Source: Pseudothermotoga hypogea DSM 11164 = NBRC 106472 (GTDB taxonomy: Bacteria > Thermotogota > Thermotogae > Thermotogales > DSM-5069). Taken from it: DNA of 64,000 nt. Location of the stretch: assembly GCF_000816145.1 (NCBI RefSeq), contig NZ_CP007141.1, positions 310,001 through 374,000 on the forward strand, written 5' to 3'. The position numbers and the translations under genes were made by a program. The notes below the pieces were generated by a model. It had not been told where the DNA came from. It saw only the letters and a list, made by a program, of their open reading frames with translations, and did not search any database. Below, one piece after another: positions 1 through 64,000 of this stretch. Each line of letters begins with the position of its first letter. Within the stretch, counting starts at the first letter, position 1.

Positions 1-1
1 G

Positions 2-1156
2 GTGGAGATCGTGGAGAAGGCGGGAGGTTTCGCACTCAATGCGACATGTTCTGGGCCGTACAGTTTGATCTTTGAGGCAGAACCAGCTCGAGACATCTTC
101 GAATCCATCGCGAGAAGAATCTTGAACAAGAGGCTTCCCTGCGGAAGGTTCGCTTCAACCAGGGAATTGAAGATGCTGATAGAACGATTCAGACCGGAAG
201 CGATCGTCTTGCACACGGCGAAGTTCTGTGATTTTTACCATTTTGATGAGCGACTCTTGAGAGAATTGAAAATTCCGTTCGTTACGATCGAAAACGATTT
301 CACCAACGCCTTAGAACAAGCCAGAACCAGAATAGAGGCACTTCTCGAGGACACAAAAGACAGACCACGAGTTTCCGTCAAGGCCTTTCACTTTGTTGGG
401 ATCGACAGTGGTTCTACCAGCACGAAGATAGTGGTTGTGAACAATCGCGGCGATATCTTATTCGAACAGGTGTGCAGGACGGGCGCAGATCCAAAAGAAT
501 CAGCAAAGCGGTTGATGATTCAGGCTATGAAACATCTGAAATTCGATCCGCAGGAGAGCTTTGTAGTTGCCACGGGCTACGGACGTGACGCGATCGATTT
601 CGCACACGCAAGAGTCACAGAACTGACTTGCCACGCCGTCGGAGTGAAACATTTGTATCCAGACGTTAGAACGATCATAGACGTCGGTGGTCAGGACAGC
701 AAGGTGATGAGAATCGAAGAGGGCAAGATCGTCGACTTCGTCATGAACGACAAGTGCGCCGCTGGAACTGGGAGGTTTCTGGAGATCGTTTCCTCGATAC
801 TCGAAACACCTTTACAGATCATGGGCAAAGAATCTCTGAAAGCGAAAACTCAGTTGAGTATCAGTAGTGTTTGTGCGGTTTTCGCCGAAAGCGAGATCAT
901 CTGTCTACGAAGCAAGGGCTACAGTAAGCAAGAGATTCTGTGGGCTGCTCACAACGCAATTGCAAGAAGGCTCGTGACCATGTACGAAAGGGTAAAAGGA
1001 CGTCCACCAGTTGTACTCACGGGTGGCGTGGCGCTCAACGAGGGACTGAAGCGTGCTCTCGAAGAATTGCTCAAAGTAGAGATCATCGTCCCGAAAAATC
1101 CCGTCACGACCGGCGCGCTCGGTGCGGCACTGATGGGGCTTCAACAGAAACTATAG
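2..1156 (+). CDS. 2-hydroxyacyl-CoA dehydratase subunit / ATP-dependent activase fusion (5'-partial)
   Basis: The reading frame is open to the window edge, so the true start lies upstream. Visible residues 1-125 resemble the C-terminal part of an HgdB/BcrC-type dehydratase subunit (LHTAKFCDFYHFDE, then IENDF). From residue 133 there is a complete BcrA/BadF/HgdC activase of the ASKHA fold: phosphate-binding GIDSGSTSTK, DVGGQDSK, and two cysteines at about 252 (DKCAAGTG) and 291 (SVCAVF) that in this family hold one [4Fe-4S] cluster between two subunits. Activases use ATP to inject a low-potential electron into the dehydratase. The fusion order (dehydratase then activase) is seen directly; the substrate is unknown. 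The 3' end overlaps the convergent ispE by 16 bases. Confidence 0.85.
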   Translation: MEIVEKAGGFALNATCSGPYSLIFEAEPARDIFESIARRILNKRLPCGRFASTRELKMLIERFRPEAIVLHTAKFCDFYHFDERLLRELKIPFVTIENDFTNALEQARTRIEALLEDTKDRPRVSVKAFHFVGIDSGSTSTKIVVVNNRGDILFEQVCRTGADPKESAKRLMIQAMKHLKFDPQESFVVATGYGRDAIDFAHARVTELTCHAVGVKHLYPDVRTIIDVGGQDSKVMRIEEGKIVDFVMNDKCAAGTGRFLEIVSSILETPLQIMGKESLKAKTQLSISSVCAVFAESEIICLRSKGYSKQEILWAAHNAIARRLVTMYERVKGRPPVVLTGGVALNEGLKRALEELLKVEIIVPKNPVTTGALGAALMGLQQKL

Positions 1157-1898
1157 AGTCCCGAATGTTCGCGCAATGCAAAGACGCAGCAACCTGTGCC
1201 AGTCAACTGAGCAACGATCGGATCAGTACTCCACGCTTGAGCTAAAGCTGTTTTGATTTCCGGATAGACCTCACACACTATGGTTTGAAAGACGTTGTAA
1301 GACATACGCAGGATCACTTCATGCTCATGTTTCACGTAGGCCTCATACAGTCTTTCGATCGGCCTTGGTCCCTTTTTGAAGTCCGTTTCCTTCAGCATGC
1401 TGTAAGCCTTCGCTGTGCTCACACTCACACCCGGACAGAAAAGATCGACCGTGTAACCACTTATTTGTGGTAGTGGCGTGACTTTCTCACCTTTTCCTTC
1501 AACGATCGCCGTGCCACCAATGAGAAAGAAAGGCACATCCGAGCCCACTTCCGCAGCGATCTCAAGAATGTCCGAATGCGGTATCCCACACCTTTGCGCA
1601 AGGAACCTGAGCGTGGCAGCAGCATCTGAACTGGCACCACCCAGGCCCGATCCCATTGGTATACGCTTTTTCAGAACCGCCTTGAGTCCGAAATCGACAG
1701 GGTAAAACTCCTTGAATTTTCTGAAGGCTCTTTCCACGAGGTTCTGACCTTCGATGGGAACATTCGATTCTACAACGATTTGGCCAACGTCTTCAGTCTG
1801 AATGAAAAACAGTTCATCGTACATGTCTATCGTCTGGAACAGACCCACTATGTCGTGGTAACCATCAGAACGTTTGCCGACCACGTCGAGATAGAGGT

Positions 1899-3042
<1,144 letters not shown>

Positions 3043-3906
3043 TCATTCCTCCTCCACCAAAGCGTTGACCGCCGCGAATTTTTCCTCATCCAGCAGATGC
3101 AGATACGTGCTCGTGGTTGACAGATTCGCATGACCCAAAAGCTCTTGAACGACTCTCACGTTCACCCTTCTTTGCAACAAGTGTGTCGCGAAAGAATGAC
3201 GCAGGGTGTGCGGGTGCACCCTCTTCCTTATGTTGCACAACTTTGCGTATTTCCGTACGATCCTGAACACCGTGCTTGGATGCAGTCTCAACGAAGTTCC
3301 AAAAAGGTATTCGTCGGCCTCTTTTTTGTATTTTTCTATGTACACTCTCAGCTCGCTTGCAAGGCTGCTGTTGAGTGGAACGATTCGGTCTTTCCTTCCC
3401 TTGCCCATCTCGATCCTGACGAACGCAGGTGAAAAGGAGACGTCCGAAACTCTGAGATTGCACAACTCGCTGACCCTCAGGCCACAGTAGTATAGCAAGG
3501 ACAGGACCAGATGATCCCTCTCCTTTTGCTCGCTAACTCTCAGCATGTTCTCCATCTCTTGTTTCGTCAAGAAATCCGGCGATCTTTTTCTGAGCCTTGG
3601 TACTTTCACTTTCATCCAGGGATTGCTCGACACGTAGTTCCGCAGAACCAAATAATCGAAGAAGTTTCTGAGCGAGGATATCTTCCGTGCCAAGGTGGAA
3701 ACACTCAAGGGTTTGCCGAAGCTTTTCGAAAGGTGCTTCAAATAGTCCTCCGCGTCCTTCACACTGAAAGTTTCAAGTCTCAGTTTTCTTTCTTTTAAGG
3801 ACTTCAGAAACTGCGACACGTCGATCCCATATGCCATGATGGTGTGATCGGAAGCTCTGCGCACGTATTTCAGATACTCCACGTATTCACGGAGCAAATC
3901 CTCCAA
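3043..3906 (-). CDS. Xer-type tyrosine recombinase
   Basis: A 287-residue site-specific recombinase with an N-terminal SAM-like core-binding domain (1-100) and a C-terminal catalytic domain. All catalytic residues can be seen: Arg144 (CGLRVSEL), Lys172 (GKGRKDR), His233 and Arg236 (HPHTLRH), His259 (LLGHAN) and the nucleophile Tyr268 (STYLHL). No integrase-type neighbours (att repeats, excisionase) are nearby and the gene sits inside a housekeeping operon, so chromosome dimer resolution (XerC/D/XerA role) is the likely job. A dif site was not identified in the window. Confidence 0.9.
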   Translation of the reverse strand: MEDLLREYVEYLKYVRRASDHTIMAYGIDVSQFLKSLKERKLRLETFSVKDAEDYLKHLSKSFGKPLSVSTLARKISSLRNFFDYLVLRNYVSSNPWMKVKVPRLRKRSPDFLTKQEMENMLRVSEQKERDHLVLSLLYYCGLRVSELCNLRVSDVSFSPAFVRIEMGKGRKDRIVPLNSSLASELRVYIEKYKKEADEYLFGTSLRLHPSTVFRIVRKYAKLCNIRKRVHPHTLRHSFATHLLQRRVNVRVVQELLGHANLSTTSTYLHLLDEEKFAAVNALVEEE

Positions 3907-3913
3907 GACTCTA

Positions 3914-5188
3914 TCACCATCCTACAAATGCCATCACAACCATGTAGAGGCTGGCGATTATCAGGCCCGTCAAGACCCAGGCAAAAGATGTTTGAAAGAA
4001 CTCTCTGAACGATACGCTCTTTCCCGTGAATCTTTTCAGCAAAGAGATACCCACTATGTTGACAGCCGCGCCGATCGGCGTCAGATTCGCTCCAAGTCCC
4101 ACACCGAGCGCTATAGCCCACCACAAATGTGTTGAGTAGCCCAACCCAATCAGGTATTTTACCACTGGAACCAAAACGACTGTCGTCGGCACTGCGCTGA
4201 GCAGGGAACCCATAACAGCTGAAAGCCAGACGAGGACGACGAGTAGCAGTGAGCGAGAACGAACCATCGAAATAAGACTCGCGAACCCGCTGAGAAGGCC
4301 AAGCTCCTGCATCACGTGCGTGAGCGAAAACAGTCCCATGAAGAAAAACAGTGTGTCCCACTCAATTTCCTTGGCCACATCTTCGAAACTCTTGTTTGCG
4401 ACGATGAGACTGAGGGTCGCTCCAAGCAAAGCAATGAAAGCCATGTCGATGTCCAGCGCTTCGTGAAAAGCGAAAGCACAGATGGTGGCTACGAAGATCG
4501 TCGCAGTCCTCAAGAGCAACTTTTTGTCAGTGATGGCCTCTCTCGGGTTCGTTGCAGCCAGTCTTTTCAGCCCCGCTTCACTCGCCCGATCAACAGAAAC
4601 CACACTTGAAAGCATCCTAAGCGATATGAGCAACATCAAGAAAGACATCGGTGCCAGATGAACGATAAAGCTCGCGAAACTAAGGCCACTCGCGTTGCCA
4701 ATTACGATGTTCGGAGGGTCACCGATCATCGTCGCCATCCCACCGACATTCGACGCGATCACGCCGAGCACGAGTACCTTCGACGGATCGACTTCAGCTG
4801 CGTCACTGACCAGAAAGAGAATCGGTGCGAATATCAAGAGCGTTGTGACATTGTCCAGGAACGCAGAAAGTATCGCTATGAAGACTGCAAGCATAGACAC
4901 CGTTCTTCTCAGATTTCCTCTACCGAGACGTACCGCATAAACGGAAGCCATCTGGAAAAAACCTGTGCTCTTCAAAACAGAGACAATGATCATCATGCCA
5001 AGCAAGAGGCCTATGGTGTTGAAATCGACCACGCGGGATATATTTTCCGTCGTCAAACCTTCCGATAGCTTCAAGACGGCTGCGATTAGACCCAGCAAGA
5101 AAACCTTGACCGAGGTTCGCCGAGACCTGCTGAGAATCACGTAGTAGGCCAAGAAGAACAAAAACATCGCAACGATCTGTTTGACCAT
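3914..5188 (-). CDS. ArsB/NhaD-superfamily ion transporter
   Basis: A 424-residue polytopic inner-membrane protein with about eleven hydrophobic segments. Family motifs include SAFLDNVTTLLIFAPI and GGMATMIGDPPNIVIG in the first half and the mirrored GANLTPIGAAVNIVG in the second half, as in the ion transporter superfamily that includes ArsB, NhaD and the SLC13/P-protein carriers. The ATG follows GGTGATC. The ion cannot be read from sequence: Na+/H+ antiport, arsenite and oxyanion uptake are all known in the fold. Its place directly after moeA raises the possibility of an oxyanion such as molybdate or tungstate, but that is only an inference. Confidence 0.8.
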   Translation of the reverse strand: MVKQIVAMFLFFLAYYVILSRSRRTSVKVFLLGLIAAVLKLSEGLTTENISRVVDFNTIGLLLGMMIIVSVLKSTGFFQMASVYAVRLGRGNLRRTVSMLAVFIAILSAFLDNVTTLLIFAPILFLVSDAAEVDPSKVLVLGVIASNVGGMATMIGDPPNIVIGNASGLSFASFIVHLAPMSFLMLLISLRMLSSVVSVDRASEAGLKRLAATNPREAITDKKLLLRTATIFVATICAFAFHEALDIDMAFIALLGATLSLIVANKSFEDVAKEIEWDTLFFFMGLFSLTHVMQELGLLSGFASLISMVRSRSLLLVVLVWLSAVMGSLLSAVPTTVVLVPVVKYLIGLGYSTHLWWAIALGVGLGANLTPIGAAVNIVGISLLKRFTGKSVSFREFFQTSFAWVLTGLIIASLYMVVMAFVGW

Positions 5189-5194
5189 GTGTGA

Positions 5195-6436
5195 TCACCA
5201 TCCAAGCCATAGCGGGTAGAACTCTGCAAGCTCTCCTTCATACAAACCTTCAACATCTGGGGGCACCCTGATGACGCCCTCCGCCTTCACAAGATTGGAC
5301 ACCTGCGCGGTCTCACTCTCCAAAGGTTCCGCCCAAACCTGACCGTGTCTCACAAGAAGCTTCACTCTGATGAACTGTTCTCTACCCTGTCTGGAGTACA
5401 CGTTTCGCGTCAGCTTCACCATGCCAGAGGGTTTGAAGAGAAAGTCCTTTTCGTTCTCCAGCTTCCTCAAGATCGGTATGAGCACGAACTTGGCGCTGAT
5501 CGTGAAAGAGACCGGATTCCCCGGAAGACCAACGACGGGTTTGCCGTTCACGATAGCCAGCACCGTGGGCTTTCCGGGCTGAATCAAGATTCCGTGAAAA
5601 AGAACGCCGGGTTTTCCCAGTCGGTTGATAGCTGCTTCGGTGAAATCTCTCGCGCCTATCGAACTTCCACCACTGACCACCAAAACGTCGTATTCGTCAA
5701 AGCGACTTCTGAGCGTTCGGAACAATTCATCTTCATCGTCCCTGCACAAACCTACACGATTCGCCTCAAAATGCAAAGATCTTAGCCACGCGACGAGGCC
5801 ATAGCCGTTGCTGTCCCGCACCTGAACGAGAGATTTTTTTTCCACAAAAGGTTCAACGATCTCATCGCCTGTGGAGATCACGCCAACTTTCGCTCGTCTG
5901 AACACCTTCAACCGCTCCACACCCAGTTGAAGCAGCAACTGAAGATGACCTGGCTTGATCCTTTCACCCTTCGCAAGCACCAACTCATTTTTTCTCACAT
6001 CTTCATCCATTCGAAGCACGTTTTCTCCGACTGCTACTGGCTTCATCACCTCGACGTACTCGTCGAACCTCTGCGTGTGTTCTACCATCACCACCGCGTT
6101 CGCTCCCTCTGGCAACATTGCCCCAGTCGCAACCCAAGCGGCTTCGTTTTCGTTGATCGCTCTTTTCGGTTCTTCGCCCACCTTCACCTCGAAGGCAACG
6201 CGTAACATGACTGGAAAGTTCGTACTCGCACCAATCGTGTCTTTGGACCTCACAGCGTAACCGTCCACCAAGGATTTGTCGAAACCCGGAAGATTCTGCG
6301 AAGCGAGCACGTCTTCAGCACACACAAAACCGAGCGATTCCAACGTGGGAACTTCCAGAGTTTCATCGATCGGTTTCACTCTGTGAAAGTATTCAGAATA
6401 AACCTGATCCAAACTCGCCAGTTTGAGAAACTTCAA
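5195..6436 (-). CDS. moeA: molybdopterin molybdotransferase MoeA
   Basis: A 413-residue MoeA-family protein that inserts molybdate or tungstate into adenylylated molybdopterin. Seen: ATGAMLPEGANAVVMVE in the central beta domain, STGDEIVEP, the MPT-binding GGSSIGARDF loop, and PGKPTVLAI...GLPGNPVS. It starts at TTG 6436 (AAGGTGA 7 bases upstream), overlapping the mogA/moaB stop as TTGA. It is one of two MoeA paralogues in one operon; the other carries an extra binding-protein domain. Confidence 0.92.
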   Translation of the reverse strand: MKFLKLASLDQVYSEYFHRVKPIDETLEVPTLESLGFVCAEDVLASQNLPGFDKSLVDGYAVRSKDTIGASTNFPVMLRVAFEVKVGEEPKRAINENEAAWVATGAMLPEGANAVVMVEHTQRFDEYVEVMKPVAVGENVLRMDEDVRKNELVLAKGERIKPGHLQLLLQLGVERLKVFRRAKVGVISTGDEIVEPFVEKKSLVQVRDSNGYGLVAWLRSLHFEANRVGLCRDDEDELFRTLRSRFDEYDVLVVSGGSSIGARDFTEAAINRLGKPGVLFHGILIQPGKPTVLAIVNGKPVVGLPGNPVSFTISAKFVLIPILRKLENEKDFLFKPSGMVKLTRNVYSRQGREQFIRVKLLVRHGQVWAEPLESETAQVSNLVKAEGVIRVPPDVEGLYEGELAEFYPLWLGW

Positions 6437-6930
6437 GGCGTTTCACCTTCTTGATGGCAATCTTTGGTCGAACCCTTGATTTTTTCCAGACCGTGTGGTA
6501 TCGCTGGAAGTATTGCCTTCAGATTCTGTTCGACCGCGTTCGGACTTCCCGGCAAATTGATGATCAGTGTCTCCTTCCTGACCCCCACAACTGCTCGTGA
6601 CAACATGGCGGTGGGTGTGTGTTTCATCGCTTCGAGCATCATCGCCATCTCCATTCCATAAAGTCTTTTCTCGATCACGTTCATTGTCGCCTCCGGTGTA
6701 ACATCCCTGGGAGATACACCAGTGCCACCGCAGGTGATCACCACGTCAAATTGTGCTTCACACAGCTTGAGAAGCTCGTTTTTTATCAAGTCAACCTCGT
6801 CTGGGACAATCGATTCAACCTCGATCGTTCCACCGATCTGCCCCATGAGCTTTTTGACGATCTGTGCGTTTTTATCGATCATCTCACCCTGACTCACCCT
6901 GTCGCTGACCACCAAAATGGCCACCCTCAT
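6433..6930 (-). CDS. MogA/MoaB family molybdopterin adenylyltransferase
   Basis: A 165-residue single-domain protein of the MPT-binding family that activates molybdopterin with AMP before metal insertion. Motifs: VVSDRVSQGEMID near the N-terminus, the TCGGTGVSPRDVTPEAT loop, and INLPGSPNAVEQN near the C-terminus. Start ATG 6930 overlaps the upstream stop by 4 bases. Whether it corresponds to MogA or MoaB (which act equivalently in many thermophiles) cannot be decided by eye. Confidence 0.9.
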   Translation of the reverse strand: MRVAILVVSDRVSQGEMIDKNAQIVKKLMGQIGGTIEVESIVPDEVDLIKNELLKLCEAQFDVVITCGGTGVSPRDVTPEATMNVIEKRLYGMEMAMMLEAMKHTPTAMLSRAVVGVRKETLIINLPGSPNAVEQNLKAILPAIPHGLEKIKGSTKDCHQEGETP

Positions 6931-8840
6931 TTCGATTCATCCTCCTCGACGATCTTTCCCAGATCGGAGATATCGTATCCCGAGCACTGAAAAACAACAT
7001 TTCTGAAATCGCTCGACGTCATCACATCGAAAATGGTTTGAAAGCGTTCATCGTTAAGAAACTCTGGCAGAATCAGAAGATCGTATTCTTCCCAGCATAG
7101 AGGTACGAAGTCCAGATCCATCAGTTGCGCCACGTACGCGACGGCCAAACCTGCATCTGCGAGGCCTCTCTTAACCTTGAGTGCGACGGACATATGTGTC
7201 AGTTCCTCGTTTTCGTATCCATTTATCTGACGCGGTTCTATCCCAAGCTTTGAGAGGTAGTAGTCCAGCAAGATCCTGGTTCCGGAGGCCTTCTGCCTGT
7301 TCACAAACCGCACATCTTTTCTAACAAGGTCCTGAAGTGTCCTGATCGATTTTGGATTTCCCTTCTGAACCACGAGTCCTTGGAGCCTCTTCGCAAACTT
7401 CACCAAGACGAAACCATTCAGCATCTTTTTTAAGAAAGGCAAGTTGTACGTTTCACTCTCACTGTCGAACAAGTGAATGCCGGCAAGATGCGCATGAGAC
7501 TTCGCTATAGCCTTGACACCACCAAGGCTACCAACGTTCACCACCGAAAGTCTCACACCGCGCTCGATCAAAAGATCGCTCAGTCTATCGATGAGAGGAT
7601 CGTTGCTACCGACGAAGAGCAAAGTGTTGTCTATTCGTTTCTTTGTGGCCAGCAACCGAACTTCAACCTTCTCTCCTTCGTCGATCACTTCTTGACCTCT
7701 GGGTACCACGAGCACACCATCCATCTTTGTCAACGAAGAGATCGTGGCAGCGCCCCTCTTGAGAGGAATGCAGACGTAACGATCTTTCACCTTCGCCAGA
7801 GCGACCCTGACGAACTCATCGTCACCGGCGGAAGAGAAGATCCTCGTGGCACACTCGGCTATCAGAAAATCCTCGGCTGAATCACTCTGATGGTACCAAG
7901 CTTCCACAACAGGTTTGACCACCCGTTCGAGCACGGTGAAACACGAAGCTGGAAAACCGGGAAGACCGATGACTGGCTTTTTCTCCACGATGGCAAGGAC
8001 CGTAGGCTTACCGGGTCTGATGCTGAGACCGTGCGCCACAATTTCACCGAGCTTTTCAAGCGCACGATAGACGAAATCTTTCCGCCCCGCCGAAGAACCT
8101 CCAATGAAAAGAACAAGATCATACGCTGGCAAAAGTCCTTGCAGAGTCGATGCCAACTTTTCTGGATCGTCCCCGACCGGATCGAGAACCCTCACAGCGA
8201 CGCCGAGCTTTTCGAGAAAAGTCTTGACGAGCACGGAGTTGGTCTCAGGTATGAAACCTTCCTTCAGCTCACTGGAAGGATCGACGATCTCATCACCCGT
8301 GGGTACGACTGCGCATTCGAGGTTTTTCAGCACCTCCACCTCGAACACACCGGCGGCCAGCAACAATGCAAGATCCTGCGGTGTGAGCCGATGGTATCTA
8401 CAGAAAAGCATGTCGTACTCCACGGCATCCTCACCGATCGTTCTGACATTGTGAAAGGTCGGCACAGGTTCGAAGATTTCTACCGAACCATCCTCTAAGA
8501 AATGGACGTCCTCAATCATGATCACCGCGTCGAAACCTTCGGGCATCGGCTGACCCGTGTTGACGATCATGAATTGCTCTCTGTTGAGTCTCTTCGGTGC
8601 ATGCTTTGAAGCTTGAACCGTGTCAGAGGACCGAACTGCTATTCCATCCACTGCGGCGGAGTTGTAATGAGGAACACTTCTGAGTGCAAAAATGGCACGG
8701 GCCAGAACCCTGTCGATCGCCTCGCCGACTTTGACTTTCTGTGTCTTCGGCTCAAAAAAGCCCGCTTCTTTCAAACGGCTCAGATACAGTTCGAGTGCTC
8801 TATCCAGCACCATTTTCTTGAGGTATATCTTCCTTTCCAA
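6927..8840 (-). CDS. MoeA fused to a PBP-like (substrate-binding) domain
   Basis: About 637 residues. Residues 10-405 form a complete MoeA unit (NTGQPMPEGFDAVIMIE, PTGDEIVDP, GGSSAGRKDF, PGKPTVLAI). From about 410 to the end lies a periplasmic-binding-protein-like lobe (start LLFVGSNDPLIDRLSDLL; later KASGTRILLDYYL and DAGLAVAYVA) as found in the known MoeA-PBP and LysR-substrate families; it is cytoplasmic, with no signal peptide. The start is set at TTG 8840 because GGAGGT sits 6 bases upstream; the ATG 21 bases further upstream lies in the leader before that site. First gene of the minus-strand block; the second domain may sense molybdate or tungstate (inference). Confidence 0.9.
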   Translation of the reverse strand: MERKIYLKKMVLDRALELYLSRLKEAGFFEPKTQKVKVGEAIDRVLARAIFALRSVPHYNSAAVDGIAVRSSDTVQASKHAPKRLNREQFMIVNTGQPMPEGFDAVIMIEDVHFLEDGSVEIFEPVPTFHNVRTIGEDAVEYDMLFCRYHRLTPQDLALLLAAGVFEVEVLKNLECAVVPTGDEIVDPSSELKEGFIPETNSVLVKTFLEKLGVAVRVLDPVGDDPEKLASTLQGLLPAYDLVLFIGGSSAGRKDFVYRALEKLGEIVAHGLSIRPGKPTVLAIVEKKPVIGLPGFPASCFTVLERVVKPVVEAWYHQSDSAEDFLIAECATRIFSSAGDDEFVRVALAKVKDRYVCIPLKRGAATISSLTKMDGVLVVPRGQEVIDEGEKVEVRLLATKKRIDNTLLFVGSNDPLIDRLSDLLIERGVRLSVVNVGSLGGVKAIAKSHAHLAGIHLFDSESETYNLPFLKKMLNGFVLVKFAKRLQGLVVQKGNPKSIRTLQDLVRKDVRFVNRQKASGTRILLDYYLSKLGIEPRQINGYENEELTHMSVALKVKRGLADAGLAVAYVAQLMDLDFVPLCWEEYDLLILPEFLNDERFQTIFDVMTSSDFRNVVFQCSGYDISDLGKIVEEDESK

Positions 8841-8854
8841 CACCGCACCTCCGA

Positions 8855-8884
8855 TTAACATTCTACTCTGAGACGTGATAATAT
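8855..8884 (+). promoter_or_regulatory. predicted sigma-A promoter for the MaoC-rsmA block
   Basis: TTAACA (8855-8860), 18-base spacer, TAATAT (8879-8884), followed after about 18 bases by the MaoC-family start at 8903. It lies in the only divergent gap between the minus block ending at 8840 and the plus block, which fits a primary promoter. The predicted leader is very short, about 12 bases. Confidence 0.5.
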
Positions 8885-8902
8885 GTGTCGTGGGGTGAAA
8901 CG

Positions 8903-9310
8903 ATGAAGTTGTCTGAAGTGCAAATTGGTCAAGAGCACGCGGCGAGCTTCACCATAACTGATGAGATGGTGAAAACGTTCGCAGAGATCACGGGCGATAA
9001 GAACCCCGTCCATCTGGATGAAGAGTACGCGAAAAAGACGCGGTTCAAAAAGAGAATATGTCACGGTATGCTGGTGGCATCGATGATTTCAAAGGTGCTG
9101 GGTATGGATTTCCCCGGCCCTGGAACGATCTTGGTCAGGCAGCAACTGTCTTACAGGGCTCCGGTCTTTGTTGGAGAAACGGTTGAAGTTCGCGTGAGTG
9201 TTATGGACAAGAAAGAAGAAAAACAACGACTCATCCTTCAAACAAACGTGTTCAAAAGCGATGGAACACTTGCGATCGAGGGACAAGCGGAAGTTCTGAT
9301 CGAACGGTGA
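8903..9310 (+). CDS. MaoC-like (R)-specific enoyl-CoA hydratase
   Basis: A 135-residue single hot-dog-fold protein. The hydratase signature with the catalytic Asp and His is present (GDKNPVHLDEEYA), followed by the family HGMLVASMISKVLG segment. PhaJ/FabZ-like enzymes of this size add water to trans-2-enoyl-CoA to give (R)-3-hydroxyacyl-CoA; the physiological role here is not evident because no other acyl-CoA genes are adjacent. ATG 8903 is preceded by GGGGTGA; an upstream in-frame GTG at 8885 is less likely. Overlaps rsmA by 4 bases (GTGA). Confidence 0.88.
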   Translation: MKLSEVQIGQEHAASFTITDEMVKTFAEITGDKNPVHLDEEYAKKTRFKKRICHGMLVASMISKVLGMDFPGPGTILVRQQLSYRAPVFVGETVEVRVSVMDKKEEKQRLILQTNVFKSDGTLAIEGQAEVLIER

Positions 9311-10071
9311 GACCTTACGGTCAACATTTTCTCAAGTGTGAAGATGTGGCGCTCGAACTCGTGGACAGGTTGAACCCCCGCACCGATGACGTTGTTGTCG
9401 AGATAGGTTGCGGGAAAGGCTTCCTTACAAGGTTTGTTGCCCAGAGGGGTTGTCGGCTCGTCTGTTACGAAATCGACGAATCTCTGAGCGAAGAGTTCAA
9501 GAGGAACGTACCTTTCGAAAACGTCGAGCTCAGATTGAAAGATTTCCTCGAGGTAGGAACCAAAGAAATCGAGAGTGCACGACTGTGCTATGGTAGCATC
9601 CCATACCAAATATCTTCAAAAATCGTTCGCAAAATGATCGAGCTTGGTTTCGAGAGATGTCTTTTCATAGTTCAAAAAGAATTTGCAGAGAAGCTTGTCC
9701 TGGGTCGAGAAAGAAGAAAGCATACTCTGATCACTCTGCTGAGCCAGACGTACTTCAATGTCTCAATCCTTCGGCGAGTGCCAAAACGATGCTTCGAACC
9801 TCCTCCAAAAGTTGATTCAGTCATGATCGAGCTCGTTAGAAAAGATGTAGAAGTGGATCTGGACAGCTACGAAGATTTCCTAAAAAGGCTTTTCTTGAGG
9901 CCGAACAGGAGCGCGAAGGCAGTTCTCAAAGAGATGGGTGTGGACCAGTGTGAGGCTTTCGAAGATGCGAGAATCTGGGATTTGAATGTCGAACAGGCGC
10001 TCAGTATTTATATGAGGTGGTCGGATGACGAGAGAAGAACTCTTCGAAACCGTTCTGAATTCGATCGTTGA
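9307..10071 (+). CDS. rsmA: 16S rRNA (adenine1518-N6/adenine1519-N6)-dimethyltransferase
   Basis: KsgA/RsmA family, 254 residues, SAM-dependent dimethylation of two adjacent adenines in helix 45 of 16S rRNA. Seen: GQHFL at the N-terminus, SAM motif [12 protein letters not shown] (30-41), acidic EID at 55-57, and C-terminal PPPKVDS. Odd point: the catalytic motif IV, normally NLPY, reads GSIPY (96-100), with Ser in place of Asn. GTG start overlaps the upstream stop. The 3' end overlaps the next gene by 47 bases in another frame. Confidence 0.87.
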
Positions 10072-11749
10072 GGGCATCATAATCGTGGATAGAAACGCAA
10101 GAGTCCTCTACATGAACAAGCAAGCTTCCATCATACTCGGTATACCAGCCTCGAGTGTGATTGGCAAACATGTGGTCGACGCCATACCGAACACCAGGTT
10201 GCACATAGTCGTTCAGACGGGCAAGGCTGAGATAGACAACGTTCAGGACATAGGAGACGTGAAGATCATAACTTCGAGGATACCCATCAAGGACAAGAAC
10301 GGAGAAATCATAGGTGCCGTCGCAATCTTCAGGGACATCACGAGTGTGCAGAGGATGCTCGATGAGGTCACAAACCTCAGAGAGATGGAAGCACTGCTCA
10401 AGGCGATCATAGAGTCCACGAACGATGCGATATCCGTTGCAGACGCTGACGGTAAGATCGTCATGGTGAACAAGGCTTACACGAAGATAACAGGTTATTC
10501 GGCACAGGAGGTCATAGGTAAGCCCGCCACAATAGACATCGCCGAGGGCGAAAGCATGCACATCAGGGTCGCACAAACCAAACAGCCGATCTATGGAGCG
10601 AGACTCCTCGTGGGACCGACCCGAAAAGAGGTCGTGGTGGATGTCACGCCTCTGTTTGTCAAAGGCGAGTTCAGAGGGAGTGTGGGTGTGATACACGACG
10701 TTTCGGAGATCGTCCGTTTAAGCAAAGAACTCGAAGAGATGCGTCGGATCATGAGACGCATGAGTGCGAAATACACCTTCGACGACATAGTTGCGGAGAG
10801 CACCAAGATGAAGATCATCATAGAACAGGCCATGAAAGTCGCGCAGACCCCCGCGACGGTCCTGTTGAGGGGTGAGAGCGGTACAGGTAAAGAACTGCTT
10901 GCGCATGCGATACACAACGCCAGTGAAAGAAAGGATCAACCTTTTGTGAGTGTGAACTGTGCGGCGATACCGGAATCGGTCCTGGAGTCGGAACTCTTTG
11001 GATACGCCCCAGGTGCCTTCACTGGTGCCAAGAGAGAGGGGAAAAAGGGTCTGTTCGAAGAAGCACACAAAGGCACGATCTTTCTGGACGAAATAGGGAA
11101 GATGCCCTTATCTGTGCAGCCGAAATTACTGAGGTTTTTAGAAACGAAGGAAATAACACCTGTCGGTGGCACAAAACCCATAAAGATCGATGTTCGGATC
11201 ATCGCAGCGACGAACATGGACTTGGAGAAGATGGTGCAGGAAGGTTCCTTCCTGCCAGACCTTTACTTCAGGTTGAACGTCTTCCCCATACACATACCCC
11301 CACTGAGGGAGAGAAGAGAGGACATACCAATGCTCGTGCAACACATCATAAAGAAACTCAACCAGGAGTATGGAAGGATCGTCGAGGGTATATCACCCGA
11401 GGCTCTGCACAGACTCATGTCGTACGATTGGCCCGGTAACGTGAGGGAACTCGAAAACATCATAGGCAGAGCCATGATAACGATGGAACCGGATGAGAGG
11501 TTCATCAGAGCACATCATTTACCACCTTTGAAACTCTCCTATCAAGCCCAAGAAGTGCCGGGTGACGTGAAAGATCTCAGACGCGCATTGAGAGAGTACG
11601 AAAAGGGGTTAATAATGAAGGCACTGGAACGGAACAATTGGGACGTGCAAAACACCGCGAGAGAGATCGGAATGAGTGTCAGAACGCTGTATCATAGGAT
11701 GAAACTGTTGCAGATCGTCAGGCCGATGAGCAAGAGACGTCAGTCTTAA
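10025..11749 (+). CDS. sigma-54-dependent enhancer-binding protein with two PAS domains
   Basis: 574 residues. Two PAS domains (about 5-105 and 125-225) precede a short coiled linker, an AAA+ domain with Walker A GESGTGKE at 283-290, an intact GAFTGA loop at 330-335 (the element that contacts sigma-54), Walker [12 protein letters not shown], and a Fis-type helix-turn-helix at the C-terminus ([21 protein letters not shown]). Such proteins use ATP hydrolysis to open RpoN promoters. No receiver domain is present, so the PAS domains are the likely sensors. ATG 10025 has GAGGTGG upstream and overlaps rsmA by 47 bases. Confidence 0.92.
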
Positions 11750-11808
11750 ACTTTGCTAAAAGCTAAGGTAATTCACGAGTCGTAGTATTTGTAATGAGAG
11801 GTGATTCC

Positions 11809-11970
11809 GTGCAGAGGTCGAAAAAGAACCTCAAGACTTTGTCCCAATACGAGTTGTTAAAACTCCTCAAAGATGGGCAAAAAGAAGCGAAAGAGGAGAT
11901 GTTCAGAAGAATGTCTTTGGAAAACGGTGAGACAAATGCAAGAAAATCAAAAGAAAACAAGGAACCGTAG
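11809..11970 (+). CDS. small conserved-looking protein, 53 residues, unknown function
   Basis: Starts at GTG 11809 after AGAGGTGATTCC and ends at TAG 11970. It is highly charged and helical in character (QYELLKLLKDGQKEAKEEMF), with no cysteines, membrane segment or signal peptide. Support is the strong ribosome binding site and its position filling an otherwise empty gap; it overlaps the following pseudo-ABC ATPase by 35 bases, suggesting translational coupling. I do not recognise a family. Confidence 0.6.
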   Translation: MQRSKKNLKTLSQYELLKLLKDGQKEAKEEMFRRMSLENGETNARKSKENKEP

Positions 11971-12664
11971 CTGCGTAGAACTCAGAAAATTTTCCCTTAT
12001 CATAGACAACGTGGTAGTGCTGAAAGACGTAGATCTGTCCTTTGAAGCGGGGCAGCTCACGGTCATTTACGGTCCAAGGGGTGCGGGCAAATCTGCCTTG
12101 TTGAGGTCGTTGTTGCGACTCAACAGGGAAATCTATGAAAACGTTGATTGGTCAGGAGAACTGCTCATAAACGAGAAGCCCATACAGGCTTACGACAAGA
12201 AACTGCTCAGACAGATGGTCTCGTACGTTGAACCATCTTTCGTGGAAGCCATGGACGAGCTGACCTTCGCCGATTTCATAAAGATAACCCTGTCGGACTC
12301 CGAAGCCTCCTTGGAAGATTTCGCTTCGGAACTCGACAGACTCGGGATACTCAAATTTCTCAAGCGTGAGCTAAAAACACCGATCAAGCAGTTCTACACG
12401 ATGGAAAAGATCATGCTGTTGCTCTTCGCGGCGATCGTTAGGAAATCCAGCGTGGTGGTGCTCGACTGCATACTGGACCACCTGGACGACGACACACTGG
12501 TTCCCGTGCTGAAGGAGTTGTTGAACATAAAGCAAGACAGAATCGTTGTTCTCAGCACCAGACAAAAACTGAGATTCCTACCGATCGCTGACCAGTTCGT
12601 GATGATGAAGAGTGGTAGAATTGAGTACAGAGGGGCTGCGAGAGAGTTCGTGTTGGAGAGGTGA
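11936..12664 (+). CDS. degenerate ABC ATPase-like protein (PstB-like)
   Basis: A 242-residue protein with an ABC nucleotide-binding-domain layout. Walker A is intact (YGPRGAGKSALL, from 45), and the following SLLRLNREIYENVDWSGEL is reminiscent of PstB phosphate-importer ATPases. The Q-loop glutamine (YVEPSF), the LSGGQ signature (only QFYTMEK where it should be), the Walker B glutamate (VVVLDC, Cys178) and the H-loop histidine (LSTRQ, Arg209) are all missing. It may bind but probably cannot hydrolyse ATP as a normal ABC dimer. No permease is adjacent. ATG 11936 is preferred (GGTGAG upstream) over the ATG at 11873. Confidence 0.75.
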   Translation: MQENQKKTRNRSCVELRKFSLIIDNVVVLKDVDLSFEAGQLTVIYGPRGAGKSALLRSLLRLNREIYENVDWSGELLINEKPIQAYDKKLLRQMVSYVEPSFVEAMDELTFADFIKITLSDSEASLEDFASELDRLGILKFLKRELKTPIKQFYTMEKIMLLLFAAIVRKSSVVVLDCILDHLDDDTLVPVLKELLNIKQDRIVVLSTRQKLRFLPIADQFVMMKSGRIEYRGAAREFVLER

Positions 12665-12668
12665 AACG

Positions 12669-13631
12669 TTGAAGGTCATAACTGTCACGCTGAATCCCGC
12701 CCTCGACAGGGAATTCATAATCGAAGGGTTTGCCGTGAACGCCTATCACAGGATCAAGACTCAGGACCACATGGTGATGAATCCTGGCGGCAAGGGTATC
12801 AACGTCTCTATGGCTTTGGCGAAGCTGGGAGTTTCCTCGATCGCCATAGGTATCATCGGGGGATACACGGGTCGTGTGCTCCTAACCGAATTGAACAAGA
12901 CGAGCCCACTCATCAGCACCAGCTTCGTGCACATAGAAGAGGAGACGAGAGAAAACATCGTGATCGTCGATCCCGTCAACCATACCATGACATCTATAAA
13001 CTCTCCAGGTCCGAGAGTGGACAAGAAAGCTGTCGAATTGCTCCTGAAACGCTACGAGATATACCTTTCCAGAGCTGAGGCGGTTGTGCTGTCTGGAAGC
13101 TTGCCCCAGGGACTGACGGGCGAAATCTATGGAAAGATGGCGAAAATGGCCAGGGAAAAGGGTAGAATGGTGTTCTTCGATATGATTGACGAGTACCTGA
13201 CGGAAGCTCTGGAGATCTGCGTTCCGGATGTGGTCAAGCCCGACGTGAGAGGGAGTTACACAATCTTGCAACAACGTTTGGAAAGCCTTGAGGATTACGT
13301 TGAGGCCGCAGCCAACCTCGTGAAGAGGGGCTGCAAGTTGGTGGTTGTCTCCTACGAAATCAAGAACGACGTGGTTGCTACTCAAGATGGTGTATGGTTG
13401 ATCAGCACCAAAGAGAAGGTCGAGCCTGAGAACATCTTAGGTGCTGGTGATGCTTACGTTGCGGCGATGGTTTACAAGAGACTGACAGACAGGAATACGA
13501 GCATGCTGGAGACTGCAAAGTTCGGTTACGCTGCCGCACTTGCAAAGACCAAGAAACTCACGAAGGAAATGCCCGAGTACGATGAAATAGGTGAAGCTCT
13601 CAATTCATGCAAGTTGGAGCGTCTCAGATGA
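12669..13631 (+). CDS. PfkB-family sugar-phosphate kinase (1-phosphofructokinase / tagatose-6-phosphate kinase type)
   Basis: 320 residues. FruK/LacC features: N-terminal TLNPALDREF, GGKGINVSMALAKLG, and the C-terminal anion hole/catalytic loop GAGDAYVAAMV with the base Asp. Starts at TTG 12669 with GGAGAGGTGA directly upstream; an in-frame upstream ATG lies inside the previous gene. No PTS genes are adjacent, so the natural substrate is uncertain: fructose-1-phosphate, fructose-6-phosphate and tagatose-6-phosphate are all used in the family. Confidence 0.85.
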   Translation: MKVITVTLNPALDREFIIEGFAVNAYHRIKTQDHMVMNPGGKGINVSMALAKLGVSSIAIGIIGGYTGRVLLTELNKTSPLISTSFVHIEEETRENIVIVDPVNHTMTSINSPGPRVDKKAVELLLKRYEIYLSRAEAVVLSGSLPQGLTGEIYGKMAKMAREKGRMVFFDMIDEYLTEALEICVPDVVKPDVRGSYTILQQRLESLEDYVEAAANLVKRGCKLVVVSYEIKNDVVATQDGVWLISTKEKVEPENILGAGDAYVAAMVYKRLTDRNTSMLETAKFGYAAALAKTKKLTKEMPEYDEIGEALNSCKLERLR

Positions 13632-13646
13632 GGTAGAGGTGATGCC

Positions 13647-14093
13647 GTGAGGGTCTACGATGTCATGGTCAGGGATGTGACCGCCGTCACGCAGGAAGAC
13701 AGTGTCGAAAACGTCGTACGGATCATGGCCACTCAGTTTTTGAGTGGGGTTCCTGTCGTTACCGAAGACATGAGGGTGATAGGTTTTGTGAGCGAAAGCG
13801 ATATAATCCGGGCCGCGATACCAGGATACTTTTCGCTTTTGCAATCTACGACTTTCATCCCCGACATGAGCCAGTTTCTCAAAATGGCTGCCAAGTTGAG
13901 GGACAAACCGGTTCGAGAAATCATGACGCATCCTCCACTCGTTGTGAACGAGAACGCTTCTCTGGCTCACGTTGCCGATCTGATGATAAAGCACAATGTG
14001 AAGATTCTCCCGGTCGTGGACGAGCACGGCCGGCTGTTGGGTGTGATCACGAGGACGAATATCGTTAGAGCGGCCATGGAAGGATATCTATGA
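13647..14093 (+). CDS. CBS-domain pair protein
   Basis: 148 residues made of two CBS motifs (about 3-60 and 88-146), each with the VMVRDVTAV / IMTHPPLVV start and a G-[VL]-[PS] turn (SGVPVVTE, KILPVVDEHGRL). Stand-alone CBS pairs usually bind AMP, ATP or SAM as regulators. GTG 13647 follows GAGGTGATGCC. It overlaps mtaB by 4 bases. No partner enzyme can be named. Confidence 0.85.
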   Translation: MRVYDVMVRDVTAVTQEDSVENVVRIMATQFLSGVPVVTEDMRVIGFVSESDIIRAAIPGYFSLLQSTTFIPDMSQFLKMAAKLRDKPVREIMTHPPLVVNENASLAHVADLMIKHNVKILPVVDEHGRLLGVITRTNIVRAAMEGYL

Positions 14094-15391
14094 GGGCCTT
14101 CGTAACCTTTTTGGGTTGCAAGGTGAACCAGTACGAGACCGAGCTGATCATTGAGCAGCTTGAACGTGCTGGAATAGTGGTTTCGTCACAACCAGTCGAT
14201 GTCGACATATGTGTTGTGAACACCTGCATGGTAACCAATGAGGCTGCGAGACAGTCCCGTCAACTTTTGAGAAAACTTAGGAGAATGAACCCAGATGCCC
14301 TTGTCATAGCCACGGGCTGTTATCCCCATTTGGACGCGCTGTCCATAAAAGACTGTGGAGTTGACCTGGTCCTTGGAAACAGAGAAAAGAAGGAGCTCGT
14401 GAAGCACATCAACGAATGGTTCCGGAACAAGGAACAGAAAGTGTTGATCTCACAACCAGATTATGAAATCAGCGAACAAGTGAGCAGTTTCCTCGCAGAC
14501 CGAGTCAGAGCTTATGTGAAGGTGCAGGACGGATGCGACGAATACTGCACCTACTGTATCGTACCACTCGCAAGAGGCAGAAAAATCAGAAGTAAACCAA
14601 CACAAGTCGTAATACGAGAAGTCAAAAACCTCGTCAACTCAGGTTACAAGGAGATCGTTCTCACCGGCGTGAACCTGGGCAGGTACGGTCGAGACATCGA
14701 CACCAGCTTGGCCCATCTTGTGAGACGATTGCTGAACGAGGTCGTGGAAGATTTTCGAATCAGACTCAGTTCGATCAACGTTCAGGACATATCTGCTGAG
14801 CTCATAGAACTGTTCAAGAACAATGAAAAGTTGTGTCCCCATCTGCACATACCGATCCAGAGTGGTTCGAACAAGATCTTGAAAGCCATGAACCGAAGCT
14901 ATACTGTCGAACAAGCTTTGGCACTTTTTGAGCGCCTGCGCAGCTTGGATCCGTTTTTCTCTATAACTACCGACATAATAGTGGGCTTCCCCGGAGAGAC
15001 CATCGGAGACTTCGAAGAAACTCTGGCACTCGTCAAAAGAGCCATGTTCTCCAGAGTACATGCGTTCAAGTATTCCGACAGGCCGAACACACCTGCGTCA
15101 CGCATGAGACATAAGGTTCCACCAGAAGAAAAAGACAGACGAATGAAACTGCTCAGAGAGATCGCAGAGAAAGTCGCAGCGGATTACCGTGCGGCATCGG
15201 TGGGAAAGATCAGAACGGTGCTCGTGGAAATGAACAAGGACGGTGTGAGTTACGGATACGACCAATATTACGTTCGTCACGAGTTTGTCTCCCTCAGTAC
15301 CAACGTTCTCGCGAAAGTTGTCGTGAAGAAACCAAACGGAGCAGGGGTGGTGTCGCAGGTTGTTAGTTTGGAGAAAAGCGTGGTTGACTGA
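14090..15391 (+). CDS. mtaB: tRNA (N6-L-threonylcarbamoyladenosine(37)-C2)-methylthiotransferase
   Basis: 433-residue radical-SAM methylthiotransferase. N-terminal MTTase domain opens with TFLGCKVNQYETE and carries the auxiliary-cluster cysteines (also VVNTCMVT and ATGCYP); radical SAM cluster motif CDEYCTYC follows, then IPIQSGSNKILKAMNR; a C-terminal TRAM-like segment ends the protein. It converts t6A37 to ms2t6A37 in ANN-decoding tRNAs. ATG 14090 overlaps the CBS gene. Confidence 0.92.
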   Translation: MRAFVTFLGCKVNQYETELIIEQLERAGIVVSSQPVDVDICVVNTCMVTNEAARQSRQLLRKLRRMNPDALVIATGCYPHLDALSIKDCGVDLVLGNREKKELVKHINEWFRNKEQKVLISQPDYEISEQVSSFLADRVRAYVKVQDGCDEYCTYCIVPLARGRKIRSKPTQVVIREVKNLVNSGYKEIVLTGVNLGRYGRDIDTSLAHLVRRLLNEVVEDFRIRLSSINVQDISAELIELFKNNEKLCPHLHIPIQSGSNKILKAMNRSYTVEQALALFERLRSLDPFFSITTDIIVGFPGETIGDFEETLALVKRAMFSRVHAFKYSDRPNTPASRMRHKVPPEEKDRRMKLLREIAEKVAADYRAASVGKIRTVLVEMNKDGVSYGYDQYYVRHEFVSLSTNVLAKVVVKKPNGAGVVSQVVSLEKSVVD

Positions 15392-16189
15392 AGCTGAAAC
15401 CAAGCTGGATATAGACGAACCAGGGTTCTTGTACGGAGGAGTGGCTTACGAAACTTTGCGAACGTACGATATGAAACTCTTCGCCCCCAAATATCATTAT
15501 GAAAGGCTGCTGAACACTCTCTCATATCTGGGCCTTGAACTGCCTTTGGACTATCCAACCTTCAGAAGGATACTGGAAGAAGGTGTTCAAAAGCTTGGAA
15601 AAGAGGCTTCAATCAGGGTCATTGTTGTTCCAAGGGGAAGGTTCAGTGCCTTCGAGTACTCACCCGAACACGGCGAGCTGATCGTTTACATGCGCGAGCT
15701 GAAGGTGGAACCACTGGGTTACGTTAAGATAAAGGTGAGCAACGTGAGGAAAATAGATCCGCTGTCTACACCTGCCGATTTGAAGGTCGCAGGCAGAACG
15801 GACATACTCTTGGCCAAACGTTCCAAAGGCGACGCTTACGACGTCATAATGATTGGAAATCGTGGACAGGTGTGCGAAGGAACCTTCACGAACGTCTTTC
15901 TCGTGAAAAAGGACAGGCTGATCACACCAAGCGTTGAGAGTGGTATTCTGCCTGGAATAACAAGACTGAACACGTTGAGACTTTGTCGAACTCTCGGTAT
16001 GACGGTCGAAGAACGCTGGGTTGAGCTGGCTGAGCTTTACGGTGCCGACGAAGTGTTTTTGACACACACAAGCAGGGGCATAGTCCCGGTAAACGAAATC
16101 GATGAATGGAAGCGCTACGAAACCAGGATCGGACAGTTTTTGGCGAGCAGGTTCGAGGAATTCATAAAGACTGTCAAGGAGAACTGGGA

Positions 16190-16193
<4 letters not shown>
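15360..16193 (+). CDS. class IV (PLP-dependent) aminotransferase / aminodeoxychorismate lyase-like
   Basis: 277 residues of fold-type IV: GFLYGGVAYETLRTY near the N-terminus, the PLP lysine in DLKVAGRTDILLAKR, and CEGTFTNVFLV, which aligns with the family E-x-x-x-x-N cofactor loop. The family covers branched-chain aminotransferase, D-amino acid aminotransferase and 4-amino-4-deoxychorismate lyase; sequence alone does not separate them. TTG 15360 is chosen because AGGGGTGGTG is 7 bases upstream; it overlaps mtaB by 32 bases. Confidence 0.8.
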
Positions 16194-18856
<2,663 letters not shown>

Positions 18857-18870
<14 letters not shown>

Positions 18871-20113
18871 AAACTACTGTTTGATTGACATTGGGAGTCA
18901 CACGTGTAAAGGTGTGGTCCTCAGACATACACCGCAAGGTTTGGAAGTGCTGGCGAAAGGATTTGTGAAGTCCAGGGGTATAGAGGGTGGCGATGTCAGG
19001 GATGTGGCTGCCATCATCGAAGTGATCGAGTCACTGGTCAACGAACTTGAACAGGAATCGAGGATCAAGCGTGCAGAATTCATAGTTTCGAGCAGCCACA
19101 GTAACGTTCGATTGATCGATCACGGCACAGAGTTGATCCTGTCCGAAAACGATAAGAAGACAGTGGACGAAGCAACAGCTGATTCGCTCAGTACAACTGC
19201 AGAAGAAGAACTCTCGAGCAACTACAGGCTGTTGCATTTCTACCCAAAGAGGTACATCGTAGACGGGACAAAGTATGTGCTGAACCCGGTGGGAATGAAC
19301 GCAAACAAGGTTCGTTTCGAAGCGGCCGCCGTCGTGATGGAAAAGGATTCCAGTTCGGTTTTCGATTTTCTGTCCGATACACTTCCAGAGCCTCTTTTTG
19401 TTGGACATTCGAGCCTTTTCGCGGCTGATTGTGCTTTGAGCGATGTGGAAAAGGAGAATGGTGTTTGCCTCGTCGATCTCGGATACTCCCACACTTTCAC
19501 GGTGATCTACCTTAATTCTGTTCCCACCAGGGTGCATGTGATACCGCTCGGACTTAAGAACGTTCTTCGCGATATATCGATCGTGCTCGGAACATCGATA
19601 GAAGAAGCAGAGCGACTGCTCAGGTCCGAAGGAAGCGCCGTTTACGGAGAATCGTCTTATGCGCAACAAAAGATCGAGTACAGGGGACTGGATGGCAGAA
19701 CCCTGAAGACCACCACGAAGGAGGAACTCGCACGGATAATACACGCCCGTTTGAGGGAGATTCTCACGAAGGTCAGAAGAACGATCAGAGAGTTCACGAT
19801 GCAGAGCCCGATCAACATGGTAGGAAAGTTACCCGGTGGGATCGTGTTCGTGGGTGGTGGAGCCAAAATACCCCGTCTCATAGACCTGGCCTTAGACGTG
19901 TTCGAAGGTCCGGCGCGCGTTGGAACGTTCAACGTTACGAACGTGCCCATTTTGAACGATGACGAGGCTGCGGACGATCCCGCACTGTGTGGTGTGCTGG
20001 GTGGAATAGTCCAACTCTTGAGGCAGAGTCAACCCATCGTTTCAGCAAAAACATCGAGTTCGAAAGAAAGTTTCTTCAGGAAGCTCGTTGAGATGTTCAA
20101 GAGTTTGTGGTGA
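18857..20113 (+). CDS. ftsA: cell division protein FtsA
   Basis: 418-residue actin-like protein that tethers FtsZ to the membrane. Nucleotide-binding motifs CLIDIGSHTCKG, VDLGYSHTF and VFVGGGAKIP are visible, and the C-terminus ends in an amphipathic helix (SFFRKLVEMFKSLW), the membrane-targeting sequence of FtsA. ATG 18857 (GGGGTGGGG upstream) is preferred to the GTG at 18848. It overlaps the preceding gene by 14 bases and lies 18 bases before ftsZ. Confidence 0.95.
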
Positions 20114-20131
20114 ACTTGAGGAGGCGATCCT

Positions 20132-21196
20132 ATGCCTTTCGAGCTGAGCAAGCAAGAGAAAGGTAAAGAAGCTGAGAAGCTGACAAGAAAGCGAATCCCC
20201 ATCATAAAGGTCATAGGGGTGGGGGGTGCGGGCAACAACGCGGTGAACCGCATGGCCAAGATGGGTTTGAAAAATGTTGTGCTCATAGCGGTGAACACTG
20301 ATGTGCAGGTTCTTGAAGAAACCGAAGCGGATCTGAAGATTCAAATAGGAGAACGCAGGACGCGTGGTCTTGGAGCGGGGGGAAATCCAAAGATTGGAGA
20401 GGAAGCCGCCCTGGAGAGTTTGGACAAGATAGAACAAGTCCTCAAAGACACTGACATGCTCTTCATCACCGCCGGGTTTGGCGGTGGGACTGGAACAGGT
20501 GCCACGCCGGTAATAGCCGAGGCGGCAAAAAAGCTGGGTGTGCTGACGGTTGCCGTTGTCACCACTCCTTTCTACTTCGAAGGCAAGGAAAGATGGCAGA
20601 GGGCAATGGAAGGATTGAGAAAAGTCAAGTCGAGTGTGGACACACTCATCAAGGTATCCAACAACAAGTTGCTCGAAGAGCTGCCCGCAGACGTGACGGC
20701 AGTCGAAGCATTCGCGGCGGCCGACGAGACGCTCCATCAGGGTGTGAGGGGCATCTCAGAACTCATAACTAAGAGGGGTTACATAAACCTTGACTTCGCT
20801 GACGTAGAATCGGTCATGCGCAACGCAGGCGTTGCGATGCTTGGTATAGGCATAGGAAAAGGCGCAAACAGAGCGGCAGAGGCTGCGAAAAAAGCCATGA
20901 CGAGCAGGTTGATGGAGCAACCTGTGGAGAACGCTAAGGCAATAATACTGAACGTCTCCGCACCGAAGACTGTGCAACTCAGGGAACTCCATCTGGCCGC
21001 TTCAATTGTGAGGCAGAGTTGCAGCGAAGAAGCGGACGTCAAGTTCGGCTTGATCATCGACGATGATCTTAAGGAAGACGAAATGAAAGTCACAGTCATA
21101 GCGACCGGTTTCGATCAGGAAGAGAGGATACTCTTCCCGGAAACGGACATACCGGCGATCTACAGGTTGGGCCTGGAGGACATGACGAATGCCTGA
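20132..21196 (+). CDS. ftsZ: cell division GTPase FtsZ
   Basis: 354 residues. Tubulin-type motifs: GVGGAGNNAVNRM, GGGTGTGATPVIAE (GTP-binding loop), and the T7 loop NLDFADVES. The end of the protein, DIPAIYRLG, is the conserved C-terminal peptide that binds FtsA. A strong GAGGAGGCGA precedes ATG 20132. Confidence 0.98.
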   Translation: MPFELSKQEKGKEAEKLTRKRIPIIKVIGVGGAGNNAVNRMAKMGLKNVVLIAVNTDVQVLEETEADLKIQIGERRTRGLGAGGNPKIGEEAALESLDKIEQVLKDTDMLFITAGFGGGTGTGATPVIAEAAKKLGVLTVAVVTTPFYFEGKERWQRAMEGLRKVKSSVDTLIKVSNNKLLEELPADVTAVEAFAAADETLHQGVRGISELITKRGYINLDFADVESVMRNAGVAMLGIGIGKGANRAAEAAKKAMTSRLMEQPVENAKAIILNVSAPKTVQLRELHLAASIVRQSCSEEADVKFGLIIDDDLKEDEMKVTVIATGFDQEERILFPETDIPAIYRLGLEDMTNA

Positions 21197-22889
21197 CAGG
21201 ATTAGGTACAGAAGGATCGGTGAGGTTCTCCTCGAGAAGGGTATCATCGCGAAGGAACAACTCAACAGAGCTCTGGAGCATCAAAAACATACCAAAAAAC
21301 CCCTCGGTGAGATCTTAGTCGAGTTGGGGTTCGTGACGTGGGAAGAACTCACAGAAGCGCTGGCAGAACAGTACAACCTGCCCATGCTCAAAGATTTTCC
21401 CAGGTCCATTCCTGCGGAAGTTTTGAACAGTTTGCCCAGAGCTTTGATTGAGGAGTTGCGTATCATTCCTATCGATAAGCGCGATGATCAACTTGTGCTT
21501 GTTACCGACAGCGTTTTCAACCTGAGCAGAATCAGAGGGGAAGTCAAGTTCATCACCGGAAAGGAACCACTGATCTATCTTGTGACACCGTCTTTGTTCG
21601 CACTCATGTACAAACAACACGTTCAGGGTGGTATCGCTGAGCTGGCACAACAGATACCAGTTGCGGAAGAGGTTGAACCCGAGGTTTTAACGATCGAGGA
21701 AACTGAAGAGCTCGAAGCAGAACCTGAAGCGCCGATCATCAAGATGGTGAACGCCCTCATCCAGAAGGCCGTGCAGATGGAAGCGAGTGATATTCACATA
21801 GAACCCTTCAGGAACTACGTGCGTGTGAGGTACAGAATTGATGGCCTTCTCCGCAAGATAATAGATTATCCTAAGGCTCAACACGGAGCGGTGGTCACAC
21901 GAATAAAAATCTTATCGGGACTGGATATATCCGAAAAGCGCCTGCCCCAGGATGGAAAGTTCTACATGAGCATACATGGTGAACAGTACGACTTCCGTGT
22001 TTCGACGATGCCGTCGGTCCACGGTGAAAAAGTGGTGATGAGGATACTCAGAGTCTCTGCGGCGTACAAGCAGCTTGAAGAACTTGGTTTCAGTGAGTAC
22101 AATTACAAGTTGATCTCTCAGCTCCTCATGAGGCCCAACGGTATCATCCTGGTCACAGGGCCCACTGGTAGTGGCAAGTCCACCACGCTCGTTGCTATGA
22201 TAAACAAATTGAAGGATATCACCGTGAACATAGTGACCGCCGAGGATCCGGTGGAGTACACCATAGATGGCGTAACTCAGTGTCAAGTGAACCCGGAAAT
22301 CGGTTTAACTTTTGCGAGGTTTCTGAGGTCTTTTCTGCGTCAAGATCCAGATATCATCATGATCGGTGAGATGAGGGACAAAGAGACAGCAAATCTGGCG
22401 GTCGAAGCTGCACTCACTGGACATCTTGTGCTCAGCACGCTTCACACGAACAGTGCTGCCGCCGCTGTAGACAGACTGGTCAACCTCGGTGTCGACAGGC
22501 ACCTTTTGTCCACAGCGTTGGTCGGTGTTGTGAGCCAGAGACTGGTGCGGAAACTCTGTGAAAACTGTCGAGTTAAAGCGCAGCTCAGGCCGGAATACTT
22601 GCAGATGTGGAAAGAAGTCTTCCCGGAACTGGATCCGGTAGAATATACAGTTGGTCCAGGGTGTGCAGAATGTAACGGTATGGGTTACAAAGGAAGGGTT
22701 GCAGTCGGTGAGGTCTTGGTTCTTGACAGAGAGATCAAGGATGTGATAGTGGCTGGTGGAAGCGAGAGGGAGATATACGATCTCGCATTGCGAAAGGGTA
22801 TGCGCCCCATGTTCATAGACGGCTTTGAAAAGGTCCTGAGGGGGATCACATCCTTCGAGGAAGTGCTAAGGGTGACGACGTCGATATGA
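21189..22889 (+). CDS. PilB/GspE-family secretion ATPase
   Basis: 566 residues. N-terminal MshEN/T2SSE_N domain with two copies of the (R/K)xGExLxxxGxxxxxxLxxAL pattern (IGEVLLEKGI and LGEILVELGF), the type that binds c-di-GMP in many homologues. The C-terminal ATPase has Walker A GPTGSGKSTTL, Asp and His boxes (GEMRDKETANLAVEAALTGHLVLSTLHTN), and a zinc tetracysteine (CENC, CAEC). It powers type IV pilus or type II-like assembly; the rest of the machine is not in the window. ATG overlaps ftsZ by 8 bases. Confidence 0.92.
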   Translation: MPDRIRYRRIGEVLLEKGIIAKEQLNRALEHQKHTKKPLGEILVELGFVTWEELTEALAEQYNLPMLKDFPRSIPAEVLNSLPRALIEELRIIPIDKRDDQLVLVTDSVFNLSRIRGEVKFITGKEPLIYLVTPSLFALMYKQHVQGGIAELAQQIPVAEEVEPEVLTIEETEELEAEPEAPIIKMVNALIQKAVQMEASDIHIEPFRNYVRVRYRIDGLLRKIIDYPKAQHGAVVTRIKILSGLDISEKRLPQDGKFYMSIHGEQYDFRVSTMPSVHGEKVVMRILRVSAAYKQLEELGFSEYNYKLISQLLMRPNGIILVTGPTGSGKSTTLVAMINKLKDITVNIVTAEDPVEYTIDGVTQCQVNPEIGLTFARFLRSFLRQDPDIIMIGEMRDKETANLAVEAALTGHLVLSTLHTNSAAAAVDRLVNLGVDRHLLSTALVGVVSQRLVRKLCENCRVKAQLRPEYLQMWKEVFPELDPVEYTVGPGCAECNGMGYKGRVAVGEVLVLDREIKDVIVAGGSEREIYDLALRKGMRPMFIDGFEKVLRGITSFEEVLRVTTSI

Positions 22890-24088
22890 AATATCACTCA
22901 AGGGATCCTGAAAGTTGGAGGAAAAAAGAACAGGAGATCGCCAGGAGAGAGCAAGAGAAAACCCAGAAGTATCGCAGACGTGGGTTTTATTTTTTATTGC
23001 TGAACCTCGTTGCTGTGTTCGTCTTCTTTTTCGGCATCAGGAGTTACTATGCTCAGCTTTCCATAGAGAAGTCCCCACTGAATCAGCTTTTGATACAGTG
23101 TGAGGACACCCATAGCGCTGGTGCTCCACTCGATGTGCAAATCAGACTCTACAACAATTCAGAAAAGAAGCGCGAGATCGTCATATCGGACTTCGCCTTT
23201 CAGATATTCAACGCTGAGAAGCAGCAAGTCTACAGTTTCAAACAAACTCAGCCTGTGAGAAGCGTTTTTGAACCATTCACGAGCCGGTTGCTCTTCGACC
23301 TCAAGAGGGAAAAAGAGATAACCAATCTTCCTTCTGGGGAATACACCATACACGTGGAAGCTACTGTGGATGGCAAAAAAGTTTCCGCAGAGAAGAGGTT
23401 CACGAGTGTGGAACGTTACGAGCTGATCGTGGAAAACTTCAACGACTTCTATTACGTTGGTGAAAAGGCCCAGTTGAAAGTGAGCCTGCTCAACCAAACC
23501 TCGCGTTCTCAAGACCTGAGGATAGATTCTCTCAGCGTCACTCTGAAACAAGACGGGAAAATCGTTTGGCAGACCACGGTCCAGGTCAAACCCTTTTGGC
23601 AGGATGTGAAGGTCGGTGAGATCGTCGAATTGGTGGAAGCCCTGGTCGTGCCCTTCGACAGAGAAGGCGTGTACTCGATACAGCTCGAATGCGTGGTGAA
23701 CGGTTCGACGAATTCGTTGCTCCTACCGGTCGCGTGTATCAGTAATGCCGAAAAGAACTTGAAAAAGGTAAAGATCTACACGGATGCGCCAAAAATATAC
23801 AACTTGAGGACTCCTCTGCAGTTCTCGGTGTATCTTTTGAACGAATCGAGAGACGATGTCTTCCTTGAGATAGAAGAAATTATCGTATCGCTGCTTCCCA
23901 CTTCTTTGAATTTCAAGAAAGGGCCCGTGCGCATGTGGCTGACTCCCTATTCGAAGTACGAGATCTTCAGATTCTATCCTTACAGTGTGCCTGCCATCAC
24001 CCAACCAGGAAACTACAAACTCTTGGTAAAGGTCTCCACGAAAAACGATCGACTCGACTTTGAAACGACATTGCAGGTGAACGAGTAG
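22886..24088 (+). CDS. membrane-anchored extracytoplasmic protein with Ig-like domains, unknown function
   Basis: 400 residues. A charged, basic cytoplasmic N-terminus (1-32) is followed by one membrane segment (33-50) and about 350 extracytoplasmic residues. At least three beta-rich modules can be seen, each with a G-x-x-x-x-x-x-x-x-L-x-N pattern (SAGAPLDVQIRLYNNS, VGEKAQLKVSLLNQTS, LRTPLQFSVYLLNES), typical of BsuPI/CARDB-like Ig folds. It overlaps the PilB-like gene by 4 bases, so an envelope role tied to pili or division is possible but unproven. Confidence 0.65.
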   Translation: MKYHSRDPESWRKKEQEIARREQEKTQKYRRRGFYFLLLNLVAVFVFFFGIRSYYAQLSIEKSPLNQLLIQCEDTHSAGAPLDVQIRLYNNSEKKREIVISDFAFQIFNAEKQQVYSFKQTQPVRSVFEPFTSRLLFDLKREKEITNLPSGEYTIHVEATVDGKKVSAEKRFTSVERYELIVENFNDFYYVGEKAQLKVSLLNQTSRSQDLRIDSLSVTLKQDGKIVWQTTVQVKPFWQDVKVGEIVELVEALVVPFDREGVYSIQLECVVNGSTNSLLLPVACISNAEKNLKKVKIYTDAPKIYNLRTPLQFSVYLLNESRDDVFLEIEEIIVSLLPTSLNFKKGPVRMWLTPYSKYEIFRFYPYSVPAITQPGNYKLLVKVSTKNDRLDFETTLQVNE

Positions 24089-24112
24089 AATATCATTTGG
24101 AGGTGCTCTCAC

Positions 24113-26413
24113 ATAGAAGTTCACACGTTGGAAAGACTCGACTACGACAAGTTCTTATCCTTGCTCGCAAACTATGCTGTCACACAGCTTGGAAAAAAGT
24201 TTGTTCGTTCGTTGAGACCCAAGAAAGATCCCACACAGGAACTGAAGTTCGTGGAAGAAACCATAGAGTTGTTGAGGTCTTCCGAGAGCTTGCTTCCCAG
24301 TAACGCTGGCAGTGTGGACGTAGAAGATGTCTTGACGAAACTGAACTCGGGTTCGATCCTCGAACCACAGGAGCTGTTGAGGATCGCAGATGCCGTTGCT
24401 GTGGTCAGAGTTTTGAAGGAGAGGCTCGAGAGACTGCCAGATACCTTCACGATGAAGATGCTGGCTCAAGCTGTCGAGCCTGCCAAGCATGTTGTTGAGG
24501 AGATTCATAGATGCGTTGATACAAACGGCTGGGTAAAAGACGAAGCGTCTGAGAACTTGAAGGAGATAAGACACCAGATGAGGTCCACTCTGTCGGAAAT
24601 CAAGAAGAAGAGTGATTCTTTCATTAAGGCGAACAAAGTCTTCTTGCAAGATCCCATCTGCGTTCTCAGAGACGGTAGGCACGTCTTTCCCATTAAGGCC
24701 AGTTACAAAGGACAGGTTAAAGGAATTGTTCATGCGCTTTCGTCCTCATCAGCGACTTGCTTCGTCGAGCCCGACGATTTCGTCCCCCTGAACAACACGC
24801 TTTACGAGCTCAGGGAGGAAGAACAAAGAGAGATAAACAGGATTCTGAGGGAACTGACCACACTCGTCAGGCAGAACGTCAGACGAATCGAAGAGGGCCT
24901 GAACTTCGTTGCGACTGTCGATTCTCTCCATGCCAGGGGCCTGTTCGCCATCGACCAGAAGGCCATCGTCGTCTATCCCTCATCGAGAAAGGTCGTGAGA
25001 GTCGTTCAGGCCAGACATCCCTTGCTCGATCGCTCCAGGGTCGTGCCCATAGATCTGGTCCTACCCGAAGACAAATACGGTTTGATCCTCACAGGGCCCA
25101 ACACTGGGGGAAAGACGGTTTCCCTCAAAACGATAGGCCTCTTTTGCTGCATGATGATGGCTGCGATTCCCCTACCCTGCGAACACGGAAGTGAGATCTT
25201 TGCCTTTGAGAGCATCTTTGCGGATATCGGTGACGAGCAGAGCATAGAACAGAACTTGAGCACATTTTCATCACACTTGAGAAACATCGTGCTTGCGCTC
25301 GAATCGGCCAGCGAGAATAGCCTGGTCCTCCTCGATGAGCTGGGCGCTGGAACCGACCCAGTGGAGGGGGCTGCTCTTGGACTCGCCGTGATAGAACAGT
25401 TGAAACGGATAGGTTGCAAATTCATTGTAACAACCCACCTGACACCGATAAAACTCCGCGCTGTCAACGACGAAAAACTGATGAGCGCTTCTCTGGAGTT
25501 CGATCCCGAAACGCTGAGGCCGACTTATCGAATCCTCATGGGTGTGCCCGGTGGTTCCCACGCACTCGAGATAGCCCAGAGGCTGGGGCTCGACGAGACT
25601 GTACTCGAGATGGCCAGGAATTATCTGGGAAAAGATTACTTTGAAGTGGAAAAAGTTGTGGAAGAGTATCAAAAACAGTTGGTTCTCATGGAAAAGAGGA
25701 TCGAAGAACTCGAGGCCGAGCGGGCCGAGCTCGAAAAGCTAAAGCAGGATTACGAACAGAAATATCAGGAACTGAAGCAAAAAAAGATAGAAGAGCTCGA
25801 CAAAGAACTCAAGCAACTGTACGATTACATAAAGCAAGCTAAAAGGGATGTCGATGAGACCATACGTTCGATCAGAAGTAAGAAAGATCTGGCGAGCCTC
25901 AGGAGCGCATCGAAGCAGTTCGAAAACCATGTGGTGAAGGTGAAACAGATACAACTCAATCAGGAACCCGCTGAAGAATCACAGATATCGATCGGTGACA
26001 CGGTGAGACTGAGAAGCGGGGATGCGATTGGAAAGGTCGTCGAAGTGAGGGATGACAGGTATATCGTCGATTTCAACGGATTGAGGCTGGAGGCACGTGC
26101 GAAGAACCTGGTAAAAGTGGCCCGAAAAGGAACACAAGTTCAACAGGCAATCCATGCGATCAAACCTGATTTGAAAAAACCAGAGATTGATGTGCGTGGC
26201 TTGACCGTCGAGGAGGCAGAACCTTTGATAGAGAAGTTCATCGACAATTTACTCATGTCTGATTTCAGGATCGGTTACATCATACACGGCAAGGGGACGG
26301 GCAGGCTCGCCGTTGGTATTTGGGAAATATTGAGAAGAGATAGCAGGGTCAAGCGTTACAGGTTTGGTACCTCAAGCGAGGGTGGAACAGGTGTGACGGT
26401 GGTCGAAATATGA
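24113..26413 (+). CDS. mutS2: endonuclease MutS2
   Basis: About 766 residues: MutS core and clamp, ABC-type ATPase (GPNTGGKTVSLK; DELGAGTDPVEGAAL; VTTHL), a long coiled region (about 520-620), and a C-terminal Smr nuclease domain (IDVRGLTVEEAEP, IIHGKGTGRL). MutS2 acts on recombination intermediates and stalled or collided ribosomes. Start choice: GGAGGTG (24099-24105) is 7 bases from ATA 24113 but 22 from the first TTG (24128), and no ATG, GTG or other TTG lies in frame after the upstream gene's stop, so initiation at AUA is proposed. If wrong, the gene starts at TTG 24128. Confidence 0.93.
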   Translation: MEVHTLERLDYDKFLSLLANYAVTQLGKKFVRSLRPKKDPTQELKFVEETIELLRSSESLLPSNAGSVDVEDVLTKLNSGSILEPQELLRIADAVAVVRVLKERLERLPDTFTMKMLAQAVEPAKHVVEEIHRCVDTNGWVKDEASENLKEIRHQMRSTLSEIKKKSDSFIKANKVFLQDPICVLRDGRHVFPIKASYKGQVKGIVHALSSSSATCFVEPDDFVPLNNTLYELREEEQREINRILRELTTLVRQNVRRIEEGLNFVATVDSLHARGLFAIDQKAIVVYPSSRKVVRVVQARHPLLDRSRVVPIDLVLPEDKYGLILTGPNTGGKTVSLKTIGLFCCMMMAAIPLPCEHGSEIFAFESIFADIGDEQSIEQNLSTFSSHLRNIVLALESASENSLVLLDELGAGTDPVEGAALGLAVIEQLKRIGCKFIVTTHLTPIKLRAVNDEKLMSASLEFDPETLRPTYRILMGVPGGSHALEIAQRLGLDETVLEMARNYLGKDYFEVEKVVEEYQKQLVLMEKRIEELEAERAELEKLKQDYEQKYQELKQKKIEELDKELKQLYDYIKQAKRDVDETIRSIRSKKDLASLRSASKQFENHVVKVKQIQLNQEPAEESQISIGDTVRLRSGDAIGKVVEVRDDRYIVDFNGLRLEARAKNLVKVARKGTQVQQAIHAIKPDLKKPEIDVRGLTVEEAEPLIEKFIDNLLMSDFRIGYIIHGKGTGRLAVGIWEILRRDSRVKRYRFGTSSEGGTGVTVVEI

Positions 26414-28503
26414 AAAGTGTTTTCGCGTTAGACGTTGGAACGAGGAAGGTAGCGGGACTCATCGGAACTTTCGAAGACGAAGTTTTGACTGTCGTCGACT
26501 ACGAATCTATGGAGCATCCGGTGAGGAGCATGCTGGATGGCCAGATACACGACATCGGGAGCGTCGCGAGGATTGTTGAGAAGATCAAGAAGAACCTCGA
26601 GAGTCGGAATGATACCATGCTCGAAGAAGTTGCAGTTGCGGTCGCAGGAAGATACCTGAAGACACAGATCGTCGAAGCCAGCACAAAGGTTCCCACCGGC
26701 GTGGTCGATGAGAAGATACTGAAAGAACTTGAAGCACGTGCTCTGGCGCAGATTTCTTTTTCAGACGAATCTGGGGTCAATCTCTACTGTGCGGGCTACT
26801 CTGTTCTGGAATACAAGCTCGACGGTTTCTGGATCAAGAACCCTCTTGGCCATAGAGGCGATGAGCTTTACACCAAGCTCATCGTTGCGATGTTGCCCAA
26901 CCAAGTCATAGATGCGATGATCAGCGCACTTCATCTCGCCGGTTTGAGGTGCTCCTTTCTGACCCTCGAACCCATGGCAGCACTGGAGGTGGCTCTGCCA
27001 GATGATCTGAGGTTTTTGAACATAGCCTTGGTTGACATCGGGGCGGGCACGAGCGACATCGCAATCGCGAAGGGTGGCACGGTCCTCGGTTACGACATGG
27101 TCGCACTTGCCGGCGACGAGATAACGGAGGCCATAGCGAAACACTACTTGCTCGACTTCAAAACGGCAGAGATGCTCAAGAGAAAAATCGAGTCCACGCA
27201 GACCATCGAGGTGAACAACCTCACAGGTGAAGCGATACTCGTAGAGAGATCACAACTGGAGAGAATTATAGATCCGATCGTCACACAGATCGCAGAGAAC
27301 ATAGCTCAGCGCATAGAGGCGTTGAACCTGGGTAAACCCAGCGCCGTCCTGCTGGTTGGTGGAGGGGCGAAGCTTTCGCTTTTGAGAGAAAGGATCGCTG
27401 AAGTGCTGAAACTTCCGAAAGAGCGGGTAGCGCTCAAATCGGTTGAGGAGTTTGAAAGGATCAAGTCAATCAAGGAAGGTTTCGTCGGAAGTGAGTTCGT
27501 CACTCTGGCGGGCATTGCGTACATGAAGGCGAAAGAGCTTGGTTCCATCTACGACGTGGTTAGATTGAACGGCGAAGAAGTGCGTTTGTTGAATTTCGGT
27601 AGAGCTCCGACGGTCTTGCAGCTGCTCACCCAGTCTGGTTACAGTATAAGAGACCTCATAGGCGAAGTCAGGCCGTCGTTCGTCTACACGCTGAACGGTG
27701 AGGCAAGACTCGTGCGGGGATCTATCAGAAAGAAGTATCGTGTAAAAATCAACGGCAGGGAATGCGCGCTTCATGAAACGTTGAAGACTGGAGATGAAGT
27801 CGAAGTGGAGTTTCTTGAGGGTGAAACACCCGAATCACCGATGTTGAAGGATTTGGTCAAGCCTGTTCGAGTTTTTCTCAACGGGAGCGAGATCTTTGAA
27901 ATTCTTCCCACCGTTTTGGTGAACGGCCAGAACGTCGCAGATCTGGAAAGGTTCGTCAGCGACGGTGACGACATCGTCGTTTCCTGGCCAAAGAAAGAGG
28001 AGATAGAGCAGCTTTTGAACGAAAAAGTTGGCCTTGTGAAATGTACCGTGAACGGTGAAATCAAAGTCGTGCCAAGATTCAAGTTGACGCTCCAAAGGTT
28101 TGAAGAAACGGAACAGGGATTTTTCTACCATTTCGAAGGAGTCGAGATGAAAGTGAAAGATCTTCTTGCTCAACCTCTCAGTGTCAGGGTGAAGTTCAAT
28201 GGCAGGCAGATCGAGATCACTCAGAAGAACCACATGGTCATGGTCAACGGCGAATATGTCAGCTCAGACAGGGTTCTTTCAGATGGCATGAGCATTCAAC
28301 TGCCTCGGTTCGAACCCATCGTGGCCGACGTACTGGCCTGCGTGGAGATAAACACGAGAAACCTGAAAGACTACAGGATCACACTGAACGGAAGAGAGGC
28401 AAGTTTCGTGGACCCAATCAAGGAAGGGGACGAAATAGAATTCATCGCAAGCCCAAAGGTTTTGGATGAGCCAGAAAAGTCATCTGAACCTTCCAGAGAA
28501 TGA
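26410..28503 (+). CDS. FtsA/PilM-like actin-fold protein with C-terminal beta-grasp-like repeats
   Basis: 697 residues. Residues 1-400 are an FtsA-like ATPase: ALDVGTRKVAGLIG, VDIGAGTSDIAI, LLVGGGAKLSLL. The C-terminal 300 residues hold repeated short modules with a V-x-[FLI]-N-G-x-E ... L-x-x-G-D-x-[IV]-x-[VF] pattern (about 445-470, 487-527, 595-633, 657-682), like ThiS/MoaD or SLBB beta-grasp folds. Large FtsA-domain proteins of this sort occur in Clostridia and Thermotogae; the function is not established. No membrane-targeting helix is visible. ATG overlaps mutS2 by 4 bases; last gene of the plus block. Confidence 0.75.
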   Translation: MKSVFALDVGTRKVAGLIGTFEDEVLTVVDYESMEHPVRSMLDGQIHDIGSVARIVEKIKKNLESRNDTMLEEVAVAVAGRYLKTQIVEASTKVPTGVVDEKILKELEARALAQISFSDESGVNLYCAGYSVLEYKLDGFWIKNPLGHRGDELYTKLIVAMLPNQVIDAMISALHLAGLRCSFLTLEPMAALEVALPDDLRFLNIALVDIGAGTSDIAIAKGGTVLGYDMVALAGDEITEAIAKHYLLDFKTAEMLKRKIESTQTIEVNNLTGEAILVERSQLERIIDPIVTQIAENIAQRIEALNLGKPSAVLLVGGGAKLSLLRERIAEVLKLPKERVALKSVEEFERIKSIKEGFVGSEFVTLAGIAYMKAKELGSIYDVVRLNGEEVRLLNFGRAPTVLQLLTQSGYSIRDLIGEVRPSFVYTLNGEARLVRGSIRKKYRVKINGRECALHETLKTGDEVEVEFLEGETPESPMLKDLVKPVRVFLNGSEIFEILPTVLVNGQNVADLERFVSDGDDIVVSWPKKEEIEQLLNEKVGLVKCTVNGEIKVVPRFKLTLQRFEETEQGFFYHFEGVEMKVKDLLAQPLSVRVKFNGRQIEITQKNHMVMVNGEYVSSDRVLSDGMSIQLPRFEPIVADVLACVEINTRNLKDYRITLNGREASFVDPIKEGDEIEFIASPKVLDEPEKSSEPSRE

Positions 28504-28822
28504 ATCCAATGAATCCATCGCCAAGAAGACTTCTCCGAGGAATTTTTCCACGTTTCTTGTAAAACTCAACTGCGCTGTTGTTTGTTTGTGTCTCTAACAC
28601 GATCGCACGACAGTTCAGCCCTTGCGTAACTTGCTTGGCTTTTTCGATGAGCATCTTGCCAACGCCTTTGCCACGGTAATCTTCAAGAACCAACAACTCG
28701 TGTATTCCGAGCCTGTTGCTCCAACCTTCATTTGCAACGGTCATCCACGCGACGATCTTTCCATTCACCTCACGTTTTCTGCTACTTTGAAGAAGAGAGA
28801 TTCTCCCCTTTGACACTCCCAA
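28442..28822 (-). pseudogene. GNAT acetyltransferase remnant, 5'-truncated and frameshifted
   Basis: The C-terminal half of a GNAT fold is clear: IVAWMTVANEG, then the acetyl-CoA loop LEDYRGKGVGKMLIEKAK and NNSAVEFYKKRG. The N-terminal half is missing. A preceding stretch that reads RGESLFFKVAENV is in another frame and joins the rest only if a one-base insertion or two-base deletion near 28764-28773 is allowed. The 5' break coincides with the right end of the IS200/IS605-type remnant, and the apparent GTG start lies inside that end. The 3' end overlaps the FtsA-like gene by 62 bases. Most likely non-functional. Confidence 0.7.
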
Positions 28823-29000
28823 TCCCCTGAAGGGGATGGGATTCTTAGCAGCTCTTTAGGCTGCCTTCCATGGAGCATTTGATACTCCATGGCCACAGAG
28901 GTGCGGTTTAAACCTTACACCTCTGGCGGGTGCCAATCCCGCTACTACTTGGGACTTCTTCCCAAGATACCTATGCCAAATGGCATGGTTCCCGTGCTAC
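28811..29000 (-). ncRNA. omegaRNA-like structured remnant of an IS200/IS605 (TnpB) element
   Basis: Read on the minus strand, this stretch is almost entirely hairpins: ATGCC/GGCAT, CTTGGGA/TCCCAAG, GCGGG/CCCGC, CAGAGGTG/CACCTCTG, CCATGGAG/CTCCATGG, GGCAGC/GCTGC, and a terminal ATCCCC-TGAA-GGGGAT hairpin ended by AGTGTCA. The final hairpin followed by GGGAGTGTCA is the familiar right end of TnpB-bearing IS605-type elements, where the omegaRNA scaffold overlaps the tnpB 3' end and the guide begins just past the right end. Here no transposase or complete tnpB is present. The sequence next to the right end (the would-be guide) is the GNAT remnant. Exact 5' limit uncertain. Confidence 0.6.
28856..28996 (-). 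pseudogene. tnpB 3'-terminal remnant (46 codons)
   Basis: An open minus-strand stretch of 46 codons runs from just after a TAG (28997-28999) to TAA (28856-28858). It contains LGKKSQVVAGLAPARG and ends SNAPWKAA, which looks like the variable C-terminal tail of TnpB proteins encoded by the omegaRNA hairpins. No RuvC or zinc-finger motif of TnpB is found upstream, so the body of the gene has been lost. No ribosome binding site or start codon was seen. Confidence 0.5.
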
Positions 29001-29018
29001 AGTGATAACACAAGTGCT

Positions 29019-29065
29019 AATAAAAATCAAGCCCCTTACCCATTCCCCTGAAGAAGAAGGGCTTG
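29019..29065 (-). terminator. possible terminator of the nucleoside transporter operon
   Basis: On the minus strand CAAGCCC and GGGCTTG form a 7-bp stem with a long loop (29028-29065), followed by ATTTTTATT (29019-29027). It lies about 105 bases after the last permease gene. The loop is long for a terminator, and a piece of it (29039-29053) matches the IS605-like right end in 14 of 15 bases, so it could instead be a transposon end. Confidence 0.4.
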
Positions 29066-29169
29066 CGGGGCAGTATTTTCTGTCACGTTCAAAACCGATC
29101 GTTCAAACGCATAAAATACCATCTAACATGAAAAGCATCAACATCGGTGGGTATGTTTTTTCTTTAACT

Positions 29170-30123
29170 TCACTTCTCGTAGGGCACACCGTCAGCCGCA
29201 GGTGGTCGCGTCTTTCCAATGAAGCCAGCAATGACAATCAACGTGACAATGAACGGAAACATGTTGAACAACGGTTTCGTCGTCGATGCAACCCTGAGCA
29301 GTGGACTGCTCTGCAGTTGGTTTGCGAAGGCTTCCGAAAAACCAAACAGTAGGCTGGCCCACATCGCTCCCACGGGATTCCAGTTTCCGAGAATCATCGC
29401 GGCGAGCGCTATGAAACCACGTCCACCGGTCATCAGCTCGCGAAAGTTTCCAACCTCACCCACGCTCAAGAATGCCCCTCCTAACGAGGCCATCACACCA
29501 CTCATGAGCACACCAAAATACCTCACCGCGTACACGTTCACACCGAGTGTGTCCGCAGCCTCCGGGTTTTCTCCCACAGCCCTCATTCTCAGACCCAGTT
29601 TCGTCCTGTAGATGATGAACCAAGCAACAAAAACGGAAGCGAAAGCAATGTATATCATCGGACTCAGCTCACCAATGGACTGCGCTAAGAATCTGTTCTT
29701 CATCAAAAGTGGAATCCTGACCTCTGGGATCTTACCCACGATGTCTGTTTGACCGGGTCTTCCAAAGATGGGTTCCATTAGAAAGCCCGTGACCCCCTGT
29801 GCGAGAAGTATGAGCGCCGTGCCTGAAACTATCTGGTTTCCCCTCCACGTTATGCTTGCCCACGCGTGTAACCACGCCATGCCCAGTCCCACAAGAACGG
29901 CGAAAAGAACCCCGATCCACGCATTTCCCGTCAACCAGGTGAAGACCACTGACACGAAGGCACCCATGAGCATGATACCTTCCAGGGCGATGTTCACAAC
30001 ACCAGTTATCTCACTGAAAACTCCACCCAATGAAGCGAAGACGAGCGGTGTGGCGGCCGTCAGAGTGAGTTTGTAGAACGCTGGATTGGTGAATATGTCT
30101 ATCAGAGCGAGGAAGAGCCTCAT
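29170..30123 (-). CDS. nucleoside ABC transporter permease (NupQ type)
   Basis: 317-residue polytopic permease of the BPD_transp_2 (branched-chain amino acid/nucleoside) family, with about nine membrane segments. Family-specific stretches: GGVFSEITGVVNIALEGIML near the N-terminus and RAVGENPEAADTLGVNVY, the loop that contacts the ATPase. ATG 30123 overlaps the preceding permease by 4 bases. Together with the next three genes it forms a BMP-type nucleoside importer. Confidence 0.9.
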   Translation of the reverse strand: MRLFLALIDIFTNPAFYKLTLTAATPLVFASLGGVFSEITGVVNIALEGIMLMGAFVSVVFTWLTGNAWIGVLFAVLVGLGMAWLHAWASITWRGNQIVSGTALILLAQGVTGFLMEPIFGRPGQTDIVGKIPEVRIPLLMKNRFLAQSIGELSPMIYIAFASVFVAWFIIYRTKLGLRMRAVGENPEAADTLGVNVYAVRYFGVLMSGVMASLGGAFLSVGEVGNFRELMTGGRGFIALAAMILGNWNPVGAMWASLLFGFSEAFANQLQSSPLLRVASTTKPLFNMFPFIVTLIVIAGFIGKTRPPAADGVPYEK

Positions 30124-31154
30124 TTGGCCACCTTCTTTCTCAAGAAGATCGTTCTGACGATGCGGTCTGCGGCAACAAGGAATATGATGATCGCCTGAAC
30201 GATCATGATGATGTGTTTTGGAACCCCCACGAACTGCATCTCGTTCGAGCCGTTACGCAACGAGCCCATGAGCAGGGCAGCAAAGATGATGCCTATGGGA
30301 TTGTTCTGCCCTATCAGAGCTATGGAGATACCGTCGAAACCCTTTCCACCAGAGAGAGTTCCCAAGAATCTGTGATGTACACCCATGACTTCCAGTGTAC
30401 CCGCAAGTCCTGCGAGTGCACCACTGATCGCCATCGCCAGAACTATGTTCTCTGCCAGTTTTATTCCCCCGTACTCCGCTGCGTACGGGTTGAAACCCGC
30501 CGCCTTCAACTCGTACCCTTTGCTCGTCTTGTCAAGCAAGATCTTAATGAAAACGGCGGCCAGCACGGCGACTATAATGCCGCTCGTGAGTTCCGTTGCC
30601 TGGACCACCATCAATGGTGGTAGTTTTGCACTCGATGCTATCTCGGGACTCTTGGGCGTACCAAAACCCACGCCCATGGGTACCGTCACGACATAGCTCG
30701 AAAGATAATCCGCGATCCAGTTCAGCATGATCGTAGTCACAACTTCATGCGCACCAGTTTTGGCCTTCAAAAAACCTGCGATCGAAGCATAGCCAGCACC
30801 TGCGAGCATGCCCACCAGCATCGTCAGTGGTATCGCCAGAACTGCCGGCATCCAACCAACGTTGATCGCAAAAGCCGTTGCGGCCATAGCGCCCATGATC
30901 ATTTGACCTTCCGCACCTATGTTGAACAGACCCGCCCTGAAACCAAATCCGACGGCCAACCCGGTGAGGATCAACGGCGTCGTCTTCACGATCGTCGATG
31001 CGATCGCCATCTTCGAGCCGAGAGCACCTCTTATCAGAGCTGCGTACGCAATGATGGGATTTTTTCCTATCATCAGAATAACGAAGGATGCGATTATCAA
31101 CGCAACGATGATGGAAAGTATGGGTACGAGAAACGACCAAACCTTCTGGTTCAA
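30120..31154 (-). CDS. nucleoside ABC transporter permease (NupP type)
   Basis: 344-residue partner permease. It has the FGFRAGLFNIGAEGQMIMGA motif that defines the P-type permease of this importer class, the GAHEVVTTIMLNWIADYL segment, and the coupling loop AAGFNPYAAEYGGI. Both permeases overlap their neighbours by 4 bases, as expected for balanced expression of a heterodimer in the membrane. Confidence 0.9.
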   Translation of the reverse strand: MNQKVWSFLVPILSIIVALIIASFVILMIGKNPIIAYAALIRGALGSKMAIASTIVKTTPLILTGLAVGFGFRAGLFNIGAEGQMIMGAMAATAFAINVGWMPAVLAIPLTMLVGMLAGAGYASIAGFLKAKTGAHEVVTTIMLNWIADYLSSYVVTVPMGVGFGTPKSPEIASSAKLPPLMVVQATELTSGIIVAVLAAVFIKILLDKTSKGYELKAAGFNPYAAEYGGIKLAENIVLAMAISGALAGLAGTLEVMGVHHRFLGTLSGGKGFDGISIALIGQNNPIGIIFAALLMGSLRNGSNEMQFVGVPKHIIMIVQAIIIFLVAADRIVRTIFLRKKVAK

Positions 31155-32683
31155 GCCACACGCCCCCTGATTTCCTCTAATCTGTGGCCAGCCATCATGA
31201 GGCCTATCTCTTCGATGGAGACAGCGTTTGGTTCCACTTCTCCCATGATCTGACCGTTGTACATGACGGCAATCCGATCCGCCAGTGAAAGAACCTCATC
31301 AAGTTCCATCGAAACGAGCAGTATCGCGACACCTGAATCTCGCAACTGAATGAGAGTTCTGTGCACAAACTCCGTTGCACCAACGTCCAGACCCCTCGTC
31401 GGCTGAGAAATCACCATGAGCTTCGGTTCGAGTCCCACTTCCCTCGCGATGACGAGCTTTTGCTGATTGCCTCCTGAGAAGTTCGCACCGAGCATCCTTA
31501 CGTTATTTGGTCGAACATCGAACCTGTTGAGCAGTTCCTCTGCGAAATTCAAGATTTTGCTATGAGAGAGAAACTCTCCGTTTGCGAAAGGAGGTCTGTA
31601 GTGCCTACCTAAGATCACGTTGTAATAAGCGGGGAACTGGAGAATCAGGCCATACTTGTGCCTGTCTTCAGGAATGTGCCCCATGCCCATTTCCCTCAGC
31701 TCTCTGGGTGTTGCGTGGGTGATATCTTTTCCCAAGAAATACACCTTTCCCGAAACGGGTTTTCTCAAACCCGTGAGCGCTTCGACCAACTCCGTCTGAC
31801 CGTTGCCCGCAACACCAGCGATCGCGTAAATTTCACCGGCCCTCACTTCGAAGGAAACACCTTTGACGGCTTCCAAGTTTCTGTAATCCTTAACGTGGAG
31901 ATCCTCAACCTTCAAAACCACACCGTCGGGTCTGGCGGGCGTCTTCTCCACCGTGAAGACCACATCCCTACCCACCATCAGGCGTGCTATCTGTCTGGGA
32001 TCGGTCTCGTTCTTTTTTAGTACACCGGTGACCTTACCCTGGCGCATCACCGTGATACGATCACTGACGCGCATCACCTCGTTCAATTTATGCGAAATGA
32101 AGATGATCGTTTTCCCAGTGTCTTTCAACTTGAACATCGTTTCAAAGAGTTCTTCCGTTTCCTGAGGTGTGAGCACCGCTGTGGGCTCATCCAGAATCAG
32201 TATCTCAGCACCTCTGTAAAGGACCTTGAGTATCTCGACTCTCTGTTGCGTTCCAACCGGTAGATCCTCTATCTTCGCATCGACGTCCACGTGCAAGCCA
32301 TAAAGTTTCGAAAGTTCCAAAACTTTCTTACGCGCACGCTTGAGATCGAAAAGAGGGCCAACACCTGTCTCGGAACCGAGCACGACGTTCTCTGCCACTG
32401 TTAGGTTGTTGACCAGCATGAAATGCTGATGAACCATCCCGATACCCATCAAAATGGCGTCTCGAGGACCTCTGAAGTTGACCTTCTTGCCGAAGATGCG
32501 TATCTCACCAGAGTCAGGTCTCAGAAGGCCGTACAGTTGGTTCATCAGCGTGGTCTTTCCCGCACCGTTCTCTCCCACGATCGCGTGTATCTCGCCTTTC
32601 AACACCGTCAGATCCACATGATCGTTCGCGACCACCTGGGGAAAACGCTTTACTATTTGGATCATCTCGACAGCTTTCTCCAC
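31151..32683 (-). CDS. nucleoside ABC transporter ATP-binding protein (two NBDs, NupO type)
   Basis: 510 residues with two ABC domains. The first has Walker A GENGAGKTTLM, a family-typical altered signature LPVGTQQRVEIL, and LDEPTAVLTPQE. The second has a modified Walker A region (GVAGNGQTELVEAL, no Lys) and an intact FSGGNQQKLVIAREV signature, as in RbsA/MglA-type double ATPases where one ATP site is degenerate. It sits 49 bases after the binding-protein gene with a terminator hairpin between. Confidence 0.92.
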   Translation of the reverse strand: MEKAVEMIQIVKRFPQVVANDHVDLTVLKGEIHAIVGENGAGKTTLMNQLYGLLRPDSGEIRIFGKKVNFRGPRDAILMGIGMVHQHFMLVNNLTVAENVVLGSETGVGPLFDLKRARKKVLELSKLYGLHVDVDAKIEDLPVGTQQRVEILKVLYRGAEILILDEPTAVLTPQETEELFETMFKLKDTGKTIIFISHKLNEVMRVSDRITVMRQGKVTGVLKKNETDPRQIARLMVGRDVVFTVEKTPARPDGVVLKVEDLHVKDYRNLEAVKGVSFEVRAGEIYAIAGVAGNGQTELVEALTGLRKPVSGKVYFLGKDITHATPRELREMGMGHIPEDRHKYGLILQFPAYYNVILGRHYRPPFANGEFLSHSKILNFAEELLNRFDVRPNNVRMLGANFSGGNQQKLVIAREVGLEPKLMVISQPTRGLDVGATEFVHRTLIQLRDSGVAILLVSMELDEVLSLADRIAVMYNGQIMGEVEPNAVSIEEIGLMMAGHRLEEIRGRVA

Positions 32684-32701
32684 GGCAAAAACCTCTCTTC
32701 G

Positions 32702-32725
32702 AAAAGGGGCGCCCGAAGGCGCCCC
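32702..32725 (-). terminator. intra-operon terminator/attenuator hairpin
   Basis: On the minus strand GGGGCGCC-TTCG-GGCGCCCC is a perfect 8-bp stem with a stable UUCG tetraloop, followed by TTTTC. It lies between the binding-protein gene and the ATPase gene. In ABC operons such partial terminators let the binding protein be made in excess; it would also protect the 3' end of the upstream message. Confidence 0.75.
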
Positions 32726-32732
32726 ACGATTT

Positions 32733-33815
32733 TCAGAACGGGAAGGTTATCGCAGGAACTTGGAAGGCCTTGAGAGCATCCTCGGTGTCTGGAATCACCA
32801 GTTTGCCATCCTTTATGAGCTTTGTCAGATATTCGAGCTCGGCGATGACTCTGTTCGGTATCATGCCCTTGGTGTACTTCATGGGGCTCACACCTGCACC
32901 GTCTTCTTTCACACCGAGGACCTTCAATCCTCCTTCGAAGGTGCCTTCCCAGGCAGACTTGACACCGTAGTACGAAGCCATGGAAATGCCCTTCATGGCA
33001 CTGCAGAGAACGACTCCGGGAGCCATGTAGTCTTGATCGACGTCCACACCGATCGCGAAGAAACCTTTGTTGTTCATAACAACATAGTCTATTATGTCTA
33101 CCAACTTGTCAGAACCGACGAGGGCAACCATTTTTTCCTTCGCAGCTTCGATGCCACCATTTCCACAGGCACCGGCCGCCAAGAAGACGATGTCTGCGCC
33201 CTGCGCATACTGGGCCATCGTGAGGTCCTTACCCTTCTTAGGATCCTCAAAGTCGTTCGTGTAACCTTTTAAGATGTCCACTTTTTTCTTGTGAAGCGTG
33301 GAGTAGATCTTCGCACCCGCTTCGTAACCGTAGCGGAACCTTTCGACCGGTGGAATTGGTATGCCTCCCACGAAACCGATCTTTCCCGTCGAAGTCATCG
33401 CCGCTGCGATGTAGCCCGCGTAGAAGCCCGCATGTTCTTCTTTGAACACGTAGCACAGCACGTTCGGCAAGTTCGTACCCTCGGGTGGAACGATGTCGAT
33501 TCCGACGAAATACACGTTCGGGAACTGCTTGGCGACTTTGAACAACGCGTCGGTCATCATGAACCCAACTGCGAAGACCACATCGGCCTCCTGTGCCGCT
33601 CTCGTCAGGTTGGGTATGTAGTCCGCCTGCTCGTAAGACTGTATGACTTTGTACTCGGCACCAATTTCCTTTGCTGCTCTGACTATACCTTCCCAGGTTC
33701 CGTCGTTGAACGACTTGTCACCGAGACCTCCAACGTCTGTGACCATGATGACCTTGAACGCCATTGCGAAGACTGAGAGCATAACTATTAGCGACAGAAC
33801 GATCAGCCTTTTCAC
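32733..33815 (-). CDS. BMP-family nucleoside-binding protein
   Basis: 360 residues. Signal peptide at about 1-20 ending near AMA; no lipobox cysteine, so a secreted or periplasmic protein rather than a lipoprotein. The mature protein starts with KVIMVTDVGGLGDKSFND, the PnrA/Med/TmpC signature, and contains DVVFAVGFMMTDAL and GFVGGIPIPPVERFRYGYEAG. GTG 33815 has GGGGGAG upstream and overlaps the previous stop by 4 bases; the longer reading frame upstream is inside the neighbouring gene. Confidence 0.92.
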   Translation of the reverse strand: MKRLIVLSLIVMLSVFAMAFKVIMVTDVGGLGDKSFNDGTWEGIVRAAKEIGAEYKVIQSYEQADYIPNLTRAAQEADVVFAVGFMMTDALFKVAKQFPNVYFVGIDIVPPEGTNLPNVLCYVFKEEHAGFYAGYIAAAMTSTGKIGFVGGIPIPPVERFRYGYEAGAKIYSTLHKKKVDILKGYTNDFEDPKKGKDLTMAQYAQGADIVFLAAGACGNGGIEAAKEKMVALVGSDKLVDIIDYVVMNNKGFFAIGVDVDQDYMAPGVVLCSAMKGISMASYYGVKSAWEGTFEGGLKVLGVKEDGAGVSPMKYTKGMIPNRVIAELEYLTKLIKDGKLVIPDTEDALKAFQVPAITFPF

Positions 33816-35734
33816 CTTGACTCCCCCTTTCTGAAAAGTTTTAAAAGATTGACACTCGCCACGAACATGGCGACCAAGAAGACCAGCGGGTTGATCGATG
33901 AAGATGTCTGTAACTGGAGCAAGGGTGACGTCTGCTCGACGATCAACATCAAATTGCGCACGTTCAACCATCCCATCACTGAGACAATCAAGAGAACGAT
34001 CGATGGTCCAACAGATATTTTAGGGTTCAGAAAGAAATTTGTCAAAAACACCAGGATTGTGATCAAAATGATGGAAAGCGAACTTCTGTTGTTGAAAATT
34101 CTGATATGAGGGGATGCTGTTCGCTGAGAATTTTGAAAAATTCGTTTCTCGAACGTGCTCTGCAAATCCGAAAGAATGGGATACTTCGTGCTGAACAAAC
34201 CTTCGATGTGTTGTTTGAATTCTTGTCTCAATCTGGGCGCCGAGTACTCCACCAACCTCTTACTGTATTTGAGCAAAGAATCGAGGTCCCTTTCGAAGCT
34301 CTTCATTCTCGATCTCTCGTCGAGCAGGTAGAACCTGAGCGTGTTCGACAGAGGCTGGAACATTTCCATTCTGCCCTTCGAGCCGCCATAGCGGAAGAAA
34401 CTGGAAAGATCGTTGAAGAACGCTCCGTAATTCGACGAGAGGAGAATTTCCGTCACAACACCGCGTGAGTTCAAATTTGCCAGTGTCTCGACGAGATCGT
34501 TGACGATCGCTTTGGTGTCTTCCATACTCGTGTACATGGTCGAAGACAATCGCCTCACGTACTGCGAGACCAAAGAAAGTTCATCGACGTACAGTTCTCG
34601 TTTCAACAGGTCGTAGTATCTGGAACCAAGGAATTCTTCGCGCTTATCCATAGACAGTTCCTCGCATCTGGGCACCAGTGGAAAGATAGCCGCGAGCACT
34701 ATCAGGATGATGCACACAACGTTTAACCATATCGGGCGCTTTTTTGGCAACCTCAGAGCTGCGAACGCAAAGCCAAAAATCAACACCAGACCGTAAGTCA
34801 AGGACTCGTACATGGAAGTCGGATCGAAGAAAAAGAACAGATATATCGCCTCGAAGCCCAACACAGAACCTAAGAGCAAACTTCTAAGCTTTACGAATCT
34901 GATGGCCGCGAACAGTGCGCACGTATAAACTATCAACCTCAACCACCAGTAGTTCTTCTCGGCTGGCGTGATCTTCTGCACCGTCTGCGCCACGTACGTC
35001 TGAAAGTTCGTGATGGGTTTGACGATGTCTCTCGCCACAAAGGCCGCTTCTCTGTTTATGTGCGCGGCGATTCTTGCAGGGTCTTTCTTTGCGTTTTCCA
35101 CAACCCTCTCCAGAGCCTGGGTTAGAATTGACTGAATGGTGGGATCAGAATAAAAAGTGGTGAGATCGACAAGGTGTTTCAAGTCGATTGGAGGCGTGAA
35201 ACTGTAATCGGTGATCTCTATCCGATATCTCTGAACCAAATCCAGTGGCGGTTTCTCATCCGTAAGTCCAACCTGGTAGGCAATGATCCATGCAAAGAAG
35301 GATCTGGCTTCTCTGCTGATGACGTCCCTGTATCGTGTGAAAAAGTCGATGAAAGAAGCGTCCTTCATGACGTAGTCTGCCGTTAAACGAGTCTTGGCGA
35401 GTTTGCTGGAAAGGTACGAAAGAAAAAGTGCTGCGGCGAGTTGTTCTTCCTCGGTTTCGAAGTCGTACGAGGAGTAGATCAAACTCAAATAATAACCAAG
35501 ATCGGGCGTGGCTTCCCTCTTGTCCACGCTGCCAGCGATCAAAAACCTGTAGTAACGATAGAGCGCGAAGTGCTCCAAAGATTCTACGGTTTTGATCAGG
35601 AATGGATTCTGGATCGAGCCGGTCTCGTACTCGCGAACCAGCTCAAGGTAAAGGTTCAAAGCATCGGGCAGCTGGAGTGCCCAACATGTCAAAGTTAATA
35701 TCAGAACCACAAATACGACTGTTTTGCTTAGCAA
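33812..35734 (-). CDS. large multi-pass membrane protein, unknown function
   Basis: About 640 residues. N-terminal signal anchor (about 5-23), an extracytoplasmic helical region of about 240 residues, a central cluster of four or five membrane segments (about 265-360), a second soluble region with charged helices (about 365-560) and two or three C-terminal segments. No motif I recognise. TTG 35734 is chosen over an upstream ATG because GGGGGTAG is close to it. It is the first gene of the nucleoside transporter operon, overlapping the binding-protein gene by 4 bases, so an accessory role in uptake is possible but not shown. Confidence 0.6.
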   Translation of the reverse strand: MLSKTVVFVVLILTLTCWALQLPDALNLYLELVREYETGSIQNPFLIKTVESLEHFALYRYYRFLIAGSVDKREATPDLGYYLSLIYSSYDFETEEEQLAAALFLSYLSSKLAKTRLTADYVMKDASFIDFFTRYRDVISREARSFFAWIIAYQVGLTDEKPPLDLVQRYRIEITDYSFTPPIDLKHLVDLTTFYSDPTIQSILTQALERVVENAKKDPARIAAHINREAAFVARDIVKPITNFQTYVAQTVQKITPAEKNYWWLRLIVYTCALFAAIRFVKLRSLLLGSVLGFEAIYLFFFFDPTSMYESLTYGLVLIFGFAFAALRLPKKRPIWLNVVCIILIVLAAIFPLVPRCEELSMDKREEFLGSRYYDLLKRELYVDELSLVSQYVRRLSSTMYTSMEDTKAIVNDLVETLANLNSRGVVTEILLSSNYGAFFNDLSSFFRYGGSKGRMEMFQPLSNTLRFYLLDERSRMKSFERDLDSLLKYSKRLVEYSAPRLRQEFKQHIEGLFSTKYPILSDLQSTFEKRIFQNSQRTASPHIRIFNNRSSLSIILITILVFLTNFFLNPKISVGPSIVLLIVSVMGWLNVRNLMLIVEQTSPLLQLQTSSSINPLVFLVAMFVASVNLLKLFRKGESR

Positions 35735-35756
35735 TATTCTACCCCCGTACGTTTCA

Positions 35757-35785
35757 ATATTAGCACACGAGATAGGAAGTCTCAA
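35757..35785 (-). promoter_or_regulatory. predicted promoter of the nucleoside transporter operon
   Basis: Minus strand: TTGAGA (35780-35785), 17-base spacer, TAATAT (35757-35762), about 22 bases before the TTG start at 35734. Both hexamers are near consensus with ideal spacing. It lies back to back with the promoter of the SARP gene. Confidence 0.6.
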
Positions 35786-35790
35786 AGTGG

Positions 35791-35799
35791 TGTTATAAT
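35791..35799 (+). promoter_or_regulatory. predicted extended -10 promoter of the SARP-like gene
   Basis: TGTTATAAT is a perfect -10 hexamer with the extended TGn element. No good -35 hexamer is visible, which is usual for extended -10 promoters. The GTG start is at 35823. Confidence 0.5.
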
Positions 35800-35822
35800 G
35801 ATTTGAGCCAAGGGGGGACGCT

Positions 35823-36789
35823 GTGAGAGTATACGTCTTTGGTCAATTGAGAATCGAAGACGATCGAGGAAACAACGTAGATATAACTAAAATCAGATCA
35901 AGAAAGGCTCGAGAGCTGTTGCTTTACTTCATCATCTTTCACAAAAGAAGAATCCCCCGCAGAACTGTTGTGTGAAACTTTCTGGCCCGGCATGGAGGAA
36001 GATTACGCTCGAGGTAATTTGCAGACAGCGGTGTCGTTGATCAGGCGTTTTCTCGGCAAAGAGGTTTTGACTTACTCGGATGCAACATACTGTTTCGATA
36101 AGGACGATAAAGTGATAGTTGATGCTGAAGAATTCGAAAGTTCAATCGTAAGTGCGAGAAGTTGTCAAAACGAGGAAAAGAAGATACTGAGACTGAAACA
36201 AATCGTCGAAGGGTACACGAACGATGTTTTACCCGAGTACTGCTACGAAGAATGGATCGTCCATGCGCGTGAACACTACAAAGATCTTTTCATCGACGTT
36301 CTGATGGAATTGATAGCACATGCTGAGTATAGTGGTAGTTTCGCGGAAGTTCAAGATCTTTCGAAACGTGCTATGGAAAAGGATCCCCTGAACGAACAAG
36401 CCTGCCTCAGTTACATGAAGGCTCTGGCCCAGCTTGGACAAGAAACGGAGGCATTGCGCTTCTATGAGTCTTTTTCAGAGAGGATGGAGAAAGAACTTGG
36501 AGTTCTCCCGCCTCAGCAAGTCAAAGATCTTCGTGATGAACTCTTGACGCACCGAAAGAGGATGATCTGGATCGTCACTATCGAAGCGAACTCAGTAAGC
36601 GAGGCGATGCAGATTCTCAAGAGTGTTCTCAGGGGAGACGACGAAGTCAGGATCATTTCAAGTCAAAAGATCGGGCTGTTCGTGAAGGACGTCGACAGAG
36701 AAGTTGCGGAATCGATTCGAAAGAGAGTTGAGAAAGCCTTCGATGGAGGATCCATGCAAGTTAAGATCTCTCTCAGACTTGCTCGCTGA
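35823..36789 (+). pseudogene. SARP/BTAD-type transcriptional regulator with a one-base frameshift
   Basis: Starts at GTG 35823 (AGGGGGGAC upstream). Residues 1-45 are the beginning of an OmpR-like DNA-binding domain (GQLRIEDDRG, then KARELLLYFI). This frame stops at 35973. The +1 frame continues at once with LLCETFWPGMEEDYARGNL and through a bacterial transcriptional activation domain of TPR-like helices (AMEKDPLNEQACLSYMKALAQLGQ, ALRFYESFSERMEKELGVLP) plus an extra C-terminal domain of about 80 residues. Removing one C from the CCCCC run at 35954-35958 restores a single 321-residue frame. It may be a sequencing error, a real mutation or slippage; the downstream frame is otherwise undamaged. 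Confidence 0.8.
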
Positions 36790-36810
36790 TTTTCTGAATT
36801 CTTTGAGGTT

Positions 36811-36842
36811 TTTTTGAGCGGACAATCAGCCATTTTTGAGCG
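36811..36842 (+). repeat. direct repeat pair upstream of the zinc-ribbon/MshEN gene
   Basis: TTTTTGAGCG occurs at 36811-36820 and again at 36833-36842, 22 bases apart start to start (about two helical turns), just before a TATACT hexamer at 36850-36855. This arrangement could be an operator for a dimeric or tandem-binding regulator, for example the adjacent SARP. Confidence 0.35.
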
Positions 36843-36880
36843 TCACCGTTATACTGAGTGTGGAAAACGAGGTGGCGAGG

Positions 36881-37204
36881 ATGGCGTACAAGTTCAAGTG
36901 CATTAATTGTGGGGACATAAGTTACTCCGCCGCACCTTTAGAGTTGCAAAAGTTTCCACTGTGCGAGAAATGCGGTGGTACAGTTCTCAGAGTCCAGCCG
37001 CCTATGAAACTGGGAGAGATCCTGATCGCCTTAGGAATCATGAGCGAACAGGATCTGAAAAGAGCCCTGGAGGTCCAGGAAAAAATGACAGAACACCTCG
37101 TGATAGGAAGACTTCTGATCAAACTCAACCTCATCGGAAGGAATGAGTTGGAAAGAGCTTTACAGATTCAGCGAGACATGTTGAGCGGTGCGCAGGTTCA
37201 GTAA
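36881..37204 (+). CDS. zinc-ribbon plus MshEN-like small protein
   Basis: 107 residues. Residues 5-35 form a zinc ribbon (CINCGD and CEKCGG). Residues 43-100 carry two copies of the MshEN pattern (KLGEILIALGIMSEQDLKRAL and IGRLLIKLNLIGRNELERAL), the fold found at the N-terminus of PilB/GspE ATPases, including the one at 21189, where it binds c-di-GMP. Without an ATPase it could be a stand-alone nucleotide sensor or adaptor. ATG 36881 follows GAGGTGGCGAGG. The 3' end overlaps the convergent btuD-like gene by 7 bases. Confidence 0.7.
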   Translation: MAYKFKCINCGDISYSAAPLELQKFPLCEKCGGTVLRVQPPMKLGEILIALGIMSEQDLKRALEVQEKMTEHLVIGRLLIKLNLIGRNELERALQIQRDMLSGAQVQ

Positions 37205-37968
37205 ATAACGTAAGGCAAACCTGTCGAAGGATCATTTACGAGTCTGAAGCGAGTGTTGTAAACTTGCTCCAAGTTTTCTTTCGTAAGCACTTTTTCTGCC
37301 TTTCCCTCCGCAAATATCTTTCCTTCCTTCATCATCACGATCCTGTCAGAGAGTCTCACGGCAAAGTTGATCTCGTGGAATGCAGTCAAGATGGTTCTGC
37401 CTTCGTCATGTAGTTTCTTCATTATCTCGAGCACCTCGACGGCGTGTCCGGGATCCAAATGAGCTGTGGGCTCATCGAAAAGCAGAATCGGTGTGTCCTG
37501 AGCCAAAATTCGAGCGATCGACACCCTTTTCTTTTCACCGGCACTCAGTTGACCGAAGTATCTGTCGAGATATTCGAGTGCATCGACCTTTGCAAGAGCT
37601 TCCTTCACTTTTTGAAAGTCCAGCTCGTCCCAGGATGCGAAAAAACTGCTCTTGTACGGGAGCCTTCCAGTCAGCACGATCTGTTTAACCTGAAAGGGAT
37701 AGATAGGATTGAGATCCTCCGTCACGAAACCCACAATCCTCGCAAGTTGTCTCTTTCTCATTCTGCCAGGCTCCATACCCCTGACCAACACGGTCCCGCA
37801 CGTTGGTTTCAACAAACCCGCCACCAACTTCAGCAACGTGGTCTTACCTGAACCGTTGGGTCCTATGAGCGAAACGAACTCGCCTTTGTTGATCTGCAGG
37901 TCTATCGATCTCAGAACAGGGTCCTTCACATAAGCAAAATCGACGTTCCTCAAACTGATCTCAACCAT
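37198..37968 (-). CDS. btuD: cobalamin (B12) ABC transporter ATP-binding protein
   Basis: About 256 residues of the FecE/BtuD class: Walker A GPNGSGKTTLLK, signature LSAGEKKRVSIARIL, Walker B ILLFDEPTAHLDPGH, H-loop AFHE. By itself the family also includes heme and iron-siderophore importers; the cobalamin riboswitch upstream of the operon points to vitamin B12. ATG 37968 (AGGGTGA upstream) is preferred to the GTG at 37977; it overlaps the permease gene. Confidence 0.88.
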   Translation of the reverse strand: MVEISLRNVDFAYVKDPVLRSIDLQINKGEFVSLIGPNGSGKTTLLKLVAGLLKPTCGTVLVRGMEPGRMRKRQLARIVGFVTEDLNPIYPFQVKQIVLTGRLPYKSSFFASWDELDFQKVKEALAKVDALEYLDRYFGQLSAGEKKRVSIARILAQDTPILLFDEPTAHLDPGHAVEVLEIMKKLHDEGRTILTAFHEINFAVRLSDRIVMMKEGKIFAEGKAEKVLTKENLEQVYNTRFRLVNDPSTGLPYVIY

Positions 37969-38950
37969 GGTTTTCACCCTTCTTCAGCAGCACCAGCATG
38001 ACGGGCACCCCAACGAAAGCCGTGACGACACCTATGGGCATCTCCGAGGGACTCACTATCACCCTTGCGATCGCATCGCACACGCACAGTAAGATCGCAC
38101 CGATCAAGGCGCTCGAGACGAGCAAAACTTTATGATCGCTTCCGAAGAGCTTTCGAGCCATGTGTGGTGTGATGAGTCCCACAAAACCTATCACACCTGT
38201 CTTTGACACCACCGAAGCGGCTGCGAGGCTTCCAAGGCTGTATACGATCAGCTTGACGAATTCTGTGTTCACACCGCTTATTTTCGCTTGAACCTCGCCT
38301 ATCGCCATCGCGTTCAGCTGTTGCGATAAACCCAGGCTCGCCCAAAAGAAGAGCAGGAAAAAGACGAACGGACTGAGCAGATCGTTCCAAGTCATACCAG
38401 ACAAACTTCCGAACAACCAAACATAAGCGTGCGTTATGTTCCTTCTTAGTAGCATCAACAACGTGATCGTAGCAGAGCTGAACAGCACGCTGACCATGAC
38501 ACCGCTGAGAACCAACTCCACGATCGGTATGGTCCCATCCTTCTTTGCCAGGACGATCGCTACCAGCGATGCGATCATGGCGAAAGCGAAGCTCAAAGTC
38601 GGCAGTCTGTAGAGAAACTGAAAACCACTCACCGTAGCCAGGTAAATGGACAGGACTGCACCAAAAGAGGCGCCGGAGGAAACACCGAGGAGGTAAGGAT
38701 CGACCAAAGGATTACGCAGTAAACCTTGAAAGGCGGCTCCAACAGCCGCAAGGCTCGCCCCCGCGATGAGTCCCATGAGCACGCGAGGAAGTCTCAAACC
38801 CCAAACGATCGATCTGTGTTTGGAAGTCTGGTCGAACAAAGCTCTGAGCACGTCAGCAAAATCAACTTTAACCGATCCAACGGACAAGCACAGAAGAACG
38901 AGAACGACAAAAACCGTGACCAGGGCGAGCCATTTGCCAAACTTCATCAT
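37961..38950 (-). CDS. btuC: cobalamin ABC transporter permease
   Basis: 329-residue FecCD/BtuC-family permease with about ten membrane segments. Typical stretches: LRLPRVLMGLIAGASLAAVGAAFQGLLRNPL at the first conserved region, LLGVSSGASFG, and FVGLITPHMARKLFGSDHK near the C-terminus. ATG 38950 overlaps the binding-protein stop (ATGA). The substrate call rests on the riboswitch. Confidence 0.9.
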   Translation of the reverse strand: MMKFGKWLALVTVFVVLVLLCLSVGSVKVDFADVLRALFDQTSKHRSIVWGLRLPRVLMGLIAGASLAAVGAAFQGLLRNPLVDPYLLGVSSGASFGAVLSIYLATVSGFQFLYRLPTLSFAFAMIASLVAIVLAKKDGTIPIVELVLSGVMVSVLFSSATITLLMLLRRNITHAYVWLFGSLSGMTWNDLLSPFVFFLLFFWASLGLSQQLNAMAIGEVQAKISGVNTEFVKLIVYSLGSLAAASVVSKTGVIGFVGLITPHMARKLFGSDHKVLLVSSALIGAILLCVCDAIARVIVSPSEMPIGVVTAFVGVPVMLVLLKKGENHG

Positions 38951-39840
38951 TTACCACCGTAAAAGTCGTTGTAGAATTTCTCTATGTATTCCACGAGTTG
39001 CGGAACTGGCAAACTCAACAGATAGTTGTCGTAAACATAGATACGCTTGTTTCTGACCGCTTTCAAGGACTTGAGTATCGGATGGTTAGAGACCTTCTCC
39101 TTGATCTGTTCCTCGGAATTGGGGACGTAACTTGCGACAATGAGCACGTCCGGATCCTGCGAAACTATGTATTCCAGAGAGATGGGCAAAAAACCGTTTG
39201 GCCCTGTGAAAAGTGCCGCGATGTTCGCTCCACCAGCGAGCACGATCAAATCGTTCAGATACGAGCCTTGACCACAGGTCCAAACCTCTCTCACGTCTGG
39301 ACCGGGGATGTCCATCAGATACGCCACCTTCACCCTTTTGTCGAGAGGTATGTTGTAGGCCTTCTTTGCGATGTTCAGATAATGTTCCTGCAACTGGTTG
39401 GCGAGCTTTTTGGCTTTCTCTGGAACGCCCATGATGATCCCCACCAACACCAAGTCGTTCAAAATCTGCTGCACACTGTTGGCGTTCAGAACCACGGTTG
39501 TCAGGCCGTGCTGTTCGAGCTTGACAACCTCAGGCAACTGAAAGCCACCGAAGGTGAAGATCAGATCCGGATTGAGACTGACGATCTTTTCCAAGTTTAT
39601 CGGGAACAGATCTCCGATCCTCTCGGCCTCGAAATCGTCCCAGTTCGTCACCGCGATTATCTTGTCTTCCAGGCCCAAATACTGCAAGAACTTCGTGGTG
39701 GAAGGCGCAGCGCAAATGACGCGTTCCGGCTTTTGCACGATCGTGACTGTTCTTCCTGCGTCATCCACGACCGTGATCGGATAAGACCACACCAGAGCGA
39801 GAAACACGATGAGCAACAACAAAGTTGCAAACCTTCTCAT
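38947..39840 (-). CDS. btuF: cobalamin-binding periplasmic protein
   Basis: About 297 residues. Signal peptide at 1-20 without a lipobox cysteine, then ITVVDDAGRTVTI and ERVICAAPSTTKFLQYLGL, typical of class III (helical-backbone) binding proteins such as BtuF and FhuD. ATG 39840 is set by GGGAGGTG 6 bases upstream, the site probably controlled by the riboswitch. Confidence 0.88.
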   Translation of the reverse strand: MRRFATLLLLIVFLALVWSYPITVVDDAGRTVTIVQKPERVICAAPSTTKFLQYLGLEDKIIAVTNWDDFEAERIGDLFPINLEKIVSLNPDLIFTFGGFQLPEVVKLEQHGLTTVVLNANSVQQILNDLVLVGIIMGVPEKAKKLANQLQEHYLNIAKKAYNIPLDKRVKVAYLMDIPGPDVREVWTCGQGSYLNDLIVLAGGANIAALFTGPNGFLPISLEYIVSQDPDVLIVASYVPNSEEQIKEKVSNHPILKSLKAVRNKRIYVYDNYLLSLPVPQLVEYIEKFYNDFYGGK

Positions 39841-39865
39841 ACCAACACCTCCCGGCAAAGTTTTT

Positions 39866-39896
39866 CACCACCCTCTCGGTTCCGGAGAAGGTGGTG
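39866..39896 (-). promoter_or_regulatory. riboswitch expression-platform hairpin
   Basis: Minus-strand CACCACCTTCTC and GAGAGGGTGGTG form a long stem directly after the B12 box and immediately before the btuF ribosome binding site (GGGAGGTG at 39846-39853). There is no U-run, so control of translation initiation seems more likely than transcription termination. Confidence 0.55.
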
Positions 39897-40076
39897 TTTC
39901 TGTCGAAGGGCAGGTCTCCCGGCTTCCGGATCATCCTACTCCCCACGCCTTCCCAGCTTACGCCAGTGGCTCTTGTGGGTTTCGTCCCCGGTTACGGTGG
40001 CGTCCCCGCGCCGGACTTTCACCGGCTTCCCTTTTGAACCTCGTCGGTACCCTCCGACGCCTCGCTGTTCACTTTT
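39897..40076 (-). promoter_or_regulatory. cobalamin riboswitch (aptamer)
   Basis: On the minus strand all core elements of the class I cobalamin riboswitch appear in order: AAAAGGGAAGCCGGTGAAAG followed by TCCGGCGCGGGGACGCC, then GAGCCACTGG and GGGAAGGCG, then the B12 box AGCCGGGAGACCTGCC. It binds adenosylcobalamin or a related form and represses the downstream genes. Its 5' edge touches the stop codon of the upstream membrane-protein gene (40069). Confidence 0.93.
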
Positions 40077-41313
40077 CAGTTCGATTATACAACGACTCAA
40101 CACCAAGCCAAAACATTGGGAAGATGTACGCCATGATCGGTAAATAAAGCCGCACTTCCCTCGCGCACCCCATGACAAAGTTCATGACGATGAAGGGGAT
40201 CATCCAAAGCCAGGTTTTTCTGAAGAAATCGTTGTTCCTAATCTTTCTCACAAAAAAGAGTGGCAGTGCGAAGAAGAAGAGAGGATAGACTAACGCCCAA
40301 GGATCTTGAACGTTTTCCATGATCATCACGGCAGAGATGTAGTACTCAGCCTTTGGAAAGATCACCTCGCTGAGCACGAGGATCATGAAAACTGGGATCA
40401 CGACCAATACTCCTTGCCGAAGAAGTTTCTTCTTCTCTCGTGAGAAGTTGAACAGGCTGTAGATCACCGCCGTGAACAGTGCGTGGTCCGTTCTCACGAA
40501 ACATTGGCCGATGACGAGCAGCAAAACGACCCACCAAGGTTTCCTTCGATATATCAAGATCAAACCAGCTACGAAAAAGAGTAAAGAGATGATGAATTCC
40601 TGCTGAGCAAAGTCTCCGTATCCGAAGGCAAGGAAGATGGAATATGCGAACAGAGAAACGTAGGCAGTGAAATCGCGAACGAAGAATTTCATCCAAGCGT
40701 GAAGGACCAAGAACAGCAAGATCGTGAACGTGAACCTCATCGTGGCATAGCCATTCACGACCTTGGTTAGATCGCTGTCGTTGTCGAACACATCTATGAT
40801 CGGGCTGGGAAGTTCCTTAGAAATCTTTTCCAAAGCGTTAAACGGATCTTTCACCCAATCTCTCCAACCAAGGTTGTTCAAGATCCCAAGCAAGATATTG
40901 CTGGTAAGGGGGTTTTTCGTTATCTCTAAAAGTTTTTCCCTGAGGAAATTCTCCACATCCGTGAGCATCTTTTCTCTCTCCTCAGGTGGGACGTGGGCGT
41001 TCAAACTGAGCTGGTTGTTTCTTTTAACAATTTCACGCGCATCGAACCCGAGCCACTGTTTCAACTTCACGTAAGTGTTGCTGTACCACCTGATCGGTGA
41101 ATGTTTGAAGAAATACTCTACGAGTGGGTAAGGAACGTATCTGTATTGATTTGGTGCAGGTCCAACGCCTTCGATCAATTTACGGTGCGTGTGATACAGA
41201 AAGATCCTTCCAGCTATGCTGAAGGTGTCCTCTACCATCCAAAACCCAATCGAGGTCACTACGTACGAGAGAACCACGACGGTCAGTAGAACGAGAAGTG
41301 TTTTCCTGTTCAC
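40069..41313 (-). CDS. polytopic membrane protein, possible GT-C-type glycosyltransferase
   Basis: About 414 residues with ten or so membrane segments. After the first segment an extracytoplasmic loop carries acidic and aromatic residues (WMVEDTFSIAGR, then NQYRYVPYPLVEY), reminiscent of GT-C enzymes and EpsG-like proteins that use lipid-linked sugars. This is a resemblance only. GTG 41313 overlaps the DUF362 stop (GTGA) and has GGGAG 8 bases upstream; an in-frame ATG at 41340 is further inside the neighbour. Confidence 0.5.
   Translation of the reverse strand: MNRKTLLVLLTVVVLSYVVTSIGFWMVEDTFSIAGRIFLYHTHRKLIEGVGPAPNQYRYVPYPLVEYFFKHSPIRWYSNTYVKLKQWLGFDAREIVKRNNQLSLNAHVPPEEREKMLTDVENFLREKLLEITKNPLTSNILLGILNNLGWRDWVKDPFNALEKISKELPSPIIDVFDNDSDLTKVVNGYATMRFTFTILLFLVLHAWMKFFVRDFTAYVSLFAYSIFLAFGYGDFAQQEFIISLLFFVAGLILIYRRKPWWVVLLLVIGQCFVRTDHALFTAVIYSLFNFSREKKKLLRQGVLVVIPVFMILVLSEVIFPKAEYYISAVMIMENVQDPWALVYPLFFFALPLFFVRKIRNNDFFRKTWLWMIPFIVMNFVMGCAREVRLYLPIMAYIFPMFWLGVESLYNRTEK
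40084..40112 (-). promoter_or_regulatory. predicted promoter of the btuFCD operon
   Basis: Perfect TATAAT on the minus strand (40084-40089) with a weak TTGGCT 16 bases upstream. Transcription would begin near 40077, exactly at the riboswitch 5' side. The promoter lies inside the last codons of the upstream membrane-protein gene. Confidence 0.5.
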
Positions 41314-42395
41314 GTGTAATTCTCCCACAGTTTTCCCCATGGACTCGATTTTTTCCAGTCTTCGAGGATTCTTCTACCTTTGAGGTTCCACCAGAAAACA
41401 TCGTGATAAACTTCTGAAGCGAGCACGAACAGATACACCAGAGGTGTTCTGAAAAACAGATGCTGAAGCCTCTTCAAAGGGCCAAACCACAGCACGTCCC
41501 CAACCCTGCTCGCGAGGTTGTCACCAACTTTGAAACGATAGTTCAAACTCGACACGTCGTAACCAACGATCTCGATGTTCTCCAACCTTCCGTTGCCCAA
41601 GCCTTGTTCATTCGCGATGCGAATGTAGTCTATCGACATCGGATCAAAGCCCATTATCTTTGCTGCAACCGCGTCTACGGCAACCTGATCGTCACTCGCC
41701 AATACCAGATCCGTTCGTACAGGATTCATCGTTCTCGGACCTGGACCGTTCCCAGCAGTGGTGCCATCCATGACGGCAAAGATACCACTGTGGATCTCTT
41801 TCTGTATCTTCAAAAGGTCCACGAGCGTTTCGTGGATCCAGCTGTGCGCGTAATGTCGTTTCGTGTTGAGAAGACCTCCAAAAGCGTTCTTCATGGCTCC
41901 GGTGGTCGTCGTGTAGATGTGGCACTTCATCGTTGGTAGATGGACGATGTTTTTACCTACGAAGAAGTCAGGTATCTTCACTCCTTCGGGGAATATCTTG
42001 TGGAGCACGTTCAGCTCGCACCTGGGTTGATAATCGATCCACTTCATATGACTCGGTTCGAAGTTGTGGAGGATTGGTACGTTATACTTCTTGTACACAG
42101 ATGCCAGTTTGTTCAATTGGGCACCCTTCTGCGGTTTCGTCACGACAGTCTTGTTTTCGACGGCGATGATCTGCTCGAACCCGAGTCTTTTCAAACCCAG
42201 TATGGTTCCTTCGAGCTGCCACGGTGTCGTGTTCGACGATGGCATGGGTAAATGCCAGGAGATGTTGTCCTTCAGGATCACTGGGCGCGATTTGTCAAGA
42301 ATTACATCGACGTTGGCTTCCTTCAGCAATTGAGCGATGTCTTCAACAACCCTTTCTGGTGTGGTTCTCAGCACGAAGACCTTCGATTTACCCAT
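41310..42395 (-). CDS. DUF362 family protein
   Basis: 361 residues of the DUF362 family: NISWHLPMPSSNTTPWQLEGTI, then HLPTMKCHIYTTTTGAMKNAFGGL, and MDGTTAGNGPGPRTMNPVRTDLVLAS with the downstream DAVAAKIMGFDP. No ferredoxin domain is fused. A C-terminal segment around 325-340 is hydrophobic and may associate with the membrane. The function of DUF362 is not well defined; neighbours suggest a link to envelope lipid or sugar chemistry here. Confidence 0.8.
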   Translation of the reverse strand: MGKSKVFVLRTTPERVVEDIAQLLKEANVDVILDKSRPVILKDNISWHLPMPSSNTTPWQLEGTILGLKRLGFEQIIAVENKTVVTKPQKGAQLNKLASVYKKYNVPILHNFEPSHMKWIDYQPRCELNVLHKIFPEGVKIPDFFVGKNIVHLPTMKCHIYTTTTGAMKNAFGGLLNTKRHYAHSWIHETLVDLLKIQKEIHSGIFAVMDGTTAGNGPGPRTMNPVRTDLVLASDDQVAVDAVAAKIMGFDPMSIDYIRIANEQGLGNGRLENIEIVGYDVSSLNYRFKVGDNLASRVGDVLWFGPLKRLQHLFFRTPLVYLFVLASEVYHDVFWWNLKGRRILEDWKKSSPWGKLWENYT

Positions 42396-42408
42396 GCGAA
42401 GACCTCCT

Positions 42409-42762
42409 TCACACCGAGACGAGCCAGATTCCTGCGACGATGACGATCATACCGATGATCTTCGTTACCGTTACGCTCTCTTTGAACAAGAAATGAGAGA
42501 AGAGCGACACCAAGACGAATCCCGCGCTTGTCATGATCGGATACGCAACGCTCAGCTTCAGTCTCGTCAGGCTCAGGGCGTAAAGGACAAAAGCAACAGC
42601 AAAGCAGAAGAGAGCGAGCCAGGTGTACAGGTTTTTCATGGAGTTGAGGAAGAAGTGCGCGATGTTCTCACTTCTGACCAACGAAACTGCTGCCACTTTC
42701 ACAAACACGTTTGCCAATGCGTTCGCTGTCAATGCCATCAGCAAGACGAGAAAGCTTTTCAT
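42409..42762 (-). CDS. small multidrug resistance (SMR/EamA)-type four-helix membrane protein
   Basis: 117 residues with four membrane segments, ending KIIGMIVIVAGIWLVSV as in SMR-fold proteins. The family includes EmrE-type drug exporters and the ArnE/ArnF type that flip undecaprenyl-phosphate-linked sugars. The EmrE Glu14 equivalent is not present (first helix FLVLLMALTANALANVFVK), which argues for the lipid-sugar flippase type. It lies 4 bases from the UbiA-family gene. Confidence 0.7.
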   Translation of the reverse strand: MKSFLVLLMALTANALANVFVKVAAVSLVRSENIAHFFLNSMKNLYTWLALFCFAVAFVLYALSLTRLKLSVAYPIMTSAGFVLVSLFSHFLFKESVTVTKIIGMIVIVAGIWLVSV

Positions 42763-42766
42763 CGCA

Positions 42767-43636
42767 TTACCTCCCCAAGTACAGAATCATCATCACGCTG
42801 AAGAACCAAAGCCCGATCGCTATCCAAAGGGATCTATCCTTGGTCAGAACGTCGGTGGGATCTTCTTCACCTCGATGCATGGAGAGGAACATATACCGGA
42901 ATACTCCGTAACAGACGAAGGGAACGGTCAGATACAGCTTGTCCGTACCGAACTGCTCTATGGTTCGAACGTCGAGTGTGTAGAGTGTGTAGAAAACGAT
43001 CGCGCCAGTACCGGTCGAAACTACAACGTTCGTGAGCAGATCGAGATCGTAAAACTGCAAAGATGGTCGCTGAAAATGGTTGTTTCCATCCAGAGATACG
43101 AGTTCTGCCTTTCTCTTGCTGAATCCCAAAAAAAGCGACAGGAAAAAGGTGCTGGTGATCAACCAGCCCGAAGGTGAAACCCGGATTGCATAGCTACCAC
43201 CCATCACTCTGAGTGCAAAACCTGCTGCGATACAGAAAACGTCTATCAGGACAAGATACTTTCCCCAGAAAGTGTAGAACACGTTCAAAGAGAGATAAAC
43301 CACGATGCAGGCGAGGAACTTCAGGCCGACCTCGATCGCCATGAGGACAGATGCAGACAGCAAAATAGAAAAGACAACGTAGGCCGTTCGAACGCTGACA
43401 CGGTTACTCGCGATGGGCCTGTTTCTCTTCTTCGGATGCAACCTGTCCAGTGGCGCATCTCTTATGTCGTTCAGAATGTAAACAGCACTCGAAGCTAAGC
43501 AGAAGATTAAGAAAGCTGTGAAAGAAAGAAGAAATGATGAAGGATCAAAAAATCTCTTTGAAAAAACTAAAGGTGCCAGCACGAAAAGGTTCTTCACCCA
43601 CTGTTTTATCCTCAGCAACCTCAAGACGTTCGGCAC
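42767..43636 (-). CDS. UbiA-family prenyltransferase, decaprenyl-phosphate phosphoribosyltransferase-like
   Basis: 289 residues with eight or nine membrane segments. First aspartate-rich motif NDIRDAPLDRLHPKKRNRPI is the form seen in DPPR synthases (Rv3806c type), which attach phosphoribose to polyprenyl phosphate, rather than in ubiquinone or chlorophyll enzymes. The N-terminus LLRIKQWVKNLFVLAPLVF also fits. GTG 43636 follows GGGGGG. Product here could be a polyprenyl-phospho-pentose for envelope glycans (inference). Confidence 0.8.
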   Translation of the reverse strand: MPNVLRLLRIKQWVKNLFVLAPLVFSKRFFDPSSFLLSFTAFLIFCLASSAVYILNDIRDAPLDRLHPKKRNRPIASNRVSVRTAYVVFSILLSASVLMAIEVGLKFLACIVVYLSLNVFYTFWGKYLVLIDVFCIAAGFALRVMGGSYAIRVSPSGWLITSTFFLSLFLGFSKRKAELVSLDGNNHFQRPSLQFYDLDLLTNVVVSTGTGAIVFYTLYTLDVRTIEQFGTDKLYLTVPFVCYGVFRYMFLSMHRGEEDPTDVLTKDRSLWIAIGLWFFSVMMILYLGR

Positions 43637-43674
43637 TCGAACCCCCCCACAACTTGGTTGATTTTATCTTACCA

Positions 43675-43700
43675 AAAAACTTTGGGGGCCAACGGCCCCC
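43675..43700 (-). terminator. rho-independent terminator
   Basis: Minus strand: GGGGGCC-GTT-GGCCCCC (43684-43700), followed by AAAG and a TTTTTT run. It is 32 bases after the stop of the MalK-type gene and separates it from the UbiA cassette. Confidence 0.85.
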
Positions 43701-43731
43701 GAGTCCAACAAAAAGGTGGTTTTATCTCAGC

Positions 43732-44835
43732 TCACAGAATAGCCTTCTGCGTCTCTTTGTCGAACACGTGTATCATATTCATGTCGAAGACAAGATCGAT
43801 CTTTTCACCCTCTTTAGCCTTCGTTCTTGGATCAACTCTGGCAACGAGTGAGTCTTCTCCACACGTGACGTGCAACAGAGTTTCGCTACCGAGCGGTTCA
43901 ACCACGTCCACTATGCCTGTGATGGTGTTCTCAGGTTGCGGTGCTATAGCAAACAGTTTGTCGAAGATGTTTTCGGGTCTTATGCCAAAGATGACCTCTT
44001 TGTCGATCCATGGCTCGAGGACAGGTTCGTGCTCTTTTATGACCTTCACTTTGAAGCCACTCGTCTTTATCCAGATACCACCTTTTTCTGCAACCACGAC
44101 AGCATTCAAGAAGTTCATAGCAGGACTTCCGATGAATCCTGCGACGAACGTGTTCGCCGGCTTGTTGTAGACTTCATAGGGAGTTCCTATCTGTTGGACA
44201 GTTCCGTCCTTCATGATGACGATCTTGTCGGCCATCGTCATGGCTTCGACCTGATCGTGGGTGACGTAAACTATAGTTGCTTCGAGTCTGTGATGGAGTT
44301 TTTTCAATTCGCTTCTCATTTGAACCCTAAGTTTTGCGTCGAGGTTAGACAAAGGCTCGTCGAACAAGAACACCTTTGGATTCCTCACGATGGCCCTACC
44401 GACTGCGACGCGCTGTCTCTGACCACCGGAAAGCTGCCTGGGTTTCCTGTCGAGCAGTTCTTCTATGCCCAAAATCTTTGCCGCTTCCTTGACCCTCCTG
44501 TCGATCTCGTCTTTTGGAAACTTTCTCAGCTTCAGACCGAAGGCCATGTTCTCGTAAACGGTCATGTGAGGATAGAGGGCATAGTTCTGGAAAACCATCG
44601 CAATGTCCCTGTCTTTGGGTTCAACATCGTTGACGACTTTTCCATCGATCTTTATCGTTCCCTTCGTGATCTCCTCCAAACCTGCGATCATCCTGAGCGT
44701 CGTGGTCTTCCCACAACCAGACGGTCCCAATAGCACCACGAACTCTTTGTCCTCGACGGTCAACGTCACATCCTTCACCGCGACGACTTTGTTGTCAAAG
44801 ATCTTCGTTACATTCTCGAGTTCCACCTTAGCCAT
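43732..44835 (-). CDS. MalK/UgpC/MsmX-type sugar ABC transporter ATPase
   Basis: 367 residues. ABC domain with GPSGCGKTTTLRM, LSGGQRQRVAVGRAI, VFLFDEPLSNLD and YVTHD, then a C-terminal OB-type regulatory domain (FGIRPENI, VEPLGSETLLHV). No permease or binding protein is adjacent, so it is probably the shared ATPase for several carbohydrate importers, as MsmX is in Bacillus. It follows a Phd-type antitoxin gene by 4 bases and shares its promoter. Confidence 0.92.
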   Translation of the reverse strand: MAKVELENVTKIFDNKVVAVKDVTLTVEDKEFVVLLGPSGCGKTTTLRMIAGLEEITKGTIKIDGKVVNDVEPKDRDIAMVFQNYALYPHMTVYENMAFGLKLRKFPKDEIDRRVKEAAKILGIEELLDRKPRQLSGGQRQRVAVGRAIVRNPKVFLFDEPLSNLDAKLRVQMRSELKKLHHRLEATIVYVTHDQVEAMTMADKIVIMKDGTVQQIGTPYEVYNKPANTFVAGFIGSPAMNFLNAVVVAEKGGIWIKTSGFKVKVIKEHEPVLEPWIDKEVIFGIRPENIFDKLFAIAPQPENTITGIVDVVEPLGSETLLHVTCGEDSLVARVDPRTKAKEGEKIDLVFDMNMIHVFDKETQKAIL

Positions 44836-44839
44836 TGAC

Positions 44840-45103
44840 TCACACCTCCTCGATGTCTTCCTGAAAGAGTTCTCTCTGATTCACTGACCCATGGGCTGAG
44901 GGATCACCCACGTCGAGCAAGTAAAGATCGTACACCTGATCCAGAAAGTTCATGATCTTTCGGTAGCGCTCGTAATCGATCAGAACCGCTGCGGGTACTC
45001 CATTCTTCGTTATCACAACGTCTTTTTGCTGCACTCTCTTCAGAACTTCAGAAAGCTTTGCCTTCGCATCCGCAAGGCTGAAGAATTCGAGCTGGTTCTT
45101 CAC
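44840..45103 (-). CDS. Phd/YefM-family antitoxin-like protein, no partner toxin
   Basis: 87 residues. The N-terminal fold is typical of Phd/YefM: FSLADAKAKLSEVLKRV, then VVITKNGVPAAVLIDYERY. The C-terminal third (YLLDVGDPSAHGSVNQRELFQ) is the region that would mask a toxin. No RelE, Doc or PIN-type gene lies next to it; the downstream gene is a sugar transporter ATPase. GTG 45103 follows GGGAGGAATGAG. It may act as an autoregulator of this operon or as an antitoxin for a distant toxin. Confidence 0.75.
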   Translation of the reverse strand: MKNQLEFFSLADAKAKLSEVLKRVQQKDVVITKNGVPAAVLIDYERYRKIMNFLDQVYDLYLLDVGDPSAHGSVNQRELFQEDIEEV

Positions 45104-45123
45104 CTCATTCCTCCCTGACCAGA

Positions 45124-45152
45124 ATTATAGTCAAGTTAACCGAAGATTTCAA
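45124..45152 (-). promoter_or_regulatory. predicted promoter of the phd-malK operon
   Basis: Minus strand: TTGAAA (45147-45152), 17-base spacer, perfect TATAAT (45124-45129), about 20 bases upstream of the GTG. One of the best promoter matches in the window. Confidence 0.65.
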
Positions 45153-45191
45153 GTCCCCCGGAATGAAAACGGTAAGGGCCCCAAAACAGGG

Positions 45192-45197
45192 TATAAT
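45192..45197 (+). promoter_or_regulatory. predicted -10 element before the histidine kinase gene
   Basis: TATAAT about 35 bases before the start of the histidine kinase gene. No convincing -35 hexamer is seen at the right distance. Confidence 0.35.
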
Positions 45198-45232
45198 ACT
45201 AAGGAAAAAGTTTTTGAGGAGAAGTGTGCGAT

Positions 45233-46705
45233 ATGTTGAATCAAATATCTTCTCACCGGCTGTATTCGCTCCTCTCAAGCTTCATAAGGGAAATAATGAA
45301 CGCGACGGAGCCAGATCTTTTGCTCGACGCACTCATGAAGATCTTTCAAAGGTTCGTGGACTGCGAAAGCATAGTCGTGCTGGACAACGACTTGAATGTC
45401 AAGAAGATCAAAGGAGACACAGCTGAAATCGATGAAGACCTGAAAAAGATGATCCAGTGGGTCATGAACAATCATTCTCCTATGTCCTTGCCCAAAGGTG
45501 ATGCAATGATACACATCTTTCCGCTGGTGAAAGCAGGCAAAACTCTGGGTGTGCTGCTCGCCTGGAGTAATGAAGAAATAGTGGTCGAGACTTCCGAACT
45601 GCTGCGTACCTTTGCCTTTTTGTCCGCAGTTGTTCTCGAGAACCTCGAACTCTATTCTTCTTTGCAGAGACAGCACATGGCACTCGAGGCAACTAAGAAC
45701 TACATGCAGAGGATCTTGGACTCTTTCCCTCAGCACATCGCCGTGTTTGATCAAGACTCAAGGATCGTCTTTGCCAACAAAGGCTACTCGCTGTCATCTT
45801 TCGGTGAAGACATCGCTTCAAAGGTCACTCAATTGGTTCAGAAGACGTTCCTGACAGGATCACGACAGACGCTCGAAGTCGAAGAAGGTGCGAACTTTTA
45901 CTCCATCGTTGCTGAACCCATAGAATACGAAGGCCAGCCTCAGGTGTTGCTCGTCATCACTGACGTCACGAACACGAAAGAGGTGGAGAGGCTCAAGGCA
46001 ATAGATCAACTGAAAACGGAGTTTGTGGCGAACATCTCTCACGAATTGAAAACACCACTCGCAGCGATCAAAGCTTACGCGGAGACCATACTCATGAGTA
46101 TCGAAATGCTGGATCAACAGACTCTGAACGAGTTCGTCCAGATCATCTACAAGGAAAGTCAGCATTTGGAATCCATCCTCGAAGGCTTGCTCGATTTTTC
46201 AAAACTTGAGCAGAGGATGATGACACTCGAAAAAACCACCTTTGATTTGACCGGACTGGTCAGGGAGACGATGAGATCGATCGAGGAACTCGCCAGGTCG
46301 AAGCAAGTCAGGTTGGAACTGTTGACCAAAGAACCCGTGTTGATCAGAGCAGACCAGAAGCGCATCAAACAGGTCATAACGAACCTTGTGAACAACGGTA
46401 TCAAGTACTCGAAAGAAGATTCGCAGGAAAAGTACGTGAGGGTGAGAATAGAGAGAAAGGGCGATAAAGTCCTGATCGAGATATCGGACAACGGTTTAGG
46501 AATACCCAAAGAGTATCACGAAAAGGTCTTCGAGAGGTTCTTCAGGGTTGGAACCGTTATGGACCATAGAGTGGAGGGAACCGGTTTGGGACTCACCATC
46601 GCCAAGCAGATCGTAGAACTTCATGGTGGTCGCATCTGGCTGGAGAGCGAGCCGAACGTTGGTACGACGGTTTTCGTGGAATTACCGGTGGGTGACGAAC
46701 GGTGA
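45233..46705 (+). CDS. sensor histidine kinase (HK853-like locus)
   Basis: About 490 residues. No clear membrane segment. Residues 15-150 look like a GAF domain, 165-250 a PAS domain, then HisKA with the phospho-accepting His270 (NISHELKTPLAAIKAYAET) and an HATPase with N box (NLVNNGIKYS), G1 (DNGLGIP), F (FERFF) and G2 (GTGLGL). The catalytic half and the downstream order HDOD-rbfA-truB-ribF match the T. maritima HK853 locus as I know it. ATG 45233 is used; GTG 45224 is an alternative closer to GAGGAG. Confidence 0.9.
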   Translation: MLNQISSHRLYSLLSSFIREIMNATEPDLLLDALMKIFQRFVDCESIVVLDNDLNVKKIKGDTAEIDEDLKKMIQWVMNNHSPMSLPKGDAMIHIFPLVKAGKTLGVLLAWSNEEIVVETSELLRTFAFLSAVVLENLELYSSLQRQHMALEATKNYMQRILDSFPQHIAVFDQDSRIVFANKGYSLSSFGEDIASKVTQLVQKTFLTGSRQTLEVEEGANFYSIVAEPIEYEGQPQVLLVITDVTNTKEVERLKAIDQLKTEFVANISHELKTPLAAIKAYAETILMSIEMLDQQTLNEFVQIIYKESQHLESILEGLLDFSKLEQRMMTLEKTTFDLTGLVRETMRSIEELARSKQVRLELLTKEPVLIRADQKRIKQVITNLVNNGIKYSKEDSQEKYVRVRIERKGDKVLIEISDNGLGIPKEYHEKVFERFFRVGTVMDHRVEGTGLGLTIAKQIVELHGGRIWLESEPNVGTTVFVELPVGDER

Positions 46706-47565
46706 AGCTGGAAGAGATCATCACGAAGATAGAGGAACTTCCTACACCCGATCCAATAGTTCAAAAGATCATCGCGGTGGCCTCCGATCCGAACGCTTCG
46801 GCGAAGGATCTGGCTGATGTCATCAAGCTCGATCCGAGTTTGTCTGTGCGCGTTCTGAGGCTCGTGAATTCGGCCTATTATGGTCTACCAAGGAAGATCG
46901 CTCAACTGAGCGAGGCGGTGATGATCCTTGGCTTCAAGACCGTCAGGAACTTGGCACTGAGCGTCTTCACCTACAACTCGCTAATGAGAAGGAAAAGATC
47001 AACGATAGACCACACGGCGCTGTGGAAGCACTTCATAGGCGTTGCGGTCGCATCAGAGTTGATGGCTCAGGTGGTGGGTTATCCTAACAAAGAGGAACTT
47101 TTCGTCGCGGGTTTGTTACACGACATAGGAAAGGTCACACTCGAGTTCGTCTCACCGGAGATGTTCGCGGCCGTGGCAAAACTCACCAAAACGTTGAAGA
47201 TCTCTTTTTTCGAAGCGGAGAAGAAGTTGAATCTCCCAAACCACGCTTTAATAAGTATGAAGACTATCGAGCGATGGGGGCTTCCCGAGCTCGTGTCTCA
47301 ATCCTGTGGTGGTCACCACACACCGGAGTCCTTCTCCGAGAGTCTGTATTCCGATGTCATAAGCATGATCCACGTCAGCGACTTTTTTGTGAACACGATC
47401 AATTACGGGGAGTCATATTCGTATGGTGGGTTCGTGCTGTCGCCGTACGCTCTGAACCTTTTGGGGCTCAAGCCGAGGATGCTGACAAACTATCTGAAGA
47501 AGCTGAAGGAAAAGTTAATGACTGCAGATGAATTTCTCAAAATCGAGCAGGAGGCGGTATCGTGA
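46702..47565 (+). CDS. HDOD domain protein
   Basis: 287 residues. The HDOD core starts with ELPTPDPIVQKIIAVASDPNASAKDL and LSVRVLRLVNSAYYGLPRKI. An HD pair (LLHDIGKVTLEF) is retained, which is unusual for HDOD proteins that have lost catalysis. GTG start overlaps the kinase stop (GTGA), so the two are likely co-translated; a role in signalling is probable but the output is unknown. Confidence 0.85.
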   Translation: MKLEEIITKIEELPTPDPIVQKIIAVASDPNASAKDLADVIKLDPSLSVRVLRLVNSAYYGLPRKIAQLSEAVMILGFKTVRNLALSVFTYNSLMRRKRSTIDHTALWKHFIGVAVASELMAQVVGYPNKEELFVAGLLHDIGKVTLEFVSPEMFAAVAKLTKTLKISFFEAEKKLNLPNHALISMKTIERWGLPELVSQSCGGHHTPESFSESLYSDVISMIHVSDFFVNTINYGESYSYGGFVLSPYALNLLGLKPRMLTNYLKKLKEKLMTADEFLKIEQEAVS

Positions 47566-47918
47566 GGCCAGATTACAGAAAGGCTATGCTCGAATCTGAA
47601 ATCGTCAAACTGATCAGCGAAGCGCTCAGGGAAGCGAAGGATCCAAAACTCAAGGATCGTATCATCACAGTCTCGCGCGCAGAACTCTTCGCCGACAAGA
47701 GGTTCGTTGACGTTTACGTCAGTTCGATAGGAGATGAAAGCGAACGGAAGGCTTTGGTCGAACATCTCAACAAGATCAAGGGTTATTTCAGGACCTATTT
47801 GGCGAACAATCTGGATTTGTTCGTCGCACCCCAAGTTCGCTTCAAGGAAGATCCAGGTATAGAGGCGAGCGTTCGCGTGCAAGAATTGCTGAACAGGCTC
47901 AAGGAGGAAAAGAAGTGA
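47562..47918 (+). CDS. rbfA: 30S ribosome-binding factor A
   Basis: 118 residues, normal size, KH-like fold. N-terminal RPDYRKAMLESEIVKLISEAL, central DPKLKDRIITVSRAELFADKRFVDVYVS, and C-terminal APQVRFKEDPGIEASVRV are RbfA signatures. It assists late 16S rRNA processing. GTG start, overlapping both neighbours by 4 bases. Confidence 0.93.
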   Translation: MRPDYRKAMLESEIVKLISEALREAKDPKLKDRIITVSRAELFADKRFVDVYVSSIGDESERKALVEHLNKIKGYFRTYLANNLDLFVAPQVRFKEDPGIEASVRVQELLNRLKEEKK

Positions 47919-48841
47919 GCGTGTCTGGTATTCTGCTTGTGGACAAGCCAAAAGGACCCACTTCCCACGACGTAGTTGATGAAGTCAGGAAAAAGCTCAA
48001 CCAGAGGCGTGTGGGTCACGCCGGGACACTCGATCCGTTCGCCACGGGTTTGCTCATAGTTGGTGTGGGAAATGCCACCAGGTTGCTGGAATATCTCATG
48101 AACCACAACAAAGTCTACAGAGTGAAGATGAAGCTTGGGCTCATCACTGACACGTTCGATATAACTGGGAAGATCGAAGAAGAAAGGCCGTGCAACGCCA
48201 CAAGGGAGGAGATCATAGAAACGATCAAAAGCTTTGTGGGAAGTTATGTTCAAGTACCTCCCGCGTACTCAGCTAAGAAATACAAGGGTGAAAGACTTTA
48301 CGAGTTGGCGAGACAGGGCAGGATCGTGAGATTACCACCCAGACAGGTAACGATCCATCGCATAGAGGACATCGAAATCGAAGATCTCTTCGTTTCCTTC
48401 ACAGTTGAGACGAGTCCGGGCACTTACGTGAGGTCCCTTTGCATGGACATCGGCTACAAGCTTGGTTGTGGAGCAACAGCCGTGGAACTGAGAAGACTCA
48501 GCGTTGGGCCCTTCAAGGTTGAAGACGCTGTGGACGTTTACAACCTGAGCGCTGAGGAGATCACGAAAAAAATCATCCCTATCTCGAAAGTGCTCCACTT
48601 TCCAAAAGTCTGGATCAACAACGAAGCGAAAGAGAGAGTTTTGAACGGGATGAAGATCCATGTGAAGGACATTCTGTATCACGAACAGTTTGAGAAAGAC
48701 TCAATCGTTCAAGTGTTCAACGAAGAAGAGCTTTTGTGCCTTGCACGCGCCGAACGCCGTTCGACGTTTCTGAGAACTTTGTTACAGCAGGAAAGAAACG
48801 AAGCGGTCCTCAAACCGTTCAAGGTCTTCAGGGAGAGCTGA
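47915..48841 (+). CDS. truB: tRNA pseudouridine(55) synthase
   Basis: 308 residues. GILLVDKPKGPTSHDVV at the N-terminus; catalytic Asp in VGHAGTLDPFATGLLIVGVG; then PPAYSAKKYKGERLYELAR and SPGTYVRSLCMDIG; a C-terminal PUA-like region. It makes the universal T-loop pseudouridine 55. rbfA-truB-ribF is a common bacterial order. Confidence 0.95.
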   Translation: MSVSGILLVDKPKGPTSHDVVDEVRKKLNQRRVGHAGTLDPFATGLLIVGVGNATRLLEYLMNHNKVYRVKMKLGLITDTFDITGKIEEERPCNATREEIIETIKSFVGSYVQVPPAYSAKKYKGERLYELARQGRIVRLPPRQVTIHRIEDIEIEDLFVSFTVETSPGTYVRSLCMDIGYKLGCGATAVELRRLSVGPFKVEDAVDVYNLSAEEITKKIIPISKVLHFPKVWINNEAKERVLNGMKIHVKDILYHEQFEKDSIVQVFNEEELLCLARAERRSTFLRTLLQQERNEAVLKPFKVFRES

Positions 48842-48843
48842 TC

Positions 48844-49581
48844 ATGTACGTTACGACGATAGGAGTCTTCGATGGGGTTCATCTGGGACACAAGGCGTTG
48901 TTGAAAGAGGTCAATCGTCTCGCGCAGGAGAGGAATCTTAGATCAAGGGCTTTCGTGGTTTCTCACCCCTTTGAACATCTCACTGGCAACTTCGATGGTC
49001 TGATCATGAGTCACGAGAGACGAATCCTTTTGCTCTCGCAGTACTTGGACGAAGTCGAGCTTTTGGATTTGCGATGCATCAAAGACATGACAGCGAACGA
49101 CTTTTTCGAACGAATCCTCGCGAAAGATACCGCCGTGCTCGTCGTGGGAAGGGACTTCAAATTTGGCAGGAACGCTCTGGGAGATCTCAGTTTGCTCGAG
49201 AAGCTCTGTGAAGATAGAAAAATCACTCTCAGGACCTTCCCTGATGTTTTGGATGAAAACAAAGAACGCATAAGCAGCTCTCGCATCAGGAACATGATAA
49301 GAGATGGGAGAATTGAGCAAGCCGAGAGATTGTTGGGACATGAGTACCTGCTCGAAGCGGTTGTTTTGAACGTGAGCAGTTTCAACTCAAGGAGCGTGGC
49401 TCTCCTGCACACTGCAAAGGAATTGGTTAAACCTCAATCTGGCGCTTTTCAGATCGAGGAACAAAGCTTGAAAATCAGGGGAACCTTGATCCTAAATGGT
49501 GAAACGAAGCTGGTTTCTCAGGATCTGAGGCTCGCACCGGGAACGTACTTGTATCTGAGATTCATGGAGGGAAGATTGTGA
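48844..49581 (+). CDS. RibF-like FMN adenylyltransferase domain protein (riboflavin kinase domain not recognisable)
   Basis: 245 residues, about 45-60 shorter than usual RibF. The nucleotidyltransferase half is clear: IGVFDGVHLGH (6-16), VVGRDFKFGRNALGD, and SSSRIRNMIRDG. The C-terminal part (about 165-245) is where riboflavin kinase should be, but its G-x-V-x-x-G-x-x-x-GR-x-LGFPTAN motif is absent; instead there is a short beta-rich segment (SFNSRSVALLHT). So FAD synthesis may be kept and flavokinase activity lost, or the domain is highly divergent. ATG 48844 gives the normal RibF N-terminus. Confidence 0.75.
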   Translation: MYVTTIGVFDGVHLGHKALLKEVNRLAQERNLRSRAFVVSHPFEHLTGNFDGLIMSHERRILLLSQYLDEVELLDLRCIKDMTANDFFERILAKDTAVLVVGRDFKFGRNALGDLSLLEKLCEDRKITLRTFPDVLDENKERISSSRIRNMIRDGRIEQAERLLGHEYLLEAVVLNVSSFNSRSVALLHTAKELVKPQSGAFQIEEQSLKIRGTLILNGETKLVSQDLRLAPGTYLYLRFMEGRL

Positions 49582-51437
49582 GAGTAGGTGTCGTGACGGG
49601 TATTAACAGTTCCGATCCGTACGTGTTCTACGTGAGGCTCGAGCAGGAAGATGGAAGACCTCGTCACATGCTCCAGATAGACGATGTCGTCAAAGTTCAG
49701 TTCGACTACCATCCCCAAGGTTCACTCATCTACTACGGCATCGTGGTGAAGATAATGGCGAGGTGGGACTTTGGTCCCATATCCGGCTACGAAGAAGAGC
49801 TCGCCTTGAAGGGCCTCTCTCCGGCGAATCCTATCTTCATAGCCACAGTCATGACCACCAGAATGTTGAAGATCGAAAGCGGAAAGATTCTACCCGACGC
49901 ACCGCAGGTGCCACCACCGCCTGGATCAGAGGTGAGTGTCGCAAGCGAATCGGAGCTCGATGTGGCGCTTGGTTTCGACGAGCTCTTGCAGAAACACTGT
50001 GCAATCCCGATAGGTTTGTTCAGAAACAACAGATGCGCATACGCAGATGTCAGGTACATACTTGGCGAGAACGGTGCACACATAAACATATCGGGTCAAT
50101 CCGGAGTGGCAGCCAAGACTTCCTACGCGACCTTTCTCGTGAAGTCTTTCCTCGACACGGGAAACAGGTTGAAGGAAAAGAACGAACTCATGGCATGCCT
50201 GTCAAGGTCGCGGTTCATCATCTTCAACGTCAAAGGTGAGGGGTTGTTGTTCTTAGACAAGTGGTCGAAGGATTGGAAAGAGAAGGAGGAAACAAACACA
50301 GGAAAATCGTGGAAAAGAATGTACGAAGCTCTGCAGATGAAAGCCGAACCGTTCGAAAAAGTCGCCTTCTTTGCCCCCAGGAAACTCGCCAAGGATGAAC
50401 CGTGGGTGAACAAGAGGTCCCAGGGTGTACAGATCTATGGTTGGGACATCGTTGACATTATGAAACTGGGTCTGTTCGAACTTTTGTTCGATCAGGAAGA
50501 ACTGGAAAAGAACCAGAACCTTCAACTCGCCGTCACGAGCGTTCAGGAAGTTTTGCAATCGCGCTTCGAGGAGGCCATCCTGGAGGCGAAGAGATTCTGT
50601 GAGCGTAACCGCATAAAGGTTCCGAACGATCCAGAGATGATCATCAGAACGGCCATCGCGAATGGCTTTGACGTGAGTACGATGGCGCGCTTGCCTGACG
50701 GACTCGATGAACTCATAAAGATGTTTGACGAGGACGAAGACTTCAAAACGAGAATCGCACAAGAGGTGCAGGGAAAAGCCACAGTCGCAGCACTCATCAG
50801 GAGGCTGAAGGCAGCAAAAGCAGTTGGGTTTGATCTTCTCTGGGTACGGACGAACTTCCTCAATTACAACGCCACAAGGCGCATCGATTGGGACAAACCT
50901 GGCCAGGTGACGGTTATCGACATCTCCAAGCTGAAAAACCGTCCGCAAAGCTTCGTGGTTGGTGCTGTGTTGCTTGAAGTGATGCGATCACGAGAGGAGA
51001 AAACTAACCAAGATCCTGTGTTCATATTCCTGGACGAGCTCAACAAGTACGCGCCACGCTTTGGAGGGGGCCCACTCTCTTCCATCTTCAGAGACATCGC
51101 GGAACGCGGCAGGTCGTTCAGAGTGATACTGATCGGTGCGGAACAGACGGCTTCGGAGGTTGACTATCGAATCATAACTCAGTCCTCGACGACGGTGGTT
51201 GGAAGGCAGAAAGGTGCCGAACTCGCAAAACCTGAGTATTCACACCTAACGGATGAACAAAAGGCCAGGGCTGCGTTGCTTCAACAAGGAGAAGTCATCG
51301 TGGACCAGCCCTTCATGAGGATACCGATCACCGTGAGATTCCCGTTGCCTGCCTGGTGCACGCGAGAAGACGATGCGTACACGATGAGCGAGCAGGAAAG
51401 AAGAACGCTTGAGGAGAGAGCGTACGGAGGGGACTGA
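49578..51437 (+). CDS. HerA/DUF87-like ATPase with non-canonical P-loop
   Basis: 619 residues. A HAS-barrel-like beta N-terminus (1-110) precedes a RecA-type ATPase. The nucleotide loop reads GQSGVAAKTS (173-182) in place of GxxGxGK[ST]. Walker B is VFIFLDELNKY (Asp486, Glu487) and an arginine-finger region SEVDYRIITQSSTTVVGR follows, as in HerA. A helical insert of roughly 150 residues (about 240-390) lies between. HerA-type motors pump DNA with NurA; no nurA is adjacent. GTG start overlaps the RibF-like stop. Confidence 0.75.
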   Translation: MRVGVVTGINSSDPYVFYVRLEQEDGRPRHMLQIDDVVKVQFDYHPQGSLIYYGIVVKIMARWDFGPISGYEEELALKGLSPANPIFIATVMTTRMLKIESGKILPDAPQVPPPPGSEVSVASESELDVALGFDELLQKHCAIPIGLFRNNRCAYADVRYILGENGAHINISGQSGVAAKTSYATFLVKSFLDTGNRLKEKNELMACLSRSRFIIFNVKGEGLLFLDKWSKDWKEKEETNTGKSWKRMYEALQMKAEPFEKVAFFAPRKLAKDEPWVNKRSQGVQIYGWDIVDIMKLGLFELLFDQEELEKNQNLQLAVTSVQEVLQSRFEEAILEAKRFCERNRIKVPNDPEMIIRTAIANGFDVSTMARLPDGLDELIKMFDEDEDFKTRIAQEVQGKATVAALIRRLKAAKAVGFDLLWVRTNFLNYNATRRIDWDKPGQVTVIDISKLKNRPQSFVVGAVLLEVMRSREEKTNQDPVFIFLDELNKYAPRFGGGPLSSIFRDIAERGRSFRVILIGAEQTASEVDYRIITQSSTTVVGRQKGAELAKPEYSHLTDEQKARAALLQQGEVIVDQPFMRIPITVRFPLPAWCTREDDAYTMSEQERRTLEERAYGGD

Positions 51438-51438
51438 A

Positions 51439-52788
51439 ATGACTTTGAAGAACTGTCTGGTGTACCGAGACGGAAACTTCGTCAAAATGGACCTCAACGT
51501 CGAGAAAGGTATTTTTGTCGATAATCCTTCGGAACCACTGATCGATGCAACTGGTTATTATGTCATGCCCGGTTTTGTGGATTCACACGCGCACGTGATA
51601 GGCACAGGACACAAGTACGGCCATGTGAATCTGGAGAACGTCGGCTCGATCGAAGAACTTTTGCAAATACTTCAGGCAGAAGACCACGGTGTGATCATCG
51701 GTAGGGGATGGAGTGAAGAAAAACTTGGAACGAGACCTACCAGGCAGCTGCTCGACCTGTTGGAGAAGCCTGTTCTTCTCATCAGAAGGTGCGGGCATGT
51801 CGCGGTTGCGAATAGATCCCTCATGGAGTTGACTGGACGATGGAGGGAAGATGGAGTCTTTAAGGAACAGGATCTGGAGCAGTTGAGGAAGGATCTGCCA
51901 TCGCGGGAAGATGAGAAGTTTTTCAAGATCGGGCAAGAACATTTCTTGATGCACGGGGTGACTTTCGTCCATTCCGACGATCTGCACGGTTTGAGCTGGG
52001 AGAATCTAAAGGAGATCTTGAAAGACTCCAAGATGAGAGTCTTCGAGAAGGTGTATTTTCCATCTTTGAGTGACCTTGAGAAATTCGACGATTTCGGTCA
52101 GATCTCCGACCGTGTCATCGTGAAAGCCGTGAAACTGTTCGCGGATGGATCTGTTGGAGGAAGAACGGCCTGGCTCAGCGTTCCATACGCAGACGATCCG
52201 TCGAACTTTGGAACGAAGCTGATTGACGAAGAGGAGCTCGAGAAATTCGCAATCCTTTGTGAGAGAAAGAATGTTCAGCTCTGCGTACACGCAATAGGCG
52301 ACGAAGCGCTTCACATGGTGGGCAAGGTTTTCAGCAGACATCCCAATCACAGGGTCATACACGCACAACTGGTTCGAAACGAAGACTTATCCCTGTTGAG
52401 GAAAAGCTTCTTTTCGATTCAACCCCACTTCGCCTTTGAAGACCGTCACCTTATCGAATCGGTGTTGCCTAAAAACTTGAAAGCCCTGCGTTATCCATTT
52501 CTGATGCTCTTCCAGCAGGGATTCAAGATCGCGTTCTCCACCGACGCACCGGTTTCTCCAGAGGATCCGAAGTACGTTATCGAGTGTGCGATGAAACTGG
52601 GCTTCACAAAACAGCAGGCAATAGAGCTGTACACAGTTGCTGGTGCACGAATGGCAGGTTTGAACAACCTCGGCGAAATAAAGTCTGGTTTTCTCGCAGA
52701 TTTTTGCCTCTACGAAAAAAACCCTCTCGATCTGGATGAAGACCCAGTGGCGGTGTACGTGGCGGGAGAACTGGTGTACGAGAAATAA
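51439..52788 (+). CDS. amidohydrolase (YtcJ-like, amidohydrolase_3 family)
   Basis: 449 residues. Metal-dependent hydrolase motifs: PGFVDSHAHVIGTG (HxH), VKLFADGSVGGRTA, HAIGDEALHMV, HAQLV and FSTDAPVSPEDP, ending with the GEIKSGFLADFCLYEKNP strand typical of the family. Substrates of YtcJ-like enzymes are mostly unknown (N-acyl amino acids, formamides). ATG 51439 has GGAGGGG upstream. Confidence 0.85.
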   Translation: MTLKNCLVYRDGNFVKMDLNVEKGIFVDNPSEPLIDATGYYVMPGFVDSHAHVIGTGHKYGHVNLENVGSIEELLQILQAEDHGVIIGRGWSEEKLGTRPTRQLLDLLEKPVLLIRRCGHVAVANRSLMELTGRWREDGVFKEQDLEQLRKDLPSREDEKFFKIGQEHFLMHGVTFVHSDDLHGLSWENLKEILKDSKMRVFEKVYFPSLSDLEKFDDFGQISDRVIVKAVKLFADGSVGGRTAWLSVPYADDPSNFGTKLIDEEELEKFAILCERKNVQLCVHAIGDEALHMVGKVFSRHPNHRVIHAQLVRNEDLSLLRKSFFSIQPHFAFEDRHLIESVLPKNLKALRYPFLMLFQQGFKIAFSTDAPVSPEDPKYVIECAMKLGFTKQQAIELYTVAGARMAGLNNLGEIKSGFLADFCLYEKNPLDLDEDPVAVYVAGELVYEK

Positions 52789-52790
52789 AA

Positions 52791-52867
52791 TGGAGCAGGC
52801 GGTGGGACTCGAACCCACACCCTCCGCCTTACCAAGGCGGCGCTCCACCGCTTGAAGCTACGCCTGC
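52791..52867 (-). tRNA. tRNA-Thr (GGT anticodon)
   Basis: Minus strand: acceptor GCAGGCG/CGCCTGC, anticodon stem CCGCC/GGCGG with loop TTGGTAA (anticodon GGT, decoding ACC/ACU), T-arm GTGGG-TTCGAGT-CCCAC, discriminator T and encoded CCA (52791-52793). All arms pair. Confidence 0.95.
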
Positions 52868-52876
52868 ACCGTCTCA

Positions 52877-52905
52877 AGTATATCAAAAAGTTCCGAAGGG
52901 TGCAA
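52877..52905 (-). promoter_or_regulatory. predicted tRNA-Thr promoter
   Basis: Minus strand: TTGCAC (52900-52905), 17-base spacer, TATACT (52877-52882), about 9 bases before the mature 5' end of the tRNA. It lies between the dnaE stop and the tRNA, so the tRNA probably has its own promoter. Confidence 0.55.
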
Positions 52906-52926
52906 GTGTGTTCGAAACTCGTGCGT

Positions 52927-55458
52927 TCATATGAATTCGATCCTGTACCAATCCACGAGCGGTCTGAGGCCAAAAAGGGTGATCTTTTTGCCACACAGAA
53001 CCGTTTCCACACACTCGAGTTCCGAAGCTCTCTCGACGTCTCGTTCGTCGAAACAATTTTCAATCTTGTACACGACGCGCTGAACCTCGTCCAACTTTTT
53101 ATGTTGAACGATCCGTCCGTCGGGAGCGAGTATCAGCGCGTAGTACCCATCAGGAAGGCGATCCTTCAAACGCGCAATCGTGTACCCATCGCTCGCGAAA
53201 TTTTTTGAAATTCTTACCGCGACAGGTAAGATGCGAGATGAAGCGAACACCTCGGCGAGCGGTGCAAACTTTTTTTCGTTTTCGAACGCGAACGGTGTGA
53301 GAGCAAAGCCGAAGGCTCTTTCTTCAAGTTCCGCAAGATCCACTTCGTCGTAAGAGAGTTTCTGCTTCCTTTCGGTTTGCTTGCCGAAGACTTTGGCGGC
53401 AACCAAGCTCAATTCTGGGTCGTGGCCCTTCTGAAACGCTTCAAAGTCTTCCAAGGCGGCCGACCTGCTCCCATAGAGTTCGTCAAAAGCTCCCGCCCAA
53501 ACGAGTCTTTGGATCGTCGAAGTGGGCAGTCTGGTCCTCTCGGCGAAATCCTTCAAATTGGAAAAGGGAGCCAGCTCTCGACAGATGCGGGCGGAGGATT
53601 CACCGATACCACCGACGGCTTCCAAAGGTAAGCGGAAAATTCTATCCTCAGAACCTCCAAAGTTCACGTTTGGTGGAAGCACTTCATAGCCTAACGAACG
53701 AAGCTCCTGCACCGCGAGGAAGACCTTGAACTGTTCCGACGAATGCTCTCGCACGTAAACATCGAAGAATTCCCTGGGCCAATGAGCTTTCAAATACGCC
53801 AGTTCGTAACTCAGGTGAGAATAGGCCACGCTGTGGGACTTGTTGAAGGCATAACCGGCGAACTTGACGAGAACGTCACACAGTTTTTCCACAAAATCTG
53901 GTCTGTAGCCCCTCTTATGGAGCGCATCCCTGAACTTTTGCAGTGCAGGTTCAAGGATCCGCGGGTCCTTTTCGGAAATCGCTTTCCTGAAGAGATCCGC
54001 TTCAGCAGCGCTGAAGCCTGCTGTCCTCATGGCGAGTCTCATAACCTGTTCCTGGTAGACAATGACACCGTGTGTTTCGGGGAACATGTCTTCTTCGGCT
54101 CGCTGACAGCCTCGCTTTCGTTCAGCATAAGTCTTTTCCAACTTGGCAGCGAGCGGACCAGGTCTGTTGAGAGCAAGCAGAACGGAAAGCTCCTCCAGAT
54201 TGCTTGGTCTTATTAACCTGCACAGGTTCCTCGCCGTTTCCGATTCGAGTTGAAAAATTCCACACGTGTTTCCACGTCCCAGAAGTTCAAAAGTTGCCCC
54301 ATCGTTGAAAGGCATCGTTTTCACATTCACGCGCTTTCGTATTTTGTCAAGAACCGTCAGAGTTCTCAGACCAAGCACATCTATCTTCACCACGCCAATG
54401 CACTCGAGAGAATCCATATCGTACTCAATTACGGGTTGATCGGAGGATGGCACGAGCGGCAGATTGAGTGGCTCAGCCGCGAGGACTATTCCTGCCGCGT
54501 GAATACTCCTTCTCAAGGGAAGTCCGATGAGAGCTTTGGTCACATTTGAACTCACATCCAATTTCAACCTGCTGACCTCGTTGAAGAGACCCTTCTCAGT
54601 CAGTGTCACGAACGTTGAGATCTGGGCAAAATAAGGGAAGGCATCCTTCAACAAACCCAGCAGTTTGTCTCGTTGTTCGTCTGCCACATCGATATCGATG
54701 TCGGGCGGTTCTCTGCGTTCTTCGTGCAAGAATCTTTCGAACATCAAATTGTGAGAGATCGGATCGATCGATGTGATGCCAAGAAGGTAGGCTAAAAGAC
54801 TTCCAACCACACTTCCCCTGCCCGGACCTATCAAGATGCCGTTCTGCGTGGCGATGTCCACGATGCGTTTCACCGTATAGAAGTACGATTCAAAACCGAG
54901 TTTCCTCACAACCTCGACCTCGCGCATGAGTCTTGTCTTACGCTCCAGATCGAGCTCTTCGAAAAGCTTGTCGAGCCATCCCTCCGGTGGATTCAGAAGT
55001 TTGTGACTGACCTTCAAATCATAGAGGCGTGCCCCCAGAGCCTCCGCGGGATCGAGAAACTTGCCAAAGGGTTCACAGTCTTCGCACGGCTCAGAGCCCA
55101 CCAAACGGGTCATGAACCGGTGTGCCTCGAATGAAGAACGATCCAGATAGTAGACGAGCCTCACTTCTTTAACGTCTAAAGAATTAAGACGTGGCTCACG
55201 ATTCTCGTTGTAGGATCTCACCAGCTCTTCGAACTCTTCGCGATCACGTGCATAGAAGATCTTCTGGCCCTTTCGAAGACCATGGATTGGTATCAGACCG
55301 TTCTCTTGACATAGCTTGTTGAAACGAACGGCAGCGTGAAAGTTGGTGTCGGCCAGCAGCAAAGACTTCATGCCTCTTTCTTTTGCAAACTCTATCATTT
55401 GCCGCAGTCGGATCACCGAACCGTCGAACGAGCAGGGAGACACGAAACAGAAGATCAT
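52927..55458 (-). CDS. dnaE: DNA polymerase III alpha subunit, short DnaE with degenerate PHP domain
   Basis: 843 residues, much shorter than E. coli DnaE (about 1160). The palm carries GPGRGSVVGSLLAYLLGIT, PPDIDIDVADEQRD (catalytic Asp pair) and GVVKIDVLGLRTL (third Asp); VYQEQVMRLA and AFNKSHSVAYS are also seen. The N-terminal PHP region keeps the fold (MIEFAKERGMKSLLLADTN) but lacks the HxH and TDH metal ligands. The C-terminus after the tandem HhH region is abbreviated and no tau-binding domain is obvious. ATG 55458 overlaps the rluD-type stop by 4 bases. Confidence 0.93.
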   Translation of the reverse strand: MIFCFVSPCSFDGSVIRLRQMIEFAKERGMKSLLLADTNFHAAVRFNKLCQENGLIPIHGLRKGQKIFYARDREEFEELVRSYNENREPRLNSLDVKEVRLVYYLDRSSFEAHRFMTRLVGSEPCEDCEPFGKFLDPAEALGARLYDLKVSHKLLNPPEGWLDKLFEELDLERKTRLMREVEVVRKLGFESYFYTVKRIVDIATQNGILIGPGRGSVVGSLLAYLLGITSIDPISHNLMFERFLHEERREPPDIDIDVADEQRDKLLGLLKDAFPYFAQISTFVTLTEKGLFNEVSRLKLDVSSNVTKALIGLPLRRSIHAAGIVLAAEPLNLPLVPSSDQPVIEYDMDSLECIGVVKIDVLGLRTLTVLDKIRKRVNVKTMPFNDGATFELLGRGNTCGIFQLESETARNLCRLIRPSNLEELSVLLALNRPGPLAAKLEKTYAERKRGCQRAEEDMFPETHGVIVYQEQVMRLAMRTAGFSAAEADLFRKAISEKDPRILEPALQKFRDALHKRGYRPDFVEKLCDVLVKFAGYAFNKSHSVAYSHLSYELAYLKAHWPREFFDVYVREHSSEQFKVFLAVQELRSLGYEVLPPNVNFGGSEDRIFRLPLEAVGGIGESSARICRELAPFSNLKDFAERTRLPTSTIQRLVWAGAFDELYGSRSAALEDFEAFQKGHDPELSLVAAKVFGKQTERKQKLSYDEVDLAELEERAFGFALTPFAFENEKKFAPLAEVFASSRILPVAVRISKNFASDGYTIARLKDRLPDGYYALILAPDGRIVQHKKLDEVQRVVYKIENCFDERDVERASELECVETVLCGKKITLFGLRPLVDWYRIEFI

Positions 55459-56372
55459 TTTGACGACACCTCGTGTAGACGTCTCAACGCGGCTTTGAAA
55501 TCTTCAGGGAGTGGTGCGATGAATCTCATCTGTTCGTTTTTCTTTGGGTGTCTGAACTGTAAGATTGCGGCGTGCAGCATCTGTCTTTCCACGTAAATGG
55601 GGTCGGCTCTGCCGTAGAGCCTGTCACCCAATATGGGGTGCTGGATGTATTTGATGTGAACCCTGATCTGGTGCGTCCGACCCGTCTTGGGATACGCGGC
55701 AACGAGCGAAGCAAGATCATCGAAACTCTTTAAAACTCTGTAAGAGGTCACGGCGATTCTTCCTTCCGCTGCGACTGTCATCTTCACCCGCAAGGTTGGA
55801 TGCCTTGCCACCTTGATCTGTATCTCTCCCTCGGTTTCGTTTGGCTTACCTTGTACGATTGCCAAATACATCTTGAACACTTCTCTGTTCTTGAACTGCT
55901 GTGAGAGTGACCTGTGAGCAAGATCGTTTTTCGCAACCACCATGACCCCGGAGGTGTCCTTGTCCAGACGATGGACAATACCAGGTCTGAGTTCCCCTCC
56001 AATACCTTGCAGGTCCTTACAGTGATAGAGCAGGGCGTTCACGAGTGTACCGCTCGTGTGTGATGGAATCGGATGAACGATCATTCCTGCAGGTTTGTTG
56101 ACAACGATGATATCGGAATCTTCGTACAGAACGTTCAACTCTAAGGGTTCGGGGAGGATCTCTATCTGCTGGGGTACAGGACGGTCCGGCAACGAGATGA
56201 TATCGTTGGCTTTGACCCTGTAGCTTGGTTTTTCGAGTCTGTCGTTTACCTTGATCTGTCCGTCCTTAATGAGTTTCTGCAGGAAAGAACGCGAAACAAT
56301 TTTTGGCAATTTGGAAAGCAGGAAAAGATCGAGCCTCTCTCCAGCCTCATTCCTGTTCACCTTTATTGTCAA
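55455..56372 (-). CDS. RluD-family pseudouridine synthase
   Basis: About 305 residues. N-terminal S4 RNA-binding domain (GERLDLFLLSKLP ... LIKDGQIKVNDR), catalytic motif GIVHRLDKDTSGVMVVAKND with the nucleophilic Asp, and the C-terminal PKTGRTHQIRVH. Probable target: 23S rRNA helix 69 or a related site. TTG 56372 is favoured by GAGAGGTGA 8 bases upstream; GTG 56384 is an alternative. Overlaps lspA. Confidence 0.9.
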   Translation of the reverse strand: MTIKVNRNEAGERLDLFLLSKLPKIVSRSFLQKLIKDGQIKVNDRLEKPSYRVKANDIISLPDRPVPQQIEILPEPLELNVLYEDSDIIVVNKPAGMIVHPIPSHTSGTLVNALLYHCKDLQGIGGELRPGIVHRLDKDTSGVMVVAKNDLAHRSLSQQFKNREVFKMYLAIVQGKPNETEGEIQIKVARHPTLRVKMTVAAEGRIAVTSYRVLKSFDDLASLVAAYPKTGRTHQIRVHIKYIQHPILGDRLYGRADPIYVERQMLHAAILQFRHPKKNEQMRFIAPLPEDFKAALRRLHEVSSK

Positions 56373-56790
56373 GAGGCTGCTCACCTCTCAAAAGACTCAC
56401 AAGAACGAGTATCCCCCCGATGGTGATGAAAAGGTCCGCCACGTTGAAGACGGCCGGAAAGTATCTCAGGTTTATGAAATCTACGACGTATCCGAGCCTG
56501 AATCTGTCTATCACGTTTCCAATGGCACCACCCACGATCATCTGAAGACCTGCTTTCGTCAGCGTTGAACATTTCACAAACTTTGGGACAAGAGCGAGAA
56601 AGAGCGTTGCGAAGAAAGTGACCCAAACGATCCAGCCAGATCTTGCGAACATTCCGAAGGCTATGCCAGTATTCTTCGTGTAAGTGAACCACAAGATTCC
56701 TGGAACGACGAAGGTCGGAATGGTCAAGAATCTCTCGATCAACATCTTGCTGAGCTGATCCATCAACACGACGAAAGTGACCCAGAACAT
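56347..56790 (-). CDS. lspA: lipoprotein signal peptidase (signal peptidase II)
   Basis: 147 residues, four membrane segments. Catalytic aspartates lie in GNVIDRFRLGYVVDF and FNVADLFITIGG; N-terminal DQLSKMLIE and TKNTGIAFGMF complete the signature. It removes signal peptides from prolipoproteins. ATG 56790 directly follows the cheR stop, with AGGGTGA upstream. Confidence 0.95.
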   Translation of the reverse strand: MFWVTFVVLMDQLSKMLIERFLTIPTFVVPGILWFTYTKNTGIAFGMFARSGWIVWVTFFATLFLALVPKFVKCSTLTKAGLQMIVGGAIGNVIDRFRLGYVVDFINLRYFPAVFNVADLFITIGGILVLVSLLRGEQPLDNKGEQE

Positions 56791-57606
56791 TCACGTCACC
56801 CTTCGGTAGAAGAACGGGCTCACGATCTTCAGACCCAGCTCGGCATGATTGAAGATGCGCTCGGTGCTCCCAACGAACAGCAGTCCTCCAAGCCTCAAAG
56901 CTTTGGCAAAATTCTGATACAGCTGCGCTTTCGCGTTCTCCTCGAAATAGATGACGACGTTCCTGCACACGATGAGATCCAGACCCTGCGGGAAAGGATC
57001 CTGCAACATGTTGTGCTTCTGAAACGTCACGCGTTTCTTCACAACATCTTTGACCTTGTACATGCCATCGACGATCTCAAAGTAACGGTCGACGTACGCT
57101 TTCGGTGTGCTTATCATCGAACGCGATTCGTAAACTCCGTTCTTAGCTTCCTGAAGGGCTTTGTCGTCTATATCCGTCGCAAGAACGTACGCCCCGGCAG
57201 GCGCCTTCAGCTCTTCAAGAAGTATGGCGAGTGAGTAAGGCTCTTCTCCACTCGCGCAACCTGCGCTCCATGCCTTGAACCTCGATCTGGAAAAAGAGAG
57301 AAGTTCCGGAAGGTATTTGTCTCTGAGCTCCCACCACTTTTCTGGATTTCTGAAAAACTCTGTGACGTTTATCGTGATCTTATCGAGGAACTCTTCCTTC
57401 GCGGAACTGTTCGTCAACAGCAAGCGTAGATATTCTTGATAGGAGGACAGTCTGTACTTCCTTATCAGTATCTCGATTCGGCGTTTCATGCGGTGTGGCT
57501 TGTATCCACTCAGATCGAGCCCGAAGTGCCTGTGTACCTCTTTAACGAACCATTGAAAATCTTCGATCGGTAGTTCACCAGACGATTGGGAAAGAAAATC
57601 CTGCAT
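56791..57606 (-). CDS. cheR: chemotaxis protein methyltransferase CheR
   Basis: 271 residues. N-terminal helical domain (FGLDLSGYKPHRMKRRIEIL), SAM-binding AWSAGCASGEEPYSLAILL, DIDDKALQEAKNGVY, and IVCRNVVIYF. It methylates glutamates of chemoreceptors. No other che genes are in the window. ATG 57606 follows AAGGAGCGGTGGT and overlaps the upstream gene by 32 bases. Confidence 0.94.
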   Translation of the reverse strand: MQDFLSQSSGELPIEDFQWFVKEVHRHFGLDLSGYKPHRMKRRIEILIRKYRLSSYQEYLRLLLTNSSAKEEFLDKITINVTEFFRNPEKWWELRDKYLPELLSFSRSRFKAWSAGCASGEEPYSLAILLEELKAPAGAYVLATDIDDKALQEAKNGVYESRSMISTPKAYVDRYFEIVDGMYKVKDVVKKRVTFQKHNMLQDPFPQGLDLIVCRNVVIYFEENAKAQLYQNFAKALRLGGLLFVGSTERIFNHAELGLKIVSPFFYRRVT

Positions 57607-58336
57607 ACCACCGCTCCTTCTGAAGTTTCATCACTAAGGCGAGTTCGCCGAATTTCAACCTCGCTTCCACACCATTTGTACCTATCAGGAACCATTCTTC
57701 TTTCCCAAACCAGCCCATGGAGACAGAGAAGGTTTCATCCAGGTATTGCCCAACAAGATAAACGTTCTTTCTCTCTACTGCGAATCGAAAACCGCTTTCC
57801 GGTATGTAGAAGAACATGAACGGATCCACCAGTACACTGAAACCGTAACCACGACTCGAAGTGAAACCGCCGAGTTCGATTGAACCGATCGGGAAATTCA
57901 AACCCACATGGTGTTGCCCAGTAGAGTCTATGCACGCGTTGAAAAATGAAGTCTTGAAGAACAGTGCATTCTCCGGGCCAACCACCGCACCGAGGCTTCC
58001 GTTGAAAGCCCAGCCTACCAAGGAACGTTCATGAAAATCGATGTTCGCAAAACTCGTCTGCACCAAATGTGGCGCGTTAAAACGTACGCCTCCCGGGTCG
58101 AGGTCAACGTTGAGGTATTTCAAACTCTCAAGAGGAGAAACGATGGGACTGAACCATCCTCCCGCCAGTTTCAAACCAAATGGGAAATCAAGAAGAGCCT
58201 CGACGCGCCAGAACTCGACGTGCGGAACTATTCTCATCCCGAAATACGCGTCGCTGCCCAAGGTATAATCAAAATTGACTGTCGATGCGACACCAACAAA
58301 CGCGAAGATCAAGAGCGAAGCGAGGCAAAATCTCAT
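57575..58336 (-). CDS. exported protein, probable beta-rich envelope protein, unknown function
   Basis: 253 residues. A signal peptide at 1-18 ([18 protein letters not shown]) is followed by alternating aromatic and small residues ([34 protein letters not shown]) and an aromatic terminal segment (GFSFPIVW), as in small outer-membrane barrels or toga proteins. No family recognised. It overlaps yebC by 4 bases. Confidence 0.6.
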
Positions 58337-59094
58337 TGCCCGAGCTGTGCCAAGAGGGCCTCCATCTCGGCGTCGTCCATCTCGAAGTTGGAGAAAACTT
58401 CCTGCACGTCGTCCATGTCTTCCAGAGCGTTCAGGAGCGTCAGCAGCCTTTCGGCGTCCTTCCCGGTGACCCGCACCGTGTTCTTCGGAACGTAACCGAT
58501 GGTTGCTTCGACCTTGTAACCGCTTGCTTCGAGCGTGTCCTTGACTTTCATCACATCTTCGGGGCTCGTCAAAATCCTGATCGGATCTTCCTCGTCTTTT
58601 ATGTCCTCCGCACCTGCGTCGATGGCCATCATCATGAGTTCCTCAACGTTTGCAACCTGTTCTCTCGGTACCTGGATTATGCCTTTTCTCTCGAAGACCC
58701 ATCCTACGGCTCCTGGTTCCGCGAGGCTGCCACCGTGCCTGCTCAGAATGTGTCTGAGTTCCTGAGCTGTTCTGTTCTTGTTGTCCGTCAACGCACGAAT
58801 GTACAGTGCCACTCCACCTGGCGCGTAAGCTTCGTAAATGATCTCCTGAAATTCGGCGCCCTCTATTTCTCCCGTTCCACGTTTGATGGCTCGTTCGATG
58901 TTCTCTTTCGGCATGCTCGCCTCTTTCGCCCTCTCGATCGCAGCCCTGAGACGTGGATTGGTGTCGGGATTTCCACCACCTTCACGAGCCGCAACGATCA
59001 GCTCACGTATGAGTTTCGTGAAGAGCTGTGATCTCTTCGCATCCTGGGCCATTTTCCTGTGCTTTATGTTTGCCCATTTGTTGTGACCAGACAT
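58333..59094 (-). CDS. YebC/PmpR family protein
   Basis: 253 residues, normal length. N-terminal [14 protein letters not shown], then [34 protein letters not shown], both highly diagnostic. The family was annotated as a transcription regulator and is now linked to relief of ribosome stalling at proline-rich stretches in some bacteria. ATG 59094 follows GGGAGGTTGGAAC. Confidence 0.93.
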
Positions 59095-59130
59095 GTTCCA
59101 ACCTCCCGTTTTCAAAAGTTCAGTTTCATC

Positions 59131-60477
59131 TTATCCAAAATATTTTACCACTACCAACGTGGAATCATCATGCTGTGGTGCGTCGCCACAGAAAAACCTC
59201 AACTCGTCCTGAATTTCTTTCATCACCGCGTCGGCACTCTTGTTCCAGCATTTCTTTACAGTTTTCACAAGCCTTTCGAAACCGAACTCTTCCCCAGCCT
59301 GGTTCCGTGCTTCCGTGACGCCATCGGTGTAGATCACGAGTGTGTCCAATGGATCCAGCTTCAGCACGGTCTCCTCGTAATTGACATCCTTCATAATTCC
59401 CATGGGAAGCGTGCGAGCTTCCAGCAGATCGATTTGTCCGTTGCGCACGTGTACAATGGGATTATGCCCCGCATTTATGATGTGTGCCTCACCGTTCTCA
59501 TGAAGACACATCAGAACAATGGTCACAAACCTGTCCTCTTCAAGATCTTCACACAAAACGCTGTTCAGTTCTTCGGCCAGGCGCGAGAGTCCAAAAGCGT
59601 TCTTCACAAGTGCTCTCAACGTACTTCTCAGGGACGTCATGAGCAGAGCTGCGGGAATACCCTTGCCAGACACGTCGGCAACCGTCACAAGCACACACTG
59701 TCCTATCAATATTGCGTCGTAATAATCTCCACCGACCTGTATGGCGGGAACCATCTGTGCTGCGATTTCGAAGTGATGGCTTCGAGGCAAACGCTTTGGT
59801 AACAGGCTTGTCTGGATACGTTTGGCAATTTCCAGTTGTTCCCGGATTCTCTGCCTCTCAATCTCTCTTCGCAATCGTGTGTATCTCTCGCACGTTGCGG
59901 CCATCTGGAAAGCCACGGCCTCCAGTATCTTTCTGTCAGCCGCGGTGAAAATACCATCTTCCTTTTCGATCAACGTTATGCGTCCCCATTCGGTTCCACC
60001 ACTTCTGACGGGAACAGAGAGCAAGTTTTTCAGTTCCATCCCATGCTCGGGTTCTATGAGCACAACACCTTCAAAGTCCTTGAGTAAATGCTTCGCCTGG
60101 GCGATCAAATTTTGCCGGTCGAAGCTTTTCTCGTATTCCAGGACGTTACCCAGTATAGTAAGTTCTATCATGATTGCTTTGAACGCCACCGTTTGTCTCA
60201 ACGTCTGCGTCAAAGGCTCAAAGATTTCCGATGGATCAACGACGTTCGCAAACATACTGTTCAGTTCGAAGAGCGTCGCTATTTCTTGGTAGGTCCTCGA
60301 CAACTCTTCCAGATGGTCCTGCAGAAGTTTCGTGTATTCTTCGCGAAGCTGGTCCATCTGCTTCAAAACTTGCTCCAGAAAGCCGAACATTTCTTTCTTG
60401 CTCAGTATCCTGTCATCCGACGCCATTTTTGCAAGACGGTTCAGTTTCTCGTACAGCGCTTCAAAGTTATCCACCAC
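59131..60477 (-). CDS. SpoIIE/RsbU-type serine phosphatase with GAF domain
   Basis: 448 residues. Coiled-coil N-terminus (about 25-75), GAF domain (about 75-205), a second short coiled coil with the linker EQLEIAKRIQTSLLP, and a PP2C-type phosphatase (about 245-446) with metal ligands in GGDYYDAI, VADVSGKGIPAALLM and HDDSTLVVV. Such enzymes dephosphorylate anti-anti-sigma factors; no anti-sigma genes are nearby. It overlaps the response-regulator gene by 11 bases, so the regulator may control it. Confidence 0.9.
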   Translation of the reverse strand: MVDNFEALYEKLNRLAKMASDDRILSKKEMFGFLEQVLKQMDQLREEYTKLLQDHLEELSRTYQEIATLFELNSMFANVVDPSEIFEPLTQTLRQTVAFKAIMIELTILGNVLEYEKSFDRQNLIAQAKHLLKDFEGVVLIEPEHGMELKNLLSVPVRSGGTEWGRITLIEKEDGIFTAADRKILEAVAFQMAATCERYTRLRREIERQRIREQLEIAKRIQTSLLPKRLPRSHHFEIAAQMVPAIQVGGDYYDAILIGQCVLVTVADVSGKGIPAALLMTSLRSTLRALVKNAFGLSRLAEELNSVLCEDLEEDRFVTIVLMCLHENGEAHIINAGHNPIVHVRNGQIDLLEARTLPMGIMKDVNYEETVLKLDPLDTLVIYTDGVTEARNQAGEEFGFERLVKTVKKCWNKSADAVMKEIQDELRFFCGDAPQHDDSTLVVVKYFG

Positions 60478-60841
60478 GCTGGGTCACTCTCCGCACTTCT
60501 TCGAGGAGCTTCAAAGGACTGAACGGTTTGGTGAGAAATCCGTTAGCCCCACTCTGCAGAGCCATCTTCGCATCGTTTTCTCCACCTTTGGCGGTCAATA
60601 TGATCACGGGTACGTTTGAAAGTTCAGGATCGGCACGCATACGTTTTAGCACCTCGAAACCGTTCAGATGAGGCATCATAACGTCGAGGATCACCAGATC
60701 CGGCCTGTTCGATTTCATCTTTTCCAAACCTTCTAAACCGTCTCGTGCCTCTTCAACAACGTAACCTTCCTTGGTCAAGTTGAAACTGACGATCTTTCTC
60801 AAGACATCAGAATCGTCGACGACTAACACTCGACAGCCCAA
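60467..60841 (-). CDS. single-domain response regulator (RR468-like)
   Basis: 124 residues: receiver domain only, with acidic pocket VVDDS (Asp9, Asp10), phospho-acceptor Asp53 (LVILDVMMP), TAKGG and Lys in LTKPFSP. The segment VLRKIVSFNL and TAKGGE closely recall T. maritima RR468 as I remember it, and the gene neighbours also match. TTG 60841 with GGGGG upstream. Its HK853-type partner would be the kinase at 45233, about 14 kb away. Confidence 0.92.
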   Translation of the reverse strand: MGCRVLVVDDSDVLRKIVSFNLTKEGYVVEEARDGLEGLEKMKSNRPDLVILDVMMPHLNGFEVLKRMRADPELSNVPVIILTAKGGENDAKMALQSGANGFLTKPFSPLKLLEEVRRVTQRGG

Positions 60842-61476
60842 GATTTCGCCCCCAGAACTTCGCTCAATTGACTTTCACCGCAGATCGCTTCCAGTCTCTG
60901 CACGAGCACCAAAGGGCATTCCTTCACAAGGATCGGTTGGTACAGGTGCCTCGCCCTGACAAGGTTCTCTCTGTTTTGATAATACACTACGATAAAGAAT
61001 TTGCCAACTTTTTCAAAGTGAACATGTTTGAAAAAGTCCTCCAATTTGCCGGATTTGTTCTTCTCAAGAATGGAAATTTGTCTCTGTGGATCAAACCGGG
61101 AAGGATCGACGCAGTCTTCCAGTAAGAGCACTCTGAAGAGATAGCCGTTCACGATTCTGTTCACGTCCAAATCTGTCCACCAGAGTTGGACTGGTTCCAA
61201 ACCTTTGACTGCGGTTCGCCTGAGCCGATCCAACAGGTTCTCATCGTATCTCTGCAAGTGGACCGTCACGTAGAGTGCCAGATTGAAAACACCGGTTGGT
61301 GTGGGATCAAGAAACGAAACCTTAGGTTTCTTGTGGAAACCCCGGCTGAACTCGAGTGGTGCTTCAGCCCTTCTCAGATTCCTTTCTATGGCGTTTGCCG
61401 TTTCTATGGCTGACAGGAAACGAAGCAGGCCAGTCTTTTTGTATCTCACAACGGCACGCATTCTCATCACGTCCAT
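60823..61476 (-). CDS. DUF2344 (TIGR03936) family protein
   Basis: 217 residues. Typical opening RYKKTGLLRFLSAIETANAIERNLRRAEAPLEFSRGFHKKPKVSF, which in many bacteria is the C-terminal extension of a radical-SAM protein; here it stands alone. The biochemical role is unknown. The start is uncertain among ATGs at 61476 and 61467. Overlaps the response regulator by 19 bases. Confidence 0.75.
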   Translation of the reverse strand: MDVMRMRAVVRYKKTGLLRFLSAIETANAIERNLRRAEAPLEFSRGFHKKPKVSFLDPTPTGVFNLALYVTVHLQRYDENLLDRLRRTAVKGLEPVQLWWTDLDVNRIVNGYLFRVLLLEDCVDPSRFDPQRQISILEKNKSGKLEDFFKHVHFEKVGKFFIVVYYQNRENLVRARHLYQPILVKECPLVLVQRLEAICGESQLSEVLGAKSWAVEC

Positions 61477-61504
61477 GACAAAATCTTGTCCGCTCGATTA
61501 TACT
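61475..61504 (+). promoter_or_regulatory. predicted promoter of the HD hydrolase gene
   Basis: ATGACA (61475-61480), 18-base spacer, TATACT (61499-61504), followed by GGAGGCG and TTG 61523. It overlaps the divergent DUF2344 start. Confidence 0.5.
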
Positions 61505-61522
61505 ATGCTTGGAGGCGAAAAC

Positions 61523-63019
61523 TTGTACCACAAGGTTTCGAGAGATCCCATACATTCGGAAATATTTCTTTATCCTCTTGAGATACTCGCGATCGATACC
61601 AGACCTGTACAGAGGTTGAGGCAACTTTCTCAGCTTGCGGGTGCAGAATGGGTCTATCCTGGGGCGAGCCACACTCGTTTTGCACACTCGCTCGGTGTCA
61701 TGCACATTGCAGGTCTTTATGCGGAAAGGTTGTTCCAAGAGCATTCCAGACGGCGAATCGTACGGCTCGCAGGTTTACTACACGACGTGGGGCATGGACC
61801 ATTCAGCCACCAGTTTGACGACGTAGTTTACAGGCGGATGGGTTTGCAGGATGGTCACGATGGACACAGAGAAAGGATCTTGCTTGAACTGATGCCAAAA
61901 GAGATGTTCAGAGCCTATGAAAAGATGTCTGACCCCGGGAAAAAAGAAGCAATACGAAAAGATCTGAAACAAACGATTGGCACTGAGGACGTCTCCATCG
62001 AGAGTTTAACACATCTTATGCAAGAAGTGAACAACGTCTTCAAGGGTGAAGAGTCAGGAAGCGCAGAGTACAACGTTGTTCAGGGGCCACTCGGTGCGGA
62101 CAGACTGGATTTTCTGTTGCGGGACGCCTATTACAGTGGGACCACCCATTTCGGTGTCGGAGCCGTCGATCGGATCATCAGAAATGCTTACCTTAAGATG
62201 AAGGATTCAAAAACCATCCTGTGTTACCACGTGAAGGTACTCGACCAGATCTACACCAGTCTGTTTGGCAGGTTCATGATGTACAAGAACGTCTACTTCC
62301 ACAAAACTTCCAGGGCTGTCGATCTCATGATACAGGAAATACTCTCGCTGGTTTACAAACCCCTAACGTTGCCAGAGAGGGTGAACGAGTTGGAGAAGTT
62401 CCTCGACCTGACCGATCAATCCCTGCTCGCTGAGGTGAAGCTCGAAGCCAGGAAAATCCTCGAAAAGCACAAGGTCGACAGCGAGGCTGAGATCGAGATT
62501 GCGGATCTGAGCGATGACGAATACAACCTCATTGAAGCGTACAGAATCCTGCGCAGACTTGAAACCAGAGATTTGTGGAAAGTGATAGTGGAGATCGCCT
62601 TTACAGCAGAAGGTGCGGATCCCTACGTGCTGAGTGTTGGAATAGTGGCAGACACCTTGCAGAAGATCAGGCTGAGACTGGAAAAACTCGTCGATTCGAA
62701 AGACGTTCCAGACGAGGATCGAAAAATCATGAGACGACTTCTCGATGATTTCGAGGTCGTGTTCAAGTCAGACACTCCCTACAAGCTTTCACTGGTGCAC
62801 CCGCAGGAGTTTGTGAACAGCAACGTGTTCCTTTACGATCCGCAGACGGACACCATTATCACGTTGGAAGACTACGTTAAGAGCTATCCGGCCTATCGGC
62901 TTTTGGCGAGCAATCTTGTCCAGATCGTAAGAATCTACGTCACTGAAGACGTGAGAGAGTTGCTCACCCGATACAACGTCATACCGAGTGCGAAACTTCA
63001 ACTCACCACTCGCTGGTGA
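61523..63019 (+). CDS. HD-domain phosphohydrolase (dGTPase/SAMHD1-like)
   Basis: 498 residues. HD motif set: RLRQLSQLAGAEWVYPGASHTRFAHSLG (first His), LAGLLHDVGHGPFSHQFD (HD pair), and GPLGADRLDFLLRDAYYSG (last Asp). The order matches dNTP triphosphohydrolases of the SAMHD1 type (COG1078). TTG 61523 is chosen because GGAGGCG is 5 bases upstream; the longer frame upstream overlaps the divergent neighbour. Confidence 0.9.
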   Translation: MYHKVSRDPIHSEIFLYPLEILAIDTRPVQRLRQLSQLAGAEWVYPGASHTRFAHSLGVMHIAGLYAERLFQEHSRRRIVRLAGLLHDVGHGPFSHQFDDVVYRRMGLQDGHDGHRERILLELMPKEMFRAYEKMSDPGKKEAIRKDLKQTIGTEDVSIESLTHLMQEVNNVFKGEESGSAEYNVVQGPLGADRLDFLLRDAYYSGTTHFGVGAVDRIIRNAYLKMKDSKTILCYHVKVLDQIYTSLFGRFMMYKNVYFHKTSRAVDLMIQEILSLVYKPLTLPERVNELEKFLDLTDQSLLAEVKLEARKILEKHKVDSEAEIEIADLSDDEYNLIEAYRILRRLETRDLWKVIVEIAFTAEGADPYVLSVGIVADTLQKIRLRLEKLVDSKDVPDEDRKIMRRLLDDFEVVFKSDTPYKLSLVHPQEFVNSNVFLYDPQTDTIITLEDYVKSYPAYRLLASNLVQIVRIYVTEDVRELLTRYNVIPSAKLQLTTRW

Positions 63020-63020
63020 A

Positions 63021-63893
63021 TCAACCGAAGTAGTCGGGACCTTCTTCCTTGGATGAGTCGGGTAACACTCTTTTCAGTGCAGCGATGGCCACCTCGAGCT
63101 GCGAATCGTCTGGCTGAGCCGTCGTGAGTTTTTGAAAGAACAATCCAGGATAGAACAGAATCCTGAGCAAAGTTGGATTCTTCGAGGATACTCTGAGTAA
63201 TTCGTAAGCGAAACCTGCTGTGAGCGGAAGAAGCACGAGCCTGCTGACCAGTCTCCAAACGAAACTCTTTGAGGCGATCGGGCTTGCGAGAGAGAGCACC
63301 ACGACCGAGAAGATCAAGAATATCATGATGAAACTCGTGCCGCAACGTGGATGGATCGTGCCGTACTTCTTGACGTTCTCCAGCTCCAGCTGTTCAGAGT
63401 TTTCGTAAGCGTTGATCACCATATGCTCCGCGCCATGGTACTGAAAGAGTCTCTTTACGTCTGGAAAGAACGATATGATCCAGACGTACAGAACGAAAAA
63501 TGTCAATCTCAGAGCCCCCTCAACGACGGCAAAGAGAACTTCGTTCTTTCTCAAAGCATCGAACAATCCCGTGATCCACATGGGTAGCAGTACAAACAGT
63601 CCTATCGCCAAACCAAAAGCGAAGAGAGTGGTCCATAAGAGCTCCGACTTCTTAACACTCTCACCACTGCTGATCTCTGCAGATCTGTTCAAGGCTTTGA
63701 TACCGAAGTACAAAGAATAGTACAGGCTCACGAAACCTCTCAGGAAAGGAACTCTGAAAAGCTTCTTCGTCGCCACAGAACCTTGTGAAAGATCCTCAAG
63801 GACGATCTCACCGTCTTTGTTCCTGACTGCCATTGACACCCTGCTTCCAAGCATCAACACACCCTCGATGACTGCCTGCCCTCCAACTTTCAC
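63021..63893 (-). CDS. DUF1385 family membrane protein
   Basis: 290 residues with about four membrane segments. Family signature VGGQAVIEGVLMLG at the N-terminus, then FQYHGAEHMVINAYE and HPRCGTSFIM, which together look like a metal site. Function unknown; often near rpmE or prfA in other bacteria. GTG 63893 has GAGGAGG 7 bases upstream. Converges with the HD hydrolase with a 1-base gap. Confidence 0.88.
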   Translation of the reverse strand: MKVGGQAVIEGVLMLGSRVSMAVRNKDGEIVLEDLSQGSVATKKLFRVPFLRGFVSLYYSLYFGIKALNRSAEISSGESVKKSELLWTTLFAFGLAIGLFVLLPMWITGLFDALRKNEVLFAVVEGALRLTFFVLYVWIISFFPDVKRLFQYHGAEHMVINAYENSEQLELENVKKYGTIHPRCGTSFIMIFLIFSVVVLSLASPIASKSFVWRLVSRLVLLPLTAGFAYELLRVSSKNPTLLRILFYPGLFFQKLTTAQPDDSQLEVAIAALKRVLPDSSKEEGPDYFG

Positions 63894-63905
63894 ATCGCTA
63901 CCTCC

Positions 63906-64000
63906 TCAACATTTTGGAAGTTTCACGATGAACTCACTGCCCTTGCCCACTTCGCTCACCACTTCTATGGTGCCACCGATGGCCCTGACGAGTTTGTCCG
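63906..64000 (-). CDS. histidine kinase, C-terminal end (5'-partial)
   Basis: The 30 visible codons read GGTIEVVSEVGKGSEFIVKLP before the stop, which is the last strand pair of a HATPase domain. The rest lies beyond the window. It precedes DUF1385 by 12 bases. Confidence 0.7.
   Translation of the reverse strand, partial: DKLVRAIGGTIEVVSEVGKGSEFIVKLPKC

Follow-up and report, generated by a model that had tools for sequence, protein, structure and literature searches.

The window analysed here is a 64,000-nucleotide stretch of the genome of the heat-loving bacterium Pseudothermotoga hypogea DSM 11164 (2.17 Mb, one contig; G000 where genomes must be told apart). On its minus strand, between the genes of an ABC transporter and the remnant of a GNAT acetyltransferase gene, lies a dense cluster of hairpins. 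Folded as RNA, the minus strand of 28780-29020 forms 7-8 stem-loops at -110 kcal/mol, compared with -73.5 +/- 4.9 kcal/mol for dinucleotide shuffles (z = -7.4; 0 of 200 equally stable). When both strands of the whole window were tiled into 4118 segments of 186 nt, the most stable ones started at 28800 and 28831 on the minus strand. Inverted repeats in the cluster include CTTGGGA/TCCCAAG, CAGAGGTG/CACCTCTG, CCATGGAGTAT/ATGCTCCATGG and ATGCCA/TGGCAT. The first-pass annotation had counted six or seven perfect hairpins here; the minus-strand cluster is real, but some of its hairpins are imperfect and the wording was slightly generous. The hairpin that it placed last is also present, with the loop TTCA on the minus strand (ATCCCC-TTCA-GGGGAT), TGAA being the plus-strand reading. 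Overlapping these hairpins, positions 28856-28996 of the minus strand translate as HGNHAIWHRYLGKKSQVVAGLAPARGVRFKPHLCGHGVSNAPWKAA followed by TAA, exactly 46 codons. This stretch aligns to the C-terminus of full TnpB (...WQRYLGKKSQVVAGLAPVRGVRFKPHLCGHGVSNAPWKAA*), and the earlier proposal that it is a TnpB tail therefore holds.

Elsewhere in the window we noted a cobalamin riboswitch (39892-40069, minus strand, 105.9 bits) and a tRNA gene (52794-52867, minus strand; Rfam, 61.4 bits). On the plus strand at 26410-28503, directly 3' of a mutS2-like gene, lies a gene for an FtsA-like actin-fold protein (697 aa in all, judged by eye) with an unusually long C-terminal extension.

Searching the same genome with the hairpin stretch returned 16 matches, four of which span the whole query from its left end; in most of the others the match is confined to the right part, which there lies 3' of tnpB. 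Gene-less copies of 269-272 bp are found at 338810, 759.8 kb, 773.5 kb and 1173.2 kb. Also present in the genome are two full IS605 elements in which tnpA and tnpB are both intact, several derivatives that carry tnpB, and another family of gene-less elements. The full elements, about 1732 bp in length, encode a 135-aa Y1 TnpA (PF01797, 3.9e-40) and a 429-aa TnpB (PF07282, 2e-21; PF01385, 6e-16); an intact tnpA occurs at three places in the genome, and several places have a tnpB whose long frame is unbroken. The first-pass annotation had suggested comparing the region with its own genome, and that comparison recovered both full IS605 copies and similarity to the tnpB 3' region.

The segment 28810-29081 is a complete 272-bp IS200/IS605-type element without genes, both ends of which are present. 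The element, its parts and its flanks are as follows.

29082-29085, minus strand: target site and presumptive TAM, TGAC, which lies 5' of every family copy with a located left end in the genome
28810-29081, minus strand: complete gene-less IS200/IS605-type element (PATE/MITE) of 272 bp, with four sharp-ended copies in the genome
28983-29081, minus strand: left end, reaching to the region where tnpA formerly started (AACCATGC), 83-88% identical to full-element left ends over 81-92 nt
29028-29071, minus strand: left-end subterminal palindrome GCCCCGCAAGCCC...GGGGCTTG, with the inverted repeat CAAGCCC/GGGCTTG
29002-29030, minus strand: degraded copy of the tnpA promoter, TTGATT-17-TATCAC, read by comparing element sequences
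28970-28990, minus strand: junction hairpin ACCATGCC-ATTT-GGCATAGGT, created by the fusion of left end and tnpB tail and missing in full copies
28856-28996, minus strand: 46-codon open stretch ending SNAPWKAA-TAA, a TnpB C-terminal remnant from about 28982 downwards
28810-28971, minus strand: predicted omegaRNA scaffold of 162 nt, five stem-loops and a closing helix TTGGCAC/GTGTCAA, with covariation
28819-28843, minus strand: right-end subterminal hairpin (DNA fold z -2.1)
28810-28813, minus strand: right terminus TCAA (right cleavage site), where identity between copies stops; near-universal, CCAA in one or two
28794-28809, minus strand: presumptive guide of 16 nt, AGGGGAGAATCTCTCT, supplied by the flank and assigned on the model of the ISDra2 guide of the same length (PMC8612924)
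28547-28771, minus strand: GNAT acetyltransferase remnant, 75-aa core only (Pfam PF00583, 1.1e-15)

The window copy begins TGAC|AGAAAATACTGCCCCGCAAGCCC..., homologous to full-element left ends, and at the tnpA start region this left end is fused to a tnpB tail starting CATTTGGCATAGGTATC. Palindromes at both ends, a fixed TGAC target on the 5' side and the lack of both terminal inverted repeats and a target duplication identify the ends as those of an IS200/IS605 element, although the DNA fold of the left-end palindrome is no more stable than shuffles (z -0.6). No tnpA lies within 28810-29081; it is found only in other copies, and the element is thus not an autonomous member of the family. With no transposase gene, IS605 ends and four copies, the 272-bp element is a PATE (palindrome-associated transposable element) or IS605-type MITE, a gene-less IS200/IS605 derivative of a known kind. 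The first-pass annotation was correct that the transposase and the body of tnpB had been lost from the locus. Its right end is likewise real and extends to TCAA at 28810, but the description of it as solitary fails: a left end adjoins the scaffold, and the 269-272-bp unit occurs at four sites.

Two other explanations were considered. An immobile decayed remnant with a solitary right end would fit the decayed GNAT gene next to it (intact GNAT relatives are about 180 aa; here the N-terminal part is missing and the C-terminal part diverged), and true right-end-only remnants do exist in relatives (G068, G070 and G090 at 1015987). The presence of both ends, of four copies at unrelated sites and of an intact TnpA for action in trans makes this very improbable. 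A host-domesticated regulatory RNA or terminator with no tie to transposition is scarcely credible: the element is strongly structured and follows a same-strand ABC-transporter operon by 85 bp, but the same unit is also found at three other unrelated sites, it has no Rfam family, and no terminator-like site was found inside it.

Insertion sites elsewhere in the genome convey how precisely these elements are bounded. The halves of an rlmN-like gene flank two different IS copies, in the left flank of one (L015) and the right flank of the other (L016). They rejoin at TGAC|GAG, and the protein is colinear over 219/219 codons, with no indel, in seven relatives. Because this joint is colinear, the boundaries are fixed, and insertion proceeds without duplication or loss. 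The two IS605 copies that adjoin the halves of this rlmN-like radical SAM gene lie at 780.5 kb and 704.8 kb, some 75 kb from each other, and recombination between these two copies probably rearranged the chromosome. At 1173 kb (L009, C1:1173200), a gene-less copy with the right terminus CCAA lies within an Ig-like-domain gene; the protein that it interrupts is encoded by a single unbroken frame of 918 aa in G005, a genome of the same genus without any copy of the element family. Compared with this uninterrupted relative, the flanks of the copy, once joined, are shifted out of frame by one base, for which we offer no explanation. For the window copy itself, the N-terminal half of the GNAT gene was not found in the left flank; a sister copy and the rlmN-like joint served as empty sites. 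The full-length unit was absent from all other genomes of the family searched. Copies at different sites imply past movement, and from the sequences we infer that TnpA mobilises the gene-less element in trans.

The hairpins themselves were assessed by covariation among 31 aligned right-end segments from many Thermotogota genomes, with pairs counted on a structure combining the window fold and the long-range TTGGCAC/GTGTCAA helix. In this structure 86.4% of cells were paired, compared with 36-45% when it was slid, a percentage that is biased upward because one of the aligned sequences contributed to the structure. The double changes are firmer, with 124 such cells compared with 48.7 +/- 5.4 after shuffling (0 of 500 shuffles) and 21-34 after sliding; the scaffold covariation score was 0.291 versus 0.178. 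The closing helix returns the last pre-guide bases to the scaffold. As in an omegaRNA, the stretch overlaps the tnpB 3' end and the right end and has conserved secondary structure, and its right-end hairpin stops at about 28818-28819, leaving 8-9 nt to the start of the guide, within the roughly 10 nt expected. Judged by position and covarying pairs, the 162-nt stretch is the omegaRNA scaffold of this Thermotogota TnpB family, as the first-pass annotation had proposed.

The window scaffold is 94-97% identical to the right ends of full copies. Scaffold variants of the gene-less copies also occur in full copies, so that the right ends are mosaic, and gene conversion between the two kinds of copy probably occurs. 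Among the four gene-less copies, the counts are 5/113 in the former coding part of the scaffold versus 14/114 in the left end (p = 0.053), an excess of conservation that is only suggestive.

Full elements carry TGTTATAAT before tnpA, with TATAAT as the -10 box. The sister gene-less copies have TTGATT-17-TATCAT, with the spacer shortened in one, and the -10 box of the window copy reads TATCAC. A scan for consensus promoters found none ahead of the scaffold on the strand of the element. An ABC-transporter permease gene in the same orientation has its end at 29170, which leaves 85 bp to the target site, and no terminator-like site was found between it and the element; the sole minus-strand terminator-like site in the scan is at 28713-28695. 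Read-through from the ABC-transporter genes into the element is plausible.

An intact TnpB is encoded elsewhere in this genome, at loci whose own scaffold is almost identical, so that use in trans, as suggested earlier, is possible. In sequence, this TnpB is matched by TnpB and Cas12f proteins of solved structure, among them ISDra2 TnpB (8bf8/8exa, 5.5e-11). Its RuvC-I (VDLGI) and RuvC-III (HRDGVGA) motifs are present, and RuvC-II reads IVIGDI without the canonical Glu. RuvC-II-rearranged TnpB clades are known, and one such ortholog is active (PMC10278001); given the non-canonical motif, nuclease function in this TnpB is putative and unproven. IVIGD(I/V) or a close variant occupies RuvC-II in nearly all Thermotogota relatives aligned to this family (L012:1838-3127), and GELT in one. 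An AlphaFold model of TnpB from a single sequence had a pLDDT of 44, too low for structural reading. At up to 3 mismatches, the presumptive guide AGGGGAGAATCTCTCT matches no other site in the genome; the empty donor site is thus the one target to be expected.

Rfam has no match at the locus and holds no covariance model of this omegaRNA, so we built one (R1). It identified about 60 places in 20 of 103 Thermotogota genomes, which we sorted by tblastn and by eye. Related copies in Thermotogae do therefore exist, and the absence of similarity that would have told against the original reading did not occur. Gene-less elements with a left end and a full scaffold were found in the following genomes.

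G000: window family, four copies
G000, 647 kb and 1709 kb: second family
G096, at 9399
G091, at 1080974: left palindrome damaged
G006: two copies, left ends degenerate

The second family in G000 (L140 and L123; C1:647077 and 1709319) is a diverged gene-less IS605-type family of two copies, about 236-240 bp long and 77% identical, with TGAC targets and most of the same scaffold hairpins. In the gene-less elements of G000 (both families), G006, G091 and G096, only about 0-13 nt of recognisable tnpB tail precede the scaffold, the G006 elements and the second G000 family being too diverged for exact breakpoints. In the G006 elements one helix is shortened symmetrically. By our count, such scaffold-keeping elements arose in at least four independent events. 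An end-only census, independent of the scaffold, covered 45 genomes and located 32 right ends in 12 of them; a reversed-pattern control gave 0.

Scaffold retention is the rule, though not absolute: departures from it are the 52-bp fusion of G004, a right end of 70 nt in G006 and one tnpB-bearing copy in G007. The G004 locus (L048, C1:302298-302353) is a direct fusion of left and right palindromes between TGAC and TCAA with no scaffold, whereas the G007 copy (L128, C1:1382746-1382867) encodes TnpB but has its own scaffold minus about 40 nt and is possibly a natural scaffold mutant. A pattern scan of a collection of genomes from 85k species matched only the known G006 element, from a Pseudothermotoga MAG; a stricter pattern matched nothing in the same collection and also misses the window's own left end.

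A rival account of these observations is a plain PATE that TnpA moves in trans and in which the omegaRNA part is a passive leftover unused by TnpB, the scaffold having been kept through recent origin, gene conversion or deletions that halt at a hairpin-rich edge. The mosaic right ends and the degraded -10 box are consistent with it, and deletion of the core through palindromes has been described for IS605-type elements (PMC3119063) and is seen in G004; gene conversion with full copies could indeed keep a scaffold intact without function. However, distinct elements in several genomes retain the entire scaffold and nothing more, and the diverged second family and the G006 elements retain most hairpins, in the latter with a helix shortened on both sides. 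We regard this explanation as less likely than the one that follows.

We consider it fairly probable that, besides movement by TnpA in trans, the RNA of the element is loaded by TnpB in trans and thereby protects the insertion. An internal deletion would have fused a left end reaching to the tnpA start with the last ~125 nt of tnpB and the right end. TnpA, acting in trans on the two palindromic ends, would excise the element and insert it 3' of TGAC. Transcription, through ABC-transporter read-through or a residual left-end promoter, would yield an omegaRNA of about 162 nt followed by the flanking 16-nt guide. TnpB from full-length copies would bind this transcript and, after excision, cut the empty donor site (TGAC plus guide), and homologous repair from the sister chromosome would then restore the element. 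Guide-directed cutting of the donor joint with copy-back has been proposed for ISDra2 (PMC8612924). For the window element, transcription and use by TnpB are what we infer, and the degraded -10 box, the lack of a promoter in the scan, the RuvC-II variant and the scaffold-less G004 fusion count against use by TnpB.

More tentatively, and with rather more doubt than conviction, we propose that guide-only transposons are a recurrent IS605-derived class in which the omegaRNA is selected cargo, parasitic on TnpA for movement and on TnpB for site-specific defence. Under this proposal, the repeated deletion boundary at the scaffold 5' end would be the signature of selection. That boundary, recurring near one nucleotide, also predicts the position of the omegaRNA 5' end in Thermotogota, which can be tested. 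If gene-less copies express a working omegaRNA, one cellular TnpB could serve many insertions in trans, the sharing of TnpB's benefit between autonomous and parasitic elements would be seen differently, and small gene-less loci would naturally supply guide RNAs without the protein. If the RNA is unused, the window element is an ordinary PATE.

PATEs are usually described as bare ends, and Meers et al. 2023 (Nature) reportedly mention them beside TnpB elements in Geobacillus. In contrast to ends-only PATEs, the window element retains a 162-nt scaffold. No statement of a PATE-borne omegaRNA as such was found in the literature searched, which is weak evidence of absence, and a text search of PMC10278001 found no gene-less omegaRNA source. 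The sections of PMC3119063 drawn on here describe the PATEs of Haloquadratum walsbyi, which resemble the window element in being gene-less products of IS605-type core deletion with subterminal palindromes, a short target and no target duplication; they differ in being haloarchaeal, with fused termini only, and those sections describe no guide RNA. A 52-bp ISHwa23 core-deletion remnant of Haloquadratum, from the same sections, parallels the G004 element and not the window element. In the halovirus HRTV-DL1, a PATE has one end that is strongly and strand-specifically transcribed, a lead for transcription of such elements; it is a 489-bp element of an archaeal virus and is not shown as an omegaRNA in the part of PMC10544981 consulted. 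The nearest architecture in the sources covered is the PATE-like element of Halanaerobium hydrogeniformans, about 271 nt long, with a left-end portion of 28 nt, no tnpA, 58 nt from the 3' end of tnpB and a complete right end of 160 nt (excerpts of PMC7290912); it is a single copy in another phylum, and these excerpts do not discuss the omegaRNA implication. Among systems with both protein and RNA, the TnpB survey that includes AmaTnpB (PMC10278001) likewise describes scaffold hairpins with a conserved 3' stem, there trimmed by TnpB from its own mRNA. The ISDra2 reRNA/omegaRNA (PMC8612924) is similarly an RNA of about 150 nt from the tnpB 3' end and right end, with a 16-nt guide from the flank and a TAM that is the transposition target, but its TAM is TTGAT rather than TGAC, its sequence is different, and one element encodes both proteins.
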